Both the position numbers and the translations under genes were made by a program. A DNA stretch of 64,000 nt from Bartonella quintana (lineage in GTDB: Bacteria; Pseudomonadota; Alphaproteobacteria; Rhizobiales; Rhizobiaceae). Numbering within the stretch: the stretch's first letter is position 1; each line of letters starts with the position of its first letter. The notes beneath the pieces were generated by a model that ran no database searches, was not told where the DNA came from, and was given only the letters and a program-made list of their open reading frames with translations. The stretch covers positions 1,116,001 through 1,180,000 of the forward strand of contig NZ_AP019773.1 of assembly GCF_009936175.1 (NCBI RefSeq). The letters are read 5' to 3'. Shown piece by piece: positions 1-64,000 of this stretch.

Positions 1-155
1 AAAAATTACCGCATCTTTATAGAAGATCGCAACACCACTAAAAATCTCTTGCCAGTTCGGCGATCAGCAACTCTAAAATAGCATCACTAAAAGAAAAATA
101 GTTGTGAATCTCTAATTAATAGGAAAAAGCAGAATACTCTTCGAAAAATTTAGCA

Positions 156-1409
156 TCATACATTAATTTTTTCTAATAAGCTATTGCGATCTATTGAAAA
201 TCCGCTTTCAATCCATATTCTTTCTAGCTCTTTGAGCTTTTGTCCTAAAAGCACTCCCTTAGCCAAACCTTTCTTCATCAAATCCTTGCCACTAACAGGA
301 AAAGTGGGAATCTGCCATTTTTGAGCAAGCTGATAAAGCCTCATATAATTTTCTGCTTTTTGCAAAGCCTCGTTTCCCTTCAAAGCATCAACATGTGCTG
401 CAACCAAAGAGAGAGATAATTGATCTAAAACCGGCTGTCGACCATAAAAATAAATCAATTTTTGCACAAAATTTTCTGAACAGTTTTGGCTAATTATTTC
501 CAACTCTGCCCACTCCTTTAATCGCTTTGTTTCCTTATAAGATAAATGCAAGCGATGTGCCATTTCATGAAGACGTATGGGATCAGGAGGAAGAAGACTT
601 TCTAAGCGCAACAACGGATCGACTTTCCAACCAAGAGCTTGTTCCGTTTTCACAAGTGAATGAATCGCATCAATACCCCATTTTTCTGTTTCAGGGAAAA
701 TGAGTGTCAAAATTCCACTCTGGCGCATCCATAAAAGAGCACGTGTTGGATTGGGAGCAGCGAGAAGTTTTTTCATTTCCCCCCAAATACGCTCAGATGA
801 AAGTTTTTGCAGACCGTGTTTTAAATAAACACACGCTTTCAATCCTTGCACATCAGGTCGTCCCGCTCCATACCAAGCAAAAAAGCGAAAAAACCGCAAA
901 ATACGCAAATAATCTTCGCGAATACGATTCTCTGGAATACCGATAAAACGTATTGTTCTGCTCGCAACATCGTTCAAACCTCCTACTGCATCATAAAGAT
1001 TGCCATCAGCATCACAATAAAGCGCATTCATAGTAAAATCGCGCCGTTCAGCATCTTTTTGCCAATCACGATCAAACGCCACTTTTGCATGACGACCATC
1101 CGTTTCAATATCAGAGCGAAGAGTTGTAACCTCATAAGAACATGACTGAGCAACCACCGTGACTGTACCAAACGCAATACCTGTAGGAATAGCTTTAAAT
1201 CCCGCTTCTTCTACACGCGCTATAACCTGTTGTGGAAAACAGGTTGTAGCAACATCAATATCACTAATCGGTTGCTCTAACAGCTGATTACGCACTGCCC
1301 CCCCAACAATACGTGCCTCTTCACCGTCCAAAGATAAAACATGAAGAAGCGTTTGGAGTTGACTCTGCTGCAACCAATCAACATGTTTGAAATTTTGTAT
1401 TGTGCTCAC
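156..1409 (-). CDS. cca: CCA tRNA nucleotidyltransferase (CCA-adding enzyme, poly(A) polymerase family)
   Basis: Template-free addition or repair of the 3'-terminal CCA of tRNAs in the cytoplasm. The 417-residue protein shows the class II nucleotidyltransferase signature: a GG-x-VR motif (G36-G37, R40) followed by the metal-binding pair D50 and D52 in 'SDIDVA'. Further on are 'RRDFTMNALY' near residue 125 and 'EDYLRILRFFRF' near 165, the nucleotide-selecting and neck motifs. The C-terminal half is helical, as usual for tRNA-binding regions of this family. It is divergent from the MoxR operon across about 250 bp. In related Rhizobiales a NUDIX hydrolase and a DUF1285 gene usually separate the two; they are absent here. 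The family assignment is secure; strict CCA specificity is inferred. Confidence 0.93.
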   Translation of the reverse strand: MSTIQNFKHVDWLQQSQLQTLLHVLSLDGEEARIVGGAVRNQLLEQPISDIDVATTCFPQQVIARVEEAGFKAIPTGIAFGTVTVVAQSCSYEVTTLRSDIETDGRHAKVAFDRDWQKDAERRDFTMNALYCDADGNLYDAVGGLNDVASRTIRFIGIPENRIREDYLRILRFFRFFAWYGAGRPDVQGLKACVYLKHGLQKLSSERIWGEMKKLLAAPNPTRALLWMRQSGILTLIFPETEKWGIDAIHSLVKTEQALGWKVDPLLRLESLLPPDPIRLHEMAHRLHLSYKETKRLKEWAELEIISQNCSENFVQKLIYFYGRQPVLDQLSLSLVAAHVDALKGNEALQKAENYMRLYQLAQKWQIPTFPVSGKDLMKKGLAKGVLLGQKLKELERIWIESGFSIDRNSLLEKINV

Positions 1410-1661
1410 TCTTTAACCTTTCAAACAAATTGCCACCATTCCCTCAAACTGGTATCCTTATAAGACAACAATTTTCCACAACATCCTTTACAAATCCTCC
1501 CATTCGTCAAAATAGAATTCTCTCTCTGTATCTGTGCACGAATATTTAAAAAAACAGCGTATTACACTTCTTTTCTCGTCATTTTCTGCTACAAATTATA
1601 AAATATTTAATCATACAAAGAAAATTATCAATTTTGCGACAAACCGCCGTAAGGAACACAT

Positions 1662-2693
1662 ATGAGTCAAAGCGATACATTATCCAATTCTATGAAGAAG
1701 ACTCCTATCAATAACGAAGCTCAAGTTATCATTGACGGTATTGATACAGCACACAAAGAATTAGATATTCTACAACAAGAAGTTGACAAAGTTATTTTTG
1801 GTCAAAATCATGTGATAGAATACGCTTTAACAAGCATTTTGGCTGGAGGACACGCTCTTCTCGTTGGTGTTCCAGGGCTTGCTAAGACGCGTCTTGTTGA
1901 AACATTGGGAACAGTATTGGGGCTTGATGAAAAACGCATTCAATTTACGCCTGACTTGATGCCATCGGACATTATCGGTTCTGAAATTATAGATTCAGAT
2001 AAAGACGATAGACGCTTTTTCCGCTACATTCAAGGCCCTATTTTCACCCAACTGCTCATGGCCGATGAAATTAACCGCGCCTCTCCACGCACACAATCAG
2101 CTCTTTTACAAGCTATGCAAGAATATCATGTTACTGTTGCTGGCACTCATTACAATTTACCAAAACCTTTTCATGTGCTTGCAACCCAAAACCCTCTCGA
2201 ACAGGAAGGAACTTACCCACTTCCCGAAGCACAACTGGATCGTTTTTTGATGCAAATCGATATTGATTATCCTGATCTAATCACGGAACGACGTATTATC
2301 TTAGAAACAACAGGAGAAAAAAAACAAAGTATAAAACCGATTTTATCAACAAAAAAACTGCAAAAAATTCAACAAATTGTCCGAAAAATGCCCATCTCCG
2401 AAAATGTTGTCGAAGCTATTTTAAAGCTTGTTCGTTCAGCTCGCCCTCATAAAGACAACACCCTCGCAAACACTTATGTTGCTTGGGGACCTGGTCCTCG
2501 GGCATCACAAGCACTTTCCCTTTGTTCCCGTGCCCGCGCTCTTTATCATGGACGTTTAATGCCCTCACTTGATGATGTTGCAACATTGGCTCAACCTATA
2601 TTACAACACCGTATGGCACTCAATTTTTCTGCACATGCTGAAAATATAACCGTAAAAGACATTATCGATAATCTTGTGAAAGACATTCTCTAA
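1662..2693 (+). CDS. MoxR-family AAA+ ATPase
   Basis: AAA+ chaperone-like ATPase of the MoxR family, thought to help assemble or activate partner proteins carrying von Willebrand A domains. The 343-residue product has Walker A 'GVPGLAKT' at 69-76, Walker B with sensor region 'LLMADEINRASPRTQSALL' near 130-150, and the arginine-finger region 'YPLPEAQLDRF' near 185. The start is supported by AAGGAA about 7 nt upstream of the ATG. It is the first gene of a four-gene operon; its stop overlaps the next start as TAATG. This order (MoxR, DUF58, BatA-like, large membrane protein) is the classic MoxR/Bat arrangement linked to envelope or stress functions. The exact substrate is unknown. Confidence 0.93.
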   Translation: MSQSDTLSNSMKKTPINNEAQVIIDGIDTAHKELDILQQEVDKVIFGQNHVIEYALTSILAGGHALLVGVPGLAKTRLVETLGTVLGLDEKRIQFTPDLMPSDIIGSEIIDSDKDDRRFFRYIQGPIFTQLLMADEINRASPRTQSALLQAMQEYHVTVAGTHYNLPKPFHVLATQNPLEQEGTYPLPEAQLDRFLMQIDIDYPDLITERRIILETTGEKKQSIKPILSTKKLQKIQQIVRKMPISENVVEAILKLVRSARPHKDNTLANTYVAWGPGPRASQALSLCSRARALYHGRLMPSLDDVATLAQPILQHRMALNFSAHAENITVKDIIDNLVKDIL

Positions 2694-3604
2694 TGGCCAT
2701 TGGCAAAAAAGTTTCAAAAGAATCTCCACTGTTACTCGCTGCCAAACCGCATAAAGATGCTGCTAAAATGCCGTATTTTCTTTTGCAAGCACACCATATC
2801 GCTAATACATTGATAAGCGGATGGCATGGACAACGTAAACGCGGTAACGGGGAAAATTTCTGGCAATTTCGTCCTTATATTGAAGGGGAAGCCATCACAC
2901 GTATTGACTGGCGCCGCTCAGCGCGTGGTGAACATACTTACTTACGTGAATACGAATGGGAAAAGACACAAACAGTTTGGATTTGGCCTGATCAGAGCGC
3001 CTCTATGCATTATTGTTCGCGTTTTTCGCAAATTTCTAAAGGCAATCATGCCATCATTCTTGCCCTTGCATTAGCAAAACTTCTTGTACGCAGCGACGAA
3101 CATATTGCTATCCCCAATTTAATGCCACCTACAAGAACATCCAATGTCATAGAACGTATGGCATTAACTTTGGCAAATCATCACACAGAAAATTCATTTC
3201 CAGATTTTTCAACCATAACACGTTTTTCACATGCCATCATCATGAGCGACTTTCTCGATGCTCCGGAAAAAATTATCCAGCATTTAACAGTTTTGTCTGC
3301 AAAACAAACCACTGCTCATTTAATTGAAGTTGCTGACCCCGCAGAAGAGCACTTTCCCTACACAGGACGTACAGAATTTTTTGATCCTGAAACAAAAGAA
3401 AAACGCGTTTTAGGAAAAGCAGAAAACTTCCGTGAACACTATTGCAAGTTGTATCAAGCACGGCGCCAACAATTGGTAGATTTTTGCTCACGCCAAGGTT
3501 GGACCTATCATGTGAGTAAAACCGATCGGCCCTTAACAGAAATCATTCTGCAACTTGCAAACAAAATAGGTGGTTCTCCATCTCACAGTAGGAGGTCACT
3601 TTGA
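2693..3604 (+). CDS. DUF58 domain-containing protein
   Basis: Soluble DUF58 protein of 303 residues, the usual partner of MoxR ATPases. The diagnostic block lies near residues 62-90: 'FRPYIEGEAITRIDWRRSAR' followed by 'LREYEWE'. Later residues have a vWA-like pattern with 'WPDQSAS' near 104 and 'IIMSDFLDAPE' near 180. It begins one base inside the moxR stop codon and its TGA stop overlaps the TTG start of the next gene, so the genes are translationally coupled. In the family DUF58 proteins are presumed clients of the MoxR ATPase. The molecular role is unproven, and no catalytic residues can be assigned here. Confidence 0.9.
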   Translation: MAIGKKVSKESPLLLAAKPHKDAAKMPYFLLQAHHIANTLISGWHGQRKRGNGENFWQFRPYIEGEAITRIDWRRSARGEHTYLREYEWEKTQTVWIWPDQSASMHYCSRFSQISKGNHAIILALALAKLLVRSDEHIAIPNLMPPTRTSNVIERMALTLANHHTENSFPDFSTITRFSHAIIMSDFLDAPEKIIQHLTVLSAKQTTAHLIEVADPAEEHFPYTGRTEFFDPETKEKRVLGKAENFREHYCKLYQARRQQLVDFCSRQGWTYHVSKTDRPLTEIILQLANKIGGSPSHSRRSL

Positions 3605-6405
3605 GTTTTGGTACTCCCCTGCTTTTACTTGGGCTTTTGTTCTTACCGATCATTTGGTGGTTGTTGCGGATAACACCTCCATCCCCGCATAAAGAACTCT
3701 TTCCTCCTTTGCGCTTTCTGCCTAAATCAGGCAATCAACAGGAAGCCCAAAACCATACACCTTGGTGGCTATTGGTGCTACGATTAACCATGGCAGCACT
3801 GATTATTATCGCTTTGGCACAGCCTACTTGGAATAAAAAGCCAACGATACTCTCCGGATCTCAACCACTTGCACTTATTATCGATAATGGATGGGCATCT
3901 GCAAAAGAATGGAAAAAACGTGTTACTGTTGCCGAAACCCTCCTTGCACAAGCAGAAAAACATCAAAAAAATGTTTATTTTCTTCCAACAGCCCAAAGCA
4001 ACATTTCGAATATTGGTCCCTTGCCTGCAAAAACAGTAAAACAACATTTAATGCATTTGCAACCCCAACCTTGGCCTGTCAACCGTGTACGCGCACTGAA
4101 AAAACTGATTGAAAAAGCCAAAGATAAACCTCTCGATATTGCTTACTTAAGCGATGGATTACAAACAACCGAAGATAATCAAGCTTTCTCTCTCATTGAA
4201 CAGCTAAAACCCAAAACATTTTTGTGGTATTTAGCTGATATTTCCGATCTAACTGGCATAATAGCCATAGAAAATAACAACGGAGACATTGGTGCACGCG
4301 TCATTCGTGCAACCACGCACGGAGAAACTACGGTCACATTAAACCTTTATGACTTAAACAGTCAACTCCTTGGCCGTTTTGCGAAAAACTTTCACGAGGG
4401 AGAAACAACAACTCTTGTTCCTTTTAACCTACCACTTGAATTATACAATAATATTGCATGGATAAAAATCGAAAACCATGCCCATGCTGCAGCCACCTTC
4501 CTAGTTGATAGCCATAATCGAGTAAACCGCGTTGCGCTTCTCTCACCAAATGTCAATGAAATGGCACAGCCCTTACTTTCTCCATTTTATTACATTATCA
4601 AGGCATTGCAAGGCCATACGCAGCTTATAACAGCAGGAGGAAAAGAGTTTTCCGTTGATATTAATAACTTACTCAAACAAAATCCATCTGTTTTCATTAT
4701 GGGTGACATTGTCAATATGTCAAAAGAAGCAGAAGACAAACTCTCTGATTTTATCAATAAAGGTGGAACACTCATCCGCTTTGCAGGAGAAAATTTAAGT
4801 GCGACAGAACACCATGATAACCTGCTACCAGTGCCACTGCGTCCTGGCAAACGCCTGCTTGGAAGTATCATGTCTTGGACTAAGCCGCAAAAACTTGCAC
4901 CTTTTACAAAAAATAGCTTGTTCTTTGATCTTCCGTTCCCCGAAGACATCACAGTCTCACGCCAAATTCTAGCGGAACCGAACTCAAATCTTTTAAAAAA
5001 AACTTTGCTCAGCCTTGCTGATGGAACACCTCTTATTACAGCGGCTAGTCGTGGCAAAGGCATACTCATTCTTATTCATATTGCCCCTGACCCCACGTGG
5101 TCAAATCTTCCTCTTTCTGGTTTTTTTGCACAAATGTTGCAAAAACTCATCACATTGAGTGCCTATGAAAACAAAAACCCAACACAGATAAAAATAACAA
5201 CAGTACAAAACCCTTGGCGGACATTAACCGCCGATGGACAACTACAACCCCCTCCCTCTGATGTTGTTCCGCTCGTCATTGATGCGCAAGAGCCACCCCT
5301 TGCCTCTTTTCATACCCCGCCCGGGCTTTACGGTTTTAAAAATAATCTTTATGCACTCAATCTCTTAAATCATTCATCGCGCTTGATGAAACAATCGTCC
5401 TTGCCACCCTCTTTAAGTAAGAGTCCATTATCCTACGACACAAAAGAAAAACATCTCACTGGTCCACTTTTAGGATTAGCCATCTTATTATTCGCCTTTG
5501 ACAATTTTCTCATTTTATGGATGGGAGGCGCTTTTTTTCTCAATCGACGGAGCAATATGCTTTTTTTTCTCCCCCTCATACTAAGTCTCATCACATTATT
5601 CTTCCATGTACCAATTGTTCATGCATACGACGCAGAAAATCATGATGAAACCATAGTACAAGCAGCTGGTGCTACACATCTTGCTTATATTATAACCAAC
5701 AACCATGAAATCGATACAACGAGTAAGAGCGGACTAGAAACTCTCAGTCAATTTATTGCAGAGCGTACAATGCTTTCGCCCAGCTCTGTGATAGGACTTG
5801 ATCTTGATAAAGATGAACTCGCCTTCTATCCTCTTATTTATTGGCCGATTGATTCTAACAGTCCTTTACCAACACAAAGGAGTCTTGAAAAAATAAATAA
5901 TTTTATGAAAAATGGAGGCACAGTTTTATTTGACACGCGCGATCAAATAAATGCCAATCTCAATCTTGAAGGCACTGCAACCCCAGCCACACAAAGATTA
6001 CGAACCATCTTAAAAGGGTTAAACATTCCAGCCATTGAGCCCGCATCAGCTGATCATGTTATTGCTTATTCTTTTTATATTATGCCAGATTTTCCTGGTC
6101 TCTATCGTGGTTCACCTTTATGGGTTGAATCATCATCAATGAATAAAAAAAACAAAAATCCTCTTGCCACTGGTGATAATGTAAGTTCTCTTCTTATTAC
6201 CGCCAATAACTTCGCTGGTGCTTGGGCACTGGACGAAAAAGGCATGTGGAAATATCCACTTATTCCCAATGACCCAATGCAACGCCTATGGGCATTTCGA
6301 GCAGGATTGAATATTGTTATCTATGTTCTTACCGGAAACTATAAAGCCGACCAAGTTCATGTCCCTGCACTCTTGGAACGCTTTAAAAGAGAAAAAAGGC
6401 AATGA
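3601..6405 (+). CDS. BatA-type membrane protein with C-terminal DUF4159 domain
   Basis: Large inner-membrane protein of 934 residues. It starts with the BatA/TIGR02226 N-terminal pattern, two membrane helices at about 4-24 and 58-77. A long extracytoplasmic or cytosolic middle region follows, then two more helices near 622-645 and 652-673, and finally a DUF4159 domain (about 690-920, related to class I glutamine amidotransferase folds). The start is TTG, supported by an ideal GGAGG 6-7 bases upstream, and it overlaps the DUF58 stop by 4 bp (TTGA). The end overlaps the next gene by ATGA. The predicted role is in the MoxR/Bat envelope complex; no enzymatic residues are evident. Confidence 0.88.
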   Translation: MSFGTPLLLLGLLFLPIIWWLLRITPPSPHKELFPPLRFLPKSGNQQEAQNHTPWWLLVLRLTMAALIIIALAQPTWNKKPTILSGSQPLALIIDNGWASAKEWKKRVTVAETLLAQAEKHQKNVYFLPTAQSNISNIGPLPAKTVKQHLMHLQPQPWPVNRVRALKKLIEKAKDKPLDIAYLSDGLQTTEDNQAFSLIEQLKPKTFLWYLADISDLTGIIAIENNNGDIGARVIRATTHGETTVTLNLYDLNSQLLGRFAKNFHEGETTTLVPFNLPLELYNNIAWIKIENHAHAAATFLVDSHNRVNRVALLSPNVNEMAQPLLSPFYYIIKALQGHTQLITAGGKEFSVDINNLLKQNPSVFIMGDIVNMSKEAEDKLSDFINKGGTLIRFAGENLSATEHHDNLLPVPLRPGKRLLGSIMSWTKPQKLAPFTKNSLFFDLPFPEDITVSRQILAEPNSNLLKKTLLSLADGTPLITAASRGKGILILIHIAPDPTWSNLPLSGFFAQMLQKLITLSAYENKNPTQIKITTVQNPWRTLTADGQLQPPPSDVVPLVIDAQEPPLASFHTPPGLYGFKNNLYALNLLNHSSRLMKQSSLPPSLSKSPLSYDTKEKHLTGPLLGLAILLFAFDNFLILWMGGAFFLNRRSNMLFFLPLILSLITLFFHVPIVHAYDAENHDETIVQAAGATHLAYIITNNHEIDTTSKSGLETLSQFIAERTMLSPSSVIGLDLDKDELAFYPLIYWPIDSNSPLPTQRSLEKINNFMKNGGTVLFDTRDQINANLNLEGTATPATQRLRTILKGLNIPAIEPASADHVIAYSFYIMPDFPGLYRGSPLWVESSSMNKKNKNPLATGDNVSSLLITANNFAGAWALDEKGMWKYPLIPNDPMQRLWAFRAGLNIVIYVLTGNYKADQVHVPALLERFKREKRQ

Positions 6406-8498
6406 TATCATTCTTTACTTTTCAGCCTTTTTTGCCACTCTCTTGGATCCTATTATTAGGAGGGATATCTGCTCTTTTTGTGATTACCGGCCTCGTTATA
6501 CAGCGTCAAGGATCTTTATTGCGTCTAATGACATTGGCTTCATTGATCGTTACTTTGCTGAATCCAATGATCATAAAAGAGCAACGTGAACCACTCAAAA
6601 GCACTATCGGCATTGTGATTGATCGTAGCAACAGCCAAACATTCGGCACACGTACAATCGATAGTGACGAAGCACGCGCGCAATTAACCAATGCATTGGC
6701 GCGTTATCCACAATTTGAGCCGTGCTTTATCGATGCTGGAAAACTTTCTAACAATCAATATGAACCCTCAACGAATTTGTTTCATGCTTTAACACAGGCT
6801 CTAGCCGATGTACCACTATCTCGTTATGCAGGCACAATTTTAATCACTGATGGGCAAGTGCATGACATTCCACCATTATCCGATCTTCACCATAAAGCGC
6901 CTGTCAATGCTCTTATAACAGGAAAATCAGATGAATTTGACCGCCAAATCAAATTTATTGCTCCCCCCCGCTTTGCCTTTATAAATAAACCACAAAGGCT
7001 CTCCATCTTAGTAGAAGATAAAGGTCAACCCCAAGAATCTACATCAGCGCAGGCAAATATTACGGTAAGTGTCAATGGACAAGAAGTTGGCCATTACTCT
7101 GTAATTCCCGGGACCATTTTTCAAACTGAAATTACCCTGCCCCATGCTGAAAAAAATATCATTCAAGTTGCCACTGATCCACAGAGAGGTGAATTAAGCT
7201 CTGAAAATAATCGCGCCATAGCCATGATTGAAGGAATCAGAGAAAATTTGCGTGTCCTTCTTATTTCAGGTGCGCCTTACAATGGTGAACGAACATGGCG
7301 TGATCTTTTGAAAGGTGACTCCAATATTGATCTCGTTCATTTTACGATTTTGCGTCCTCCCAACAAAGCAGACAATACGCCATTAAGCCAATTGTCACTT
7401 GTGGTATTCCCTACAACAAAGCTCTTTGTTGAAGAGATTAATAATTTTGATCTGATTATCCTGGACGGCTACCAACATTCTGCGGTTCTTCCATTAATCT
7501 ATTATGATTATATTGCCCAATATGTACAAAAGGGTGGTGCATTGCTGATAATAACAGGGCCTGAATTTACCCAAAAAAACTCGCTTGCGAAGACACCTTT
7601 AATAAGCGTCCTGCCCGCATTGCCCAATGGTGTTATTATTCAAAAGCCTTTTCGTCCTACATTAACCAAAGAAGGTAAACGTCATCCTGTCACAAGAGGT
7701 CTCGCAACACCTACCTATCCAGCCTCTCAATGGGGGCAATGGCTACGACAAATTGCCATTCAAAACATAAACAAAGGCATTGCCCTCATGAAAGGAGCTG
7801 ATGAACAACCACTTTTACTTCTCTCCCATTTTGGTAAAGGACGTGTAGGCATGTTGCTTTCCGACGAAAGTTGGCTTTGGGCACGAAGTTTTGAGGGTGG
7901 AGGACCATATGCAGCTCTTTATCGGCGAATTTCCCATTGGCTTATGAAAGAACCAGAACTTGAAGAGGAAAAGTTAAGCACCACTAGTGACCATCATCGT
8001 TTAATGATTCGCCGCCAAACGCTCAAAGATCACCCAGAACCAGTCGAAATAACCTTTCCCTCCGGCAAAAAAGAAAATATCATTCTTACCAAAGAGAAAG
8101 AAGGGCTCTTTACTGCAGCTATCAACACCAATGAAAAAGGGATTTTTACCATACAAAATGGGGATTTAACAGTCCTTTCTGCTGTGGGGATGCTCGATAA
8201 TCTGGAATTGTTTGACTTAATTTCAACGGAAGAAAAACTAGCTCCCATCAGTAAACACACTGGCGGACACATCACACGATTACACAACAAGAAAAAAGAA
8301 AGCATTGATCTTCCTCCTATCAAATTGGTTCGATCACAAACCGGCTCTACATCTCCCCTTGTTCGTTCAATTGTTCTCAAAGAAGCAACAGAAACCCGTT
8401 TAATTAACGCTTTTTATTTTTCGATCTTTTCTGGTTTCTGCGCACTGCTCACCTGCCTTTTACTATTGAGCAGTATGTGGTATCGTGAAAGCCGTTAA
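6402..8498 (+). CDS. Membrane protein of the MoxR/Bat operon (vWA/glutamine amidotransferase-like)
   Basis: Last gene of the MoxR operon, 698 residues. There are two N-terminal membrane helices (about 10-28 and 36-54) and one C-terminal helix (about 668-692). The intervening region has a vWA-like start, 'IGIVIDRSNSQTFG' near 69, with 'GTILITDGQVHD' near 144. Then comes a ThuA/glutamine-amidotransferase-like stretch ('LLISGAPYNGERTWRDLL' near 287 and 'GGALLIITGPEF' near 375). Its ATG lies within the upstream TGA as ATGA, so expression is coupled. Homologues are annotated as conserved membrane proteins in this operon across Rhizobiales. The function is unassigned. Confidence 0.85.
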   Translation: MISFFTFQPFLPLSWILLLGGISALFVITGLVIQRQGSLLRLMTLASLIVTLLNPMIIKEQREPLKSTIGIVIDRSNSQTFGTRTIDSDEARAQLTNALARYPQFEPCFIDAGKLSNNQYEPSTNLFHALTQALADVPLSRYAGTILITDGQVHDIPPLSDLHHKAPVNALITGKSDEFDRQIKFIAPPRFAFINKPQRLSILVEDKGQPQESTSAQANITVSVNGQEVGHYSVIPGTIFQTEITLPHAEKNIIQVATDPQRGELSSENNRAIAMIEGIRENLRVLLISGAPYNGERTWRDLLKGDSNIDLVHFTILRPPNKADNTPLSQLSLVVFPTTKLFVEEINNFDLIILDGYQHSAVLPLIYYDYIAQYVQKGGALLIITGPEFTQKNSLAKTPLISVLPALPNGVIIQKPFRPTLTKEGKRHPVTRGLATPTYPASQWGQWLRQIAIQNINKGIALMKGADEQPLLLLSHFGKGRVGMLLSDESWLWARSFEGGGPYAALYRRISHWLMKEPELEEEKLSTTSDHHRLMIRRQTLKDHPEPVEITFPSGKKENIILTKEKEGLFTAAINTNEKGIFTIQNGDLTVLSAVGMLDNLELFDLISTEEKLAPISKHTGGHITRLHNKKKESIDLPPIKLVRSQTGSTSPLVRSIVLKEATETRLINAFYFSIFSGFCALLTCLLLLSSMWYRESR

Positions 8499-8751
8499 AA
8501 AGTCTTAAGATTTTGTGTTGCTACTTTAAAATGCAAGCCTATCTCACAAAAAAACAGACACGGATGATACAAAAAATAATGTACCATACCACTCCCCTTT
8601 TTCGTTCAAAGATTAGTAAAACGTAAATTCCCCAAGAGTTTCTCTCACATTTTCCATAAACTTTTTCTCATTTTATCACTCTCTCTTGCCTTCAAAAACG
8701 CCCCAACTTGCCTTATGTTCTTTATTTATTGTCTAAATCGTTTTCAACGCT

Positions 8752-9654
8752 ATGCTAACGCCCATGTTTTATCTTGCCCACATATCAGATGTACATCTTC
8801 CACCTCTGCCACAACCTTCCTTAGTCGAGCTTTTGGGGAAGCGCTTTACCGGCTATCTTAATTGGCAAAAAAAACGCAAGAACCAAATGGCAAAAAATGC
8901 CCTAGAAACTTTAATAGACACCTTAAAAAAGAAAAAACCTGATCACTTGGTGATCTCTGGTGATCTTATCAATCTTGCTCTCGATAAGGAATTTGAACAA
9001 GCACGTAATTGGTTGCTTAACCAAGGTCAGCCTCAAAATATTTCTTTAACATTTGGGAATCATGACGCCTATGTTCGTGGAGCATTCCAAAAGGCATGCA
9101 CTCTTTTCCAACCTTGGATCACAGGTGATTTTCCTCAAAAGAACGCTCTTCCCTTTCCTTATATGCGCATTCGCAAGAATGTAGCCATTATAGGTGCTTC
9201 TTCAGCCATTGCTACACCACCTTTTCAAGCTTCTGGCTATTTTGGCAAAATGCAAGCGCAAACTTTAGCACAACTTTTAAACGAAGCTGCAGCACGCAAT
9301 CTCTTTCGTGTCATCATGATCCATCATCCCCCCTTTCACCATGCAACCTCTTGGCATAAAAAATTATGGGGCATAGAGCGTTTTCTAAAGGTTATTAAAC
9401 ATCATGGCTGTGACCTTGTTCTTCACGGACATACCCATTTACCAACATTGAATATCGTTGAAGGAACAATGGGGAAAATTCCTATTGTGGGTGTTGCCTC
9501 TGCATCGCAAGCTTTTGGCGATACCTCCCCCCCCGCAGGCTTCAACTTATTTTCCATTGAGCGGTTTCATCATCAATGGCACTGTCAGTTACAACGTTAT
9601 AGTCTTATCAATCAAAAAAGTGAAATGGCGTGTACTGAAATAATTGATCTTTAA
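8752..9654 (+). CDS. Calcineurin-like metallophosphoesterase
   Basis: Cytoplasmic metal-dependent phosphoesterase of 300 residues. The complete metallophosphatase motif set is present in order: D-x-H in 'ISDVHLPP' (about 11-18), 'SGDLINLA' (about 66), 'GNHD' (about 102), 'MIHHPPFHH' (about 188-196) and 'LHGHTHLP' (about 225). The family covers cyclic nucleotide, UDP-DAG and nucleic-acid phosphoesterases; the substrate cannot be decided here. No good Shine-Dalgarno precedes the ATG at 8752, and an in-frame ATG at 8764 is an equally plausible start because the conserved fold begins right after it. It stands alone, 250 bp after the MoxR operon and convergent with the CDF gene. Confidence 0.88.
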   Translation: MLTPMFYLAHISDVHLPPLPQPSLVELLGKRFTGYLNWQKKRKNQMAKNALETLIDTLKKKKPDHLVISGDLINLALDKEFEQARNWLLNQGQPQNISLTFGNHDAYVRGAFQKACTLFQPWITGDFPQKNALPFPYMRIRKNVAIIGASSAIATPPFQASGYFGKMQAQTLAQLLNEAAARNLFRVIMIHHPPFHHATSWHKKLWGIERFLKVIKHHGCDLVLHGHTHLPTLNIVEGTMGKIPIVGVASASQAFGDTSPPAGFNLFSIERFHHQWHCQLQRYSLINQKSEMACTEIIDL

Positions 9655-9732
9655 CACTTTGAAAAACACCCAAGGGAAAATATCTTCTGGTTTATATGTC
9701 TTTAAACAATAATAGAATTGGCGAAAGTCTCT

Positions 9733-10647
9733 TTATAAAAAAGGAATCATCGTTGTACCTGGAGGCAACTTAGCCTCATTCTCTGGCTCTACATGAATAG
9801 AAATACGCACATTGTCAAATTCTTCTTGAAGAACACCTTCAATTTTATCGCAAATCTGGTGTGCTTCTCTTACCTGCATTGCAGCCGGCACAACCAAATG
9901 AAATTCTATAAAAGTAACTCTGCCAGCAACACGCGTAAGCAAATCATGCACTTCAAGCGCACCATGTGCATTTGCAGAAATAAGTTCACGAATCCGCATA
10001 TTTTCATTCAATTCAACACCAACATCCATTAATCCCTGAATGGCACTGTTAATCACCTTCCATCCTTGAAAAAGAATATTAACAGCAACAATTATCGCTA
10101 AAATTGGATCCAAAATACCCCATCTACCCACAAAACCAACAACCAGACCAATTAAAATGACAAGTGAAGTAAAAACATCTGTTATAAAATGCATGCCATC
10201 AGCCTTAAGAGCCGGTGAACGATGGATTTTTCCCTGCCTCATAAGAATCCAACCCCACAGATAATTTATAACACTCGCGACAAAATGAATAACGAGCCAT
10301 ATTCCAGGTTCCTGCAACAATTTAACGGTCGAAAAAGCCATCCACGCTTCTCTTAAAATGATAACTGCCGCAATAATGATCAGCACTCCTTCGAGAATTG
10401 TGGAAAAATATTCCGCTTTATGGTGTCCAAAAGGATGATTATGATCTGCCGGCTTCACACTGATTTTAACAGCCCACCATGCTGCCAATGTCGCAAGTAT
10501 ATTGACGGTTGATTCCAATGCATCAGAATATAGTGCAACCGAACCGGTGATGTGATATGCCCAATATTTCAAAGCAAAAACGATACAAGCAACAAAAATA
10601 GAGTATAAGGTTAAGCTTTGTATATTGATTTTTACATCCATAACCAC
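9733..10647 (-). CDS. Cation diffusion facilitator family transporter
   Basis: Inner-membrane divalent-cation/proton antiporter of 304 residues with about six predicted helices and a soluble C-terminal dimerisation domain (from about 205). The family block 'HNHPFGHHKAEYFSTILEG' sits near 69-87, 'ADGMHFITDVFTS' near 150 supplies the H-xxx-D half of the transport site, and 'LDPILAI' follows. The TM2 half-site reads D42-A-L-E45-S46 rather than the DxxxD of FieF/YiiP, so metal preference may differ; zinc, iron, manganese or cobalt are all possible. An alternative start is M3. No regulator gene is adjacent. Confidence 0.9.
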   Translation of the reverse strand: MVMDVKINIQSLTLYSIFVACIVFALKYWAYHITGSVALYSDALESTVNILATLAAWWAVKISVKPADHNHPFGHHKAEYFSTILEGVLIIIAAVIILREAWMAFSTVKLLQEPGIWLVIHFVASVINYLWGWILMRQGKIHRSPALKADGMHFITDVFTSLVILIGLVVGFVGRWGILDPILAIIVAVNILFQGWKVINSAIQGLMDVGVELNENMRIRELISANAHGALEVHDLLTRVAGRVTFIEFHLVVPAAMQVREAHQICDKIEGVLQEEFDNVRISIHVEPENEAKLPPGTTMIPFL

Positions 10648-11167
10648 ACCCTCGTCTTCTACACAAAATAAGGAATAACACTTTCACTCATATAATGATA
10701 TTTTTGATATATCGCCAATATTTTCTCAATATCACAGAAGTTTCACAATACAATAAACGACTCTCAAAGACCCTATTGTCATTTCCAACAACTATCCTTT
10801 TATACGATATAACATAACAAATAGAGTAACACAGATATGACTCAAAAATAGAAACAAGAAACTCTCCAACAGCAATCAAATGCATCATTTTGATGCTCAT
10901 AGCTTTTTAAGTGCTTAACGGTTTTAATGCCTTATGATTGAAAAATCACCTGTTGTTTTTGCTCAAACGCATCACACTTATGCGCCGTTTATCAACCTTT
11001 TATGAACATTAAACCAATCAACCTGTCAATATAATTGCACATAGCAAAAAAGGCTGCTCAACTTCCTACTGCAACCTTACACCTCAACTGTATCAAAAAC
11101 ATTACGATCGTTAAAATAACCTAAGAACTCTTTTAAGGAAAGAGTAAAGAGAAAGACATAATCACTC
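10648..11167. other. Non-coding gap
   Basis: AT-rich stretch between the cation exporter and the small RNA. I see no gene with family features. A short minus-strand frame of about 70 codons here lacks a convincing ribosome-binding site and any recognisable motif. Confidence 0.5.
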
Positions 11168-11302
11168 CTAAAAAGAATCTGGGCATTGGGGACCCAGATT
11201 CTTTTCCCTTAGGAATTTAAGGATATACAGAGTTTAGGAAATAGCGGGGACCTAAGACTCTGCACCTGGTACGGAAACACTCCATTGTGCCGCACTCGGT
11301 AT
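11168..11302 (-). ncRNA. Structured small RNA with own promoter and terminator
   Basis: About 135 nt on the minus strand, unrecognised by name. It has a promoter upstream and ends in a strong intrinsic terminator. I can fold it into four hairpins by eye. The 5' one pairs GTGCGG with CCGTAC, with an inner CAC/GTG pair and a flanking ACC/GGT closing pair. The second pairs CAGAGT-C-TTAGG (complement of 11251-11262) with CCTAAACTCTG (complement of 11228-11238), with one bulged C. The third is a small CCTTA/TAAGG hairpin. The fourth is the terminator. No open reading frame fits. The multi-hairpin fold does not match 6S RNA (one long rod). It could be a genus-specific regulatory RNA; the target is unknown. 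Confidence 0.6.
11171..11205 (-). terminator. Intrinsic terminator of the small RNA
   Basis: Perfect 13-bp inverted repeat (arms 11171-11183 and 11193-11205, 9-nt loop). Read on the minus strand, the GC-rich base GGG/CCC is at the loop side and the descending arm runs into a T-rich tract. The symmetric A/T ends mean it could also terminate plus-strand transcription. Confidence 0.8.
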
Positions 11303-11308
11303 TTCTAT

Positions 11309-11335
11309 ATTATACCTATGGTTGTAATTTGTCAA
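11309..11335 (-). promoter_or_regulatory. Sigma-70-type promoter of the small RNA
   Basis: On the minus strand a perfect TTGACA (11330-11335) is followed by a perfect TATAAT (11309-11314). The spacer is 15 nt, shorter than the optimal 17, but both hexamers match the consensus exactly. Transcription would begin near 11302, at the 5' side of the first RNA hairpin. Confidence 0.65.
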
Positions 11336-11451
11336 CATGTATTCTACCATAAGTTTTAAAATAATGAATTTTTCTCATCTCTCTCTTCAAAAATAAAGCA
11401 AACATTCAACATCTGGTCATTGTAAAAAATAACGTTAAAAGCTCTGTATGT

Positions 11452-12258
11452 GTTTGAATATCAAAACAATCTACAAAACTGATGATCCTCGTCTGAGAAA
11501 CCATAACAATATCCCCGTGAAAAAATCTTGTTAGACAGCAACATCAATTTATTGCTGAAGGAAAAATAATCTTGTCAGCATTGCTGCATTCAAAAGAATT
11601 CTCTGCTCTCTTACTACTCATTGTGACAGAACGTCTTCCTGGACTTATGTCTCTTTTAGAAGCAACCCAGCCAACCTGTCCCATTTATTACGTTCCGCAA
11701 AAAATCATGGATAATATTGCAGGCTTCCATATTTCATCGTGGACTACTCGGTATAGGCGAATGCAAAGCACTATCATCATTACAAAAATTTTTACACGAT
11801 CTTCCAGAAAAAGCTTTGATTCTGGTTTTATGTAATATCTCTAACCATGAGAGAAGCTATTTTTCGCAACGCAACCGCCTTTGCCAGAATGATATTATCG
11901 TTGATAAAACTTCATGCGATCCACTTTATAGGAAATCAATCAGAGTTTCTGCAAGTGCAACTCTAAAGGTATCCTATACGCAAGGAGCTGATATTAATGA
12001 CATTAGAGCAGCTCTAAACGATGCAAATTTTCATCTTTATGCGCTTTCTCCCTCTGCGTATTACTCTCAAGCAAGTAAAAACAACAAGAAGGGTGGTGCT
12101 TATTTCAGGAACAGAAGGCGATGGCTTACCAATCCATGTACTAGAAAAATCAAAAACCTTACATATTCCTATGGCTCACGACTTTAACAATCTCAATGTT
12201 GCCACAGCATAAGGATTTGCATTAGCTCATTTTACCGATTTTGATAAGCTCCACTAAA
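11452..12258 (+). pseudogene. TrmH/SpoU-family RNA 2'-O-methyltransferase, degraded
   Basis: Frameshifted remnant of an rRNA/tRNA 2'-O-ribose methyltransferase. Pieces from several frames join into one family protein. First comes 'TDDPRLRNHNNIPVKK', then after a stop and frame change 'RQQHQFIAEGKIILSALL' and 'TERLPGLMSLLEATQP', then 'HRGLLGIGE' and 'LVLCNISNHE'. The C-terminus carries SpoU motif 3 as 'ISGTEGDGLP' and 'IPMAHDFNNLNVATA', immediately followed by TAA where the family continues 'GFALAHF'. At least three frame changes and two in-frame stops rule out a functional product. It sits between the small RNA and mnmA. Confidence 0.85.
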
Positions 12259-12305
12259 GATGATAACACTTTAAGTTTAAAAAACATCCTATGAGTGTAT
12301 CTCTT

Positions 12306-13532
12306 TTATTTAGAAGCGGTTGTTTTAAGTTCGGAGGAAACAGCAGCTTTTGTTTCTGGATTGCATAAAACGCGTTTCAACATCATTTCAACACCAACAG
12401 CACGTTGTGAATGGGTTACAAACCCACCCCCAAGAATGCGGGCTCCATCACCATTTCCATCATAAAAAACACAAGCTTGCCCTGGTGCTACACTATTTTC
12501 GCACTCCAAAAAGTCAACAGAAAAAACATCTTCTTTATAATGCAAGCGAGCAAGATGTGAAGGACGCGTTGAGCGAACTTTTACAGCCACCTCAAGGCCA
12601 TCGGAAGGAAAATTGTCCAATCGCTCATCACCAAGCCAATTCACATCACGCAAAAAGAGTTTATGTGTTTCCAACATTTCACGCGGCCCAACAATAACAC
12701 GTGCATTTTCCACGTCTAGATAAACTACATAAAGCGCTTCACCGGTTGCAGCACCAATACCACGACGTTGACCAACAGTATAATTAACAATTCCCGAGTG
12801 TTTACCTAAAACCTGTCCATCGATATGCACAATAACCCCAGGATTAACGGCTTCTGGACGCAGTTTTGTGATAACATCAGAATATTTTCCTTGCGGAACA
12901 AAACAAATATCCTGACTGTCATGTTTATCGGCAACAACAAAGCCCATTTCTGTTGCTATTTCACGAACATGTGCTTTAGGCAAGTCACCAAGTGGAAAAC
13001 GCAAATAATCAATCTGTTCCTGTGTTGTTGCAAAAAGAAAATAACTCTGATCACGTTTAACATCAAAAGGGCGAAAGAGTGCCCGATGCGCACCATGAGG
13101 ACGCGAGCGAATATAATGGCCTGTTGCCAAAGCATCCGCACCTAATTCACGCGCAGTTGCTAGTAAATCAGCAAACTTCACAGTCTGATTGCATGCCACA
13201 CATGGTACAGGCGTCTCTCCATGTGCATAGCTTTCTGCGAAAGGATCAATCACAGCTTCACGAAATCGTTTTTCATAATCAAGAACATAATGAGGTATTC
13301 CCAATGTCTCTGCTACGCGACGCGCATCCTCAATATCTTGTCCAGCACAACATGCTCCTACGCGATGTGTTGCAGCACCATGATCATAAAGCTGCAACGT
13401 AATCCCAATGACATCGTAACCTTCCTTTTTCAAAAGACCTGCAACAACCGATGAATCAACCCCGCCCGACATTGCTACAACAATGCGAGAATTATCAGGT
13501 TGTCCTGGCAAATCAAGACTGTTCAAAAACAT
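12306..13532 (-). CDS. mnmA: tRNA-specific 2-thiouridylase MnmA
   Basis: Catalyses 2-thiolation of uridine 34 in the wobble position of tRNA-Lys, -Glu and -Gln, taking sulfur from a relay system and activating U34 with ATP. The 408-residue protein has the PP-loop 'SGGVDSS' (about 23-29). The two catalytic cysteine regions are '[13 protein letters not shown]' (about 119) and '[14 protein letters not shown]' (about 213). Family blocks '[11 protein letters not shown]' and '[13 protein letters not shown]' appear in the C-terminal beta-barrel region. Length is normal for alphaproteobacterial MnmA. It stands alone, divergent from sciP across about 310 bp. Confidence 0.96.
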
Positions 13533-13845
13533 GTATTCATTCTCTATTTAATGTGCATCTATCCGTTCATGTTCTTATGCACACATTGTTTTTATGCTAT
13601 TTACTGTCTTTTTATATTGTTTTTTTATCCTTTCCACAACCAATAGAATCACGTTCTTATAAAGCATCTGAAGATGAAGAAAGAGTGATGAAATAAGGTA
13701 CAATAGGCTATTCTATCACTTCCCTTTGTGTCATATTTCACGTATTAATTGGCTTTATTAATTTTTTCTTTCAACGCATTTAGCTCTTTTTTAAATTTCA
13801 TGTTTTATAAACGAATCAAGTCCTTGACTAAAAATAGACGATACA
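13533..13845. other. mnmA-sciP divergent intergenic region
   Basis: AT-rich divergent spacer that must hold promoters for both mnmA and sciP. There is a TTAA-N9-TTAA arrangement near 13745, close to but not matching the CtrA box spacing (N7), so I do not call an operator. Confidence 0.45.
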
Positions 13846-14121
13846 ATGACAAACTCGATAAAAACACAAATGAAATATGTTACTGGGCCAGATGGAAGTC
13901 CACTCACAATCGCCGACTTACCGCCTAAAACCACAAGGCGCTGGGTGATCCGTCGCAAAGCTGAAGTTGTTGCAGCTGTAAGAGGTGGATTGTTAAGTCT
14001 TGATGAGGCATGTCAACGCTATACTTTGACCGTAGAGGAATTTCTTTCATGGCAGAGTTTGATCGATGAACATGGCTTAGCTGGATTACGAACAACCAGA
14101 ATCCAACATTATAGACATTAA
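13846..14121 (+). CDS. sciP: SciP, CtrA inhibitor (DUF1153)
   Basis: Small 91-residue DUF1153 protein matching SciP, the helix-turn-helix protein that blocks CtrA-activated transcription in Caulobacter by binding CtrA-RNA polymerase complexes or DNA. The N-terminus 'GPDGSPLTIADLPPKTTRRW' and the HTH region 'GGLLSLDEACQRYTLTVEEF' are typical. It is in the same block as ctrA and chpT, three genes of one phospho-regulatory circuit within 3 kb. Start is ATG with weak upstream signal, but the family N-terminus begins right after it. Confidence 0.93.
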   Translation: MTNSIKTQMKYVTGPDGSPLTIADLPPKTTRRWVIRRKAEVVAAVRGGLLSLDEACQRYTLTVEEFLSWQSLIDEHGLAGLRTTRIQHYRH

Positions 14122-14241
14122 TTGCCATTGATCCGGCTTCAAAATACTTTTAGAATAGCTAAGCTCGATAAGGGTTTGGCTGTTTTGTGCTTTCAGCATA
14201 CAAGTCAAGTATCGCAAGGAATAGATTTCCAAAAAATTTTA

Positions 14242-14628
14242 TTATCTGGTCATCGAGTTAGATTGAATCATGATACTGTCATCACCTGCTACTGCCCCAT
14301 TTTCCCGCACCTCTAAAAGCCGTGCACGTTGTAACTCTGTAGTGACTTCATGGAGAGCAATTTCAGCATTTGTTTTCTGCAGTTGCAAATCACGAATTGA
14401 ATTTATAAGATTATCGCGCCTTTGTCGCGCTGCACGAGCAAAAGAAGAATAAGCAAAATGATGAATATCATTGTTTCCAGATTTACGTTCTTCATGAATA
14501 ATTTGCGCTTCCAGCTCTAATACCATTCGCTCAAATTCTGCGATCATCATCTCAAGCTGTGCGATTTCACGACGTTTCCCACGCACTTGAAACATCTTTA
14601 GTCGCACCATACTTTCCCGTGGCTTCAT
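14242..14628 (-). CDS. FliJ-like coiled-coil protein
   Basis: 128-residue, almost entirely helical, heptad-rich protein resembling the FliJ-type flagellar export chaperone found beside ctrA in Brucella and other Rhizobiales. The start at 14628 ('MKPRESMVRLKMFQVRGKRR') is chosen because GGAG lies 8 nt upstream; a farther upstream Met at 14667 lacks such a site. Charged coiled coil spans about 12-110. It is convergent with sciP and divergent from ctrA. No other flagellar gene is in the window, so whether it serves flagellar export or another coiled-coil role cannot be decided. Confidence 0.7.
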   Translation of the reverse strand: MKPRESMVRLKMFQVRGKRREIAQLEMMIAEFERMVLELEAQIIHEERKSGNNDIHHFAYSSFARAARQRRDNLINSIRDLQLQKTNAEIALHEVTTELQRARLLEVRENGAVAGDDSIMIQSNSMTR

Positions 14629-15192
14629 ACTCACTACTCCTTGATTGCGCCAACTCACAATTCGCATTCTTAATGTATAATTTTCGTTACACTTTATTCT
14701 GATAAAAAAAGTCCATTTTTTAACTTGAAACTATATTTTTACCTATCCATAAAGCAGCTGCAAACACGACCTGCTTTAAGAGCAATAACCATTTGTTTAC
14801 TTTTCGCCTCCACTATAGGATGAAGAGATTTAAAGCTCGGTAAATAAATACTGAAATTGTAAAAAAGTGATTTAAAATCATCTTTTACCGGATTTTTTTT
14901 AAAGTTAAATTTAGTGGAAAAAACACTTCCTTTTTTATTTCATTAAAAATATACGGTTTTTCTAAAATAATTTTGTGAACCTCTTTTAAAAATAAAAATA
15001 TTTTGTTAACCACTATCATAGATAGTAGGAAATTCAGTGGTGATTGTTACGCGTACCACTGAAATATTCATAAACACTTTTATGATAAGTGTTTGATTTT
15101 ATGAATTATTTTTTAGAAGCAGTGATTTTATCAACTGCCATAAAATAAAGATGCTCCTCTTGATTCGAGAGGAACAAAGTGAGGGATATAAA
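14629..15192. other. ctrA upstream region
   Basis: Long AT-rich divergent region between the FliJ-like gene and ctrA, expected to contain the ctrA promoters. A GATTC (GANTC, the CcrM methylation site used in alphaproteobacterial cell-cycle control) lies near 15159, about 30 nt before the start codon. A GTTAAC half-site is near 15004. I see no complete TTAA-N7-TTAA CtrA box. Confidence 0.4.
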
Positions 15193-15894
15193 ATGCGCGT
15201 ATTATTAATTGAAGATGATAAAGCAACCACTCAGAGTATTGAGTTAATGCTAAAGTCGGCAAATTTTAATGTCTATATCACTGATCTAGGTGAAGAAGGT
15301 GCCGATTTAGGTAAGCTTTATGATTACGATATCATTTTGCTTGATCTGAATCTACCGGATATGTCAGGCTACGATGTCCTGCGGACCTTAAGATTGGCAA
15401 AAATAAAAACCCCTGTTCTCATTCTTTCCGGCATGAATGCCATTGAAGATAAAGTCCGGGGATTTGGCTTTGGTGCGGATGATTATATGACTAAGCCATT
15501 CCATAAGGATGAGCTCATTGCACGTATTCATGCGGTTGTTCGTCGCTCTAAAGGCCATGCACAATCGATCATTGTCACTGGCGATCTCACCGTCAATCTT
15601 GATGCAAAAACAGTCGAAGTTGCTGGACGTCCCGTTCATTTAACTAGTAAAGAATACCAGATGCTAGAGCTTCTCTCTCTGCGCAAAGGCACCACACTCA
15701 CCAAAGAAATGTTTCTCAATCATCTCTACGGTGGAATGGATGAACCAGAACTGAAAATTATTGATGTTTTTATATGTAAACTGCGGAAGAAATTAGAAGA
15801 AGTATCTTCTAGCGCAAACTACATTGATACAGTTTGGGGACGGGGCTATGTGTTACGTGATCCAGTTGAAGAAAACGTACGTAAAACCGCTTAA
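15193..15894 (+). CDS. ctrA: Cell cycle response regulator CtrA
   Basis: OmpR-family DNA-binding response regulator, master regulator of cell cycle and envelope genes in alphaproteobacteria. The 233-residue protein has a receiver domain with acidic pocket E7-D8-D9, phosphorylation site D51 in 'LLDLNLPD', and 'DDYMTKPF' with the conserved lysine near 104. The winged-helix domain from about 125 includes '[18 protein letters not shown]' and ends '[13 protein letters not shown]'. The C-terminus ends in small residues 'KTA', resembling the ClpXP-recognised tail of CtrA. The start at 15193 gives the family length and has GAGGG upstream. It receives phosphate from ChpT, encoded just downstream on the other strand. 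Confidence 0.97.
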
Positions 15895-15914
15895 GCAGTG
15901 AAAATGCACATTGT

Positions 15915-15945
15915 AAAATCTCGGAGTATAGCGGGCCGAGATTTT
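15915..15945 (+). terminator. Intrinsic terminator after ctrA
   Basis: Inverted repeat AAAATCTCGG (15915-15924) and CCGAGATTTT (15936-15945), 11-nt loop, followed by TTATT; 18 nt beyond the ctrA stop. It may work in both directions. Confidence 0.75.
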
Positions 15946-16107
15946 TATTCTCTGTTACAACAAAAGGCTCGCTACATAAAAGCTCTCTTGTTTAGAGGGA
16001 ATGTTTATAGCTTAAGAGATCCTAAAGCCACCGCTCCCTGATCTAGTCCCGTTCACTGATACAATCTTAAGTCATCTTCTCAAACGGCTTAAATAATTTT
16101 ATCTTCC

Positions 16108-16746
16108 TTAAAGATTCTTTGTACTCTCCAAAACAATACAACTAGCAGTTTCTTCAATGTTTATTTCCATGGCTGTCATTTCGGCAAGTAACATTGTATA
16201 GTAAAACTGGATAACTTGCGCATCGATAAGTTCTTCTTGAATTCTTCCATTATATAAAGCAACAAAATGAGCAGGAATACGTAAAGTTTTACCGCAAATC
16301 TCAAACCGAAAAGAACGTTTATCTTCATCTTGCAAAATCATAACAACTATTTCACCACCACGAGAAGCTGTTGTATTTGCAATCAATAACAAATTAAGCA
16401 AAAGTTTAACTTCATTTTTTGGTAAAAGCAAAGCAGGAGCTTGCCATTTTAATGTTGCTTTTTCTTCCTTCATATATTGTTGAGCAACCTGTTCAGCGGA
16501 ACGCGTATCTACTTGACTCCCAGCTGCTCCTGAAAAACCAAAAGCTAATCGCAAAAATTGTAGACGTGCAGAAGCACTTGCAACGGCCCAACGCACCAAT
16601 TGCAAAGTATCTTCATCTGTTCCTCCTTCATCGTAAAGCTCCATCGCATTTTGGATAGCACCAACAGGTGAAATCAAATCATGGCAAATACGGCTACAGA
16701 GCAAAGCAGCAAGATCGGTAGACTTTAAAGAAACAGCTAACGTCAT
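16108..16746 (-). CDS. chpT: Histidine phosphotransferase ChpT
   Basis: Cytoplasmic phosphotransferase that relays phosphate from the hybrid kinase CckA to CtrA and CpdR. The 212-residue protein has the dimerisation helix with 'RICHDLISPVGAIQNAMEL', placing phospho-accepting H22 in the canonical H-D-L context. The C-terminal half is a degenerate, ATP-free HATPase-like domain ('LLLNLLLIANTTASRGG' near 114), as known for ChpT. It is convergent with ctrA. Clustering of relay protein and response regulator strongly supports the assignment. The CckA gene is not in this window. Confidence 0.93.
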   Translation of the reverse strand: MTLAVSLKSTDLAALLCSRICHDLISPVGAIQNAMELYDEGGTDEDTLQLVRWAVASASARLQFLRLAFGFSGAAGSQVDTRSAEQVAQQYMKEEKATLKWQAPALLLPKNEVKLLLNLLLIANTTASRGGEIVVMILQDEDKRSFRFEICGKTLRIPAHFVALYNGRIQEELIDAQVIQFYYTMLLAEMTAMEINIEETASCIVLESTKNL

Positions 16747-16960
16747 AATTATCGAAAACTCCTAGATTTAAAAATAAGCTTCATTTTAAAGAAAAACTCT
16801 TAACATCCAATGCATATAGGGAACTTTAACAATCATGCTAAAAATTTTTTCAAAAGCAAATTCAAGAATTTAAATAACCTTACGTCTTATTTTTTATTTG
16901 AATCAAATAAAAATGCTAATATTATCTTTTTGTTTGTAACCAATAAAAGGGAAAATTTCT

Positions 16961-17557
16961 ATGGCTCTCTCTCTCCTAACACGCTGGTACAAAAATATCG
17001 TACCTTTGATATTCCTTTTATTCGTAAAAATAAACGCTGTACATGCTCAACCCCAACCAATAGAACACAAAGACCCCTATTATTCGCTGCAAGAAATTAT
17101 CGATTCCGGGCATACTTTTTTTGGAAGAACTGCCGGCGGTATAGCAGTCGCAATTGAAAATATCTTTTCGCAATACGGTTATCCCAATGCCTATATTTTA
17201 GGCGAAGAAGCTTCTGGTGCCTTTTTTGCTGGATTAACCTATGGCGAAGGACAGCTTTTTACCAAAAGCCACGGTCAGCATAAAGTTTTTTGGCAAGGTC
17301 CCTCTTTGGGATGGGATTTTGGCGGTCAAGGCTCCCGTTTAATGATCTTAGTTTATGATCTCAATAATATAAATAATTTATGGGGACGCTATGGAGGTAT
17401 TGCAGGTTCGGCCTATTTAGTAGCAGGTGTTGGTTTTCATGTCCTTAAACGCAAAAATATCTTATTAATTCCAGTACGTACAGGAATTGGCGCACGGCTT
17501 GGTATTAACGTAGGGTATTTAAAATTAACATCCAAACCAACATGGAATCCATTTTAA
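16961..17557 (+). CDS. eipA: EipA-like periplasmic envelope integrity protein (DUF1134)
   Basis: 198-residue exported protein of the DUF1134 family. A signal peptide ends near 'NAVHAQPQP' (cleavage about 29). The conserved domain follows: 'LQEIIDSGHTFFGRTAGGIA', 'YILGEEASGAFFAGLTYGEG' and 'LGWDFGGQGSR'. In Brucella the family member EipA is a small periplasmic beta-barrel whose transcription is controlled by CtrA and which supports envelope integrity. Its position beside chpT and ctrA fits that link. The start has AAGGGA upstream. The gene runs directly into the next coding region 27 nt later, so both may be cotranscribed. Confidence 0.88.
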   Translation: MALSLLTRWYKNIVPLIFLLFVKINAVHAQPQPIEHKDPYYSLQEIIDSGHTFFGRTAGGIAVAIENIFSQYGYPNAYILGEEASGAFFAGLTYGEGQLFTKSHGQHKVFWQGPSLGWDFGGQGSRLMILVYDLNNINNLWGRYGGIAGSAYLVAGVGFHVLKRKNILLIPVRTGIGARLGINVGYLKLTSKPTWNPF

Positions 17558-17584
17558 ACGAACTCTCAATTGAAAAGGGGATTT

Positions 17585-18247
17585 ATGTTTATCCAATTAT
17601 TTCTTTTTTTTGTTCTTGGAGTTGCCACTACTTCCTGGTTGTTAGTGCTTTTTTCTCCCCTTATTTGGCGCAGAGCTCTTCACTTTGCACATAAAGCTGT
17701 TTCTACACAAATTCCGTTATCCCTGACTGAAATACAAGCAAACCAGGATATTCTCTGTGCCCAACATGCTGTAGAATTAGTACGCAACGAACAAAAATAT
17801 GAATCTTTGCAAAAAAAATACGCCCAACAGAAAATACAACTTAGCCAAGCAACAGAAAAACTATACCGGCTGTATCCTCCAACACAAGGGACTTCTTATT
17901 CCCCTCATAAAAAAGAAACTACCCCGATAAAGAACGAAAACAGTACTCTCGCAACAAATACTTTCATAATGGAAATCAAAACTATGCGTGAAAAAATCGC
18001 ACACTATCAACAACGTTTACAGGAAATTCAATCCGATGAGCTTAACGCTGCTGCTAACCATCAACTTCTATATAAACTGCGCGAAGAAACAAAAGATTTA
18101 GCGGCGACATTAGCTGCTCAAATAGCCCTGCAAGAAGGTGAATCCTCACCCATTAGCATACTGATCGAAAATTCTAAAAGCAAAAACGACTTAGCATCGC
18201 GTATTCGCAAAAAAATAACCTGCATCAAAAAAAAATCTCTTCCATAA
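17585..18247 (+). CDS. Hypothetical membrane-anchored coiled-coil protein
   Basis: I do not recognise a named family. The 220-residue product has one N-terminal membrane helix (about 2-24, 'FIQLFLFFVLGVATTSW') and two long heptad-rich charged segments (about 45-105 and 130-180), ending in a lysine-rich tail. The start at 17585 is chosen because AAGGGG lies about 6 nt upstream; an upstream TTG at 17570 lacks such a site. Its closeness to eipA suggests co-expression and perhaps an envelope role, but that is inference only. Confidence 0.7.
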   Translation: MFIQLFLFFVLGVATTSWLLVLFSPLIWRRALHFAHKAVSTQIPLSLTEIQANQDILCAQHAVELVRNEQKYESLQKKYAQQKIQLSQATEKLYRLYPPTQGTSYSPHKKETTPIKNENSTLATNTFIMEIKTMREKIAHYQQRLQEIQSDELNAAANHQLLYKLREETKDLAATLAAQIALQEGESSPISILIENSKSKNDLASRIRKKITCIKKKSLP

Positions 18248-18505
18248 GTCGTCTTTCAAAAAAAGTTTAGTATGAATTTCTGAATCAATAAACCTTAATA
18301 TTAACTGTATCTTCCATAACTCAATAAATTTATTATCTTTCTTGAAAGAAATAAACATAAGAAACCTTTCTCTGAGCTTCCTTATTAATAAAATTTGGTA
18401 TAATTCTACCTCTATTTTTTAAATCACTATTTTTCTAAAACACCTTCAAAGATGTAATGCAAATAAAGTTCGTTATGAGATAGCTTTAAAGATAAAGACA
18501 CTCTC

Positions 18506-19624
18506 TCAAGAATGGTAAAAATCTCTTATTTTCTGGATAATCATATCCTGATCACTTTGTGTCAAATAAGGATGCATAGGTAAACTTAAAACACAGTTTC
18601 CTAAAGACTCAGAAACAGAAAGAGAACCTTTTACATAAGGAAAGTGCTTATAAGCTAGCTGTTGATGCAATGGAGTTTTGTAATAAACCATTGTCGGAAT
18701 AGAGTTTTTCTGTAAATAGTCCTGTAATCTATCGCGGTCTTTTGCCTTAATAGTGTATTGTGCATAAGCACAACGAGCATCTGCTCCCACTTCTGGAACT
18801 GTGACAATATCTCTTAAATTATTGGAATAATATTGCGCAATCGCTAGACGCTTTTCCATCTCATCCTCAAAGATAACGAACTTTTCTAGTAAAATTGCAG
18901 CTTGAATTGTATCGAGACGTGAATTCAAACCGATACGCACATTATCATATTGCGTTTCACCCTTACCATGAAATAAGATCGAACGTAACACTGCTGCTAA
19001 ATCTTCATCATTGGTCATCATAGCACCCCCATCGCCATAACACCCCAATGGTTTTGCAGGATAAAAACTTGTCGCGGCAACATCACCAAAAGCTCCGCAC
19101 ATAATATTACCGCTTTTCCCCCCTATAGATTGGGCGGCATCTTCAATCACAAAAAGATTTTCCTTTACAGCCACTTTAGTAATTTGTGCATAATCAGCAG
19201 AGAGTCCAAATAAATCAACAGCAATAATCGCCTTTGGTTTGAGACGTCCCTCCTTTTTAATCATCTCAATTGTTTCACAAAGTTTATCAACGTCAATATT
19301 GAATGTATCAGGCCGAACATCCACAAAAACAGGTTCTGCTCCCACCAACGCGACCACTTCAGCAGTTGCGGAAAACGTAAAGCTAGGACAAAAAACAGCA
19401 TCACCTGGACCAATATTTCTAGCCATAAGAGGCATCTTCAAGGCATCAGTTCCATTGGCACACGCAACCACATGTTTAACGCCAAGATAATCTGCCAATC
19501 GCTCTTCAAATTCTGTTACTTTTGGTCCCAAAATATACTTGCCACTGGCTACCACATGCGTAATTGCAGCATTAATTTTATCTTTAATGCGTGCACGCTG
19601 TGCCCCAAGATCGATGAATTGCAT
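18506..19624 (-). CDS. DegT/DnrJ/EryC1/StrS aminotransferase, WbpE-like
   Basis: PLP-dependent sugar aminotransferase of 372 residues. The N-terminus 'MQFIDLGAQRARIKDKI' and 'SGKYILGPKVTEFE' match the WbpE type, which aminates UDP-3-keto-GlcNAcA to a 2,3-diamino uronate precursor in Pseudomonas. The PLP-binding lysine is in 'TSFYPAKPLGCYGDGGA' (about 181). 'ANGTDALKMPL' (about 57) contacts the cofactor phosphate. The start at 19624 is supported by GGAG 8 nt upstream. The adjacent upstream gene encodes a matching WbpB-like dehydrogenase, so the two likely act in sequence on a nucleotide sugar for surface polysaccharide or glycan. The other pathway enzymes are not in view. Confidence 0.88.
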   Translation of the reverse strand: MQFIDLGAQRARIKDKINAAITHVVASGKYILGPKVTEFEERLADYLGVKHVVACANGTDALKMPLMARNIGPGDAVFCPSFTFSATAEVVALVGAEPVFVDVRPDTFNIDVDKLCETIEMIKKEGRLKPKAIIAVDLFGLSADYAQITKVAVKENLFVIEDAAQSIGGKSGNIMCGAFGDVAATSFYPAKPLGCYGDGGAMMTNDEDLAAVLRSILFHGKGETQYDNVRIGLNSRLDTIQAAILLEKFVIFEDEMEKRLAIAQYYSNNLRDIVTVPEVGADARCAYAQYTIKAKDRDRLQDYLQKNSIPTMVYYKTPLHQQLAYKHFPYVKGSLSVSESLGNCVLSLPMHPYLTQSDQDMIIQKIRDFYHS

Positions 19625-19675
19625 ATTAACTCCATTGATAATCACAAGAATGCAAAAGCGCTACTTATATCTCTT

Positions 19676-20632
19676 TTATCTCTGATAATTGACACTCGCA
19701 GCAGTTAAAATCCGTAAAACAGCAAGAGCATCATCGCCATTTGTACGAGGCGATTGACGCGTTTCAATACAATGAAGAAAATGCTGCAATTCGCAAGTAA
19801 GCGGCAAATCTTCACAAAGCTCAATATAATTGAACTCATCAGTGCTAAAAGCCCACTCTTTATTCTCCTTCCAAACGGCAAAACGGTGCAATGCCACTTT
19901 ACGGCTCCACGGTTCCATATCATCAAAAACGAGCATAGCTTTTGTACCAATAACCGTTAAACGCCTTTCACGATAGGGGCTAAGGCGTGAAGCAAAAAGA
20001 TGACTACGGATACCATTTGGAAAAGTCATATGAATATGAGCAAAATCAGAACACTGATCAATTACAGCTGCCCCTTCTCCGCGAATCTCAGAGGGTTCAC
20101 ATACCGTCAAAGCCAAAATCATTGAAAGATCATGAGGAGCAAGATCCCATAAAGCATCGCTTTGTGTATGAAATTTTCCAAAGCCTAATCGATGAGAATA
20201 AATATACCGCACATCCCCCAATTCTTTCTTTGCCACCAATTCAGATATTTTTTCAAAAGCAGGGTGAAAGCGCAAAATATGGCCCACCATAAAAATCCGT
20301 CCGTATTCTCTAGCAACCTGAACTTGACGTTCAGCATCCGCAACATTCAAGGCAATTGGTTTTTCAACCAAAACATCTTTGCCATTTTTAACAGCCTGTA
20401 GAACATTTTCTGTATGAAATTGTGGAGGTAATGCTAGCACCAGAGCATCAATATCTTTATGAGTAAAAAGATCATCAGGCACAACAACATCAACACCGTA
20501 CATATTTGCAAAACTTGCAGCACGATCAACATCAACATCAGAAACTGCTGCTAAAGCTCCAAGACTCTTGAGTGTTCGTATATGATTTTGCCCCCAATGA
20601 CCGCATCCTAAAACCGCTACACGTGGCACCAT
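19676..20632 (-). CDS. Gfo/Idh/MocA-family oxidoreductase, WbpB-like
   Basis: NAD-dependent sugar oxidoreductase of 318 residues. The Rossmann start 'VAVLGCGHWGQNHIRTL' gives GxGxxG near 8-13; 'DVLVEKPIALN' (about 90-100) carries the E-K-P motif typical of the family; 'DLAPHDLSMILAL' near 165 has the catalytic-region histidine. WbpB homologues oxidise C3 of UDP-GlcNAcA just before the WbpE transamination step, and here the gene lies immediately upstream of the WbpE-like gene on the same strand, 51 nt apart. The substrate is inferred from this pairing; other sugar substrates remain possible. Confidence 0.85.
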   Translation of the reverse strand: MVPRVAVLGCGHWGQNHIRTLKSLGALAAVSDVDVDRAASFANMYGVDVVVPDDLFTHKDIDALVLALPPQFHTENVLQAVKNGKDVLVEKPIALNVADAERQVQVAREYGRIFMVGHILRFHPAFEKISELVAKKELGDVRYIYSHRLGFGKFHTQSDALWDLAPHDLSMILALTVCEPSEIRGEGAAVIDQCSDFAHIHMTFPNGIRSHLFASRLSPYRERRLTVIGTKAMLVFDDMEPWSRKVALHRFAVWKENKEWAFSTDEFNYIELCEDLPLTCELQHFLHCIETRQSPRTNGDDALAVLRILTAASVNYQR

Positions 20633-20732
20633 TTTTTATGCCTTATCCTATTAATCATATGAAAACTATACTTCCATATATTCCATATCGAGGATAAAAT
20701 AGAATGACAAGAGAAAAGCTTAAAAACGATGC

Positions 20733-20761
20733 TTGACATCTCACTATTCTACCTCTTATAT
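20733..20761 (+). promoter_or_regulatory. Promoter of tRNA-Met
   Basis: TTGACA (20733-20738), a 17-nt spacer and TTATAT (20756-20761). The expected start near 20768 lies about 50 nt before the mature tRNA 5' end. Confidence 0.6.
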
Positions 20762-20817
20762 CCGCAAAAGATGAGATAAGTTGCAACCATATTTATTTAT
20801 TAATATTTGTCTGTTTT

Positions 20818-20894
20818 GGCGGAGTAGCTCAGTAGGTTAGAGCAGAGGAATCATAATCCTTGTGTCGGGGGTTCAAATCCCTCCTCCGCTACCA
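20818..20894 (+). tRNA. tRNA-Met (CAT), elongator type
   Basis: Full cloverleaf by eye: acceptor GGCGGAG with CTCCGCT (G-T at the first pair), D stem GCTC/GAGC, anticodon stem GAGGA/TCCTT with loop ATCATAA (anticodon CAT), T arm GGGGG-TTCAAAT-CCCTC, discriminator A and encoded CCA. The D-arm and T-arm follow the Rhizobiales elongator tRNA-Met pattern. tRNA-Ile with lysidine-modified CAT is the alternative. Confidence 0.93.
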
Positions 20895-21349
20895 TTTTTT
20901 TCATAATATTTTTCAGAGATTTTTTTGCACTTTGTAGTGTAGCTTTTCAGCCAGCTTTGTACAATTTTTCACAAAATTTCATACTAATTTATTTTTTCAA
21001 GTGATTTTCAAAAATCTTTCTTTGGCACGTATAAAGCTTGTGTAAACACTACCATTCTCTCTTGAAAAAAGTCTCTTTTCTGATTTTTTCAGTATCTTTT
21101 CTCTTTTCTGAGAAAACAATTAAGATTGGTACAAAATGATATTTACTTATCAATAAAAGATCTCATAATAACTTGGTATCAAAACTTCATAACATTTTAA
21201 TGGCTAAATATAAAAATATTATTTAATTAACATAACATTTTAACACGAAAATAAAAACAACCTATTCATGTCGGGAAGATAAATATCCATTTATTATCCT
21301 TCTTATAAGTGGGGAACTTTTGGAAATTATAAGGAGGACAGAAATATTA
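20895..21349. other. Non-coding gap after tRNA-Met
   Basis: AT-rich spacer with no coding features; it probably held the promoter of the autotransporter gene that decayed downstream. A GGAGG-like sequence (AAGGAGG, near 21330) survives just before the relic's start. Confidence 0.5.
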
Positions 21350-22052
21350 TGTATAAAAATATCCTTTACCGTGTACAGTTGCTATAGTCATGATGCTATC
21401 TAACGTCCATTTCAATGCACATGACGCAACCACCCTTTCAGCTAAAGCTTGGAGAAGACATAATAGGCACCCCAAGCGCAACTTATGATAAAATTCAGGT
21501 AACCAGTATGGGTATAATTCATGGTAAAGGTTTAAGTGGAATCCTATAAGGGAGATATCACCAATGTTATGGCAAAACAAAAAAATTGATAAATGCGAAG
21601 ATGCTAAATGTCTCTGCTATTTGGCAAACAATTTGCAACCGGTTTTGAAGGCGTGACACTTGAACCTCAAGCACAACTTGTCTACCAACATTTAATGTTT
21701 GATACTCTTGCAGATACCGATGGTTTTAAAGTTAATATGAACAATCCCCATCAATAGTTAATCCGTATATTGGTGAGCATTTGACCAAAACCGTTATAAC
21801 CGCTAAAAACGGTCGTTCTATTTCCTTCTATGAAAAAGTGAATGCAATCAAAATTTTTAGCGATGGTGAAGCATATATATTGATAAGAATTATCAACATG
21901 ATCCCATAGGATCTTCAATTGAAAGCGGACTTAACATCAGTGTCCAATTATCTTAGAATTTCTTGCTTCATAGTGATGTTAGTTATCAACAAAATTTAAA
22001 AAACTGGTATAACTGGAGCGAATTTTTCAGGCGGAATGCACTTCAGTTTTAA
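21350..22052 (+). pseudogene. Autotransporter adhesin remnant
   Basis: Decayed and internally deleted autotransporter. The 5' part reads 'YDKIQVTSMGIIHGKGLSG', a passenger-domain type start. Further on, the outer-membrane barrel is clear: 'FATGFEGVTLEPQAQLVYQH', then 'FDTLADTDGFKVNMNNPHQ' followed by TAG where the family has Trp. 'AKNGRSISFYEKVNAIK' is next, and the last strand region 'HSDVSYQQNLK' follows after another frame change. Intact autotransporters of this genus are several times longer. It had an AAGGAGG site before its ATG at 21350. It is not functional. Confidence 0.8.
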
Positions 22053-22701
22053 GACAAGCCTGTAAAAGTAAACGTACTTTCATGCTGTTTGCTTTAATAT
22101 GAAAGGCAGCGTAATATGTCGGTGTCGCCTTTTAGTATTAAAATTATCTTTCTTTATTAAAAAGAAGTTTTCTCTCTTTTTTATGATCGAAAATAACCAA
22201 AAACATTTGAACAATTGCCATTTGCGATTACAAGATTCTTAAAAAAATCCATCTATCTTTCAAAGAATTACGCTCACCATTTGTGAATAAATCAACTTAA
22301 AAAATATAACGAAGAGAAAACAAGCTAAAGACAACAAAAAGAGAATATATGCTATAAAAAATCAGAATTATTTCCATGAAATACAGCGCCTCTAATAACA
22401 TATTGTTATTCTTACAAGCCTCACACTCAAAATTCCATAATAAAAACCGTTGAATACAAATTCATCATCGTAAAGAAATATAATACAATATCAGAAAAAT
22501 AACGCACCTTATGAGCTATATCTTATAGCTCACAACGTTGAGCGCATAACAGAATAAATATTATAAGCGAAAACATTTCTTAGAAAATTTATACTGATAA
22601 AATTCTCTAAGTTAAGAACTATAAGAAAACAATAAATGAATCCTATATTGCGGCAGCAGAAACCTCTAACAGAAATATCATCCTCTTTTCTGTAAAATCT
22701 A
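22053..22701. other. Non-coding gap
   Basis: AT-rich spacer between the autotransporter relic and the end of the ABC operon. I see no gene, and no clear terminator for the operon. Confidence 0.5.
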
Positions 22702-23499
22702 TCACACTCTTTCTTCTCTATGAGGAATAGGTTTAATACTGGCTTCAAAAAACATCTTTGTGTAGTCATTTCGCGCGTGTAAATTGCGCAAATCATCATT
22801 ACTGAGCTCTTCAAGAATAATCCCCTGATGCATCATTCCAACACGTTCACAGATGTGTGCAACAACAGCAAGATCGTGAGATACCATCAAATAAGTGAGT
22901 TTTTTTTCCTCTCGTAACGATTTCAATAAGTTTAAAATTTCAGCCTGTGCCGACACATCCAATGCAGATGTCGGCTCATCAAGCAGAAAAATTTCTGGCT
23001 CGATAATCAAAGCACGCGCAAGAACAATACGCTGACGTTGCCCTCCAGATAATTCATGCGGATAACGATAAAGAAATGAAGAATCTAAACCAACGGAATT
23101 TAAAGCATCATGCACCCGTTCCTTTAGGTTATCCATACCATGGATTTTGAGAGATTCAGAAAGAACAGTATAGACCATTTTTCTTGGATGAAGCGAAGCG
23201 TAAGGATCTTGAAAAACCATTTGAACACGGCGCAGAAAATCCTTATTTCTTTTTTTTTCTACTTCTTGTCCATCAAAAACAAAATGCCCACTATAATGCG
23301 GGATAAGCCCAACCAATGTATTCAAAATGGTTGATTTTCCACATCCTGATTCACCAATCAAACCATAAGCTTCACCACGCTTAATATGAAACTTGACATT
23401 TTTAACAACTGTTACTGATCTATGCCTACGCCCAAAGGTTACCGACAAATGAGAAACATCAATAATATTTTCACAATTGGCCATGGACAACTCCCTCAA
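22702..23499 (-). CDS. dppF: Peptide ABC transporter ATP-binding protein (DppF/OppF type)
   Basis: 265-residue ATPase of a dipeptide/oligopeptide importer. Walker A 'GESGCGKST' (about 53), signature 'LSGGQRQRI' (about 147), Walker B 'IFLLDEPTSALD' (about 167) and H-loop 'MVSHDLAVV' (about 204) are intact. It ends with a short version of the peptide-importer C-terminal tail. The start overlaps the stop of the preceding ATPase gene by 4 bp. It is the last gene of a six-gene operon (two binding proteins, two permeases, two ATPases). The two ATPases likely form the cytoplasmic heterodimer. Confidence 0.92.
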   Translation of the reverse strand: MRELSMANCENIIDVSHLSVTFGRRHRSVTVVKNVKFHIKRGEAYGLIGESGCGKSTILNTLVGLIPHYSGHFVFDGQEVEKKRNKDFLRRVQMVFQDPYASLHPRKMVYTVLSESLKIHGMDNLKERVHDALNSVGLDSSFLYRYPHELSGGQRQRIVLARALIIEPEIFLLDEPTSALDVSAQAEILNLLKSLREEKKLTYLMVSHDLAVVAHICERVGMMHQGIILEELSNDDLRNLHARNDYTKMFFEASIKPIPHREERV

Positions 23500-24356
23500 A
23501 CACCATTAACAATCGTTGGCCCATGGAGCCAATCAGGATCTCGCTCAGGAACAACCAAAACATCAACCGGTTTATCAAGCCGTGGCAAACTGTCTAATAA
23601 AGCCTTGGTATAGGGATGACGCGCACGAGATAAATCACATGCAGGCAATTCTTCTAATATGCGACCAGCATACATAACCAAAACACGATCACAAAAATCA
23701 GCAATCATATTCAAATCATGACTAATAAAAATAAGTCCCGTCCCCGATTTTGTCACAAGTTCATCTAAGACTGACAAAACCTGACATCTCACAGTGACAT
23801 CAAGCGCAGAAGTTGGCTCATCTGCGATAATTAAATCCGGCTCAGGAATAAGCATCATTGCAATCATCACGCGCTGCCCCATACCGCCTGAGATTTCATG
23901 AGGAAATAATCGCATCACATGTTCAGGATTGCGAATATGAACAGATTCCAACATAGAAATTGTCTTTTCCCACGCATCGACTTTTGAAACACGATGGTGA
24001 ATACGGTAAGCTTCCATGATCTGATCTCCAATTCGCATTAATGGATTAAGCGAATACTTTGGGTCCTGTAGAATCATTGAGATACGCTTGCCACGAATAG
24101 CCCGCATTTGTAGTTCACTGGTTGTCAATAAATTGACATCGTCAAAGCACATCTTTTTAGCTTTAACGATTGCCGATCTTGGACTCAATCTGAGTATCGC
24201 ACGACCAGTCATTGATTTTCCGGACCCAGATTCTCCAACAATTCCGATTTTTTCTTTTCCCATGGAAAAACTAACACCGCGCACAATTTCTGAAACGCCG
24301 CGCATTGTAGGACAAGAAATACGCAAATCTTCTATCTCTAATAATTTTTTATCCAT
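23496..24356 (-). CDS. dppD: Peptide ABC transporter ATP-binding protein (DppD/OppD type)
   Basis: 286-residue ATPase, partner of the DppF-type subunit. Walker A 'GESGSGKSM' (about 43), a slightly unusual signature 'ISGGMGQRVMI' (about 146), Walker B 'LIIADEPTSALD' (about 168) and H-loop 'FISHDLNMI' are present. The C-terminus has the peptide-importer extension, with 'HPYTKALLDSLP' near 244, but lacks the usual Cys cluster seen in many OppD/DppD proteins. I chose the start at 24356 ('MDKKLLEIEDLR'), which overlaps the permease stop by 8 nt; an upstream ATG at 24389 in frame is possible but lies well inside the permease gene. Confidence 0.9.
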   Translation of the reverse strand: MDKKLLEIEDLRISCPTMRGVSEIVRGVSFSMGKEKIGIVGESGSGKSMTGRAILRLSPRSAIVKAKKMCFDDVNLLTTSELQMRAIRGKRISMILQDPKYSLNPLMRIGDQIMEAYRIHHRVSKVDAWEKTISMLESVHIRNPEHVMRLFPHEISGGMGQRVMIAMMLIPEPDLIIADEPTSALDVTVRCQVLSVLDELVTKSGTGLIFISHDLNMIADFCDRVLVMYAGRILEELPACDLSRARHPYTKALLDSLPRLDKPVDVLVVPERDPDWLHGPTIVNGV

Positions 24357-25278
24357 TGCGTGGATCCAATATATCACGAAGTCCATCACCTAAAAGGTTG
24401 AAGGCAAGGCTTGCACACAATATTGCACACCCGGGCATCGCTGCTACCCACCAACATGTCATCATAAATTCACGGCCCGTCGAAAGCATTGCTCCCCATT
24501 CAGGGCTTGGGAGTTGAGCGCCTAACCCTAAAAAACCAAGACCAGCAGCGGTTAAAATAATTCCAGACATATCTAACGTTAACCGTACAATCACTGAAGG
24601 AATACACATCGGAGCAACATGAAACAAAATAATTCGCCAAGCAGAAGCACCTTGCAAGCGAACTGCAGAGACATAATCAGATGAACGTATAGTCAAAGTT
24701 TCAGCACGCGCTAAACGCGCGATTGGTGGCCACGCTGCAATTGAAATTGCAATAGATGCATTTTCAATGCCTGGTCCCAAAGCTGCGGCAAAAGCAAGCG
24801 CTAAAATCAAACCTGGAAAAGCGAGAAAAATATCAACAATACGCATAAGAAGAGTATCAACCCACCCCCCTATATAGCCAGATACAGTGCCAATAATCAG
24901 CCCTATCGGCCCCACAATAATTGTCGTGAGAAAAATAATATAAAGAGTAATACGTGTTCCAAAAACGAGACGGCTAAAAATGTCACGCCCCAATTCATCT
25001 GTCCCCAAATAATGCAACATAGATGGTGGCTGCAATCGATGAGCAAGGTCATTGCTAACAAAATCATGGGTCGCAATCCAAGGAGCAAAAACTGCGCATA
25101 AGATCATAACAAAAATAATAATCAGACCAAATACAGCCGAAAAATTACGAGAAAATTTGATCACTGAATGATAAATCTTTTGTAATTTCGCTTGAATTAT
25201 TGACCGTGGAACAGATTCATTTAACCAACGGCTTAAAGAAAATAACGATTGCGGTTTAGGATGATTCATTATAGCCAT
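24349..25278 (-). CDS. dppC: Peptide ABC transporter permease (DppC/OppC type)
   Basis: 309-residue inner-membrane permease with about six helices. The N-terminal OppC_N-like segment includes 'APWIATHDF' and 'LHYLGTDELGRDIFSRLVFG' (about 90-110), diagnostic of the DppC/OppC branch. The coupling region 'VRLQGASAWRIILFHVAP' near 205 contacts the ATPases. It starts 2 bp after the DppB-type permease stop, so the pair is translated together. The substrate is set by the binding proteins upstream; peptides are the default, though heme and nickel importers share this fold. Confidence 0.92.
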   Translation of the reverse strand: MAIMNHPKPQSLFSLSRWLNESVPRSIIQAKLQKIYHSVIKFSRNFSAVFGLIIIFVMILCAVFAPWIATHDFVSNDLAHRLQPPSMLHYLGTDELGRDIFSRLVFGTRITLYIIFLTTIIVGPIGLIIGTVSGYIGGWVDTLLMRIVDIFLAFPGLILALAFAAALGPGIENASIAISIAAWPPIARLARAETLTIRSSDYVSAVRLQGASAWRIILFHVAPMCIPSVIVRLTLDMSGIILTAAGLGFLGLGAQLPSPEWGAMLSTGREFMMTCWWVAAMPGCAILCASLAFNLLGDGLRDILDPRNG

Positions 25279-25280
25279 AT

Positions 25281-26354
25281 TCAGCGTGTCCTTGGATCAA
25301 AGATGCGATAAAGTAAATCAGAAAATAAATTAATGACGACGAAGAGAAATCCTATAAGCAAAGTGCATCCCACAACTGCATTCATATCTCCAGATAAAAG
25401 AGCATTGGTCAAGTAACGCCCGAAACCAGGCCAAGCAAAAACTGTCTCTGTTAATACAGCACCTTCTAATAAAAAAGCATACGAAAGCGCGATAACAGTG
25501 ATAATCTGAACAGCAGCATTCCGAAAGGCATGAAACCAAACTGTTCGCATCCAAGATAATCCTTTAACGCGTGCAGTAATAATATATTCTTGGTTAAGTT
25601 GTTCAATCATAAACCCACGAGTCATACGACTAATATAAGCCATAGCACCAAAAGCTAAAATTAAAGCAGGCATAATAATATGGCTAAAAACATTGCCAAA
25701 AGCCTCCCATTGCCCTTGCATGGCGGTATCCCAAAGAAAAAATCCTGTTCTGGGTTCAAAGGAATATTCGTAAAGAAAATCAAGACGTCCCGGACCACTA
25801 ATCCAGCCAAGCTTAGCATAAAATACCAACAACGCCATTAATCCAAGCCAAAAAGTTGGCGTTGAATAACGAAGAAGTGTAAAAACACGAACAAAATAAT
25901 CGATAAATGAATCGCGATACATCGCGGCAAAGACACCAAACGGAATACCAAAAGCTGTTCCAATAACAATAGCAACTGTGGCAAGCTCTAATGTTGCAGG
26001 AAATACACGCATAATATCTGTTAAGACAGGACGCCCCGAGGTTAAAGCATCCCCAAAATCAAACAAAAGTATATTGTGAAGATAATTCCAATATTGAACA
26101 ATCAATGGCTTATCAAGCCCCAACTTATAAAACATTGCATCATAAGCTTCCTGACTTATATTATCGCCAAGAATAGCAAGAACGGGATCTAAAGGAAGAA
26201 GATGACCAATAAAAAAAGTGATAGTCACCAAACCAAGCAACGTAATAAATACTGAAATCAATAGCTTAAATGCTTTGAAAAGAAATACCCATATATCCAG
26301 ATTTTTCTGCCATGGTGATATTACCCCATTGGCTTTTGGAGATGATAAAGTCAT
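25281..26354 (-). CDS. dppB: Peptide ABC transporter permease (DppB/OppB type)
   Basis: 357-residue inner-membrane permease. It has an extended N-terminal cytoplasmic segment (about 30 residues more than typical DppB), a helix near 30-52, the periplasmic loop 'HLLPLDPVLAILGDNIS' typical of DppB/OppB, 'GLDKPLIVQYWNYL' and the EAA-like coupling loop 'ITARVKGLSWMRTVWFHAFR' (about 263-282). It ends 'SDLLYRIFDPRTR', the standard C-terminus of this family. It lies 91 nt after the second binding-protein gene on the same strand. Confidence 0.92.
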   Translation of the reverse strand: MTLSSPKANGVISPWQKNLDIWVFLFKAFKLLISVFITLLGLVTITFFIGHLLPLDPVLAILGDNISQEAYDAMFYKLGLDKPLIVQYWNYLHNILLFDFGDALTSGRPVLTDIMRVFPATLELATVAIVIGTAFGIPFGVFAAMYRDSFIDYFVRVFTLLRYSTPTFWLGLMALLVFYAKLGWISGPGRLDFLYEYSFEPRTGFFLWDTAMQGQWEAFGNVFSHIIMPALILAFGAMAYISRMTRGFMIEQLNQEYIITARVKGLSWMRTVWFHAFRNAAVQIITVIALSYAFLLEGAVLTETVFAWPGFGRYLTNALLSGDMNAVVGCTLLIGFLFVVINLFSDLLYRIFDPRTR

Positions 26355-26445
26355 CTTGATAAGATCCTACAAATCTAAAATATTAGTGTAGCATCCCCCC
26401 TTTGCCACACAGTCAAACATTACAATCAAATAGCCCCCGCAATCT

Positions 26446-28119
26446 TTATTCCTGTGACTGCGCGTACTTTTCTGCATCATTGTAGTAAAGTCTAAAAGTA
26501 TTCCAAACCCATTTTTTTACGGCTGGTCCCATACCAACGGTATAATATGTCTGAAATAAATAAACCATAGGGCCGTGTTCAAGCACATAATGCTGTAAAG
26601 CACGATACTGTGCAATACGCTTATTTTGATCTTGCTCAAACAACGTATCTATCACCATTTTATTGACATTTTCATCATAATAACCAGCACGCCAAGCCAA
26701 ATGCATACTATGTTTTTTTGTAAATGTTGGATCAGGATTAAAAACGTGATTTACTGAAGGAGGATGTCCATCAGGATCAGCACTTCCCCACCCCATAATA
26801 GCGGTATCATAATTTCCATTACGCACACGGCTTAATAACTGAGTTTGTGCCATTTTTTGAATTGTAAACTCGATACCAATTTTACGTGCATTTTCTTGGA
26901 TAGACTGCGCAACAGATGACATATAGGTAAGGCTTCCAACTAAAAGATTGGCCTTAAAACCATTAGGATAACCTGCTTCACTGATTAATTGCTTCGCCTT
27001 TTCTAAATTAAACTTAAACGGCACTCCCTCTTTTTCATCCAAAGCCCCTGGAATACCTAATGGCATATAACTTGCACGGGGAATTGCAATACCTTTTAAA
27101 ACAGTTTTTCCAAGGTTCTCGTAATCAATCAAATAACGAAGTGCCAACCTTACTTTTTCGTTAGCAAAAATTGCGTTTTTGTTGTTTAACGATAAGTAAA
27201 CAGACTGCGGTCGCAAAACACGGCTAATTTTGATCGGCCCCCCCTTTTTTTCAATATCCAAGATATCCTCTGAAGAGAGATCACGGGCTATATCCACATC
27301 ACCTTTTTCCAAAAGCAGTCTCTGACTTGCTGATTCAGGGACATGTTGCACGACAATCTGTTTAATCTTTGGCACATCATCTCCCCAATAATGTTGGGTA
27401 GCTTGCAAGACAACCTGCTCTCCCGGGATCCAACGCTCCAATTTATAAGGGCCAACACAAGCTGAATGCGTAGCTAAATATTTATTGCCCATATCACCAC
27501 CAACACTATTCGCTTCAAGCGTTTGGCGATCAAGCAAAGCAGAAGCATAGGACTGTCCAATCACAGTCAATATAAGTTGAAGAGGATAAGGTTTATCCAA
27601 TTTCAGTTGTAAAGTTTTATCGTCAAGGGCCTGAATATTTGTTTCAACATTGTTTTTCGTAAATCCATAGCTGATCAAAGATTGGGCATAGCTCAATCCT
27701 AACTTAACAATCCGCTGCATTGACCACGCAAGATCTCGTGCAGTTGCCTTCCTTCCATCATCAAATTTTAAATCATGACGAAGATGAAAAACAATTCTCT
27801 TCCCACCATCAAAAACATCCCAAGACTGAGCCATAGCAGGACGAATTTTCATAGGATCATTCCGATCATACTGCACCAATGCACTACAAATATTCGTCAA
27901 TAACTCACTTGTTACAACTTCAACCGATTGGGCTGGATCAAAACTGCTAATAGAATCAATATTCCAAGCCATCACCAAGATGTCCTTAGATGATCCACTG
28001 AGCGCTAGTGGTACGGATATATGCAAACATCCAATTGCCCCTAATAAAACACCAAAACTTTTCAATATTCCTTTCTTTCTCACGCTATTTCCCACTCTTG
28101 CATTTTTTATCTTTTGCAT
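26446..28119 (-). CDS. Peptide ABC transporter substrate-binding protein
   Basis: Periplasmic SBP family 5 (DppA/OppA) protein of 557 residues. A long signal peptide has a basic N-region (about 1-20) and a hydrophobic core to about 42. Mature motifs include 'SSFDPAQSVEVVTSELLTNI', 'HLRHDLKFDDGRKATARDL' and 'YLSLNNKNAIFANEKVRLAL'. It captures a ligand, usually short peptides, for the DppBCDF membrane complex encoded directly downstream. It is a diverged paralogue of the next SBP upstream, implying gene duplication and ligand diversification. Some family members in other bacteria carry heme; the sequence cannot tell. Confidence 0.9.
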   Translation of the reverse strand: MQKIKNARVGNSVRKKGILKSFGVLLGAIGCLHISVPLALSGSSKDILVMAWNIDSISSFDPAQSVEVVTSELLTNICSALVQYDRNDPMKIRPAMAQSWDVFDGGKRIVFHLRHDLKFDDGRKATARDLAWSMQRIVKLGLSYAQSLISYGFTKNNVETNIQALDDKTLQLKLDKPYPLQLILTVIGQSYASALLDRQTLEANSVGGDMGNKYLATHSACVGPYKLERWIPGEQVVLQATQHYWGDDVPKIKQIVVQHVPESASQRLLLEKGDVDIARDLSSEDILDIEKKGGPIKISRVLRPQSVYLSLNNKNAIFANEKVRLALRYLIDYENLGKTVLKGIAIPRASYMPLGIPGALDEKEGVPFKFNLEKAKQLISEAGYPNGFKANLLVGSLTYMSSVAQSIQENARKIGIEFTIQKMAQTQLLSRVRNGNYDTAIMGWGSADPDGHPPSVNHVFNPDPTFTKKHSMHLAWRAGYYDENVNKMVIDTLFEQDQNKRIAQYRALQHYVLEHGPMVYLFQTYYTVGMGPAVKKWVWNTFRLYYNDAEKYAQSQE

Positions 28120-28511
28120 TTTATTTTGCCTTATTCACACCTAAAATATTTCTGATGTATCCACTTCATCTCTCAACAGCATAGATAGCACAACATAATA
28201 AGAATGAACGCTCCTCTCTAACTTTCATGAGAACACAGATTCTGAAAAATTAACTTATCATTTCATTGAGAGGCACACAGCTAGACCACAATGAACAAAT
28301 ATCTCTAAAATATTATCTCCATGCTTATCAATATTGACCACACCTCCTTAAACTTGCACCTTAACCGCACTTTACAGCATTTACAGCAAGCTCCCCTACA
28401 ATTTGATCTACTAAATGGCCTTGAAACTGCTCTTACGCAGGAGACACTGTCATCATACATTATGATTACACTCTCTTTATATCTTTATATTTTATACCAC
28501 TTAATATGCTT
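28120..28511. other. Spacer between the two binding-protein genes
   Basis: About 390 nt, unusually long inside an operon, so an internal promoter is possible. A plus-strand frame of about 70 codons (from 28321) has no family features and is opposite to the operon. I see no gene here. Confidence 0.4.
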
Positions 28512-30137
28512 TTATTTCTCAATTGCACTATAAAAAATACGCGGTGCATTATTCCAAACCCATTTTTTAACATCAGGTGTCATTGCGACAAAACCATATT
28601 TCTGAAAGATGAAAGCATAAGGCCCTTTCTGCATAAGTTCACGCTGCAAATCAGCATATATTTGTGCTCGTTTCTGTGGATCTTTTTGAAACAACGCATC
28701 TTCAACCTTTTTATTCATATCTTCATCCAAATATCCATGGTGCCAACTAGGGTAGGCTGTATTTTTAGCCTCAAACCGATTATCAGGGTTGTAAACAAGG
28801 CGCGAAGCCATTGTATGAGGATCGGTAGAGTCATTATTCCACCCAACAAAAACCGTATCAAAAGCACGTGCATAAAGTTTTGAAAATAACTGTGTACCCG
28901 CTAAACGTTCAATTTTAAGGTGTACACCCACCTTTTCTGCACTATCTTGAAGGGACTGAGCAATAGACAAAGCATAAGGAGAGTTTCCCACTAAAAAATT
29001 GACCTCAAACCCTTCTGGATAACCTGCTTCCGTTAAAAGCTGCTTTGCTTTTTGAAGATCAAGTTTAAAAGGCTGTCCTTCTTTTTCATCCAAAGCTCCA
29101 AGATTACCAAGAGGAATAAAGCTTGCACGTGGAACACCAACACCTTTGAGAAGAGTCTTTCCCAGACCTTCATAATCAATAAGATAGCGCATCGCCAAAC
29201 GCACTTTTTCATTGGCAAAAAGTGGATTTGTCGTATTGAACCCCCAATACATCATGGATGGCTCCAACACTTTTTCAACCTTAAGATCTGTTTTTGCCTG
29301 GAGATCTGCTAGATCCTCTGGCGTTAAATTACGTGCGACATCAATATCGTGTTTTTGCAACAATAAACGTTGCATTCCTGGTTCTACAATATGGCGAATT
29401 AAAATCTGCTTAAGCTTAGGTGCTTCCCTCCAATAGTTGGAACTTGCACGCAACAAAATAGCTTCTCCAGGACGCCAACTCTTTAACTGATAAGGACCAA
29501 CACAAGCAGCATGACTCGCCAAATACCGGTTTCCCATATCACCATCTTTTTCGTGTTTCATAATCGTTTCACGATCAAGCAAGGCAGCAGCATGACTTGC
29601 AGCAATATTGTTAAGAAGAAGCTCCGCTGGATAAGGCTTATCAAATTTCATCACCACCGTCTTCTCATTCGGTGCTTGAAGAGCAGAATCAACGTTTTTT
29701 TCTGTAATACCATATTCATTAAATGTTGCCGCATTGGCCAACTTCAATTTAACAACCCGCTTCATGCTCCACACAAGATCATTGGCCTTAGCGGGCCGAC
29801 CATCGTTAAACTTCAAACCATCACGCAAATGAAAAGTAATCACCGTGCTTTGGTCATCACCTGAAACATCCCAACTTTTTGCCAAAGAGGGAACCATTTT
29901 AGCAGCATCATCTGTAGAAAAATCGACTAAATTATCACAAACATTGACAATAATTTCAGTTCCATAAACGTCATTGAGTTGCGCAGGATCAAACGTCTCG
30001 ATTGCATCAATATTCCAAGCCATCACGAGGGTATCGGCAGGTGTTTTTGCTGAAACTTGCTGCGAAAACATCCCCATAGCAATAAGAGCAGAAACAAAAG
30101 AACTGCTGCCTTTCAATATCTTTCTTTTCAAGTTCAT
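28512..30137 (-). CDS. Peptide ABC transporter substrate-binding protein (first SBP of operon)
   Basis: 541-residue SBP family 5 protein with a classic signal peptide ending near 'SQQVSAKTP' (cleavage about 30). Motifs parallel those of its downstream paralogue: 'ETFDPAQLNDVYGTEIIVNV', 'FHLRDGLKFNDGRPAKANDL', 'ASHAACVGPYQLKSWRPGEA' and 'NPLFANEKVRLAMRYLIDY'. The start is ATG within 'MNLKRKIL' with AAAGGAAAAG upstream. As first gene of the importer operon it is probably expressed more strongly than the rest. A decayed third copy lies further upstream. Confidence 0.9.
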   Translation of the reverse strand: MNLKRKILKGSSSFVSALIAMGMFSQQVSAKTPADTLVMAWNIDAIETFDPAQLNDVYGTEIIVNVCDNLVDFSTDDAAKMVPSLAKSWDVSGDDQSTVITFHLRDGLKFNDGRPAKANDLVWSMKRVVKLKLANAATFNEYGITEKNVDSALQAPNEKTVVMKFDKPYPAELLLNNIAASHAAALLDRETIMKHEKDGDMGNRYLASHAACVGPYQLKSWRPGEAILLRASSNYWREAPKLKQILIRHIVEPGMQRLLLQKHDIDVARNLTPEDLADLQAKTDLKVEKVLEPSMMYWGFNTTNPLFANEKVRLAMRYLIDYEGLGKTLLKGVGVPRASFIPLGNLGALDEKEGQPFKLDLQKAKQLLTEAGYPEGFEVNFLVGNSPYALSIAQSLQDSAEKVGVHLKIERLAGTQLFSKLYARAFDTVFVGWNNDSTDPHTMASRLVYNPDNRFEAKNTAYPSWHHGYLDEDMNKKVEDALFQKDPQKRAQIYADLQRELMQKGPYAFIFQKYGFVAMTPDVKKWVWNNAPRIFYSAIEK

Positions 30138-30713
30138 AGACTTTTCCTTTTAAATATTATTGTATCGATTAATTAGTTTGAAACGATACGGTAAATTTAT
30201 AAAAATAAAGACTGAACAAACATGTTTTAACGACCTAGACAGAGTCATTCACTTTCAAACTCATTGGCTTACGTTGCAATTAAACCATAGAAAACATATA
30301 GTACACCTTCAAAGATCCAATATCACATCGACATTACAATACTTTTTTCCTCCACAATAAATTACATACCATTCTCAAACAAACCTTCCAATAAGTCATC
30401 TGAAAAGTCATCGCACGGAGATTCACAGATTCACCATTGCACTTCCTTAAACTGTATCAAAAATAATTGTGCAAATTTTAAAAACAATTCCATCTTCTCA
30501 GACATTCAATTTCAGAGTGTACACTCATCCTTACCAGATTATCAAGAGCGAACTGAACAGCCAGCAAAACACAAAAAAACATTCTGGCTAGCATTCTGCC
30601 CCCCAAGCCGTTTAGTCTTTTAAAAGCTGAGCGTAAAAGGAAATTTTTCTTTTTTTATCTAAAATGCTAAACGAGCCGACAGAGATAAAATTGCAATGAG
30701 AAACATTAATTCT
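30138..30713. other. Upstream region of the ABC importer operon
   Basis: AT-rich gap that should hold the operon promoter. No intact gene; some of it may be the decayed 3' part of the third binding-protein gene, but I cannot align it by eye. Confidence 0.4.
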
Positions 30714-31049
30714 CTAAATTTTATCTCTCGATAAGACATCATAGCCAATGAGAAAGTACATAATAAAATGGATTTTTTCATTAGTAAAAATAAAATGCAT
30801 CACACTTCCCCCTAAAGACATGACTAGCTCTAAATCCTTCCCAATTTGGACGTTCATCATTGCTGCGCCTTCAAAAAAAATTTTAAGGATTGAATGAAAC
30901 AAGGCAGTGGATACAAATCTATTTGATCTTAAGCACCTTCCTAAAAAACTGAAACTCACACGTAGCAAAATCACTTCCTGGAAAAGAAAGCTATCAGAAA
31001 GCGTAACACAAGCATTTGGGAATAATACCATACAAAAATGGTGATACAT
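30714..31049 (-). pseudogene. Third substrate-binding protein, remnant
   Basis: 111-codon minus-strand fragment aligning with the middle of the two intact SBPs. 'NACV' plus about eight residues, then 'FQEVILLRVSF', parallels 'AACV' through 'PGEAILLRASS'. 'IGKDLELVMSLGGSVMHFIF' followed by 'TNEKIHFIMYFLIGYDVLS' parallels 'KTDLKVEKVLEPSMMYWGFN' then 'FANEKVRLAMRYLIDYEGLG'. It corresponds to roughly residues 210-330 of the family, with no signal peptide and no C-terminal half. It lies upstream of the operon in the same orientation, so the locus once had at least three tandem binding-protein genes. Confidence 0.7.
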
Positions 31050-31487
31050 TCAGTAAAAAATTTAACAAACATATTTCATTAAATTTCAAAAAACAGAACA
31101 ATGCATAATAGTTCCGCACCGACAAACTTGAAAACCACTTCACCTTCATCAACAGGCATGAATAAAACGCCTATCATTTGCCTTATTATAACCACTGTAC
31201 AAATAAAACGGATAAGTATTACTCAAACCAATGGCATAAATTGCACTCACCATGATTCCAGAAATAAAAAATTTTAGAAATTACCCCTGAAAAACCGCTA
31301 ACTGATTTTCCTTCCCTTTTTCTATAAAATTGCTCTACCTGTTAAAACCAGTATATACTATAGCATCATGCTCAGCAGCAATTATCAAAGAACAAGAAGA
31401 AAATTAAACGATCAGAAAAGCACCCCCATTCTTCTATTGTCCTCTTCAACAATACCCCCACCCCTTATGGAAAAGATCTTCACAAAT
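31050..31487. other. Non-coding gap
   Basis: AT-rich spacer; the decayed 5' part of the third SBP may lie here but is not readable. A plus-strand frame near 31368 overlaps the end of tag and has no family features. Confidence 0.4.
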
Positions 31488-32114
31488 TTATCGACAAAAA
31501 CACCCCTCAAGATGATGATTGACAATCCCTACTGCCTGCATAAAAGCATAACAAATTGTGGGACCAACAAATGTCCAACCACGTTTTTTTAAATCTGCAG
31601 AAAAACGAAGAGAAGCAGGTGTTATGGAATGAGCCAACAGTGTTTGAAAATCTATCCTTTCATACCGCTCTGATTGTGGTGGTTGAAAAGACCAAAAATA
31701 GTGGGACAAACTTCCCCATTCTGTAATTATTTCGCGCACTTTGAGGGCATTGTTAACCACTGACCGAATTTTCCCCTCATGACGAATAATGCTTTTATTC
31801 TGCATCAACATTTGTACCCTTTCTTCATCATAACAGGCAATTTTTTCAAAATCGAAAAAGTCAAAAGCTTGGCGGAAATGAGAGATTTTTTTTAAAATTG
31901 TGAGCCAAGAAAGCCCTGCCTGAAAACCTTCAAGACAAATTTTTTCAAATAAACGGCGATCCTCAAAAACAGGCTTGCCCCATTCATTATCATGATAAGC
32001 ACAATACAGCGGATCTGTACCTGCCCATGCACAACGAACTTTTCCATCCGCTCCCTTAAGAAGCCCTTCATCGAACATTCCATTTCCCGTATTAAAAGAG
32101 TGTTCCTTGATCAT
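31488..32114 (-). CDS. tag: DNA-3-methyladenine glycosylase I
   Basis: Base-excision repair glycosylase that removes N3-methyladenine from alkylated DNA. The 208-residue protein has '[19 protein letters not shown]' (about 28-46), which supplies N-terminal zinc ligands, '[20 protein letters not shown]' (about 64-83), the active-site helix, and the C-terminal '[10 protein letters not shown]' with the remaining zinc ligands. It carries about 20 residues more at the N-terminus than Escherichia coli Tag, and this extension overlaps the xseA stop by 23 nt, so a later start is possible. It is cotranscribed with xseA, giving a DNA-repair pair. Confidence 0.92.
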
Positions 32115-33522
32115 CTTGTTTCGACTTTATCCGTTTAGATTTTGAAGATCGATTAAGACCATGATCACGCGCTGAAACACTCATTTCACCATCAAAAAAG
32201 CGCAAATTTATTTGCCCAGTTTCAGGAAACTGCACCAATCGTTTAATGAGCTTATTATCTGGCCCCAAAGCCAAAACAAAACCACGTTCTAAAATATTCT
32301 GGTAAGAAGTGCTTTTTAAAAGCCTAGATGCGACCTCTAGCTGAGCGCGTTGTTTTTCCACATTGCGCACAAAAGCACGATGAAGGCGCGCAGTATATTC
32401 TTTCGTATTGCGTAGTTCTTTTTCAGTATTCAGTAAACGCGGCGAAAGACGTAGATTAAGCCCATGAAAATAAAAACGTTTTTTATCGCAACTTACACAA
32501 AGAGCACGCTGTAATCGACTTGAAATTTCATCAAAACCGCGCCGAGGTAAAGCGAAGAGTTGATCGACGGTTGGAAGTCCTCGGACAAGAGCACGCAATT
32601 TTTGTTGATGAAAATCAAAATAACGGGCCAGCCCCATACGCAAACGTGCACCAAGCGATGCCACTTGCACTTCAAGATCAAGCTTAACGGGAACAGCTCG
32701 TTCTGCTGCTCCCGTAGGAGTTGGAGCACGCCAATCAGCGACATAATCAATCAAGGTCCAGTCCGTTTCATGCCCAACAGCAGAAATAACTGGAAGGGCA
32801 GATTCATAAACAGCACGAACAACGACTTCGTCATTAAATCCCCACAAATCTTCTAAACTTCCCCCTCCCCGTGCAACAATAATAAGATCAGGCTTAGGAA
32901 CAAGTCCTCCGAAAGGGAGAGCATTAAAACCTTTAAGAGCATCAGCCACTTCACGACCACTTGTATCCCCCTGAACCCGTACCGGCCAAACCAAAATATG
33001 CAACGGAAAACGATCCGATATACGATGAATAATATCACGAATGACAGCGCCTGTTGGTGATGTCACAACGCCTATAATTCGAGGCATATAAGGCAAAGGT
33101 TTCTTTTTTGCTTCGTCAAATAAGCCTTCATCCGCAAGCTTTTTCTTGCGATTTTCCAGAAGTGTCATCAAAGCGCCAACGCCTGTTGGTTCAAGAGCTT
33201 CAATGACAATTTGATATTTTGAAGACCCAGGATAAGTCGTAAGCTTGCCGACAGCAATCACTTCCATCCCTTCTTCAGGAGGAAATTTGAGCTTTTCCAT
33301 AATGCCGCGCCAAATGACAGCTTCCAATCGTGCTTTATCATCTTTTAAGGAAAAGTAGACGTGACCTGAAGCATGGGCGCCCCGGTAACCCGATATTTCC
33401 CCACGCACCCGCACATAACTAAACCTTTCTTCAACAACACGCTTTAAAGCCCCCGCTATTTCGGAAACACTAAATTCTGCAACATTCGTTGCTTCTGTTT
33501 TTTCAAAAAACAAATTCATCAT
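32092..33522 (-). CDS. xseA: Exodeoxyribonuclease VII large subunit
   Basis: Catalytic large subunit of exonuclease VII, which degrades single-stranded DNA in both directions. The 476-residue protein has an N-terminal OB-fold ('[20 protein letters not shown]', about 50-69), then the catalytic domain with '[16 protein letters not shown]' (about 154) and '[19 protein letters not shown]' (about 214-232), '[17 protein letters not shown]' and '[10 protein letters not shown]'. A coiled coil follows from about 300. The C-terminus has a lysine-rich end. A decayed copy of residues about 356-406 lies 500 nt upstream. Confidence 0.95.
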
Positions 33523-33775
33523 TTTTTCAATTCATGGATGTTGAAACATTCAATCCTAACACCCATACAAGCACATCTTTATAGGAATGAATATCTCTCT
33601 TTAAAAGGGAATGGCTTGAAATCCCATTCTACACACAACATATTAATATAGTTATGAGGAACCTTCGATGGACTGAAAAGTTCTCAACCTATGCAAAACA
33701 CCAAAACAGCATAAACATTCCCTTTCGAACTCCTAAAAATAAAAGAATATCCAAAAAACTAATGAAGAAAATACT

Positions 33776-33910
33776 ATGAAAATACCACGAAAAATGCCTA
33801 TAGAACATGAACGTGTTTCAGAAATCAGTACAGAGGTAACGCCTGTCTTACAAGGTGGTAAACTCGAAAGAGAGGTAAGAAAAAACAAACGGAAAAATAA
33901 ACAGCAATAA
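33776..33910 (+). CDS. Possible small basic protein (44 aa)
   Basis: Short open frame from ATG to TAA, reading 'MKIPRKMPIEHERVSEIS' at the start and ending in a lysine-rich 'RKNKRKNKQQ'. I do not recognise it. The upstream sequence has only a weak AAGAAAA site, and the frame stands alone between xseA and decayed sequence. Codon use is not obviously random (no rare clusters), but this may equally be a chance frame or a fragment of a lost gene. Confidence 0.3.
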   Translation: MKIPRKMPIEHERVSEISTEVTPVLQGGKLEREVRKNKRKNKQQ

Positions 33911-34010
33911 AATCTTTGTATTCCTTATTTTTGCGTTCCTCAATTTTATGACGATGAGACCATTGTATTTATACAACTGGAGTACATTATGTTCAAAAGT
34001 GTGTCAATGA

Positions 34011-34160
34011 GAAGAACTTTATAAAAAGTCTCAACACAACTTCTACCTAAGCGCATTGTTTCTCCACATTGCACATGAAAGAACGAGGAAAGCACGCAGT
34101 ATATTCCTTTGTGCTGTGGAGCTCTTTTTCAATATTTAGTAAACGCAGGGAAAGACGTAG
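34011..34160 (-). pseudogene. Partial xseA duplicate, decayed
   Basis: About 150 bp resembling xseA positions 32305-32455 in the same orientation, with roughly 80 percent identity by eye in the best 110 bp. The minus-strand translation 'LRLLNIEKELHSTKEYTA' and 'NVEKQCA' then stop then 'VEV' aligns with '[18 protein letters not shown]' and '[11 protein letters not shown]' of intact XseA. It is a remnant of a tandem duplication (or of an imported allele) that has lost the rest of the gene. Confidence 0.75.
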
Positions 34161-34459
34161 AATAAAAAGAAAAAGTTGTCGAATTCTTTTTATTCATTTT
34201 GGGAGAGATATTCAAACATGTTGCTATGAAATCACTTGTTCTTTCAATCCTGGTTGGCGTGGTAATGAAGCTTTTTGGGTGAACGCCTTATGATTTTGTG
34301 CAAGCAATAATGGAATTTTTTAAATTTCCATGGAAAACAGGATTTATAACTTTTATAAACTTCTTCCATATGACCATGATGAGAGCAGTCATTGTTTTAC
34401 CTATTTTTCTTTTTTCACGCATTTTCCGCAAAAATAAATGCCTTAGAGTTTTCCTTCCA
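34161..34459. other. Non-coding gap
   Basis: AT-rich sequence between the xseA remnant and the TIGR02186 gene. Possibly further decayed coding sequence; nothing recognisable. Confidence 0.4.
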
Positions 34460-35260
34460 CTAATCTTTTCGAAAAATCAAACGATATAAAAAGCCTGTAC
34501 TAACAGCCACAAATACTGCAATAATACCATACAGGAAACTATGCTTATGAGCACCAAAGAAAATTGTATAAGCAATATGTGCTTTTACAATTTCAAGAGT
34601 CGTGGTCGCACTATCAATAAATTGTCCATCGCGAAAAAGATAAGCACGAGCCTGATAATGTCCAACAGGAATATTTGCCGGTAACCGAAAATGCGCTGTA
34701 AAAAGTGAGCCAGAACCAAAACGAACACCGCCCACTTCCTCGTTATAAAGTTTTTTGGCCTTTTGCAATTTTATAAGTTCATCACGAAAGATTTGTATTT
34801 TCTCCTGATCTTGTTCATCCGACTGTAGCAACAAATAGGATAATCCTAAGCCTAAGCGTTTATAATTTTCAGCGCTGGTAATGTCATCAATCGCACGCGT
34901 TGTTACCATTGAATAAAAGAGAGGAACATTTTTAAAAATCAGAGAGTCTGCATTAATCCAAATTCCAGCATTACGTTTTTTTTTGCGCATAATCATCGAA
35001 CGCGTTTGCCCTTCCAAGCTCACAACAATATCATAACGGTTCTGTCGAGAATATAACGGATCTAAAACGCCGGCAATATAAAGATCACAACCATCGAAAT
35101 GTGTATCAACCGTAATCCTATTCGTTGTTAAGATAATTTGGATAGTTTCGTGATCAACTTGATCAATGAAAGAAGCTTTTGCGCTAACATATGGCCTTAT
35201 AGGAAAAGAGATGACATAAAAACAGCTTGCAATGATGCATAAAGAAAATAATTTACCCAT
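34460..35260 (-). CDS. TIGR02186-family membrane-anchored periplasmic protein
   Basis: 266-residue protein with an N-terminal signal sequence (about 1-26) and one C-terminal membrane helix (about 240-261), with a beta-rich domain between. Blocks such as 'ITVDTHFDGCDLYIAGVLDP' and 'FRLPANIPVGHYQARAYLFR' match the uncharacterised TIGR02186 family. Genes of this family usually lie next to a TauE/SafE permease, as here, with only 2 nt between the permease stop and this ATG. A joint role in export of sulfonate or a related organosulfur compound has been suggested for such pairs but is not proven. Confidence 0.82.
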   Translation of the reverse strand: MGKLFSLCIIASCFYVISFPIRPYVSAKASFIDQVDHETIQIILTTNRITVDTHFDGCDLYIAGVLDPLYSRQNRYDIVVSLEGQTRSMIMRKKKRNAGIWINADSLIFKNVPLFYSMVTTRAIDDITSAENYKRLGLGLSYLLLQSDEQDQEKIQIFRDELIKLQKAKKLYNEEVGGVRFGSGSLFTAHFRLPANIPVGHYQARAYLFRDGQFIDSATTTLEIVKAHIAYTIFFGAHKHSFLYGIIAVFVAVSTGFLYRLIFRKD

Positions 35261-35262
35261 TT

Positions 35263-36183
35263 TTATCTCATCAGAATATCGAGAGAGAAAAGATTATCAG
35301 GGCGTACAAATAATTGAAAAGCAAGACGCATACATACAATTAACACCAAACATGCAAGCGCCATACGTAATTGTTCAGCCTTTAATTTCCGTCCAGCACT
35401 TGTTCCATATTGCGCACCAATACTTCCCCCAAGCATCAGCAAAAAAGCCAAAACAATATCAACTGACTGATTGCTCACACTTTGCAAAATTGTCGTAAAA
35501 GAGGAGACAAATGTAATCTGAAAAAGTGAAGTTCCAATCACAACACTAGTTGGGACACGCAAAAGGTAAATCAATGCTGGTATCATGAAGAATCCTCCAC
35601 CGATTCCCATAATAGAAGACAACAATCCAACAATTAAACCAATCCCTAAAACTGGAATAATGCTGACATAGATCATTGATGTCCGAAAACGCATTTTTAA
35701 CGGCAACCGATGAATCCAATTGTGTCTACCAGCAAGACAAATATTGACTTTTTGTGCCTTGCGCTGACGCAGCATCTCGCGCCAACTCTCAATAATCATC
35801 AAACTTCCCACACTTCCAAGAAGAATTACATAAAGAAGCGAAATCATTAAATCTAATTGCCCCAATTTTTTCAAAACAGAAAAAATCTGAATCCCGACTA
35901 AAGAACCAATCCCCCCTCCAATCGCTAAAAGAATACCAAGTTTGATATCAAGAGTACGTCTTCTAAAATGTGTAATCGCCCCCGTCACAGAGGAGGCAAT
36001 CATCTGATTAGCCCCTGTTCCAACAGCAATAGCAGGAGGAATATTATAGAAAATCAATAAAGGCGTGATAAGAAAACCACCCCCAATTCCAAAAAGACCT
36101 GAAAAAAAACCACCAACCACTCCCATACCAATCAAGATCAGCATGTTGAGCGAGATTTCAGCAATTGGTAAATAAATACTCAC
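35263..36183 (-). CDS. TauE/SafE-family permease (sulfite/organosulfonate exporter type)
   Basis: 306-residue inner-membrane protein with about eight helices. It carries the duplicated family motif: 'GGFFSGLFGIGGGFLITPLL' near 24-43 and 'GLLSSIMGIGGGFFMIPAL' near 185-203, each with the G-x-G-G-G core. A conserved 'GTGANQMIASSVTGAITHFRR' lies between. The family exports small anions such as sulfite or sulfoacetate across the membrane; the actual substrate is unknown. The TIGR02186 gene directly downstream forms a conserved pair. Confidence 0.88.
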   Translation of the reverse strand: MSIYLPIAEISLNMLILIGMGVVGGFFSGLFGIGGGFLITPLLIFYNIPPAIAVGTGANQMIASSVTGAITHFRRRTLDIKLGILLAIGGGIGSLVGIQIFSVLKKLGQLDLMISLLYVILLGSVGSLMIIESWREMLRQRKAQKVNICLAGRHNWIHRLPLKMRFRTSMIYVSIIPVLGIGLIVGLLSSIMGIGGGFFMIPALIYLLRVPTSVVIGTSLFQITFVSSFTTILQSVSNQSVDIVLAFLLMLGGSIGAQYGTSAGRKLKAEQLRMALACLVLIVCMRLAFQLFVRPDNLFSLDILMR

Positions 36184-36341
36184 TTACAGAACCTTCAAGA
36201 CAATATGAGGTTTTTTAGCTAATTTGAGAACCCTTCTCCAACAATCTTTATTGTGTGTTTAAAAGAACAATTTTAGATGCCATACATGCCTTTGCAAAAT
36301 CGAATTGCACACACCATGTCTATTAATCTAATATCATAAAA

Positions 36342-37169
36342 TTAAAAATGAGCTGCTCTTAGAAAGCATAACGTTACTGCTGCCATAAATGCAATGGTTA
36401 AAAAACAAAGAAGCAATTTTTTAACAGGATAACGTAAAAAAAAGAAAGTGTCCCCAGATTTCACATCTAAAGAAGGAGATTCTACCTTTAAGGAAGGAGT
36501 ATACTGATCCTTCACGATAGAACGACCAGATGCTTGAACATCAGAACGCCTCTCTTCCATTACAAAACTCCCCACAAGCCCGTTGACCTCTTTTAAAGAA
36601 GGCTCCACACTATCAGCATTTACAAGCAAAGAGCTTCTATCACCTTGTTGCAATACATTTACAGCATTTGTTTGAATTGGAGTTATACTGTTTTGTCCGG
36701 AAAAACCTGTTACCTCTTGGCACGAAGAACGTTCTTGGTTTCCCTCACATGCCATCTGAGCAAGGTGCTGCACAACAGAATCAAGCGATTTTGAATCAGA
36801 AACACGCCGTGTAACCGTTGCTTCTTCTAAGCTTTTCTTTTCGCTCTGCAAACTCTGAACAAGCATTATAATCTGCTCTAGAGACTCAAAAAGCTTTTTT
36901 TCTTTTTGGCGACGTACATAATACTCAGCCAAAATCGCCCGACTAATGTCATCCAAATAAGATTTAAAATTTTCTTCCAAAGAACTGCGCGATATCAAAT
37001 GATGAGGCGAATACTTCATCTCCATTTGTGTGTGAACAGAGCGTAGTTTCTTAGCGATATCTGACATCGTTACTTCAGCAGATGCACCCATGTTCTCTTT
37101 CTGCTCAACAACAAAAGAAAAAGGTTTATCATGCCTAACCTGCTTTGTAATATAATTCTTCGTTTTCAC
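36342..37169 (-). CDS. Hypothetical tail-anchored protein
   Basis: Not recognised. The 275-residue product has a soluble, charged N-terminal half with a predicted coiled coil (about 60-120, 'EYYVRRQKEKKLFESLEQII'), a low-complexity Ser/Val-rich middle (about 120-235) and a single C-terminal hydrophobic helix (about 250-270, 'LLLCFLTIAFMAAVTLCFL') with a short tail. There is no N-terminal signal. This is the layout of a tail-anchored inner-membrane protein. It stands alone between large gaps. A genus-specific protein is likely. Confidence 0.65.
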   Translation of the reverse strand: MKTKNYITKQVRHDKPFSFVVEQKENMGASAEVTMSDIAKKLRSVHTQMEMKYSPHHLISRSSLEENFKSYLDDISRAILAEYYVRRQKEKKLFESLEQIIMLVQSLQSEKKSLEEATVTRRVSDSKSLDSVVQHLAQMACEGNQERSSCQEVTGFSGQNSITPIQTNAVNVLQQGDRSSLLVNADSVEPSLKEVNGLVGSFVMEERRSDVQASGRSIVKDQYTPSLKVESPSLDVKSGDTFFFLRYPVKKLLLCFLTIAFMAAVTLCFLRAAHF

Positions 37170-37778
37170 AAACGCTACCCCTAATTGTATTCACAAATGT
37201 TACGCCGTATTAATCTTCTGCAAAGAATCACACAAATGAATGGGAAGTGTGTTCTATTTTAGTAAATAGAGCTTTAAAAACTTCCAAAAACATTTTCCAG
37301 AAATAGTTTGAAAGAGTGATATTTGATTTTCCTGCTCTCAAGATTTGAATTGAAAAATTATTTCTCTATTTTTGCTTTTTTTACTCTTTTTTCATTACAT
37401 TAAAAACCTATTAACCCATTATAAACTGAGCATGTGCAACTAAAAAAGGATATCTTCATTTTACTATTCGTCTAGCATTTATCATTTTGTGCTCCTATTC
37501 TTTCAAATCCTTATTCGTAATTTCTTTTTTACAAACTCTGATAATCACATTCGCTTGAAATGATTGCACATTGATTTTTTCTTCAAGCGAAGAAAGCAAA
37601 TTAAAGCACAAAAGACAGCAAAACCGTAAATTGGAAACAACGATAAAAGCATACAAGTAAACATAAGAAAGCTTATATAATGAGAAAACTAATTATTAAG
37701 TGAGATTCAGTTCTAAATAATTTTGTTTCTTGTGGTTATTACTATAAACTTGTGATCATACAAACAAAGAGGATCATT
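37170..37778. other. Long upstream region of the ETF operon
   Basis: About 600 nt, AT-rich, without coding features. It must contain promoters for etfB and for the divergent tail-anchored gene. No operator or riboswitch is recognisable. Confidence 0.45.
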
Positions 37779-38525
37779 ATGAAGATAATCGTCGCTGTTA
37801 AACATGTTGTTGATTATAACATCAAAATACGCGTCAAACCCGATAACACAGGCGTTAATCTGTCCCATGTAAAAATGTCCATGAACCCTTTTGACGAAAT
37901 TGCCGTAGAGGAAGCAATCCGCCAAAAAGAATCCGGCAAAATTTCAGAAGTCGTTCTTGTTTCAATTGGACCAGAAGCAGCACAAGAAACCTTACGAACA
38001 GGGCTTGCAATGGGTGCAGATCGTGCGCTCCTTGTAACAACGCAAGAAACACTCGAACCTTTAGCAATTGCTAAAATTCTCAAGGTCATTGTTCACGAAG
38101 AACAACCAGATATGGTTTTTTTAGGCAAACAAACTATTGATGATGAGAGCAATCAAACCGGACAAATGTTAGCTGCCCTTCTTGGTTGGGGACAAGCGAC
38201 TTTTGCCTCAAGCCTGGACATAGAAAATGGGCACGCTATAGTTATCCGAGAAGTAGATAACGGCACACAAACCCTTTCCCTTCCTCTTCCCATAGTTATG
38301 ACCGCTGATCTAAGGTTAAACGAACCACGTTATACTTCTCTCCCCAATATCATAAAAGCGAAAAAGAAACCCATTGAACAAAGAGCTCTTGCCGATCTTG
38401 GTACAGAGACACGAGCACGCTTAACAGTCTTACTTGTTGAAGAACCGAAACCCCGTCGAGCTGGTGTTAAAGTAGCTAATGTAGCAGAACTTATCAGCGC
38501 ATTAAAACAAACAAATTGCATTTAA
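37779..38525 (+). CDS. etfB: Electron transfer flavoprotein beta subunit
   Basis: Beta subunit of the soluble ETF heterodimer, which takes electrons from acyl-CoA and other flavoprotein dehydrogenases and carries them to ETF-QO. The 248-residue protein starts 'MKIIVAVKHVVDYNIKIRVK' and has 'MNPFDEIAVEEAIRQKE' (about 38-54) and 'FLGKQTIDDESNQTGQMLAA' (about 116-135), the AMP-binding and signature regions. The start at 37779 has AGAGGA 6 nt upstream and gives the family length; an upstream GTG at 37752 would add nine unlikely residues. It is first of an etfB-etfA-ETF-QO operon. Confidence 0.96.
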   Translation: MKIIVAVKHVVDYNIKIRVKPDNTGVNLSHVKMSMNPFDEIAVEEAIRQKESGKISEVVLVSIGPEAAQETLRTGLAMGADRALLVTTQETLEPLAIAKILKVIVHEEQPDMVFLGKQTIDDESNQTGQMLAALLGWGQATFASSLDIENGHAIVIREVDNGTQTLSLPLPIVMTADLRLNEPRYTSLPNIIKAKKKPIEQRALADLGTETRARLTVLLVEEPKPRRAGVKVANVAELISALKQTNCI

Positions 38526-38577
38526 TATTCGATAACCAATGGATCAAAAGCAACACTGCATAAAAAGGTAAAAACTT

Positions 38578-39498
38578 ATGGCAATTCTTTTATTGGCCGA
38601 ACATAATACAGAAGAAACTGCAAAAGCACTCACCGCTGCTCGCGCAATCAGCAACGATATCGATATTTTGGTTTGTGGAAAAAATGTTCAAGTGATCGCT
38701 GAAAACAGCGCCAACCTTGCTGGCGTACGGCAAGTTCTTGTCGCTGAAGCTGATCATTTAGCACACCAATTGGCTGAACCTGTAGCGGATACAATCATTA
38801 AACAAGCGAATGATTATGATGTGTTCATAGCGGCATCCACCAGCACCGGGAAAAATGTGATGCCGCGCGTGGCTGCTCTTCTTGATCTTATGCAAATTTC
38901 AGACATTATCGCCGTTATTGCACCCGATACCTTTAAACGAGCAATTTATGCAGGAAATGCAATTGAAACTGTACGCACCAATGATCGTCAAAAGGTTATA
39001 ACAGTCCGCACAGCCTCTTTCACACCAACCCTCTCCCAAAATAATGCTGCTCCCATTAAAACAATAACACCAGCCCCAAACCCAAAGCTTTCTTCTTTCG
39101 TAAAAGCAGAAACCAACAAAAGCAATCGCCCTCATATTACCTCAGCCCGTGTTATTGTATCAGGCGGACGCGGTCTTGGTTCACAAGAACAATTTATGAC
39201 GCTCCTTCTGCCTCTTGCAAACAAACTAGAAGCTGCTTTGGGCGCCAGCCGCGCAGCAGTTGAAGCAGGTTATGCCCCCAATGATTGGCAAATTGGACAA
39301 ACAGGAAAAGTTGTTGCCCCTGAGCTCTATATCGCCGTTGGTATTTCCGGTGCAATCCAGCATTTAGCCGGTATAATGGATGCACAAATTATTGTAGCCA
39401 TCAATAAAGATGAAGAAGCCCCCATCATGCAAATTGCTGATTACGCCCTTGTAGGCGATCTTCACCAAATTATCCCTGAATTAGAGAAAGCTTTATAA
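38578..39498 (+). CDS. etfA: Electron transfer flavoprotein alpha subunit
   Basis: FAD-binding alpha subunit of ETF, 306 residues. The C-terminal FAD domain is intact: 'ARVIVSGGRGLGSQEQFMTL' (about 191), 'LGASRAAVEAGYAPNDWQIG' (about 220-239), 'QTGKVVAPELYIAVGISGAI' (about 240-259) and 'VAINKDEEAPIMQIADYALV' (about 275). It pairs with EtfB, whose gene ends 52 nt upstream. AAAGG lies before the ATG. The only oddity is a rather short linker before the FAD domain. Confidence 0.96.
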   Translation: MAILLLAEHNTEETAKALTAARAISNDIDILVCGKNVQVIAENSANLAGVRQVLVAEADHLAHQLAEPVADTIIKQANDYDVFIAASTSTGKNVMPRVAALLDLMQISDIIAVIAPDTFKRAIYAGNAIETVRTNDRQKVITVRTASFTPTLSQNNAAPIKTITPAPNPKLSSFVKAETNKSNRPHITSARVIVSGGRGLGSQEQFMTLLLPLANKLEAALGASRAAVEAGYAPNDWQIGQTGKVVAPELYIAVGISGAIQHLAGIMDAQIIVAINKDEEAPIMQIADYALVGDLHQIIPELEKAL

Positions 39499-39501
39499 GT
39501 T

Positions 39502-41160
39502 ATGAATGAAACTCTGTATCAACGCGAAAGCATAGAGTTTGACATAGTGATTGTGGGAGCAGGACCTGCAGGACTTTCTGCCGCAATTCGTCTAAAACAG
39601 ATTAATCCCGAATTATCTGTTACAATCGTTGAAAAAGGTAGCGAAGTCGGTGCTCATATTCTGTCCGGTGCAGTTGTTGATCCCATCGGCATTGATACAC
39701 TTTTACCAGAATGGAGAAACGAACCCGATCATCCCTTCAAAACGCCCGTCACCAGTGACCAATTTTTTTCGCTAACGCCGAAGCAGGCTAAAATATTTCC
39801 CAATGTTTTTCGCCCAAAAATTTTATCAAATGACGGTTGCTATATCGTTTCGCTTGGCGATGTCTGCCGCTGGCTAAGTAAAAAAGCCGAAGCACTCGGT
39901 GTTGAAATCTATCCTGGATTTGCTGCATCGGATACCATCCAAAACGATAACGGAGCTATTATTGGTATTCTCACAGGTGATATGGGTCTTGAAAAAGATG
40001 GAATTCCTGGAAAAAATTATATGCCTGGTATGGCCTTACTGGCGAAATACACACTCATCGCGGAAGGAGCACGGGGCTCAATTGCAAAACAACTGATACA
40101 AAAGTTTAATCTTAGCCAAAACCGTGAACCACAAAAATTTGGTCTAGGTCTCAAAGAGCTTTGGGAAGTCGATCCCCAAAAACACAACCTTGGTTTAGTT
40201 CAACATTTTACCGGCTGGCCATTAGACGATAATACTGGCGGTGGAGGTTTTCTTTATCATCAGGAAAAAAATTTAATTTCTGTCGGTTTCGTTGTGCACT
40301 TAGATTATAAAAATCCTTATCTCTCTCCCTTCGAAGAATTTCAACGTTTTAAAACACATCCTAAACTTTATGAGATCTTCAAAGGTGCAAAACGCCTTTC
40401 CTATGGTGCACGCGCTATCAGCGAAGGTGGTTGGCAATCTGTACCAAAACTCACCTTTCCCGGTGGTGCGCTTATCGGCTGTTCTGCCGGATTTGTCAAT
40501 GTCCCCCGGATCAAAGGATCACACAATGCCATCTTATCCGGCATATTGGCAGCTGATAAAATCGCTAAAGCTCTTGCTCAAGGTCGCGCCCATGATGAAA
40601 TCAATGAAATCGAAGAACATTGGCGAAAAGGTCCGATTGGCAAAGATCTGTATAAGGCACGCAATGCCAAACCACTCTGGGCAAAATATGGTACAAAATG
40701 CGGGATTAAGCTTGCTGGCTTTGATATGTGGTGGCAACAATTATTCGGATTTTCCTTATTTAAAACGCTCTCTCATGGAAAAGTAGATTATGCATGTCTT
40801 GAACCAGCAGAAAAATTTCAACCCATTGCTTACCCAAAACCAGATGGTGTTGTAACCTTTGACCGACTTTCCAGTGTTGCCCTTTCCAATACGCATCATG
40901 AAGAAAATCAACCTTGCCATTTAAAAATAGCCTCACTTGAAAAACAAAAAGATTCTGAATATGCAATTTACGCAGGACCTTCCGTACGCTATTGCCCTGC
41001 TGCTGTCTACGAATGGCTAGACCATAATGATCATGAAACTTATGTTATCAACGCTTCAAACTGCATCCATTGTAAAACGTGCGATATCAAAGATCCTAAT
41101 CAAAATATCAATTGGACCTGTCCGCAAGGCAACGAAGGACCACTTTATCCAAATATGTAA
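39502..41160 (+). CDS. Electron transfer flavoprotein-ubiquinone oxidoreductase
   Basis: Membrane-associated FAD and 4Fe-4S enzyme that passes electrons from reduced ETF to ubiquinone. The 552-residue protein has the dinucleotide-binding motif 'IVGAGPAGLSAAIRL' (about 17-31), the 'GSEVGAHILSGAVVDP' block, and a C-terminal ferredoxin-like cluster 'CIHCKTCDIKDP' with a fourth Cys in 'WTCPQGNEGP'. The protein has full family length. It starts 3 nt after etfA, so all three ETF genes form one operon, a complete link from flavoprotein dehydrogenases to the respiratory chain. Confidence 0.96.
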   Translation: MNETLYQRESIEFDIVIVGAGPAGLSAAIRLKQINPELSVTIVEKGSEVGAHILSGAVVDPIGIDTLLPEWRNEPDHPFKTPVTSDQFFSLTPKQAKIFPNVFRPKILSNDGCYIVSLGDVCRWLSKKAEALGVEIYPGFAASDTIQNDNGAIIGILTGDMGLEKDGIPGKNYMPGMALLAKYTLIAEGARGSIAKQLIQKFNLSQNREPQKFGLGLKELWEVDPQKHNLGLVQHFTGWPLDDNTGGGGFLYHQEKNLISVGFVVHLDYKNPYLSPFEEFQRFKTHPKLYEIFKGAKRLSYGARAISEGGWQSVPKLTFPGGALIGCSAGFVNVPRIKGSHNAILSGILAADKIAKALAQGRAHDEINEIEEHWRKGPIGKDLYKARNAKPLWAKYGTKCGIKLAGFDMWWQQLFGFSLFKTLSHGKVDYACLEPAEKFQPIAYPKPDGVVTFDRLSSVALSNTHHEENQPCHLKIASLEKQKDSEYAIYAGPSVRYCPAAVYEWLDHNDHETYVINASNCIHCKTCDIKDPNQNINWTCPQGNEGPLYPNM

Positions 41161-42080
41161 TCATTGTTCATTTCACTAAAATTGCAGTCTATAAAACCCA
41201 ATCAATGACGGTGCTTTCTTAGACCAAAATCTCATTCCCACACCATCAATACATACAATTCTTTAACACAATGAAACGCTCTTTACACTATAACCATCAT
41301 AAAATACGAGATTTCGGATACCTCATTCTCTAAGCTAGAAAAAAAATTGAAGCAGAAACCACGAATCCCATAAAAGAAGAAGTTTTTTATCCCAATCACA
41401 AGGAGATGCGTCTTAACTATTTAATTTTATTAAATAAAATTTCGATAAGGTAACACTCTTTGTAAAAATGTTCACCATTCTTCTGCGTTGTTTTCTTATT
41501 TGAACGAAAAGGAAGGACAGGAATGCTGTTTTGCTTTCTTATGCGTTTTCTATTGTATCTCTGAACAAAACCTTTATCAGCGATAATTTATGTATTCTCC
41601 CTCCTTCAATAAGCGAAGCTGCTCGGATAAATGCATTTCAGTCTCCTGTCGTTAAGAAGAAAACGGAAAACTTGGCCAAGGCATCTTACAGCATAACTCT
41701 GCAGATAACTCTTCCTTGTGCTTTTTGCCAACACTGCCTTCTTATACTAATCTTCTCCATAACCTGCTGTACAATTTACAGTTCGCAGCATAGGGATAAA
41801 CCTTGACAAAGATGGCATGATCCTCACAGCGTCACCACCATAACCTGTAAGTCCTTGGGTAAGCTCTGCCAAAACATCTGCCTACCGCCTTTCTTACACC
41901 AAAATTCACAAGCTTTATCGATAGATGCTATTCCACTTACCACCGTTAAGCGAATCCTACACCTCTGATCCGAAAGATATGAGTGTGCCCAGCAGACAAT
42001 TTTGCTAAACCTTGTTCACGCAAGGATAAAAAAACGCGCAAATATGCCTCTCTTTCAGATCAAAAAAGACAAAATATTGA
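41161..42080. other. Decayed intergenic region
   Basis: About 900 nt with no intact gene. Short translated fragments look protein-like but come from different frames: plus strand 'QFTVRSIGINLDKDGMILT' near 41770-41825, and minus strand 'GLTGYGGDAVRIMPSLSRF' across the same area. I cannot assign either to a family. The region is probably one or two pseudogenes in late decay. Confidence 0.4.
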
Positions 42081-42881
42081 TCAAGCATTTTCATTTGTAA
42101 ATGAAGTATTCATTTTTTGCAAAGTGGTCTCAAGAGCCGTTGTTAAAGCACTTCTTCCCCCTTGACGCGAAAAACAGTTTGACAAAAGCTCATTTGTTCC
42201 GCCCTTCGTTGAAAACTCTTTCTCAAGCAGTGCAAAATCAAGAGACGTTGAACAATCAGTTTTTGTAATTTTGCGCATTTCATCAGTAAGATTTCCAAAC
42301 ATCATGGCAAGAAAATCTGCCGACTGCTGTTTTTTTAACCCCTTTGTTACAAACCATTGATGTGCTGTTTTTATAAAATTAAAATAAACCCCCATGAGTG
42401 AGCCGGCAGTCATAAAAAGATTAAATTGATCTTCCACTTCCAGCACCAATGTGCCGCCCAACGCATCAAATAAATTGCGTAAAAATGGATGATCTGGATA
42501 AATTGGCGTCAAATTTTTGCATTCTGCCACAAAAGGAAGCGGAACAGCACGATAAACCTTATGATTGATCCACTTTTCGATCTCTGCTGCTTTTGCCATA
42601 GCAAGCACGGAAATGACAAGCTGCTCTGGACGAAAACGAAGAGGACGCAGAACCTCTTCTGCAATTTGATTAGGCAAGCAAAGAAACACACAATCACTAA
42701 CATCCAGCAACGCTTGGTTGTTTTCAGCAATCCTAACCTTATTATAATTGTGCGAAAGGCGCGCTGCTATTTGCGCATTGCGTGGTGAAATGATAATGGA
42801 AGAAACATCAAAAACGCTCATCATTAAGCCATCAACCATTGAAGCACTGATTTTACCAGTTCCCAAAAAGCCAATTTTCAT
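42081..42881 (-). CDS. ProC-like NADP-dependent reductase
   Basis: 266-residue protein of the pyrroline-5-carboxylate reductase superfamily. The N-terminal Rossmann motif 'GFLGTGKISASMVDGL' (about 4-19) and 'DCVFLCLPNQIAEEVLRPL' (about 63-81) are typical. The C-terminal dimerisation domain contains 'STKGGTNELL' (about 225-234), corresponding to the family's 'TSPGGTT' substrate loop, though altered. Because of these changes it may not be the biosynthetic proline enzyme. Annotation as a ProC-family oxidoreductase is safer. It is a single gene, with a small membrane protein downstream of its upstream gap. Confidence 0.8.
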   Translation of the reverse strand: MKIGFLGTGKISASMVDGLMMSVFDVSSIIISPRNAQIAARLSHNYNKVRIAENNQALLDVSDCVFLCLPNQIAEEVLRPLRFRPEQLVISVLAMAKAAEIEKWINHKVYRAVPLPFVAECKNLTPIYPDHPFLRNLFDALGGTLVLEVEDQFNLFMTAGSLMGVYFNFIKTAHQWFVTKGLKKQQSADFLAMMFGNLTDEMRKITKTDCSTSLDFALLEKEFSTKGGTNELLSNCFSRQGGRSALTTALETTLQKMNTSFTNENA

Positions 42882-42936
42882 TTCTACTCCTCGCTCTCAC
42901 ATTTTTAAACGAAGCTCAAACAGCACTTCATGCATT

Positions 42937-43182
42937 TTAACTAACATAAACACTAATTGAAGAAGCAACACATAATATAGCAAAAATAATTAATCCCAAA
43001 TAGATTTTGGGCTTATCAAAGAGAACTGCAAACGCAGAAAACCAACCAGCGCTAGCTGCCGTTAATGCAAATAAAAAACCCGGTTTATTCATGAGCACGA
43101 TATGCATTGCCATTAAACCACCAATAATCAGCGCCCCAAAAACAATCAATAAGCCAGTTGCAAACTTCTCATAATCATCCAT
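42937..43182 (-). CDS. Small inner-membrane protein (81 aa)
   Basis: 81 residues with two or three hydrophobic helices ('FATGLLIVFGALIIGGLMAM' about 6-25, 'FLFALTAASAGWFSAFAVLF' about 34-53, 'IYLGLIIFAILCVASSISVY' about 58-77). The start at 43182 is chosen because GAGGAG lies 7 nt upstream and the first helix follows directly; an in-frame ATG at 43218 lacks such a site. No family is recognised. It lies between yraN and the ProC-like gene on the same strand. Confidence 0.65.
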   Translation of the reverse strand: MDDYEKFATGLLIVFGALIIGGLMAMHIVLMNKPGFLFALTAASAGWFSAFAVLFDKPKIYLGLIIFAILCVASSISVYVS

Positions 43183-43290
43183 CTTTTGCTCCTCATCCTT
43201 GCTCAAACTGTCACGCACTTTGGTTTACCCCATATGCTCATAAAAACGAAATATTTTTCATTTACCATGGTTAAAACGCTATACAAACTC

Positions 43291-43659
43291 TTATTTATCA
43301 GACGTAAAAAATGCGGGAATATGCTGCGGCAAACGCCACGGCAAAATCGCGATCAAGTCAAAGCGTACATCTAAAAGAGCACGATCTTTTTGCCGTGCTA
43401 ACCAAATATCGGCTGCTGCCTCAATGCGCCTCTCATTCATCCGGGAAACCGCAGCCATTGCTTCAGCCAATGTTGAACGTGCTTTTACCTCAACGATTAA
43501 AACAAGATTTCCACGCCGTGCAATTAAATCAATTTCACCACATTTTGTTTTAAAACGAATTTCAGCAATGTGAAACCATTTAAACCGCAACCACCAAGCA
43601 GCCCATTTTTCTGCACGAACACCTCGATGAAAAGACTTTTGCCTGCGCTCTTTTTTCAT
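43291..43659 (-). CDS. YraN family (UPF0102) endonuclease-like protein
   Basis: 122-residue protein with the restriction-endonuclease-like fold of UPF0102. Motifs: 'RGVRAEKWAAWWLRFKWFHI' near 12-31, 'TKCGEIDLIARRGNLVLIVE' near 38-57 with the catalytic-type D and E-x-K ('VEVKAR'), and the C-terminal 'VRFDLIAILPWRLPQHIPAF'. In many bacteria it follows rsmI, as here (23 nt after the rsmI stop region on the same strand). The function is not established; the fold suggests a Holliday-junction or structure-specific nuclease. Confidence 0.9.
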   Translation of the reverse strand: MKKERRQKSFHRGVRAEKWAAWWLRFKWFHIAEIRFKTKCGEIDLIARRGNLVLIVEVKARSTLAEAMAAVSRMNERRIEAAADIWLARQKDRALLDVRFDLIAILPWRLPQHIPAFFTSDK

Positions 43660-43682
43660 AGGCTCAAGAATCCTTTAAAGTT

Positions 43683-44570
43683 TCACGCATCTTTTAAAAA
43701 ATTCAACCGTTGAAAAAGTTCTTGCTTTTTTAAGCCAGTCTTTTTTGCAGCCAAAGCTGCCACTTTAGCAGCAGAATGTGTATGCGCCAATTCTAATAAC
43801 AATTCATCCACTTCTTGATCGCTCATCACTTCCAAAGGGGCAAGTTTTTGCCCAACAAGCACAACAATTTCCCCATAAATATGTAACTGTTTCCTATAGC
43901 TTTTTAACAAATCTCCTAAATTGGAAACATCTATTGTTTCAAACTTTTTTGTTAACTCACGACAAATTGCAGCAGGACAATCAGCTGAAAAAAGAGAGAC
44001 CATATCCTGTAAAGTCTCGACAAGACGATGCGGCGATTCATAAAAAACCAAAGTTGCGGGAATGGCTTTTAATTGTTCCAACCGCTTCTGGCGCTGTGCC
44101 TTGCGCGCACTCAAAAAACCCGCAAAGAAAAAACTATCGGTAGGAAGCCCTGTCGTCACAAGAGCGGCTAAAAGAGCTGATGCACCAGGAATCGGAACGA
44201 TTTTATAACCGGCTTTACGAGCTGCTTCTACCAGTCTAAAGCCGGGATCAGAAATCAGTGGTGTCCCCGCATCTGATACAAGTGCTACAGTTTTATTTTC
44301 TGACAAAGCCGCTAATAACTTCGGCCCCGCTTTTTGTGCATTATGTTCATGATAAAGAAAAGTTTTTTTCTGAATACCATAGCGTTCCAACAAAATACGG
44401 GTCACCCGCGTATCCTCGCAGGCCAAAATATCAACTCCTGCAAGCACTTGCAAAGCACGAAGAGTGATATCTGCAAGATTTCCGATAGGTGTTGCCACAA
44501 GATAAAGCGCTGGTTCTAGGAGGGGTGCAGAATAAGCATGAGCACCTATAAAATATGCTTTTTCACGCAT
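43683..44570 (-). CDS. rsmI: 16S rRNA (cytidine(1402)-2'-O)-methyltransferase RsmI
   Basis: SAM-dependent tetrapyrrole-methylase-fold enzyme that 2'-O-methylates C1402 in the decoding centre of 16S rRNA. The 295-residue protein carries 'LYLVATPIGNLADITLRAL' (about 22-40), 'CEDTRVTRILLERYGI' (about 51-66), 'LVSDAGTPLISDPGFRLV' (about 98-115) and 'PGASALLAALVTTGLPTDSF' (about 129-148), all highly typical. The first 20 residues are a slightly long N-terminus. It heads an rsmI-yraN operon. Confidence 0.95.
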   Translation of the reverse strand: MREKAYFIGAHAYSAPLLEPALYLVATPIGNLADITLRALQVLAGVDILACEDTRVTRILLERYGIQKKTFLYHEHNAQKAGPKLLAALSENKTVALVSDAGTPLISDPGFRLVEAARKAGYKIVPIPGASALLAALVTTGLPTDSFFFAGFLSARKAQRQKRLEQLKAIPATLVFYESPHRLVETLQDMVSLFSADCPAAICRELTKKFETIDVSNLGDLLKSYRKQLHIYGEIVVLVGQKLAPLEVMSDQEVDELLLELAHTHSAAKVAALAAKKTGLKKQELFQRLNFLKDA

Positions 44571-45462
44571 GCCTTTCTTTCATGTTCAAGTAATCTCTCT
44601 CCATTAACTCTCACCAATCATACTCATAAGCCATGTTTGCCAAAATTTTTTTCACAGGACGCACCACAACAAAATGACTTTCTCCAGCATCTTGATTACC
44701 ATTATTGTTTCCAGCAAAGTGAATTTCCTATATTATAAATGTTTTATCAACCTCAATAACCTTCCATAAAGCCTCTGCCTCAAAGGACAAAACAATAATT
44801 TCGCCTCTTTCTCTATCTTACGCTTACTCCACCCCTAAAGCGAGATTTTTCAGATCATCCTTATAACCCACATTTCCAAACCAACCGCATCCATCTGCAG
44901 CAAAATTGTCACCCCAAGTAAATCTCTCATTTTAGCAACGAAACAACTGCTTGTGCTTGCATTATTTTTGAAAAAGCAGGAAACTTCAGCATGAAAATAC
45001 TTGATCTTACAAGATTCTCCAAAACCTTCGCAAGAGAGTATGATCAATACCCAAAAATCTCATATCAAAAAACGCTTTTTTAGTACCTGAATGAGGCACC
45101 GTTTATTTTATGAACACATAAAAATATATTGATATTTTCTTTGATGCATCGTTTTAAAAACTATCTTTTGGGCAACCTTTTAAGTTTATACGATCTTGCT
45201 TAAATTGTTCTCATTTTCTCCATATTTTTTTTTGACGTGAATAGCCAATATTTCTTTTTTTCTCCACCTCACTGCTTTATCTATACAGTTCGGAAAACAC
45301 TCCCTAAGTCACCCAATTGCATGATCAATTTTTCGTTTATTCAACCTTTTGGAATATCTCATCCAACAATGAAGCGCTCAAACATTGAAATCACCAACAA
45401 AACAACTCTTTATGTTTTAAATTATCGTCTCTTAACAAATTCTACTAAAAAAACATAAATTT
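44571..45462. other. Decayed intergenic region upstream of rsmI
   Basis: About 890 nt without an intact gene. Minus-strand frames between about 44600 and 45060 give coherent but broken peptides, such as 'DGCGWFGNVGYKDDLKNLAL' and 'AGESHFVVVRPVKKILANMA', which look like one frameshifted former gene just upstream of rsmI. I cannot name the family. Confidence 0.4.
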
Positions 45463-46548
45463 TTAAAAGAATTTATTTTTTACTTGATCAATAATCGCAC
45501 GACAAAGCTTCGCATGCTCCCCACCGGGCTTAGCCACCAAGAGAGGTACACCGTCATCTGAAGAAGAGCGCAAAGCTGCATCAAGCGGCACCTCTGCCAA
45601 GAAAGGTAAAGCTCTACGTTCTGCTTCTGCACGCGCGCCGCCATAGCCAAAAATATCGTAGCGTTTTCCCGTATCAGGAGCAATAAAATAACTCATATTC
45701 TCAATGAGCCCTAAAATGGGAACATCGACTTTCATGAACATTTCTATCGCTTTACGAGCATCAACTAAGGCAAGATCCTGAGGGGTAGAAATAACCAGTG
45801 CACCGGTCAACTGTACTTGTTGAGCAAGCGTCAATTGCGCATCCCCTGTCCCCGGGGGCATATCAACTACCAAAACGTCCAAAGGCCCCCATAAAACATC
45901 TCTCAGCAATTGCGTTACAGCGGCCATCACCATGGGACCACGCCATACCACCGGCTTTTCTTCCTCGACTAAAAATCCCATCGACATTAATTTAAGGCCA
46001 AATTTTTCAAGAGGTTGAAGCTTTTTCCCGCCAATAAGCTGTGCCTTTTGGTTAACAAGTCCTGTCAAACGTGGCAAAGATGGACCATAGACATCCGCAT
46101 CCATCAAACCCGTTTTGAAACCAGAATCGTGTAAAGCTAAAGCAATATTTATCGCCATTGTAGATTTGCCAACCCCCCCTTTTCCAGAAGCAACTGCAAC
46201 CACGTGCCGCACACCTTCTATCGGCATTTTCACAGGCAATCCATTTGCTCTCCGTTTTGACCCTACGTCTCTATGCGCCTGAGAAGCCACCTTCATTTTT
46301 TTTTCTGCCGTAAGTGTGACCACAACAGATTCAACCCCCTCCATAGCACTCACCACTTTCTCAGCCGCACGACGCAACGATTCCCATTCCTGCACACGTC
46401 CATCAGGAACTGTAATGGAAAAGAAAACCTTGCCATGAGCAATCAATATTTCTGAAAGAAGCCCTAACGAGACAATATCACTTTCAACATTCAGTCCTTT
46501 GACTTTACGTAACGCGTTGCGGATAGCCTCCCTTGTAATAGAATCCAT
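45463..46548 (-). CDS. mrp: Mrp/NBP35-family iron-sulfur carrier ATPase
   Basis: Cytosolic P-loop ATPase thought to transfer Fe-S clusters to target enzymes. The 361-residue protein has an N-terminal MIP18/DUF59 domain (about 5-80), then a deviant Walker A 'GKGGVGKSTMA' (about 117-127), 'MDADVYGPSLPRLTGL' (about 148), 'VDMPPGTGDAQLTL' (about 229) and 'GLIENMSYF' (about 282). The usual C-x-x-C that would follow is replaced by 'IAPDTGKRYDIFGYGGAR', a variant common in alphaproteobacteria, so cluster binding must be different or absent. It stands alone. Confidence 0.93.
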   Translation of the reverse strand: MDSITREAIRNALRKVKGLNVESDIVSLGLLSEILIAHGKVFFSITVPDGRVQEWESLRRAAEKVVSAMEGVESVVVTLTAEKKMKVASQAHRDVGSKRRANGLPVKMPIEGVRHVVAVASGKGGVGKSTMAINIALALHDSGFKTGLMDADVYGPSLPRLTGLVNQKAQLIGGKKLQPLEKFGLKLMSMGFLVEEEKPVVWRGPMVMAAVTQLLRDVLWGPLDVLVVDMPPGTGDAQLTLAQQVQLTGALVISTPQDLALVDARKAIEMFMKVDVPILGLIENMSYFIAPDTGKRYDIFGYGGARAEAERRALPFLAEVPLDAALRSSSDDGVPLLVAKPGGEHAKLCRAIIDQVKNKFF

Positions 46549-47117
46549 GTTCTTTTCTCTCTATACAAATGCCAGCGAACACAGTAGCAATAAGGACAAA
46601 AAACACTAAGGCTCATCACCTGAAATTTCCCACTTTATGAGAATTATAAAGTGTAAATATTTTATACCTCATCTCTTTAGTTAAAATACGAAATCATTCT
46701 CAAATAAAAAACCGCAAACGTGAAATCTGATCTAAAACCCCATCAAACATGTTTGTCGTACAATCGAATGTTTCTCTATAAGATTGGGCAAACTTTTTAA
46801 GCAGCCAACAGCAAGTTACACGTCTTTCTTTACCCCTTCAACGCCTTGCTCGTTCATTTGCGAGACAGAAGAGATGACTGTCAACTCAGTCATTGCAACC
46901 AATCATTATTTTCCTTAAACTTTAAAGTATCACAAACAAAATGAATATCCATCATGAAATTTTGTGTATTTTTCAAGAGAGAGAAAAATAATCGAAGATT
47001 GACTTTTTTTATGTTTTTCCTTATGGGTTAGCAATCTTATGATAGGATCAGATTTTTCATATAGCACAGAATTGCTCATAGAGCTAAGAAGGGCCGCACT
47101 CCGCGGTATTTAAATAA
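46549..47117. other. Region upstream of rpmH
   Basis: AT-rich spacer. A near palindrome ATGACTG-TCAACT-CAGTCAT lies at 46874-46893, a possible operator or small hairpin of unknown purpose. A candidate rpmH promoter is at 46999-47027. Confidence 0.4.
46999..47027 (+). promoter_or_regulatory. Candidate rpmH promoter
   Basis: TTGACT at 46999-47004, 17-nt spacer, TATGGG at 47022-47027. The -10 is weak; the expected transcript would have a leader of about 80 nt before rpmH. Confidence 0.3.
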
Positions 47118-47252
47118 ATGAAACGTACTTACCAACCCTCTAAACTTGTCCGTAAACGCCGACATGGATTTCGTGCACGCATGGCAACAGCTGGTGGACG
47201 TAAAGTCATTGCTGCAAGGCGTGCTCGTGGACGTAAGCGGTTATCCGCTTAA
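47118..47252 (+). CDS. rpmH: 50S ribosomal protein L34
   Basis: 44-residue, highly basic ribosomal protein of the large subunit. It reads '[20 protein letters not shown]' and then '[20 protein letters not shown]', ending 'RLSA', the canonical L34 sequence. It is followed by rnpA, yidC and yihA, the conserved order in most proteobacteria. The start ATG is fixed by the invariant N-terminus. Confidence 0.98.
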
Positions 47253-47368
47253 ATATTTAAATTTTCACAACAGTTAAACAGTACGCATCATTTCTTCGTT
47301 GTGAAGCTTTTGTTATAAACCTCTGATGCCTGCTTTTCAGGCATTTAGCAAAATTGCGAAACGCATTT

Positions 47369-47761
47369 ATGAAGAGAAAACATCCCTGCCGCATTCGCAA
47401 GAGAGCGGATTTTTTGGCTGTACGTACAGGAGAAAAACGACGTGGTCCCTTATTTTTGCTCGAAGTTAAATCTCGTGAACAAACAGCAGGAATAAAATCT
47501 CCTCTTGTTGCACGTGTAGGCTTCACTGTCACACGTAAAAATGGCAATGCTGTCAAACGCAATCGTATCAAAAGACGTCTGCGTGAAGCAGTGAGGGTTG
47601 GTTTAACAGACGACATAGAAGCAGGAACAGATTACGTCATTGTAGCACATTCTGATGCGCTTCATGCACCTTTTACATTTTTGATCAGTGAATTAAGCCG
47701 GCGGATAAAGCCAAAAACAAAACACCAGAAACGGCAACAGGATAATATGAATGGAATATAA
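47369..47761 (+). CDS. rnpA: Ribonuclease P protein component
   Basis: Basic protein cofactor of RNase P, which matures tRNA 5' ends. The 130-residue product contains the RNA-binding signature '[18 protein letters not shown]' (about 70-87) preceded by '[12 protein letters not shown]', and an N-terminal '[17 protein letters not shown]'. I choose the ATG at 47369; an in-frame TTG at 47354 would add five residues. Its stop overlaps the yidC start by 11 bp, so translation is coupled. Confidence 0.95.
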
Positions 47762-49592
47762 CCGTAATTTCTTTATCGCTATTGGATTGTCTTTTGGAGT
47801 GCTTATTGCATGGCATTTTTTTTATGTTGCTCCTAAGCAGGCTCAATTACAACAAAAACGATTAATTGCACAACAATTATCAAAACAACAGTCAACACTT
47901 TCTACTTCCACTCCATATTTTTCTGACAATGCATCAATAACACATGAATCAGCTTCTATAATCACTCATCCAATTACCCCTGAAATTCGCAATGAGGCGT
48001 TAGCTAAAACAAACCGTATTGCCATAAAAACCGATGAACTTGAAGGTTCCATTAATCTTGTTGGCGCACAATTCGATGATCTTTTACTTAAAAAATATCG
48101 CCTGACAGTCGATAAAAAATCACCGGAAATTGCTTTACTAAACCCTAAAGGATTTACAACAACTTATCTTGCTGAATTTGGTTTCACAAGTTCATCCTTG
48201 TCAGCAAAGGCATTGCCACAATCCGATACACAATGGCAAATAGAAGGAAACAATACAACACTAACCCCTTCAACCCCCGTCACTTTAATTTACAATAACG
48301 GACAAGGGCAAATCTTCCGCCGCACCCTTTCGGTCGATAATCACTACATGTTTACCATTGAGGATTCTATCAAAAATGAGAGTGATAAACCGATATATCT
48401 TTCATCCTATGCTCGCGTTGCCCGTGCAGCTCCGCCAGAACATACAAATGCAACCTATTTGCTCCATGAAGGCATGATAGGTATTGCAGGTGATTCACTC
48501 AAAACAGAAAAATACAAAACCTTAGCAGAGCTTAATCCGAATCCCGATAATAGCCAGAAAAGTATAACTTTCTCCAAAAACATCGGCGGTTGGATTGGTA
48601 TTACTGATAAATATTGGGCTGTGGCGGTTATTCCTCCACAAGATAAAGAATATACAAGCCGGTTTATTTATTTTGATCGCCTGAATACGCATTATCAATC
48701 TGACTTGCTGGGTTCGCTTTTAACGGTTGCCCCAAATGAAACGAAAATCGTTACAAACCGTCTTTTTGCCGGTGCCAAACAAGTTGAAATCATTAATCAC
48801 TATCAAAATGACCTGAAAATTAAGAAATTTGCTCTTTTAATCGATTGGGGTTGGTTTGATTTCATCACTAAACCAATGTTCTCCCTCATTGACACTCTTT
48901 ATAAGCAAACAGGCAATTTTGGTATCGCCATTCTTCTCGTCACAGTGCTCCTGAAAACGCTTCTCTTCCCGTTGGCAAATAAGTCTTACAAATCTATGGC
49001 ACGCATGAAGCTTATACAACCGATGTTGCTGGAAATAAAAGAAAAATATCCAGATGACCGAACAAAACAACAACAAGCAATAATAGAACTGTATAAAACC
49101 CAAAAAATCAATCCTCTTGCAGGCTGCTGGCCCATGCTGATCCAATTTCCAATATTCTTTGCTCTTTATAAAGTTCTGTATATCACCATCGAAATGCGGC
49201 ATGCACCTTTCTTTGGCTGGATTCAAGATTTAGCAGCACCCGATCCGACTTCTCTTTTTAATCTGTTTGGTCTTTTACCGTACACAGTTCCAACGTTTCT
49301 TATGCTTGGTGCATGGCCTTTAATTATGGGGATAACAATGTTTTTACAAATGCGTATGAATCCCGCTCCCCAAGACCAAACGCAAGCTATGATCTTCGCG
49401 TGGATGCCTGTCATTTTTACCTTTATGCTGGCTTCCTTTCCTGTTGGTCTTGTCATCTATTGGGCATGGAACAATATATTGTCGATACTTCAACAAAGTA
49501 TCCTGATGAAACGTCAAGGTGTTAAAATTGAGCTTTTTGATAATCTTAAAGCCATGTGGTGGAAATCACCAAAAAAAGAAGCACATAAATGA
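47751..49592 (+). CDS. yidC: Membrane protein insertase YidC
   Basis: Inner-membrane insertase and chaperone acting with or without SecYEG. The 613-residue protein has an N-terminal helix (about 6-24), a long periplasmic beta-sandwich domain (about 60-370) and the conserved insertase core: '[19 protein letters not shown]' (about 364), '[20 protein letters not shown]' (about 386-405), '[20 protein letters not shown]' (about 458-477) and '[20 protein letters not shown]' (about 562-581). The conserved arginine is in '[13 protein letters not shown]'. It overlaps rnpA upstream and yihA downstream (ATGA). Confidence 0.97.
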
Positions 49593-50236
49593 CAAAATAT
49601 TCTTCACTTTCTGGAATTTTTTCTCGCAAGTGGATTTTCATTCGTGGTATTCCTACAATCCGTTTTCTTCCACCTGAAGGACCACCAGAGATTGCGTTTG
49701 CAGGACGTTCCAATGTTGGAAAATCATCCTTGATAAACGCGCTTGTCCAACAAAAAGGCTTGGCACGCACCTCGAATACACCAGGCCGTACTCAGGAACT
49801 TAATTACTTCGTACCCGATGGTTTCAGTGGGGAACCAGGAAATCTCCCTCCTATAGCACTCGTAGATATGCCAGGTTATGGCTTTGCTGAAGCTCCTAAA
49901 AATCTGGTTGATGCGTGGACACATCTGATTTTTAGCTACTTACGAGGTCGCACAACACTGAAACGTGTTTATGTCTTGATTGATTCACGTCATGGAATCA
50001 AAAAGAACGATGGAGATGTTCTCGATCTGCTTGATAAAGCAGCCGTCTCTTATCAGATTGTTTTGACCAAAAGTGATAAAACCAAATCGAACGAGCTTGC
50101 AAAATTAATAATGATCACAAAAACAAAGCTTCTCAAACATCCAGCAGCTTATCCTGAACTTCTCGTGACATCTTCAGAAAAAGCATTAGGTTTGGAAGAA
50201 CTGCGGGCTGCCATTTTACAAGCGATTGCAGTGTAG
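49589..50236 (+). CDS. yihA: Ribosome biogenesis GTP-binding protein YihA/YsxC (EngB)
   Basis: GTPase of the TRAFAC class required for 50S subunit assembly. The 215-residue protein has G1 '[14 protein letters not shown]' (about 38-51), G2 '[10 protein letters not shown]', G3 '[12 protein letters not shown]' (about 92), G4 'LTKSDK' (about 151) and G5 'SSEKALG'. Its ATG overlaps the yidC stop by 4 bp. In many Rhizobiales the operon continues with argB (acetylglutamate kinase); that gene is absent, consistent with loss of arginine biosynthesis in this lineage (inference). Confidence 0.95.
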
Positions 50237-50383
50237 AACATATTCCTGTTATTAAGAGTTTATTAAGCATAATTGCTTGCAGCTGCTAATAATCTTGTAC
50301 TTCCAGTAAAGAAATTTTATAAAAATCCAAAAATCCTTATTACTTGAAAGAATTCTTATCAACTCTATTTGCTAATGTAGACT

Positions 50384-51076
50384 ATGTTGACACTTTTTCA
50401 TTCTCCTCTCTCTTCTGCCTCCCGCTTTATACGCCTTATTCTTGGCGAATATAGTATAAACACTCAGCTGATTGAAGAACATGAATGGGCAAGAAGACAT
50501 GAATTTCTTGCACTTAATCCAGCTGGAAATGTCCCTGTTCTTCTTGTTGAACAGGAAGTTCCATTATCAGGAGCTATTGTTATCTACGAATATTTAGATG
50601 AAACACATGGGAGTTTGCGACAAGAGAATAAATTCTTTCCGGAAAATCCTTTAGACCGTGCTGAAGTTCGCCGTCTGAACGACTGGTTTTTAAATAAATT
50701 TGAAAATGAAGCTACACGCCATATTGTACGAGAACGAATTTATAAACGTGAAATGCCACTAGCCGTTGGCGGTGGCGCCCCCAATTCACAAATTTTACGC
50801 AATGCACGTGCCAACATTCTACCGCATATGAACTATCTCAATTGGCTTTGTACATCTCGTGACTGGTTAGTCGGCTCTAAATTATCCTATGCGGATCTAG
50901 CAGCCGCAGCTCTTATTTCTGTACTTGATTTTCTGGGAGAAATTGATTGGGAGCAATCCTCAGCAGCCAAAGACTGGTATATGCGGATCAAATCACGACC
51001 TTCTTTTCGCTCTCTTTTAACAGATCGTATCCGAGGAATTGTGGCGAGTCCTCATTATGCAGATCTTGACTTCTAA
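50384..51076 (+). CDS. Glutathione S-transferase family protein
   Basis: 230-residue cytosolic GST-like protein. The thioredoxin-fold N-terminus has 'LTLFHSPLSSASRFIRLIL' (about 2-20) with the catalytic-type serine region, 'NPAGNVPVLLVEQEVPLSGA' (about 46-65) with the cis-proline and 'IVIYEYLDE'. The C-terminal helical domain includes 'WLVGSKLSYADLAAAALISV' (about 166-185), the N-capping box of GSTs. The electrophilic substrate is unknown; it may protect against oxidants or host-derived compounds. It stands alone, with its ATG 147 nt after yihA. Confidence 0.88.
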   Translation: MLTLFHSPLSSASRFIRLILGEYSINTQLIEEHEWARRHEFLALNPAGNVPVLLVEQEVPLSGAIVIYEYLDETHGSLRQENKFFPENPLDRAEVRRLNDWFLNKFENEATRHIVRERIYKREMPLAVGGGAPNSQILRNARANILPHMNYLNWLCTSRDWLVGSKLSYADLAAAALISVLDFLGEIDWEQSSAAKDWYMRIKSRPSFRSLLTDRIRGIVASPHYADLDF

Positions 51077-51247
51077 GCATCTCTCCCCAATAAAGAAGAT
51101 ATTTTTCATTACAAGCTTATATAAGCCGGCAATTGGTTCACATAACTAAAGAGATAAATTTTCTCCTATAGAGAAAAAGAACCGTTAGAAAGAAGAAAAG
51201 AATTTGCCTATACTTTTAAAAGGGTAAAGTATCAGAAGGAGACAAAT

Positions 51248-52060
51248 ATGCGCCTTACAGTCGTTGGTGCTAACGGAAAAATGGGACGCGAGCTCATTAC
51301 AGCTATCCAGCGTAGAGAAGATGTAGAGCTTTGTACCGTGCTTGTAAGAAAAGGATCACCTTTTGTAGATAAAGATGCCAGTCTATTGACTGGTTCAGAC
51401 TTTCTTAACATTCGCATCACGGATGATCCGGAAAATGCTTTTTCTAACACAGAAGGTATTTTAGATTTTTCTCAGCCACAAGCTAGTCTTCTCTATGCCA
51501 ACTATGCTGCCCAAAAAAGTCTGGTCCATATTATTGGCACAACAGGATTTAGTAAAATAGAAGAAGAAAAAATTGCAGATTTTGCGAAAGATACAACTAT
51601 TGTCAAATCTGGAAATATGAGCCTTGGAGTCAATCTTTTAGCTAGCCTTGTAAAGAAAGCAGCCAAAGCATTAGAAGTGGATGATTTTGATATTGAGATT
51701 TACGAGATGCATCACTCCGGCAAAGTTGATGCCCCTTCTGGAACAGCTCTTCTTCTTGGACAAGCAGCAGCCGAAGGTCGCAATGTTATGCTTAAAAATG
51801 TGAGCGTCAACGCCCGCAACGGCTATACAGGTGAACGTGAAAAAGGCACTATTGGCTTTTCCTGTTCACGAGGTGGAACAGTTGTTGGCGACCACAGTGT
51901 CACTTTTGCAGGCCCAAATGAACGCATTGTTCTTTCACACGTAGCGCAAGACCGCTCTATTTTCGCTAATGGCGCATTAAAAGCAGCTTTATGGGCAAAG
52001 AACCATGAAAATGGTCTTTATTCAATGCTCGACGTTCTAGGACTTAAAGATGAATTTTAA
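51248..52060 (+). CDS. dapB: 4-hydroxy-tetrahydrodipicolinate reductase
   Basis: NAD(P)H-dependent reductase of the lysine and meso-diaminopimelate pathway, supplying cell-wall precursor. The 270-residue protein shows the nucleotide motif '[13 protein letters not shown]' (about 4-16), 'GTTGFSK' (about 98) and the active-site block '[16 protein letters not shown]' (about 156-171) containing the catalytic H-H and lysine. AGAAGGAGA lies before the ATG. It ends 28 nt before gpmA, and both may be cotranscribed. Confidence 0.96.
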
Positions 52061-52088
52061 ACAATCAATGTAATCTAGGAAATTCATA

Positions 52089-52709
52089 ATGGGACGCACA
52101 CTTGTATTAATCCGTCATGGACAAAGTGAATGGAATATCAAAAATCTTTTTACCGGTTGGAAAGACCCCGGTTTGACAGAAAAAGGCCATGCAGAAGCAA
52201 TAACAGCAGGAAAAAATCTCAAAGCAGCTGGTTTAAAATTTGATATTGCTTATACATCTGCCTTACAGCGTGCACAAAAAACAGCTCAGCACATTTTAAA
52301 ACAAATGGGACAATCAGATTTGCCATTGATAAAAAACTCGGCATTGAATGAACGTGATTATGGTGATCTCTCTGGGCTAAATAAAGATGAAGTACGTCAA
52401 CAATGGGGAGAACAACAAGTGCAAATATGGCGTCGCTCCTACGCTGTTGCGCCCCCTAATGGAGAAAGCCTACGCGATACTGGTGCACGTGTTTGGCCCT
52501 ACTATCTTTACCATATTCAACCTCATATTTTGCGTTCTCAAACTGTTTTGATTGCAGCACATGGTAATTCTCTTCGTGCTCTTATTATGGCACTTGAAGG
52601 TCTAAATAGTGAAGAAATTATATCTCAAGAATTAACAACTGGCATTCCTCTTATTTATACATTTAATTCCGATTCAACAATTTCATCAAAGACCATTATC
52701 ACACCCTAA
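52089..52709 (+). CDS. gpmA: 2,3-bisphosphoglycerate-dependent phosphoglycerate mutase
   Basis: Glycolytic enzyme interconverting 3- and 2-phosphoglycerate via a phosphohistidine. The 206-residue protein has the catalytic '[10 protein letters not shown]' (H10 is phosphorylated), '[18 protein letters not shown]' (about 87-104) and '[18 protein letters not shown]' (about 157-174) with the second catalytic His. It is shorter than the approximately 250-residue Escherichia coli enzyme, as is usual for the alphaproteobacterial short form, which lacks a C-terminal segment. TAGGAA precedes the ATG. Confidence 0.95.
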
Positions 52710-52783
52710 ATTTCTAAAAACGTAGTGGACACAAGGAGTTCAATCCAATAGTTTTAAGCTGAAGAATAAATTCTATAATTTTA

Positions 52784-52812
52784 TTGACAGAGCTGCTTCT
52801 CAAGCTTAGATC
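52784..52812 (+). promoter_or_regulatory. Candidate promoter of tRNA-Leu
   Basis: Perfect TTGACA at 52784-52789, 17-nt spacer, weak TAGATC at 52807-52812. It would initiate about 7 nt before the tRNA. Confidence 0.4.
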
Positions 52813-52825
52813 AATTGAATTTTAA

Positions 52826-52910
52826 GCCCAGATGGCGGAATTGGTAGACGCGCAGGTTTCAGGTACCTGTGCCGTAAGGCGTGGAGGTTCGAGTCCTCTT
52901 TTGGGCACCA
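52826..52910 (+). tRNA. tRNA-Leu (CAG)
   Basis: Class II tRNA with acceptor GCCCAGA paired to TTTGGGC (one G-T/A-T end), anticodon stem CAGGT/ACCTG and loop TTCAGGT giving anticodon CAG, a variable arm TGCCGTAAGGCGT, T arm GGAGG-TTCGAGT-CCTCT, discriminator A and encoded CCA. Confidence 0.93.
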
Positions 52911-53674
52911 TGTTCTTTTTTATGTATAACTTATTGATTTTATATATCTTTCTTAAGGTGAGAGATGCGTAAATAAAGGCTCAGGAATAGAATTTTCTAA
53001 CATACCTTTATAGTCTATTTTAAATCAAGACTGCTTTTCGAGCTATTTTTTTTAGCCACTCTAAACATCCAAAGTGTTTGCACTTTAAAAAATCAAAACT
53101 TTTGAAACTCTCTTGTAGCACATCACAAGCCTTACGACTCAAAACAAACATGCCTTGGATCTCTTTGAAAATGTATGCCATTTTAACAAAATCGTAAGAA
53201 GCAATTTAACTTTCTGGCAATCATTGTTTAATCCAATAGAGTTGCATCTTAAACAATAAGAAAACTACTGTTCAAAATTTATCCTGCAAGAGATGTGCTT
53301 TAAACACGTTAAATTCGTCACCCACGCAAATAAAACTTAATGGCAAAATTCGACAGCAAATCGATATCTCCAATATGAGAGAAATATCAAAACGATCCAG
53401 TGAATACTTCCGGGGCACATCATTTGAATTTTATGAGAGTTAACCAACTAAGCACCATAGAAGATAAGCCTACCAAAAACAAATTTCACTGATTCTTTTA
53501 ATACAAAAAATAATCTTTAACGTAGAATATTTTCTTTGTTCTAAAATTGTCTTCATGAATTTTTTTTATAAAAATATTCACTTTACATCATAAAAGTGCA
53601 TTTCCAGTATTATTTTTGCCATAGGCTTTCTCTTCTGTCACAGACGTAGCAAATAGCGAAAACATAGAGACTGT
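52911..53674. other. Gap between tRNA-Leu and the microcin C-like locus
   Basis: AT-rich, without coding features. It should contain the promoter of the mccA-like gene; a TTTACA near 53580 and a TATTAT near 53608 are too far apart (20 nt) to call. No att-like repeat of the tRNA 3' end is seen. Confidence 0.4.
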
Positions 53675-53680
53675 GAGGGG
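53675..53680 (+). promoter_or_regulatory. Strong Shine-Dalgarno of the mccA-like gene
   Basis: GAGGGG, ending 4 nt before the ATG at 53685. One of the best ribosome-binding sites in the window, and it supports translation of an eight-codon frame that would otherwise be ignored. Confidence 0.6.
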
Positions 53681-53684
53681 TGTT

Positions 53685-53708
53685 ATGGATCATATAGGTT
53701 TTAACTGA
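53685..53708 (+). CDS. mccA: MccA-like heptapeptide precursor, MDHIGFN
   Basis: Eight-codon gene (ATG to TGA) encoding the heptapeptide MDHIGFN. It is intact and preceded by GAGGGG. Precursors of microcin C (Escherichia coli MRTGNAN) are also seven residues with a C-terminal Asn, which MccB converts to an AMP phosphoramidate of aspartate; the peptide is a Trojan-horse carrier whose processed form inhibits aspartyl-tRNA synthetase. Here the residues differ but length, N-terminal Met and terminal Asn match. A hairpin and an mccB relic follow. Whether it is transcribed is unknown; without a working MccB no antibiotic can form. A chance frame is the alternative, but the combined context makes that unlikely. 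Confidence 0.72.
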   Translation: MDHIGFN

Positions 53709-53720
53709 TAATGAAGAATT

Positions 53721-53751
53721 CTTTTCCCTGAAATTGCTTTTCAGGGAAAAG
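53721..53751 (+). terminator. Hairpin between mccA and mccB
   Basis: Perfect 13-bp inverted repeat, arms CTTTTCCCTGAAA (53721-53733) and TTTCAGGGAAAAG (53739-53751), 5-nt loop, followed by TTGATTTG. It starts 13 nt after the mccA-like stop. In Escherichia coli an attenuating terminator sits at the same place and lets the precursor transcript greatly exceed that of mccB. The same use is inferred here. Confidence 0.75.
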
Positions 53752-53780
53752 TTGATTTGATCAGTCAGTGTAGAAGAACA

Positions 53781-54839
53781 ATGGAATAGCAATATATTTT
53801 GGGAAAATACACCCGTGTTCTCATTCGTAAAAATGATGTGATTTTTGATGCGGGCGTAAAGCAGTTTATTATCAATGATCGAATACATTGGGAGACTTTG
53901 GTCCTTATCGCAGCACAGTGGATCGAGAAAAAGGCGCTAGAAGAAGCTTATAATCGCTACCGTCAACTATGCTAAAAGAAGACTTTAACTATGCGTTTGA
54001 CTTTTTTTCTAATCACTTTCTTGTTTTAACCGAAACATAGGACAATATCCTCAATGATCGATATTTCAGAAGTCATCTCCATTATCAAAGTTATGGTATG
54101 GAGCCTGAAGCCGTTCAGCATACCCTTTCACAAAAAAGTAGTAGTCATTTTAGGATGTGGCGGAATTGGTAATCATTTGTCAGCGATACTCGCATCCTCT
54201 GGCATAGGGAAATTAATTCTTGGTCTACAATGATGTAATCGAGATGACAAACCTTACCATACCAATCCTTTTTACTGAACAAGATGTAGGAGCTACTTAA
54301 AACAACCATTCTTCGGCGTAAATTGATACGGAGAAACAGTGAAAGTGAAATGAGTGAATTACAAAATGTCGGTTACTACCAAAGAAGATACAACAAATTG
54401 CTCAAAGCCGATTTGTGAATCATTTCTGCGGATTCACCTAAGCAGCTGCTGATACCATGGATAAACAAATGGTGTGTAAAAAATAAACAAGCCTATATAA
54501 ATTCCGGCCATGTCAATGATATCGCTGTCTTCAGTTCCTTTTATATCCCTAGGCAAACTAGGCTATGCATGCAGCACATCCGTAGGATATCTCTCTAAAA
54601 AAGCGATCATTTCATTTACGAAGCCTGAGCTGCTATCAATAAATAACTTCAAAGTTGCAACATTTCCTCCTGTGAACACTCTTTCAGCGTCCATGTCTGC
54701 CAATGATGCCCTTAAATTTTTAGGTGGTTATGGCAATCTGCTTTTCACTGACCGCCATGTGGGTATATAAAGTAGCAAACTTTTCATGGAATAGCGTTCT
54801 TTAAAAAAGAATCCTCGCTGTAAAGTCTGTAGAACATAA
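53781..54839 (+). pseudogene. mccB: MccB-like peptide adenylyltransferase, degraded
   Basis: Remnant of the ThiF/E1-fold enzyme that attaches AMP to the C-terminal Asn of the microcin C precursor. The frame begins ATG-GAA-TAG, a stop at codon 3, then 'QYILGKYTRVLIRKNDVIF' (peptide-clamp domain, like 'YILGRYVKI' of E. coli MccB). Next, in shifting frames: 'HLHYQSYGMEPEAVQ', the ATP-binding 'VVILGCGGIGNHLSAILA' with 'SSGIGKLIL', 'DVIEMTNLT' and 'LFTEQDVGAT', then 'SADSPKQLL', 'INKWCVKNKQAYINSGHVND', 'VATFPPVNTLSASM' and 'ALKFLGGYGN', and C-terminal zinc-site remains 'NPRCKVC'. The first CxxC has lost a Cys ('GYACS'). At least five stops or frameshifts. Confidence 0.9.
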
Positions 54840-54841
54840 CA

Positions 54842-55700
54842 ATGAACAAACCACGCACTCTCGCTCTCACTTATGGAGCTTATATGTGCAGTACAGATGC
54901 TGATTGGTGTTTATTTACTATGCAATTTTTTTTTAATGTCTATAGAATTAGCCTGGAAAAATTGGCTCTTGCTTCAAATCGCCTTTTCATTCACCATCCT
55001 GCTTCTTGATTTTCTCTGTGCTATTCTGTCTGACAGATATCGGCGTAAATACTCTTTTATGGCTAGCGTCTTTATGATAGGAAAGTTTTATCTTCTATGC
55101 CTTCAAACCACCCAATATAACGATACTTAATTATTGCTTATTGCACAAATTCTCTATGCAAATGAGAACTTTCCTCATTGTGAACGCCATCGTGGATGGA
55201 TTTATCATTCTCTAGGCAATAAACAGAATCGCTTTTTGCATTATGCACATTTCTATCACCAGATAAATTCTTTCAGTAGCATTATAAGCGGTATTGTAGG
55301 AATTGGTTAGAATACAATTCAACCTTAGAATGTAAAAAGAATATCTCTCAAGAAACAGAGTGTCCCATTGAGACAAGAAAAGACATAAAGAAATATTATC
55401 AATAATGGAATCATGGATTTATGAAAATGTTTGGATTAACGTTCTTTTGTACATGAGCTTGCATTATGATGCTGCTGTTTGAAGCAGCTGGAAAGATGTA
55501 ACAGATCATATCATTCACTTAAAACAGAAAAGAGCCAATTTAAAACAGATGTTTTTCTGCCAATTTTTCTAAACTAGCAGAAAAACGTGCTGCTATGCAG
55601 GCGCTACGGTTTCGCAAATGAAAACACTCTTTGGCTGCATCAAAGACAGCAGGGTATTGTTTTATACCCAAACAGTTGATAAAAACGACTAACAATAGGA
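54842..55700 (+). pseudogene. mccC: MccC-like MFS export pump, degraded
   Basis: Relic of a major-facilitator transporter directly following mccB, in the place of the microcin C exporter MccC. ATG at 54842 reads 'MNKPRTLALTYGAYMC', then a frame change leads to hydrophobic helices ('LLLQIAFSFTILLLDFLC') and the MFS loop motif 'SDRYRRKYS' (related to GxxxDRxGRR). Further fragments are 'IYHSLGNKQNRFLHYAHFY' and 'NSFSSIISGIVGIG'. After about 55300 only scattered pieces remain, such as 'AEKRAAMQALRFRK'. It is shorter than the about 400-residue family length. The 3' limit is approximate. Confidence 0.75.
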
Positions 55701-55800
55701 GCAATCAAAAAAATTTCAAAAAAGTTAGGGATAGATAGAAAAATAACCTAAAGAAATCAAAATTCCCGAACTTTTATACAAGTTATTTTTTTACTGAAAA

Positions 55801-55891
55801 TGGCGGAGAGGAAGAGATTCGAACTCTCGAGAGCCTTTTGAGCCCTACTCCCTTAGCAGGGGAGCGCCTTCGACCACTCGGCCACCTCTCC
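55801..55891 (-). tRNA. tRNA-Ser (GCT)
   Basis: Class II tRNA on the minus strand: acceptor GGAGAGG/CCTCTCC, anticodon stem-loop CTCCC-CTGCTAA-GGGAG (anticodon GCT), a long variable arm with GGCTC...GAGAG-type pairing, T loop TTCGAAT, discriminator G and encoded CCA. Confidence 0.92.
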
Positions 55892-56208
55892 AAGGGCGGT
55901 GAATAAACGGTCTCAACATAAAGTTCAAGTCATTTTCGATTTTTTTTAAAAATATCTGAGATTTTTCTTTTTCATTGATCCAATCAGATAAAAAATTAAC
56001 AAATGAAAAATTATGATTTTTTCATCACATTTCCCTGAATAGTAGTATAAATATCCTTTAAAAAGACAATTTGGTATTTGTATATTTAAAAAAGAACAGT
56101 ATGGCTAGAATCATAAGTATCATGTATTTCACTCTTTCCTGTCTGTAATGAGTTGAGTAAATAATGTTCCCTAAGAGGGATAAATTATCTTTTCACTGGA
56201 GATCGATT
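55892..56208. other. Upstream region of the porin
   Basis: AT-rich region holding the porin promoter and leader; no unambiguous hexamers. GGAG lies 8 nt before the chosen start codon. An in-frame upstream ATG at 56164 lacks a site and would bury the signal peptide. Confidence 0.45.
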
Positions 56209-57414
56209 ATGAACGTTAAGTCCATCTTTTTAAGCTCTACAGTAGCTTTTTTAGCAATTTCTGAAACACAAGCAGCTTCAAAAGCGGTTGCAGAACCAGA
56301 ACCTGTGAAATATGTTCGCGTTTGCGATGCATATGGCAAAGGATATTTTTATATCCCTGGCACAGAAACCTGTATCCGTGTTTCAGGAAATATCCGTGCT
56401 GATTTTCTAGGTGGTGATAATATCGATGCAACAACCAATAGCCAATTAACTAATAAAAAGAAAACCTATGGCGCATCATCACGGCTAACCCTAGTTTTCC
56501 AAGCTGCTTCTGAAACAGAAATGGGAACACTTCGTTCATATGCACGGATCTTCTCAAGCTGGAGTAATGGTAAAGACAAAGATGGTGCAAAACTCGCGGC
56601 TGCCTACATTGAACTTGGTGGTTTTCGTATAGGTCTTGACGATACAATTTTTAACAGTTGGACTGGAGGTTATGGAAATGTTATCAATGATGACAGCATA
56701 GCACCAGCAGGCAATATACGCACCAATTTTATTTCTTATACCTTTAGTGGTGATACTGGATTCTCGGCTATCATTGGAGCTGAATTAGGCAATGCCACAG
56801 GTCCCGATACTAAAGACATTAAATACTATTACATCGATAAAGATGGTAAAATTGCTAACGTTTCTAACGATAGCCTTCCAAGTAAAGGGATAAAAAATTA
56901 CACTCCCAATCTGGTTTTTGGTGTAAAATTTATGCAACAATGGGGTGGCTTTTCAACAGTTGCTGCATATGATGCTTACTACAAAAAATGGGCTGGTAAA
57001 GCACGTTTAGATTTTAATATCAATGATCGTGTAAACCTATGGGTAATGGGTGGTTATAAAAATAACGTTGATTACTACACAGCAGACGAAGACAATACAC
57101 TATCACGACAAAATACAACGATTTACGCAAACTGGGGCAGCAAATGGGCTGCTTGGGCTGGTACAACTTATAAACTCAATCAAAAAGTAAATTTGAACGC
57201 TCAAGTTTCTTATAGTGCTGCCAAGACCTTTGCAACTTCTGTAAATATTGCATACACGCCGATTCCAGGCTTCATAATTACACCTGAATTGACTTATATC
57301 TCTTGGAAAGATAATCGCACTTTCAGAGGCGTGGACAATAATACAATATATAGTCATGCTTTGAATGGAAAAAGTGCCTTGCAAGGTATGATCCGCTTCC
57401 AGCGTTCATTTTAA
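56209..57414 (+). CDS. Omp2b/Omp43-type outer-membrane porin
   Basis: Trimeric general-diffusion porin of the Rhizobiales porin family, 401 residues. A signal peptide ends near 'SETQAASKA' (cleavage about 22). The mature N-terminus has the family block 'PVKYVRVCDAYGKGYFYIPG' followed by 'TETCIRVSGNIRADF', including the conserved Cys pair. Alternating amphipathic strands continue to the terminal phenylalanine ('MIRFQRSF'), needed for BAM-dependent insertion. A variable segment ('DTKDIKYYYIDKDGKIANVS', about 205-224) may be an exposed loop. In Bartonella, Omp43 homologues bind host cells; that role is inferred. Confidence 0.92.
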   Translation: MNVKSIFLSSTVAFLAISETQAASKAVAEPEPVKYVRVCDAYGKGYFYIPGTETCIRVSGNIRADFLGGDNIDATTNSQLTNKKKTYGASSRLTLVFQAASETEMGTLRSYARIFSSWSNGKDKDGAKLAAAYIELGGFRIGLDDTIFNSWTGGYGNVINDDSIAPAGNIRTNFISYTFSGDTGFSAIIGAELGNATGPDTKDIKYYYIDKDGKIANVSNDSLPSKGIKNYTPNLVFGVKFMQQWGGFSTVAAYDAYYKKWAGKARLDFNINDRVNLWVMGGYKNNVDYYTADEDNTLSRQNTTIYANWGSKWAAWAGTTYKLNQKVNLNAQVSYSAAKTFATSVNIAYTPIPGFIITPELTYISWKDNRTFRGVDNNTIYSHALNGKSALQGMIRFQRSF

Positions 57415-57436
57415 TCCTTTTGATGAGACTTTTAAA

Positions 57437-57466
57437 AAAAACTGGCGATCCATGTTGCCAGTTTTT
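57437..57466 (+). terminator. Intrinsic terminator after the porin
   Basis: AAAAACTGGC (57437-57446) and GCCAGTTTTT (57457-57466) with a 10-nt loop and following CTTTTT, 22 nt past the porin stop. Confidence 0.85.
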
Positions 57467-58394
57467 CTTTTTAAAGCCATCTATGAGGGTCACAACAATA
57501 TTACATCAAATTTATCTGCAGCTATCTTTGATAAAAAAACTGCTTACTTTGCAAAAACACTCCAAAGAAATGAATCAGATGAGTGCTGATAAGCATATTT
57601 GATAAGCTTTGAACACTTGTTTCAAATAACGCAGATTTTGATCATCAAAAAATTTATTATAAAAATTGTGCAAATGTCCTCGGAAACAAGTTTGAATATA
57701 TCAATCTAAAGTGTGGTAAAAATAAATCATAAAAATGTTTATCAGTAAAAATGAAAATGTTAAAATAAATAATGGAATTCTTTGTAAGTTTTAATAACTT
57801 TTTTGTACATAAAAACATTCACTCAAAAGCACGAGTAATGTATATTTTTAAAGTTTTGAAAACATTGCATTTCTGTTTCTTGGCAGTGTATATCTCTTGC
57901 TTGTTTGCTTATTTCAACTATTGTTGAACTTTGCCTCACCCTTTGCATCAAATATTATGAGTATGAAGGCATTCATAACACGCCTCCTTTTCCAGAATTA
58001 CTCTTGGCATATCACTAAATTTTTCTTGCACAGTGCTAATAATCCGTACGTTTATCCTCCAATATTATGAATATAAATTATCATACCCCTTTTTCTATGC
58101 AACTCTTAAAGTACTCTGTTCTTTTGTATTACGCATCATGTCTTGACTTTAAGTTTCTTTTTAAAAATGATGGAAAAGTTACATGCTACATAGACGGAAA
58201 AAACGAGATTTTAAAGGCTCCCTCTACGAACCACGTAGCCTTTTTTCTCCTTTTCCCATTCATTCTTACACATGTAACTTTATTCTTACAGCATAAATGA
58301 TCTTCTTTCTCTCACACAAACCTTACCGGCAGAGAACCAAAAAATAGTCTTAACAAAAGAAAATGGTCATTGTGGCAATGAACATGTATTTAAA
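57467..58394. other. Non-coding gap after the porin
   Basis: About 900 nt, AT-rich. A plus-strand frame of 77 codons from 58067 has a hydrophobic end but no ribosome-binding site or family features, so I do not call it. No other structure seen. Confidence 0.4.
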
Positions 58395-59354
58395 TCAAGT
58401 CACGTTAAATTCATTCGAGGGAAAATACTTATCTACCAATGCATAGATAATCGCTGCTGTTTCAACATCTAGAATTCCATCATAATTTTCTTGACGAAAA
58501 TGAAGCTGAAATGCCCGAATTAACTCATTGTACCCAATTTCGCTTCCTGCAGCTGAAGTATCATATCCGTAACATCTCAATTTGGTCACAATATCTGCTT
58601 TGCTTGGAAAACTTTCACAAAACTGCCTCTGATAATGCTCCTTTAATTCATCATCATACCATGCCCCTATGCCTGCTACATAAAGTTCTTTCCATGGAAA
58701 AGCTGCACCTGGATCACTCTTTCTTCCAATGGCAATATCACTATGACCCACAACATCGGTTGGCATAATATCAGGATACCGTTGAAGAACATTCAATGCA
58801 AGTTCTTTAACTGCATCAATTTGCGTGGGATTATAAGGAGGAAATGTAAATACCTCATTATTACAAGGCACTAAATTAACTGCGTGATAGGGAAGAGCTG
58901 TATCACCCATGTTATTACCCTTAGCTAATGAACCAATATTAGCCTGCAATGCCCCCCCACTTTCATGAATTGGATTTGAAAAACGCACATCCTTTAAAGC
59001 CACTTCTGCATCCGTCTCCTCTGAACAATCAGAGTGACTAGTCGCTAAATTAACGATTTCAATACCAATAGATGTATCATTCAGATTATTACGCCCAGCC
59101 CATGAACTCACACCAGCATGCCAAGCACGCTCATTTTCATCAACCAGATTAAAGATACGCATATCCTTAAATCCCGCCTCGATATACGTCTGCTCTAAAG
59201 GATCAGGAACAAGATAGTGGGCACTAACCTGCATTCCCGTAAGGGCCGCAATCGACTCTTTAAAATTGATGGCAGTATAGTGCATTACAAGAAAACGAAT
59301 ACGACGATTAAAGCTCTTGACAGAACGATAGCTGTTGTAATCAATCTGATACAT
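58395..59354 (-). CDS. N-acetylmuramoyl-L-alanine amidase (amidase_2) with peptidoglycan-binding domain
   Basis: Zinc amidase that cleaves the bond between MurNAc and the stem peptide. The 319-residue protein has H25 in 'FLVMHYTAINFKESIAAL', 'VSAHYLVP' (about 43), 'AWHAGVSSWAGRNNLND' (about 77), and the C-terminal zinc block 'TDVVGHSDIAIGRKSDPGAAF' split over 199-219. A PG_binding_1-like domain follows (about 255-310, 'NELIRAFQLHFRQENYDGIL'). An insertion of about 55 residues (108-162) separates 'GIEIVN' from 'FPPYNPTQIDAV', which normally lie close together. No signal peptide is evident, so it may act in the cytoplasm on recycled anhydro-muropeptides like AmpD, or be exported otherwise. Confidence 0.88.
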   Translation of the reverse strand: MYQIDYNSYRSVKSFNRRIRFLVMHYTAINFKESIAALTGMQVSAHYLVPDPLEQTYIEAGFKDMRIFNLVDENERAWHAGVSSWAGRNNLNDTSIGIEIVNLATSHSDCSEETDAEVALKDVRFSNPIHESGGALQANIGSLAKGNNMGDTALPYHAVNLVPCNNEVFTFPPYNPTQIDAVKELALNVLQRYPDIMPTDVVGHSDIAIGRKSDPGAAFPWKELYVAGIGAWYDDELKEHYQRQFCESFPSKADIVTKLRCYGYDTSAAGSEIGYNELIRAFQLHFRQENYDGILDVETAAIIYALVDKYFPSNEFNVT

Positions 59355-61428
59355 AGAAATTCTCCCTTTCTTTCACATTTACGCGGACCACCACAGATCA
59401 TAACAGGCTGTACGGGAAGGTACGATTTTTGAAAACTCTTACAACACATTTTATCGTCGACAGACCAGGATTGCAGGTTTATACTGAAATCGGGTATTTT
59501 CATAAAACATCAAAGCTCTTACCAACAATTCAGTACGCACTTCTCAGAATGAGCGAAGTGATCTTGAGAACATGCAAAAGCGCTACCACATAACGCATTT
59601 TCTAAACAAATGCCAAAAATTGTCCGCCAAAAAACAAATAGAGCGTAGAAAAATTGCTGATCAAATATTCCCTTGCATCTTGCATACAAAACAGTCATTC
59701 CTCGTATCAATCTAAGCAAGACACATCCAGGTACCCATAGCACACACGGCATGAAGCCTAACCATCGTACAATAAGATAAAAGTATTTGAGAACATTTTT
59801 ATGAAAACTTTGTGGCAATTTGTTGATGAAAAAGTTCACAACGCATATTTGCAATAAACCTTTTCATTGGCGTATTTTTAATCAAGCTTGAAAACTTTTT
59901 CTGTACATAACATAGATAATCAAGATATCTTTTTGTTTTTTTATAAAGCAGTTCTTCCTGTCATATCCCTTAAAGACACATTTCTCATCTTTAAATCACC
60001 AGGTGCCGAGAATTTTTTTCTAAATAAAATTAATCTTCAAAGGTAATTTTGATTTCATCACTCAATACAAGCAACTCATACAATTCATCACTGCAGACGA
60101 TTTTTACCTGAAATTATACAAATATTTGTTGTAAAAGGAGGTAATGAAGCATTCTAATCTCAGCAATATCTTAAACAAAACCTGAATGACAATGCTTGCA
60201 TTTTCTTATAAAAACATGCAGATTAAAACATTTCCTCATCTGGTAAAATTAATTTTAACCATGTAATCAATAATTATAATAAATTCAGCAGATACATCAA
60301 TCTAGGTTAAACGCTTTTAATACCGTTTAGCCGTTGTCTTATATTAGATAACACATTGACTTATAAAGATAATGCATTGCTTCGCATCTTAAATTAAGAA
60401 CCCTAAAAAGAGTAAGATTTTCTCATTTCAAACCCTCACATTCAAAATCAGAAAAAACATTCGCTTGTACATCTCAAGAGGGATCAACATGTGAATAAAA
60501 TCGTTTAAGAAAAGAGTAAATATGCCTCTCATGAACCGTCTCAATGCAAAAGCAGTCCCAACTTTATCGATCTGGACCTTCTGTAATATTCAGAAGTTTT
60601 TGCTTTTTACCAGGCAAAGCGGGCCGCCTTTAGGATAATCCGTTAAGAGATTTTTGCACTTTCCATATCAGGAAGTAAATTCTATGTTAGCGTCCTTACA
60701 TTCATTGACCAAAAATGAGGAGGAGCCAGAGACGAATGCCCATCTATTTTTATCCCCGCAGTGTTCCTACGGCTTTTGTCCTTAAACGGTTCAGAGCTCC
60801 CATATTCAATCTACTCACTCATCTTTTTGGACTATGATCGCACGATTTTCGCAGGTAACAGGTAAGAGTGCCCGAAACAAGAAAATATCACAAGACCAAA
60901 CAGTTTAGTCTTGCACCAATATTGTTTTTGACAATGAATTTCCACGCCTCATCCTCATATTAAAACTGACCAAGCTGCATATTCCTGTAAGACCACACCT
61001 AAAAACGGTTGTGTATAGGAAAAAAACACGATCATCACCATAGCTTGTCATCTGTACAGTCATTGTAGCATGTCCGAGACTTACTTTCTGGTTTTCTAAT
61101 ATCTCCAAAGAAGGGGATAAACTAACCTCAACCTCAGGCTGCGGAAGACTTTTTGCACTTAAACACGTTTCCCAAAATTGACTGCGTTTTCCTTTCCCTC
61201 CATCAAATCAATGCCTCCCAAGTATCATCTGCTCCATTTTTTATGCCTATCTAAACACTAAGTGGAATATGCGTCAGTAATTTTTAGCAGTACCACAAGT
61301 AATTTTTGATTTTAGTCATTCTCACTTCTAGCAACTGCTAATTTTGGATAAGCCCAAAAGCATTTATTTGGAATAAGCACCCTTCGTTTATAAGAGATTT
61401 TCATCTTTATACCGTAAGCAAAAGAACC
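59355..61428. other. 2-kb decayed region
   Basis: No intact gene in 2 kb. The clearest coherent piece is on the minus strand at about 60905-61170: 'LPQPEVEVSLSPSLEILENQ' runs on to 'KVSLGHATMTVQMTSYGDD', then breaks into another frame with 'YTQPFLGVVLQEYAAWSVLI'. It reads like part of an exported protein, but I cannot name the family. More minus-strand scraps lie at 60560-60840. Probably several small pseudogenes. Confidence 0.45.
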
Positions 61429-62274
61429 TCAAGACAAGAGAGTGCTTTGAGATTGCTCCACAAAGCTATTAATAATGTTTTTTAAATCAACAACATTGCG
61501 ACCAGCATCTGTTATCGATCGTGAAACTGAGGGAATGATATTCTGCCATAGCCTTTGAGGAAATTGATCTGCCAATTGTTTTATTGTTCCACCTTGAGCG
61601 CCAACACCAGGAACCAAAAACAGACTGTTTTTTAATTGCTCGATTGTATCTTTTGATTCATTTCCTAATGTTGCTCCAATGACCGCACCGATAGGACCAA
61701 CAGACTGATGCTTGCCTGAAGACTGGCTATTATAGTCACAAATACGCTGTGCCAAATGAACAGAGAGTGTTTGGTTGCCGATACGTGCATTTCTAATGGG
61801 CTTGCCTTCTGGATTTGAAGATTGCACAACCACAAAAACTCCTGTTGCTGTTTCTTCTGCAACCTTTATCAGAGGTATAAGAGCATCAAAACCCAGGAAA
61901 GCATTGACTGTTATAGCGTCAGCTTTAAATGCGCTGCTTGAACCAAGCCAAGCTTTCCCATAAGCTTCCACAGTAGAGCCAATATCACCCCTTTTTGCAT
62001 CAGCGATAACCAATAAACCTTGTTCGTGTGCATTTTCAATAAGTTCTTTGAGAACTTGAAGGCCTTCCACACCATATAATTCAAAAAATGCGACTTGTGG
62101 TTTTATGATACCCACATGACCAACAACTGCCGCTAAGAGGATATCGCAAAAGTCTTTTAATCCTTTATAATCAAAGCTTAAGTTCCATGATTGTAAAATG
62201 TGGTGACTAGGATCAAAACCTATACAAAGCGGTCCATATATTTCACGCTTTTTTAAAAAAGCTGAACAAAACAT
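61429..62274 (-). CDS. pyrF: Orotidine 5'-phosphate decarboxylase
   Basis: Final enzyme of de novo UMP synthesis, of the long (type 2) family. The 281-residue protein has the catalytic 'VIADAKRGDIGSTVEAYGKA' (D-x-K-x-x-D, about 87-106), 'DAITVNAFLGFDALIPLI' (about 119), 'VVVQSSNPEGKPI' (about 147) and 'GAVIGATLGNE' (about 193), with the phosphate-binding 'LVPGVGAQGG'. The start at 62274 is chosen over an in-frame GTG at 62289 because family members begin near this Met. It stands alone between decayed regions. Confidence 0.94.
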   Translation of the reverse strand: MFCSAFLKKREIYGPLCIGFDPSHHILQSWNLSFDYKGLKDFCDILLAAVVGHVGIIKPQVAFFELYGVEGLQVLKELIENAHEQGLLVIADAKRGDIGSTVEAYGKAWLGSSSAFKADAITVNAFLGFDALIPLIKVAEETATGVFVVVQSSNPEGKPIRNARIGNQTLSVHLAQRICDYNSQSSGKHQSVGPIGAVIGATLGNESKDTIEQLKNSLFLVPGVGAQGGTIKQLADQFPQRLWQNIIPSVSRSITDAGRNVVDLKNIINSFVEQSQSTLLS

Positions 62275-62536
62275 TCTACAACCTAACACAATCTCTGTTT
62301 AAATTTTCCGATACTATCAAAAAGCAATTCATTTATAAAAGTGATAGGTAACATGTTTTATAAAATTTAAAAATACTTTCAAACTTCATGACACAGCGCA
62401 AACAGAACAAACATCACATATTATATTTCACAAAACAGCCTCCTTGTGTAAAGATTATCTTCTTTCTCTTTAAACAGACTGACAATAAGGATATTGCGTC
62501 CCCCATTTGGACTAGGGCAAGCTGGCATTACCCCAA

Positions 62537-63090
62537 TTGTTTGCAAACCTTCTTATTCCTTAAGCAAGCTCAGAGAGCATATCCCCAAAATACTTTCAGC
62601 AACAATCCCAGCAAACTTCTCTGGCTTAATTGCCCTCCAGAAAGCGACCACATCCACATTGTGAATATCTTCTTCCATTTCTGGATAAAGTTTGAGCGAC
62701 TTTCTCAAAAATTTCTTGCGCAAATTGTCCACTTTTGCGCATATAAAACAATATTACTTTGGGCAATTTTTTGGCAATCTACTTGAGGAACAGGATCAGC
62801 TTCCTGGTTCGAAGCTTGCTAAAATATCGCCATGGGATTAATCCGCTCAAAAGAGAACAGGCTTGATGGCTTAAGCAAATCAGAACGCTAAACTAGCGTG
62901 CCAACAGATTGTCTTTGGTTTACAGCAGGTAAAGGTGGAGATGGTGCTTGAACAGGGAGACTTCATTTCTCCTCCATACAAGGTTTTTGAGCAAGGATGC
63001 TAAGTGATCGCAGAAGAGAGAGCCCTTAGTTCTTTTATGCGTATGAAGGATCATTTCCTACAACAAAGGCATAAGAAGGTTTGCAAACAA
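62537..63090. repeat. Inverted pair of 20-nt repeats
   Basis: ATAAGAAGGTTTGCAAACAA at 63071-63090 and its exact reverse complement at 62537-62556, about 510 nt apart, lying inside the decayed region. They may be scars of duplicated genes or flanks of a lost element; the span given covers both copies. Confidence 0.55.
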
Positions 63091-63118
63091 AAAGCTGCAC
63101 CCGATTGTACAGCTTTTT
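63089..63118 (-). terminator. Intrinsic terminator of the right-edge gene
   Basis: AAAAAGCTG (63089-63097) and CAGCTTTTT (63110-63118), 12-nt loop, about 30 nt past the stop of the minus-strand gene at 63150. It may act in both directions. Confidence 0.7.
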
Positions 63119-63149
63119 ATTGGTTTCATGGTTTATGAAAGGAAAGTTA

Positions 63150-64000
63150 TTAAAGCGTGAAAGAGTTCTTACGGCTTCTGTAACCATAATAGCCAAAAAC
63201 ACTGGAAAGGATGGCACCAATCAAGCTTCCCAAGAAGCCCCACCATCCCATGTGCGATGCTGTTTTAGCAGTTTTATCCGCACCGTGATGGGCATTGTTT
63301 TTTGCTGTGTTTAGCTTTTCAGACAAGGTATTAGCCTGTTGCTCAAAAGCTTTGATTGTTTGTCCAATTTTTGCCTCTGCTGTTTGATAAACATCCAGTG
63401 CATGGTTGGCTGCTTTTTGTGCCTCAGCACGTGTCATGCCCCCTTTCATAAGGTCGTCGATGATCTCGCTCTGATTAAACTTTGCCGTCATGGTTTGGAT
63501 ATGGTCAGAAAGACGATGTCTTAGCTCTCTCAAATATATGCGAGAGTGAGAAGGATCGTTTTTGAAAGCCGTTAGTACTGAACCAACATCTTTGAGCGCT
63601 TTCTGATAGGCTTGTTTCAAGCGGTCAGGATCAAGAGCAGAGATTTCGCTTTTTTTGAGAAGGGTGCGCAACTCGCTGCGGAGTTTATCAAAATCGACCC
63701 CATTTTCGGTGTTCTCACGCAAAAAACTTTCAACATTTTTGCCGTTTAATTTTGAAAGAAGGGGAAAGACATCTGTTTTAAGACTATCCACGATTTGTTG
63801 TGTTGCACCACTTTCTGAGACAATCTTAGCGCTTAAGCTTGCTGCACTTGAGACCAAGAGGGAAGCTTGGAGAGCCATCAGAAGTGTTAACAGAGCCCAG
63901 GTTAAAAAGCCATGAAGGGCCCCTGATGTTTCTGCAAAACGTCCAGCAACAAAGCTCCCACTTGCAAGGCTGATCAGCATAACGATAAGAGAACCAATCC
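63150..64000 (-). CDS. Hypothetical membrane protein with coiled coils, partial at the window edge
   Basis: Open to the right edge: an ATG at 63980 would give 276 residues, but the frame continues without a stop to 64000, so the true N-terminus probably lies beyond. The visible part starts with hydrophobic segments ('GFLTWALLTLLMALQASLLV', about 24-43). A long charged helical region follows (50-230) with 'GMTRAEAQKAANHALDVYQT', then a C-terminal hydrophobic segment with small residues ('WWGFLGSLIGAILSSVFGYY', about 246-265) and a basic tail. It resembles PhnA-like or YtxH-like membrane proteins of Rhizobiales; the function is unknown. Confidence 0.6.
   Translation of the reverse strand, partial: IGSLIVMLISLASGSFVAGRFAETSGALHGFLTWALLTLLMALQASLLVSSAASLSAKIVSESGATQQIVDSLKTDVFPLLSKLNGKNVESFLRENTENGVDFDKLRSELRTLLKKSEISALDPDRLKQAYQKALKDVGSVLTAFKNDPSHSRIYLRELRHRLSDHIQTMTAKFNQSEIIDDLMKGGMTRAEAQKAANHALDVYQTAEAKIGQTIKAFEQQANTLSEKLNTAKNNAHHGADKTAKTASHMGWWGFLGSLIGAILSSVFGYYGYRSRKNSFTL

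What the first reader, a model, noticed from the sequence alone, without database searches (positions are those of the whole stretch)
53675..55700. Relic of a microcin C-like peptide-nucleotide antibiotic locus
Directly seen: an eight-codon frame (MDHIGFN) with a strong ribosome-binding site, a perfect 13-bp hairpin, then frameshifted but readable homologues of MccB (E1-fold adenylating enzyme with 'LGCGGIGNH' and 'NPRCKVC') and of an MFS exporter in the MccC position. Known: Escherichia coli mccABC has this order, and its precursor is a heptapeptide ending in Asn. I recall that a similar cluster has been predicted in another Bartonella, so the family is not new to the genus. Inference: this strain once made a Trojan-horse aminoacyl-tRNA synthetase inhibitor and lost it.
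Basis: partly seen in the sequence, partly recalled or inferred. Interest (0 to 1): 0.92.

Follow-up and report, generated by a model that had tools for sequence, protein, structure and literature searches.

The report
Dead microcin locus, importer-replacing relatives
The window holds the wreck of a microcin C-type antibiotic operon in a Bartonella genome, and in related species the same operon sits where the genes for the antibiotic's own import pump used to be, which may be how makers of the antibiotic protect themselves.

Summary
Confirmed: window 53685-55310 is a decayed mccABC (microcin C-type) operon. The precursor frame (MDHIGFN), its ribosome-binding site and a 13-bp hairpin are intact; mccB and mccC are wrecked. 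About 55417-55725 is an integrase remnant beside tRNA-Ser, not mccC. Five Bartonella genomes keep all three genes; MccB/MccC of one (G028) are 46%/45% identical to E. coli plasmid proteins. A passage citing Severinov 2007 says microcin production is inactivated in B. quintana and B. henselae, so the relic itself is not new.

New, as far as my searches show: in 13 loci at a second site, mccABC or its remains lie where yejBEF, the microcin C importer operon, lies in other Bartonella; all 13 keep a yejF tail. In the 41-genome clade with the operon, 3 keep YejB, with a precursor lacking the terminal Asn; 27 of 30 other genomes keep it. The window genome's yejBEF is decayed. mccC is open in 15 genomes without intact mccB and looks constrained. 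I infer self-immunity by importer removal. It is untested at the bench, and importer loss might instead be niche-driven.

The parts
52826..52910 (+). tRNA-Leu(CAG), left flank of this insertion site
   Evidence: also left of the locus in some relatives
53675..53680 (+). purine-rich ribosome-binding site of mccA
   Evidence: sequence; similar purine runs in most relatives with the frame
53685..53708 (+). mccA, precursor heptapeptide MDHIGFN, intact
   Evidence: same peptide in G028, G061, G024; variants MDHRGFN, MDHIFCN, MDHMGCN, MDHLECN, MDHSECN, MDHTECN
53721..53751 (+). mccA-mccB intergenic hairpin, 13 bp, terminator-like
   Evidence: changes on both sides at 6 of 13 pairs over 11 chosen loci, 0 of 500 shuffles reach this
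53781..54842 (+). mccB pseudogene (E1-like peptide adenylyltransferase)
   Evidence: (14 in-frame stops)
54842..55310 (+). mccC pseudogene, 5' part only (MFS exporter)
55417..55725 (+). remnant of the C-terminal half of a tyrosine recombinase (integrase), not part of mcc
55801..55891 (-). tRNA-Ser(GCT), right flank

Best explanation
The window carries a dead mccABC operon of the microcin C kind at a tRNA-Leu/tRNA-Ser site. Shown by sequence: mccA, its ribosome-binding site and the hairpin survive, mccB and mccC do not, and the genome's importer operon yejBEF is also decayed. Inferred from intact relatives and E. coli: MccB joins a nucleotide to the terminal Asn of a formyl-heptapeptide, MccC exports the product, and sensitive cells import it through YejBEF and are killed at aspartyl-tRNA synthetase. 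Shown by synteny: at a second site in relatives, mccABC or its remains stand in place of yejB, yejE and most of yejF. Inferred: in these bacteria producers are protected mainly by lacking the importer (plus MccC export) rather than by MccF; where the importer was kept, the toxin was lost.
For: Window decay. MccB identity. E. coli plasmid MccB 46% and MccC 45%, same gene order. Precursors. Hairpin covariation. YejB of G070 passes NCBIfam's microcin C transporter cut-off; YejE and YejF have it as best family but score below the cut-off. Replacement synteny: a yejF tail in 13 of 13 yej-site loci, starting between residues 397 and 421 in all 13, with an alignable junction. YejB intact in 3 of 41 genomes inside the clade, full length in 27 of 30 outside. 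In 5 tRNA-site genomes looked at, other yej break points. YejA/YepA-like binding protein, encoded elsewhere, found in 30 of 30 genomes outside (a remnant in G063) and intact in 4 of 41 inside. Loss-rate test, 6 vs 1, p 9e-4. MccF 0 of 11; no mccD, mccE or mccF at any of 38 mcc loci.
Against: No activity was measured. Within the clade alone, that all 6 genomes with intact mccA and mccB lack YejB is expected by chance (p 0.61), because YejB is rare there. The loss-rate test gives only p 0.06 for 6 losses if the whole clade length is taken as exposure, and the count of 6 is mine. The clade is one lineage, so another shared trait could explain importer loss. MccE-like proteins exist in 2 of 8 genomes tested, G028 and G086, so importer loss is not the only possible protection there. 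mccC is conserved where neither toxin nor importer remains, which simple immunity does not need.
Confidence: 0.8

Rival explanations
1. Importer loss and the mcc operon are unrelated: the clade lost YejBEF-YepA for reasons of host niche (muropeptide recycling not needed), and mccABC landed in an already dead, dispensable locus.
For: 38 of 41 genomes of the clade lack an intact YejB whatever their mcc state, including 4 without a clear mcc locus (G011, G023, G067, G076; G076 has a 39-residue mccC-like remnant). G065, just outside the clade, has a short decayed mccC-like remnant and an intact YejB. YejBEF is a general peptide and muropeptide importer (passages of PMC9790009).
Against: Landing at just the importer operon among some 1,500 genes is unlikely by chance (rough estimate, not a call). 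Outside the clade 1 pseudogene is seen in 30 genomes, plus 1 partial and 1 unmatched in an incomplete genome. Losses inside have several different break points. G000 and G034 carry still recognisable yej pseudogenes beside mcc relics.
Confidence: 0.3
2. mccA with its hairpin is still selected in the window genome, as a small RNA or free peptide, after mccB and mccC died.
For: Start, Asn, stop, ribosome-binding site and hairpin are all intact.
Against: Conserved columns changed in the window: 1 of 29 in mccA plus hairpin region against 80 of 934 in mccB/mccC, p 0.50; survival is compatible with chance.
Confidence: 0.06
3. mccB is a relic of a household MoeB/ThiF gene and the short frame is chance.
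For: MccB belongs to the ThiF Pfam family, and the NCBIfam families it matches are ThiF/MoeB/E1-type or more distant, all below cut-off.
Against: Best solved match is MccB over its full length; the genome has a separate MoeB-like gene; the short frame is conserved.
Confidence: 0.01
4. MccC is kept in mccB-dead species as a general drug or peptide exporter, not as immunity to a microcin.
For: mccC is open in 15 genomes without intact mccB. In 5 of them dN/dS is 0.06-0.11 where mccB remnants show 0.57-0.94. All 15 lack YejB.
Against: No other substrate is known to me; neighbours that still make the compound could maintain the selection by another uptake route.
Confidence: 0.35

Closest known systems
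E. coli plasmid mccABCDEF (microcin C7/C51)
   Same: Order mccA-mccB-mccC, heptapeptide ending in Asn, hairpin between mccA and mccB; MccB 46% and MccC 45% identical to those of G028 (E. coli precursor and hairpin from passages of PMC6495379).
   Different: No mccD, mccE or mccF within the 38 Bartonella mcc stretches of 5 to 7.3 kb; in the window it is dead.
Bartonella mcc operons in print (Bantysh 2014; Severinov 2007)
   [quoted passage not shown] quintana and B. henselae.
   Different: I saw neither source paper (Bantysh: not held; Severinov: cited only). My searches (open-licence papers, listings and some passages) showed no mention of yejBEF replacement or exporter retention.
YejBEF-YepA muropeptide importer of Rhizobiales
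   Same: The Bartonella operon at the replaced site is this transporter; B. henselae is listed with YepA only in a passage of PMC9790009.
   Different: YejB is intact in only 3 of 41 genomes of the mcc-bearing clade, the YejA/YepA-like protein in 4 of 41.

Membership tests
Microcin C biosynthetic operon (genus locus) | MccB-type peptide adenylyltransferase, not ThiF/MoeB | tested here: met
   G028: PDB MccB E 1.7e-106 over residues 3-353, ThiF 1.9e-19, MoeB 2.9e-16
Microcin C biosynthetic operon (genus locus) | short precursor gene, usually 7 residues, ending in Asn, with strong ribosome-binding site | tested here: met
   6 of 7 genomes with intact mccB, and the window; not G070. Criterion from PMC6495379 section 6
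Microcin C biosynthetic operon (genus locus) | terminator-like hairpin between mccA and mccB | tested here: met
   for the window and by covariation; but folds of longer stretches of 4 relatives alone are not unusual (z -1.87 to 0.93), and the stem is weak or broken in some (G020, G024, G077, G079)
Microcin C biosynthetic operon (genus locus) | MFS exporter MccC downstream | tested here: met
   21 genomes with open mccC
Microcin C biosynthetic operon (window copy) | intact mccB and mccC | tested here: not met
   pseudogenes
Microcin C biosynthetic operon (genus locus) | MccB modifies its heptapeptide with a nucleotide | not testable with these tools
   needs purified enzyme
E. coli-type self-immunity | MccF (S66 peptidase) | tested here: not met
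   0 of 11 genomes
E. coli-type self-immunity | MccE acetyltransferase | tested here: inconclusive
   full-length or near full-length MccE-like protein in 2 of 8 genomes (G028, G086), away from the intact mccABC
Immunity by importer loss | YejBEF absent from all genomes with intact mccA and mccB | tested here: met
   6 of 6 lack YejB, but p 0.61 within the clade
Immunity by importer loss | mccABC physically in place of yejBEF | tested here: met
   13 loci with cytochrome c-like gene left, yejF tail and MoeB-like gene right; 2 of the 5 genomes with intact mccA, B and C (G013, G032) have the operon at the tRNA site instead
MoeB/ThiF household gene | best match to MoeB or ThiF | tested here: not met

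The most novel reading that the evidence does not exclude
A self-immunising replacement: the microcin C-type operon took over the site of its own importer operon, so that one recombination event gave a cell both the antibiotic and resistance to it. This allele spread among Bartonella species, drove repeated loss of YejBEF-YepA (and with it muropeptide import) across the clade, and left a graded series: producers without importer, exporter-only lineages, and dead loci such as the window's, where toxin and importer have both decayed.
Probability: 0.5. Interest if true: 0.85.

Novelty: new variant of a known kind. Interest (0 to 1): 0.62.

Why it matters
The relic alone is a closer view of something already noted in the genus. 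The surrounding comparison is more: it suggests how a Trojan-horse antibiotic can be carried without MccF-type immunity, by landing on its own import genes, and it offers a possible cause for the loss of muropeptide import in many Bartonella. It also makes an open question testable: whether antibiotic warfare or host niche removed YejBEF-YepA. The mixed states of toxin, exporter and importer across species give a natural series for bacteriocin ecology.

Tried and rejected
Rejected: selection on the window's mccA after mccB/mccC died (1 of 29 against 80 of 934 conserved columns changed, p 0.50; the mccA bounds there are off by one base). Rejected: MoeB/ThiF relic. Rejected: exporter reading of about 55417-55725 (integrase). 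No plasmid DNA match for the window locus. No convincing attachment-site repeat in 52700-56200 (only short chance-like repeats). An order-level search for other MccB at E 1e-45 gave 1 of 397 genomes, the window's own (an even draw from a larger group). Toxin and importer excluding each other is not significant inside the clade by itself (p 0.61). The sign test for exporter outlasting enzyme (15 vs 1, p 5e-4) is not corrected for kinship, and its lists are tallies that I made. Several tree nodes are weakly supported, so I use 6 losses as the careful count (mine) and 11 as the plain Dollo count. Eleven of the 30 genomes counted as outside the clade were not put in the tree; I placed them there because they have no mcc locus and their importer gene, where found, resembles that of the three outgroup genomes in the tree. 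Not run: structure prediction, the search for homologous proteins.

Full report
WHAT IS IN THE WINDOW. The genome is one contig of 1,588,683 bases and the window is its bases 1,116,001-1,180,000. The named relatives found with MccB are all Bartonella (14 of 14 loci). From the genome length I recall B. quintana, but no call names it. Between tRNA-Leu(CAG) at 52826-52910 and tRNA-Ser(GCT) at 55801-55891 lies a seven-residue frame, MDHIGFN, at 53685-53708, with GAGGGG upstream, then a perfect 13-bp hairpin (z-score -5.07). After it come the remains of mccB (53781-54842, residues 1-354, 14 in-frame stops) and of mccC (about 54842-55310, residues about 16-150 of 411). I read the flanking frames as a gpmA-like gene (52089-52709) and a porin-like gene (56164-57414) (names are mine).

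IS IT MICROCIN C. Intact orthologues answer this. MccB of G028 matches solved E. coli MccB at E 1.7e-106 over its whole length, against 1.9e-19 for ThiF and 2.9e-16 for MoeB. The nearest plasmid relatives are in E. coli and Salmonella, MccB 46% and MccC 45%, in the same order, there followed by a methyltransferase, a GNAT acetyltransferase and an S66 peptidase gene, which I read as mccD, mccE and mccF. An MDH-type precursor frame is found in 14 of 36 loci. Forms ending in Asn are MDHIGFN (window, G028, G061, G024), MDHRGFN (G020), MDHIFCN (G086), MDHMGCN (G013), MDHLECN (G032), MDHSECN (G080) and MDHTECN (G073). MDHTECNE (G027), MDHTGCNE (G077), MDHPKFK (G079) and MDHPEFH (G071) do not end in Asn and lie before a broken mccB, as does MHHRGL in G026. 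G070 is the exception: its changed frame MDYRNYNA lies before an intact mccB and mccC. The hairpin covaries: 6 of 13 pairs have changes on both sides over 11 loci chosen from these, 0 of 500 shuffles reach that. Against it: folds of longer stretches of four relatives alone are not unusual (z -1.87 to 0.93), and the stem is weak or broken in G020, G024, G077 and G079. In E. coli a terminator hairpin at this place and a seven-residue precursor are described (passages and section 6 of PMC6495379). An even draw of 397 genomes of the order gave no other MccB at E 1e-45, so Bartonella probably received the operon from outside its order.

STATES ACROSS THE GENUS. I searched 71 genomes of the genus. 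By my tally 37 of 71 carry an mccB and/or mccC locus or large remnant, all in one clade of 41 on an rpoBC tree of 60 genomes. Besides these, short mccC-like remnants occur in G076, inside the clade, and G065, just outside it. mccA, mccB and mccC are all intact in 5: G028 (Ca. B. washoeensis Sb944nv), G061, G086 (Bartonella sp. ML69XJBT), G013 and G032 (B. queenslandensis) (names by equal contig length). mccB is open in 7 and mccC in 21; mccC is open without intact mccB in 15, the reverse holds in 1, G020 (p 5e-4, not corrected for kinship). Of the 15, G024 has a single early stop in mccB, and in G035 and G072 one search found no mccB beyond a household paralogue. Among 14 of the 15, pairwise dN/dS of mccC is 0.03-0.21 (G072 not included). 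In G001, G019, G088, G092 and G093, mccC has pairwise dN/dS 0.06-0.11 while the mccB remnants of the same pairs have 0.57-0.94 and share several indels. So the exporter seems to have been kept after the enzyme died. Two things complicate this. G032, with all three genes intact, nests among these species on the tree. And G001's mccC is closer to that of G027 and G080 (dS about 0.095) than to that of G019 (0.44). Alleles have probably been exchanged. In G029, G073, G077 and G079 mccC breaks at the same T-rich stretch near residue 28.

THE IMPORTER. Microcin C enters E. coli through a Yej transporter (PMC6495379 passage). In G070 the YejB gene passes NCBIfam's cut-off for the microcin C transporter permease; YejE and YejF have the microcin C transporter families as best match but score below those cut-offs. 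With E. coli YejB I searched all 71 genomes. Of the 30 genomes outside the clade, 27 have a full-length open match, G025 a partial one, G063 a pseudogene, and G012 (86% complete) none. Eleven of these 30 were not put in the tree. Inside the clade, 3 of 41 are intact (G070, G071, G079), 2 are pseudogenes in place (G000, the window's genome, and G034), and 36 have only paralogues of 27-29% identity. The three importer-bearing genomes have precursors without a terminal Asn (MDYRNYNA, MDHPEFH, MDHPKFK). The YejA/YepA-like binding protein, encoded elsewhere, follows the same pattern: matches in 30 of 30 genomes outside (a remnant in G063); inside, intact in G070, G071, G079 and G034, a remnant in G066, nothing at E 1e-10 in the other 36, the window genome among them.

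THE REPLACEMENT. In the importer-bearing genomes compared the order is a cytidylyltransferase gene, a cytochrome c-like gene, yejB, yejE, yejF, then on the other strand a MoeB-like gene, then a glutathione synthetase gene (names). In 13 loci (G028, G020, G061, G086, G069, G002, G087, G094, G077, G036, G026, G066b, and G010, which has only an mccC remnant) the order is cytochrome c-like gene, mcc operon or remnant, a tail of yejF, MoeB-like gene. The yejF tail starts between residues 397 and 421 in all 13; in G069, G036 and G002 it is split by about 0.7 kb. The stretch between mccC and the tail is alignable in all 13, so this looks like one replacement event that was inherited or spread. The mccC tree groups the yej-site copies, with the tRNA-site trio G013, G024, G091 among them. 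G066 has both sites. In 5 genomes with mcc at the tRNA site, yej was lost by other routes: G013 by a deletion from within yejB to yejF about residue 446, G027 and G019 with yejF remnants from about residue 352, G032 from about 230-250, G029 from about 472.

HOW OFTEN WAS IT LOST. On the tree a plain Dollo count gives 11 losses inside the clade. Counting the yej-site replacement as one event that spread, the G013 trio, the G067-G072 clade, G029, G000 and G034, I count 6. Against 1 loss outside (G063), with exposures 0.634 and 2.095 substitutions per site, p is 9e-4 for 6 and 1e-6 for 11; with the whole inside length as exposure it is 0.06 for 6 and 0.003 for 11. All 6 genomes with intact mccA and mccB lack YejB, but by chance alone that has p 0.61 within the clade.

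MECHANISM. Most likely: MccB nucleotide-modifies the formyl-heptapeptide at Asn, MccC exports it, competitors import it through YejBEF. MccF was not found (0 of 11); no mccD, mccE or mccF lies in any of the 38 mcc stretches. A full-length or nearly full-length MccE-like protein occurs elsewhere in 2 of 8 genomes, G028 and G086, beside remnants of what looks like a second, different mcc-type cluster. So I infer that a producer lacking MccF is protected mainly by not having the importer, and that landing in yejBEF gave this in one step. The chemistry and the protection are inferred; the replacement, the losses and the conserved exporter are shown by sequence.

WHAT WAS KNOWN. [quoted passage not shown] quintana and B. 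henselae (citing Severinov 2007). I saw neither cited paper (Bantysh not held). PMC9790009 (passages) lists B. henselae with YepA only and describes YejBEF-YepA as the muropeptide importer in Agrobacterium, with YepA widespread in Rhizobiales. PMC12250964 (passages and section 8) describes mccABC as a minimal pathway and does not name Bartonella in its main text. My searches for Bartonella with microcin, MccB, peptide-nucleotide, YejB, YepA and related terms (listings, with some papers opened for passages) showed no report of importer replacement or exporter retention; the library holds only open-licence papers.

Noticed in passing
window 55417-55725: Integrase C-terminal remnant facing the 3' end of tRNA-Ser(GCT); five of six related loci whose frames I printed hold an open integrase frame of 346-389 residues, the sixth was partly masked. 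The tRNA site looks like an island scar.
   Followed up: partly
G000:C1:286983-290700 (outside the window; L177): yejB, yejE and yejF of the window's own genome are all decayed in place.
   Followed up: yes
L198:4777-8546 and L197:7602-10201: G086 and G028 carry remnants of what looks like a second, different mcc-type cluster with an open MccE-like gene; G086 also has a broken MccD-like gene.
   Followed up: partly
L201:3697-8528: G024 has a distant MccB-like gene (about 30%) and an MFS gene (about 30%) close together, near an MccD-like fragment; distant MccB-like and MFS hits also lie close together in some other genomes.
   Followed up: no
window 53787-53789: The early stop in window mccB falls on the same codon as the only stop in G024's mccB; shared history or coincidence was not tested.
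   Followed up: no
G001, G017, G019, G088, G092, G093 mccB remnants: The remnants share several indels, so they descend from one dead allele, yet mccC is open in five of the six (broken in G017), and G032 with an intact operon nests among them on the species tree.
   Followed up: partly
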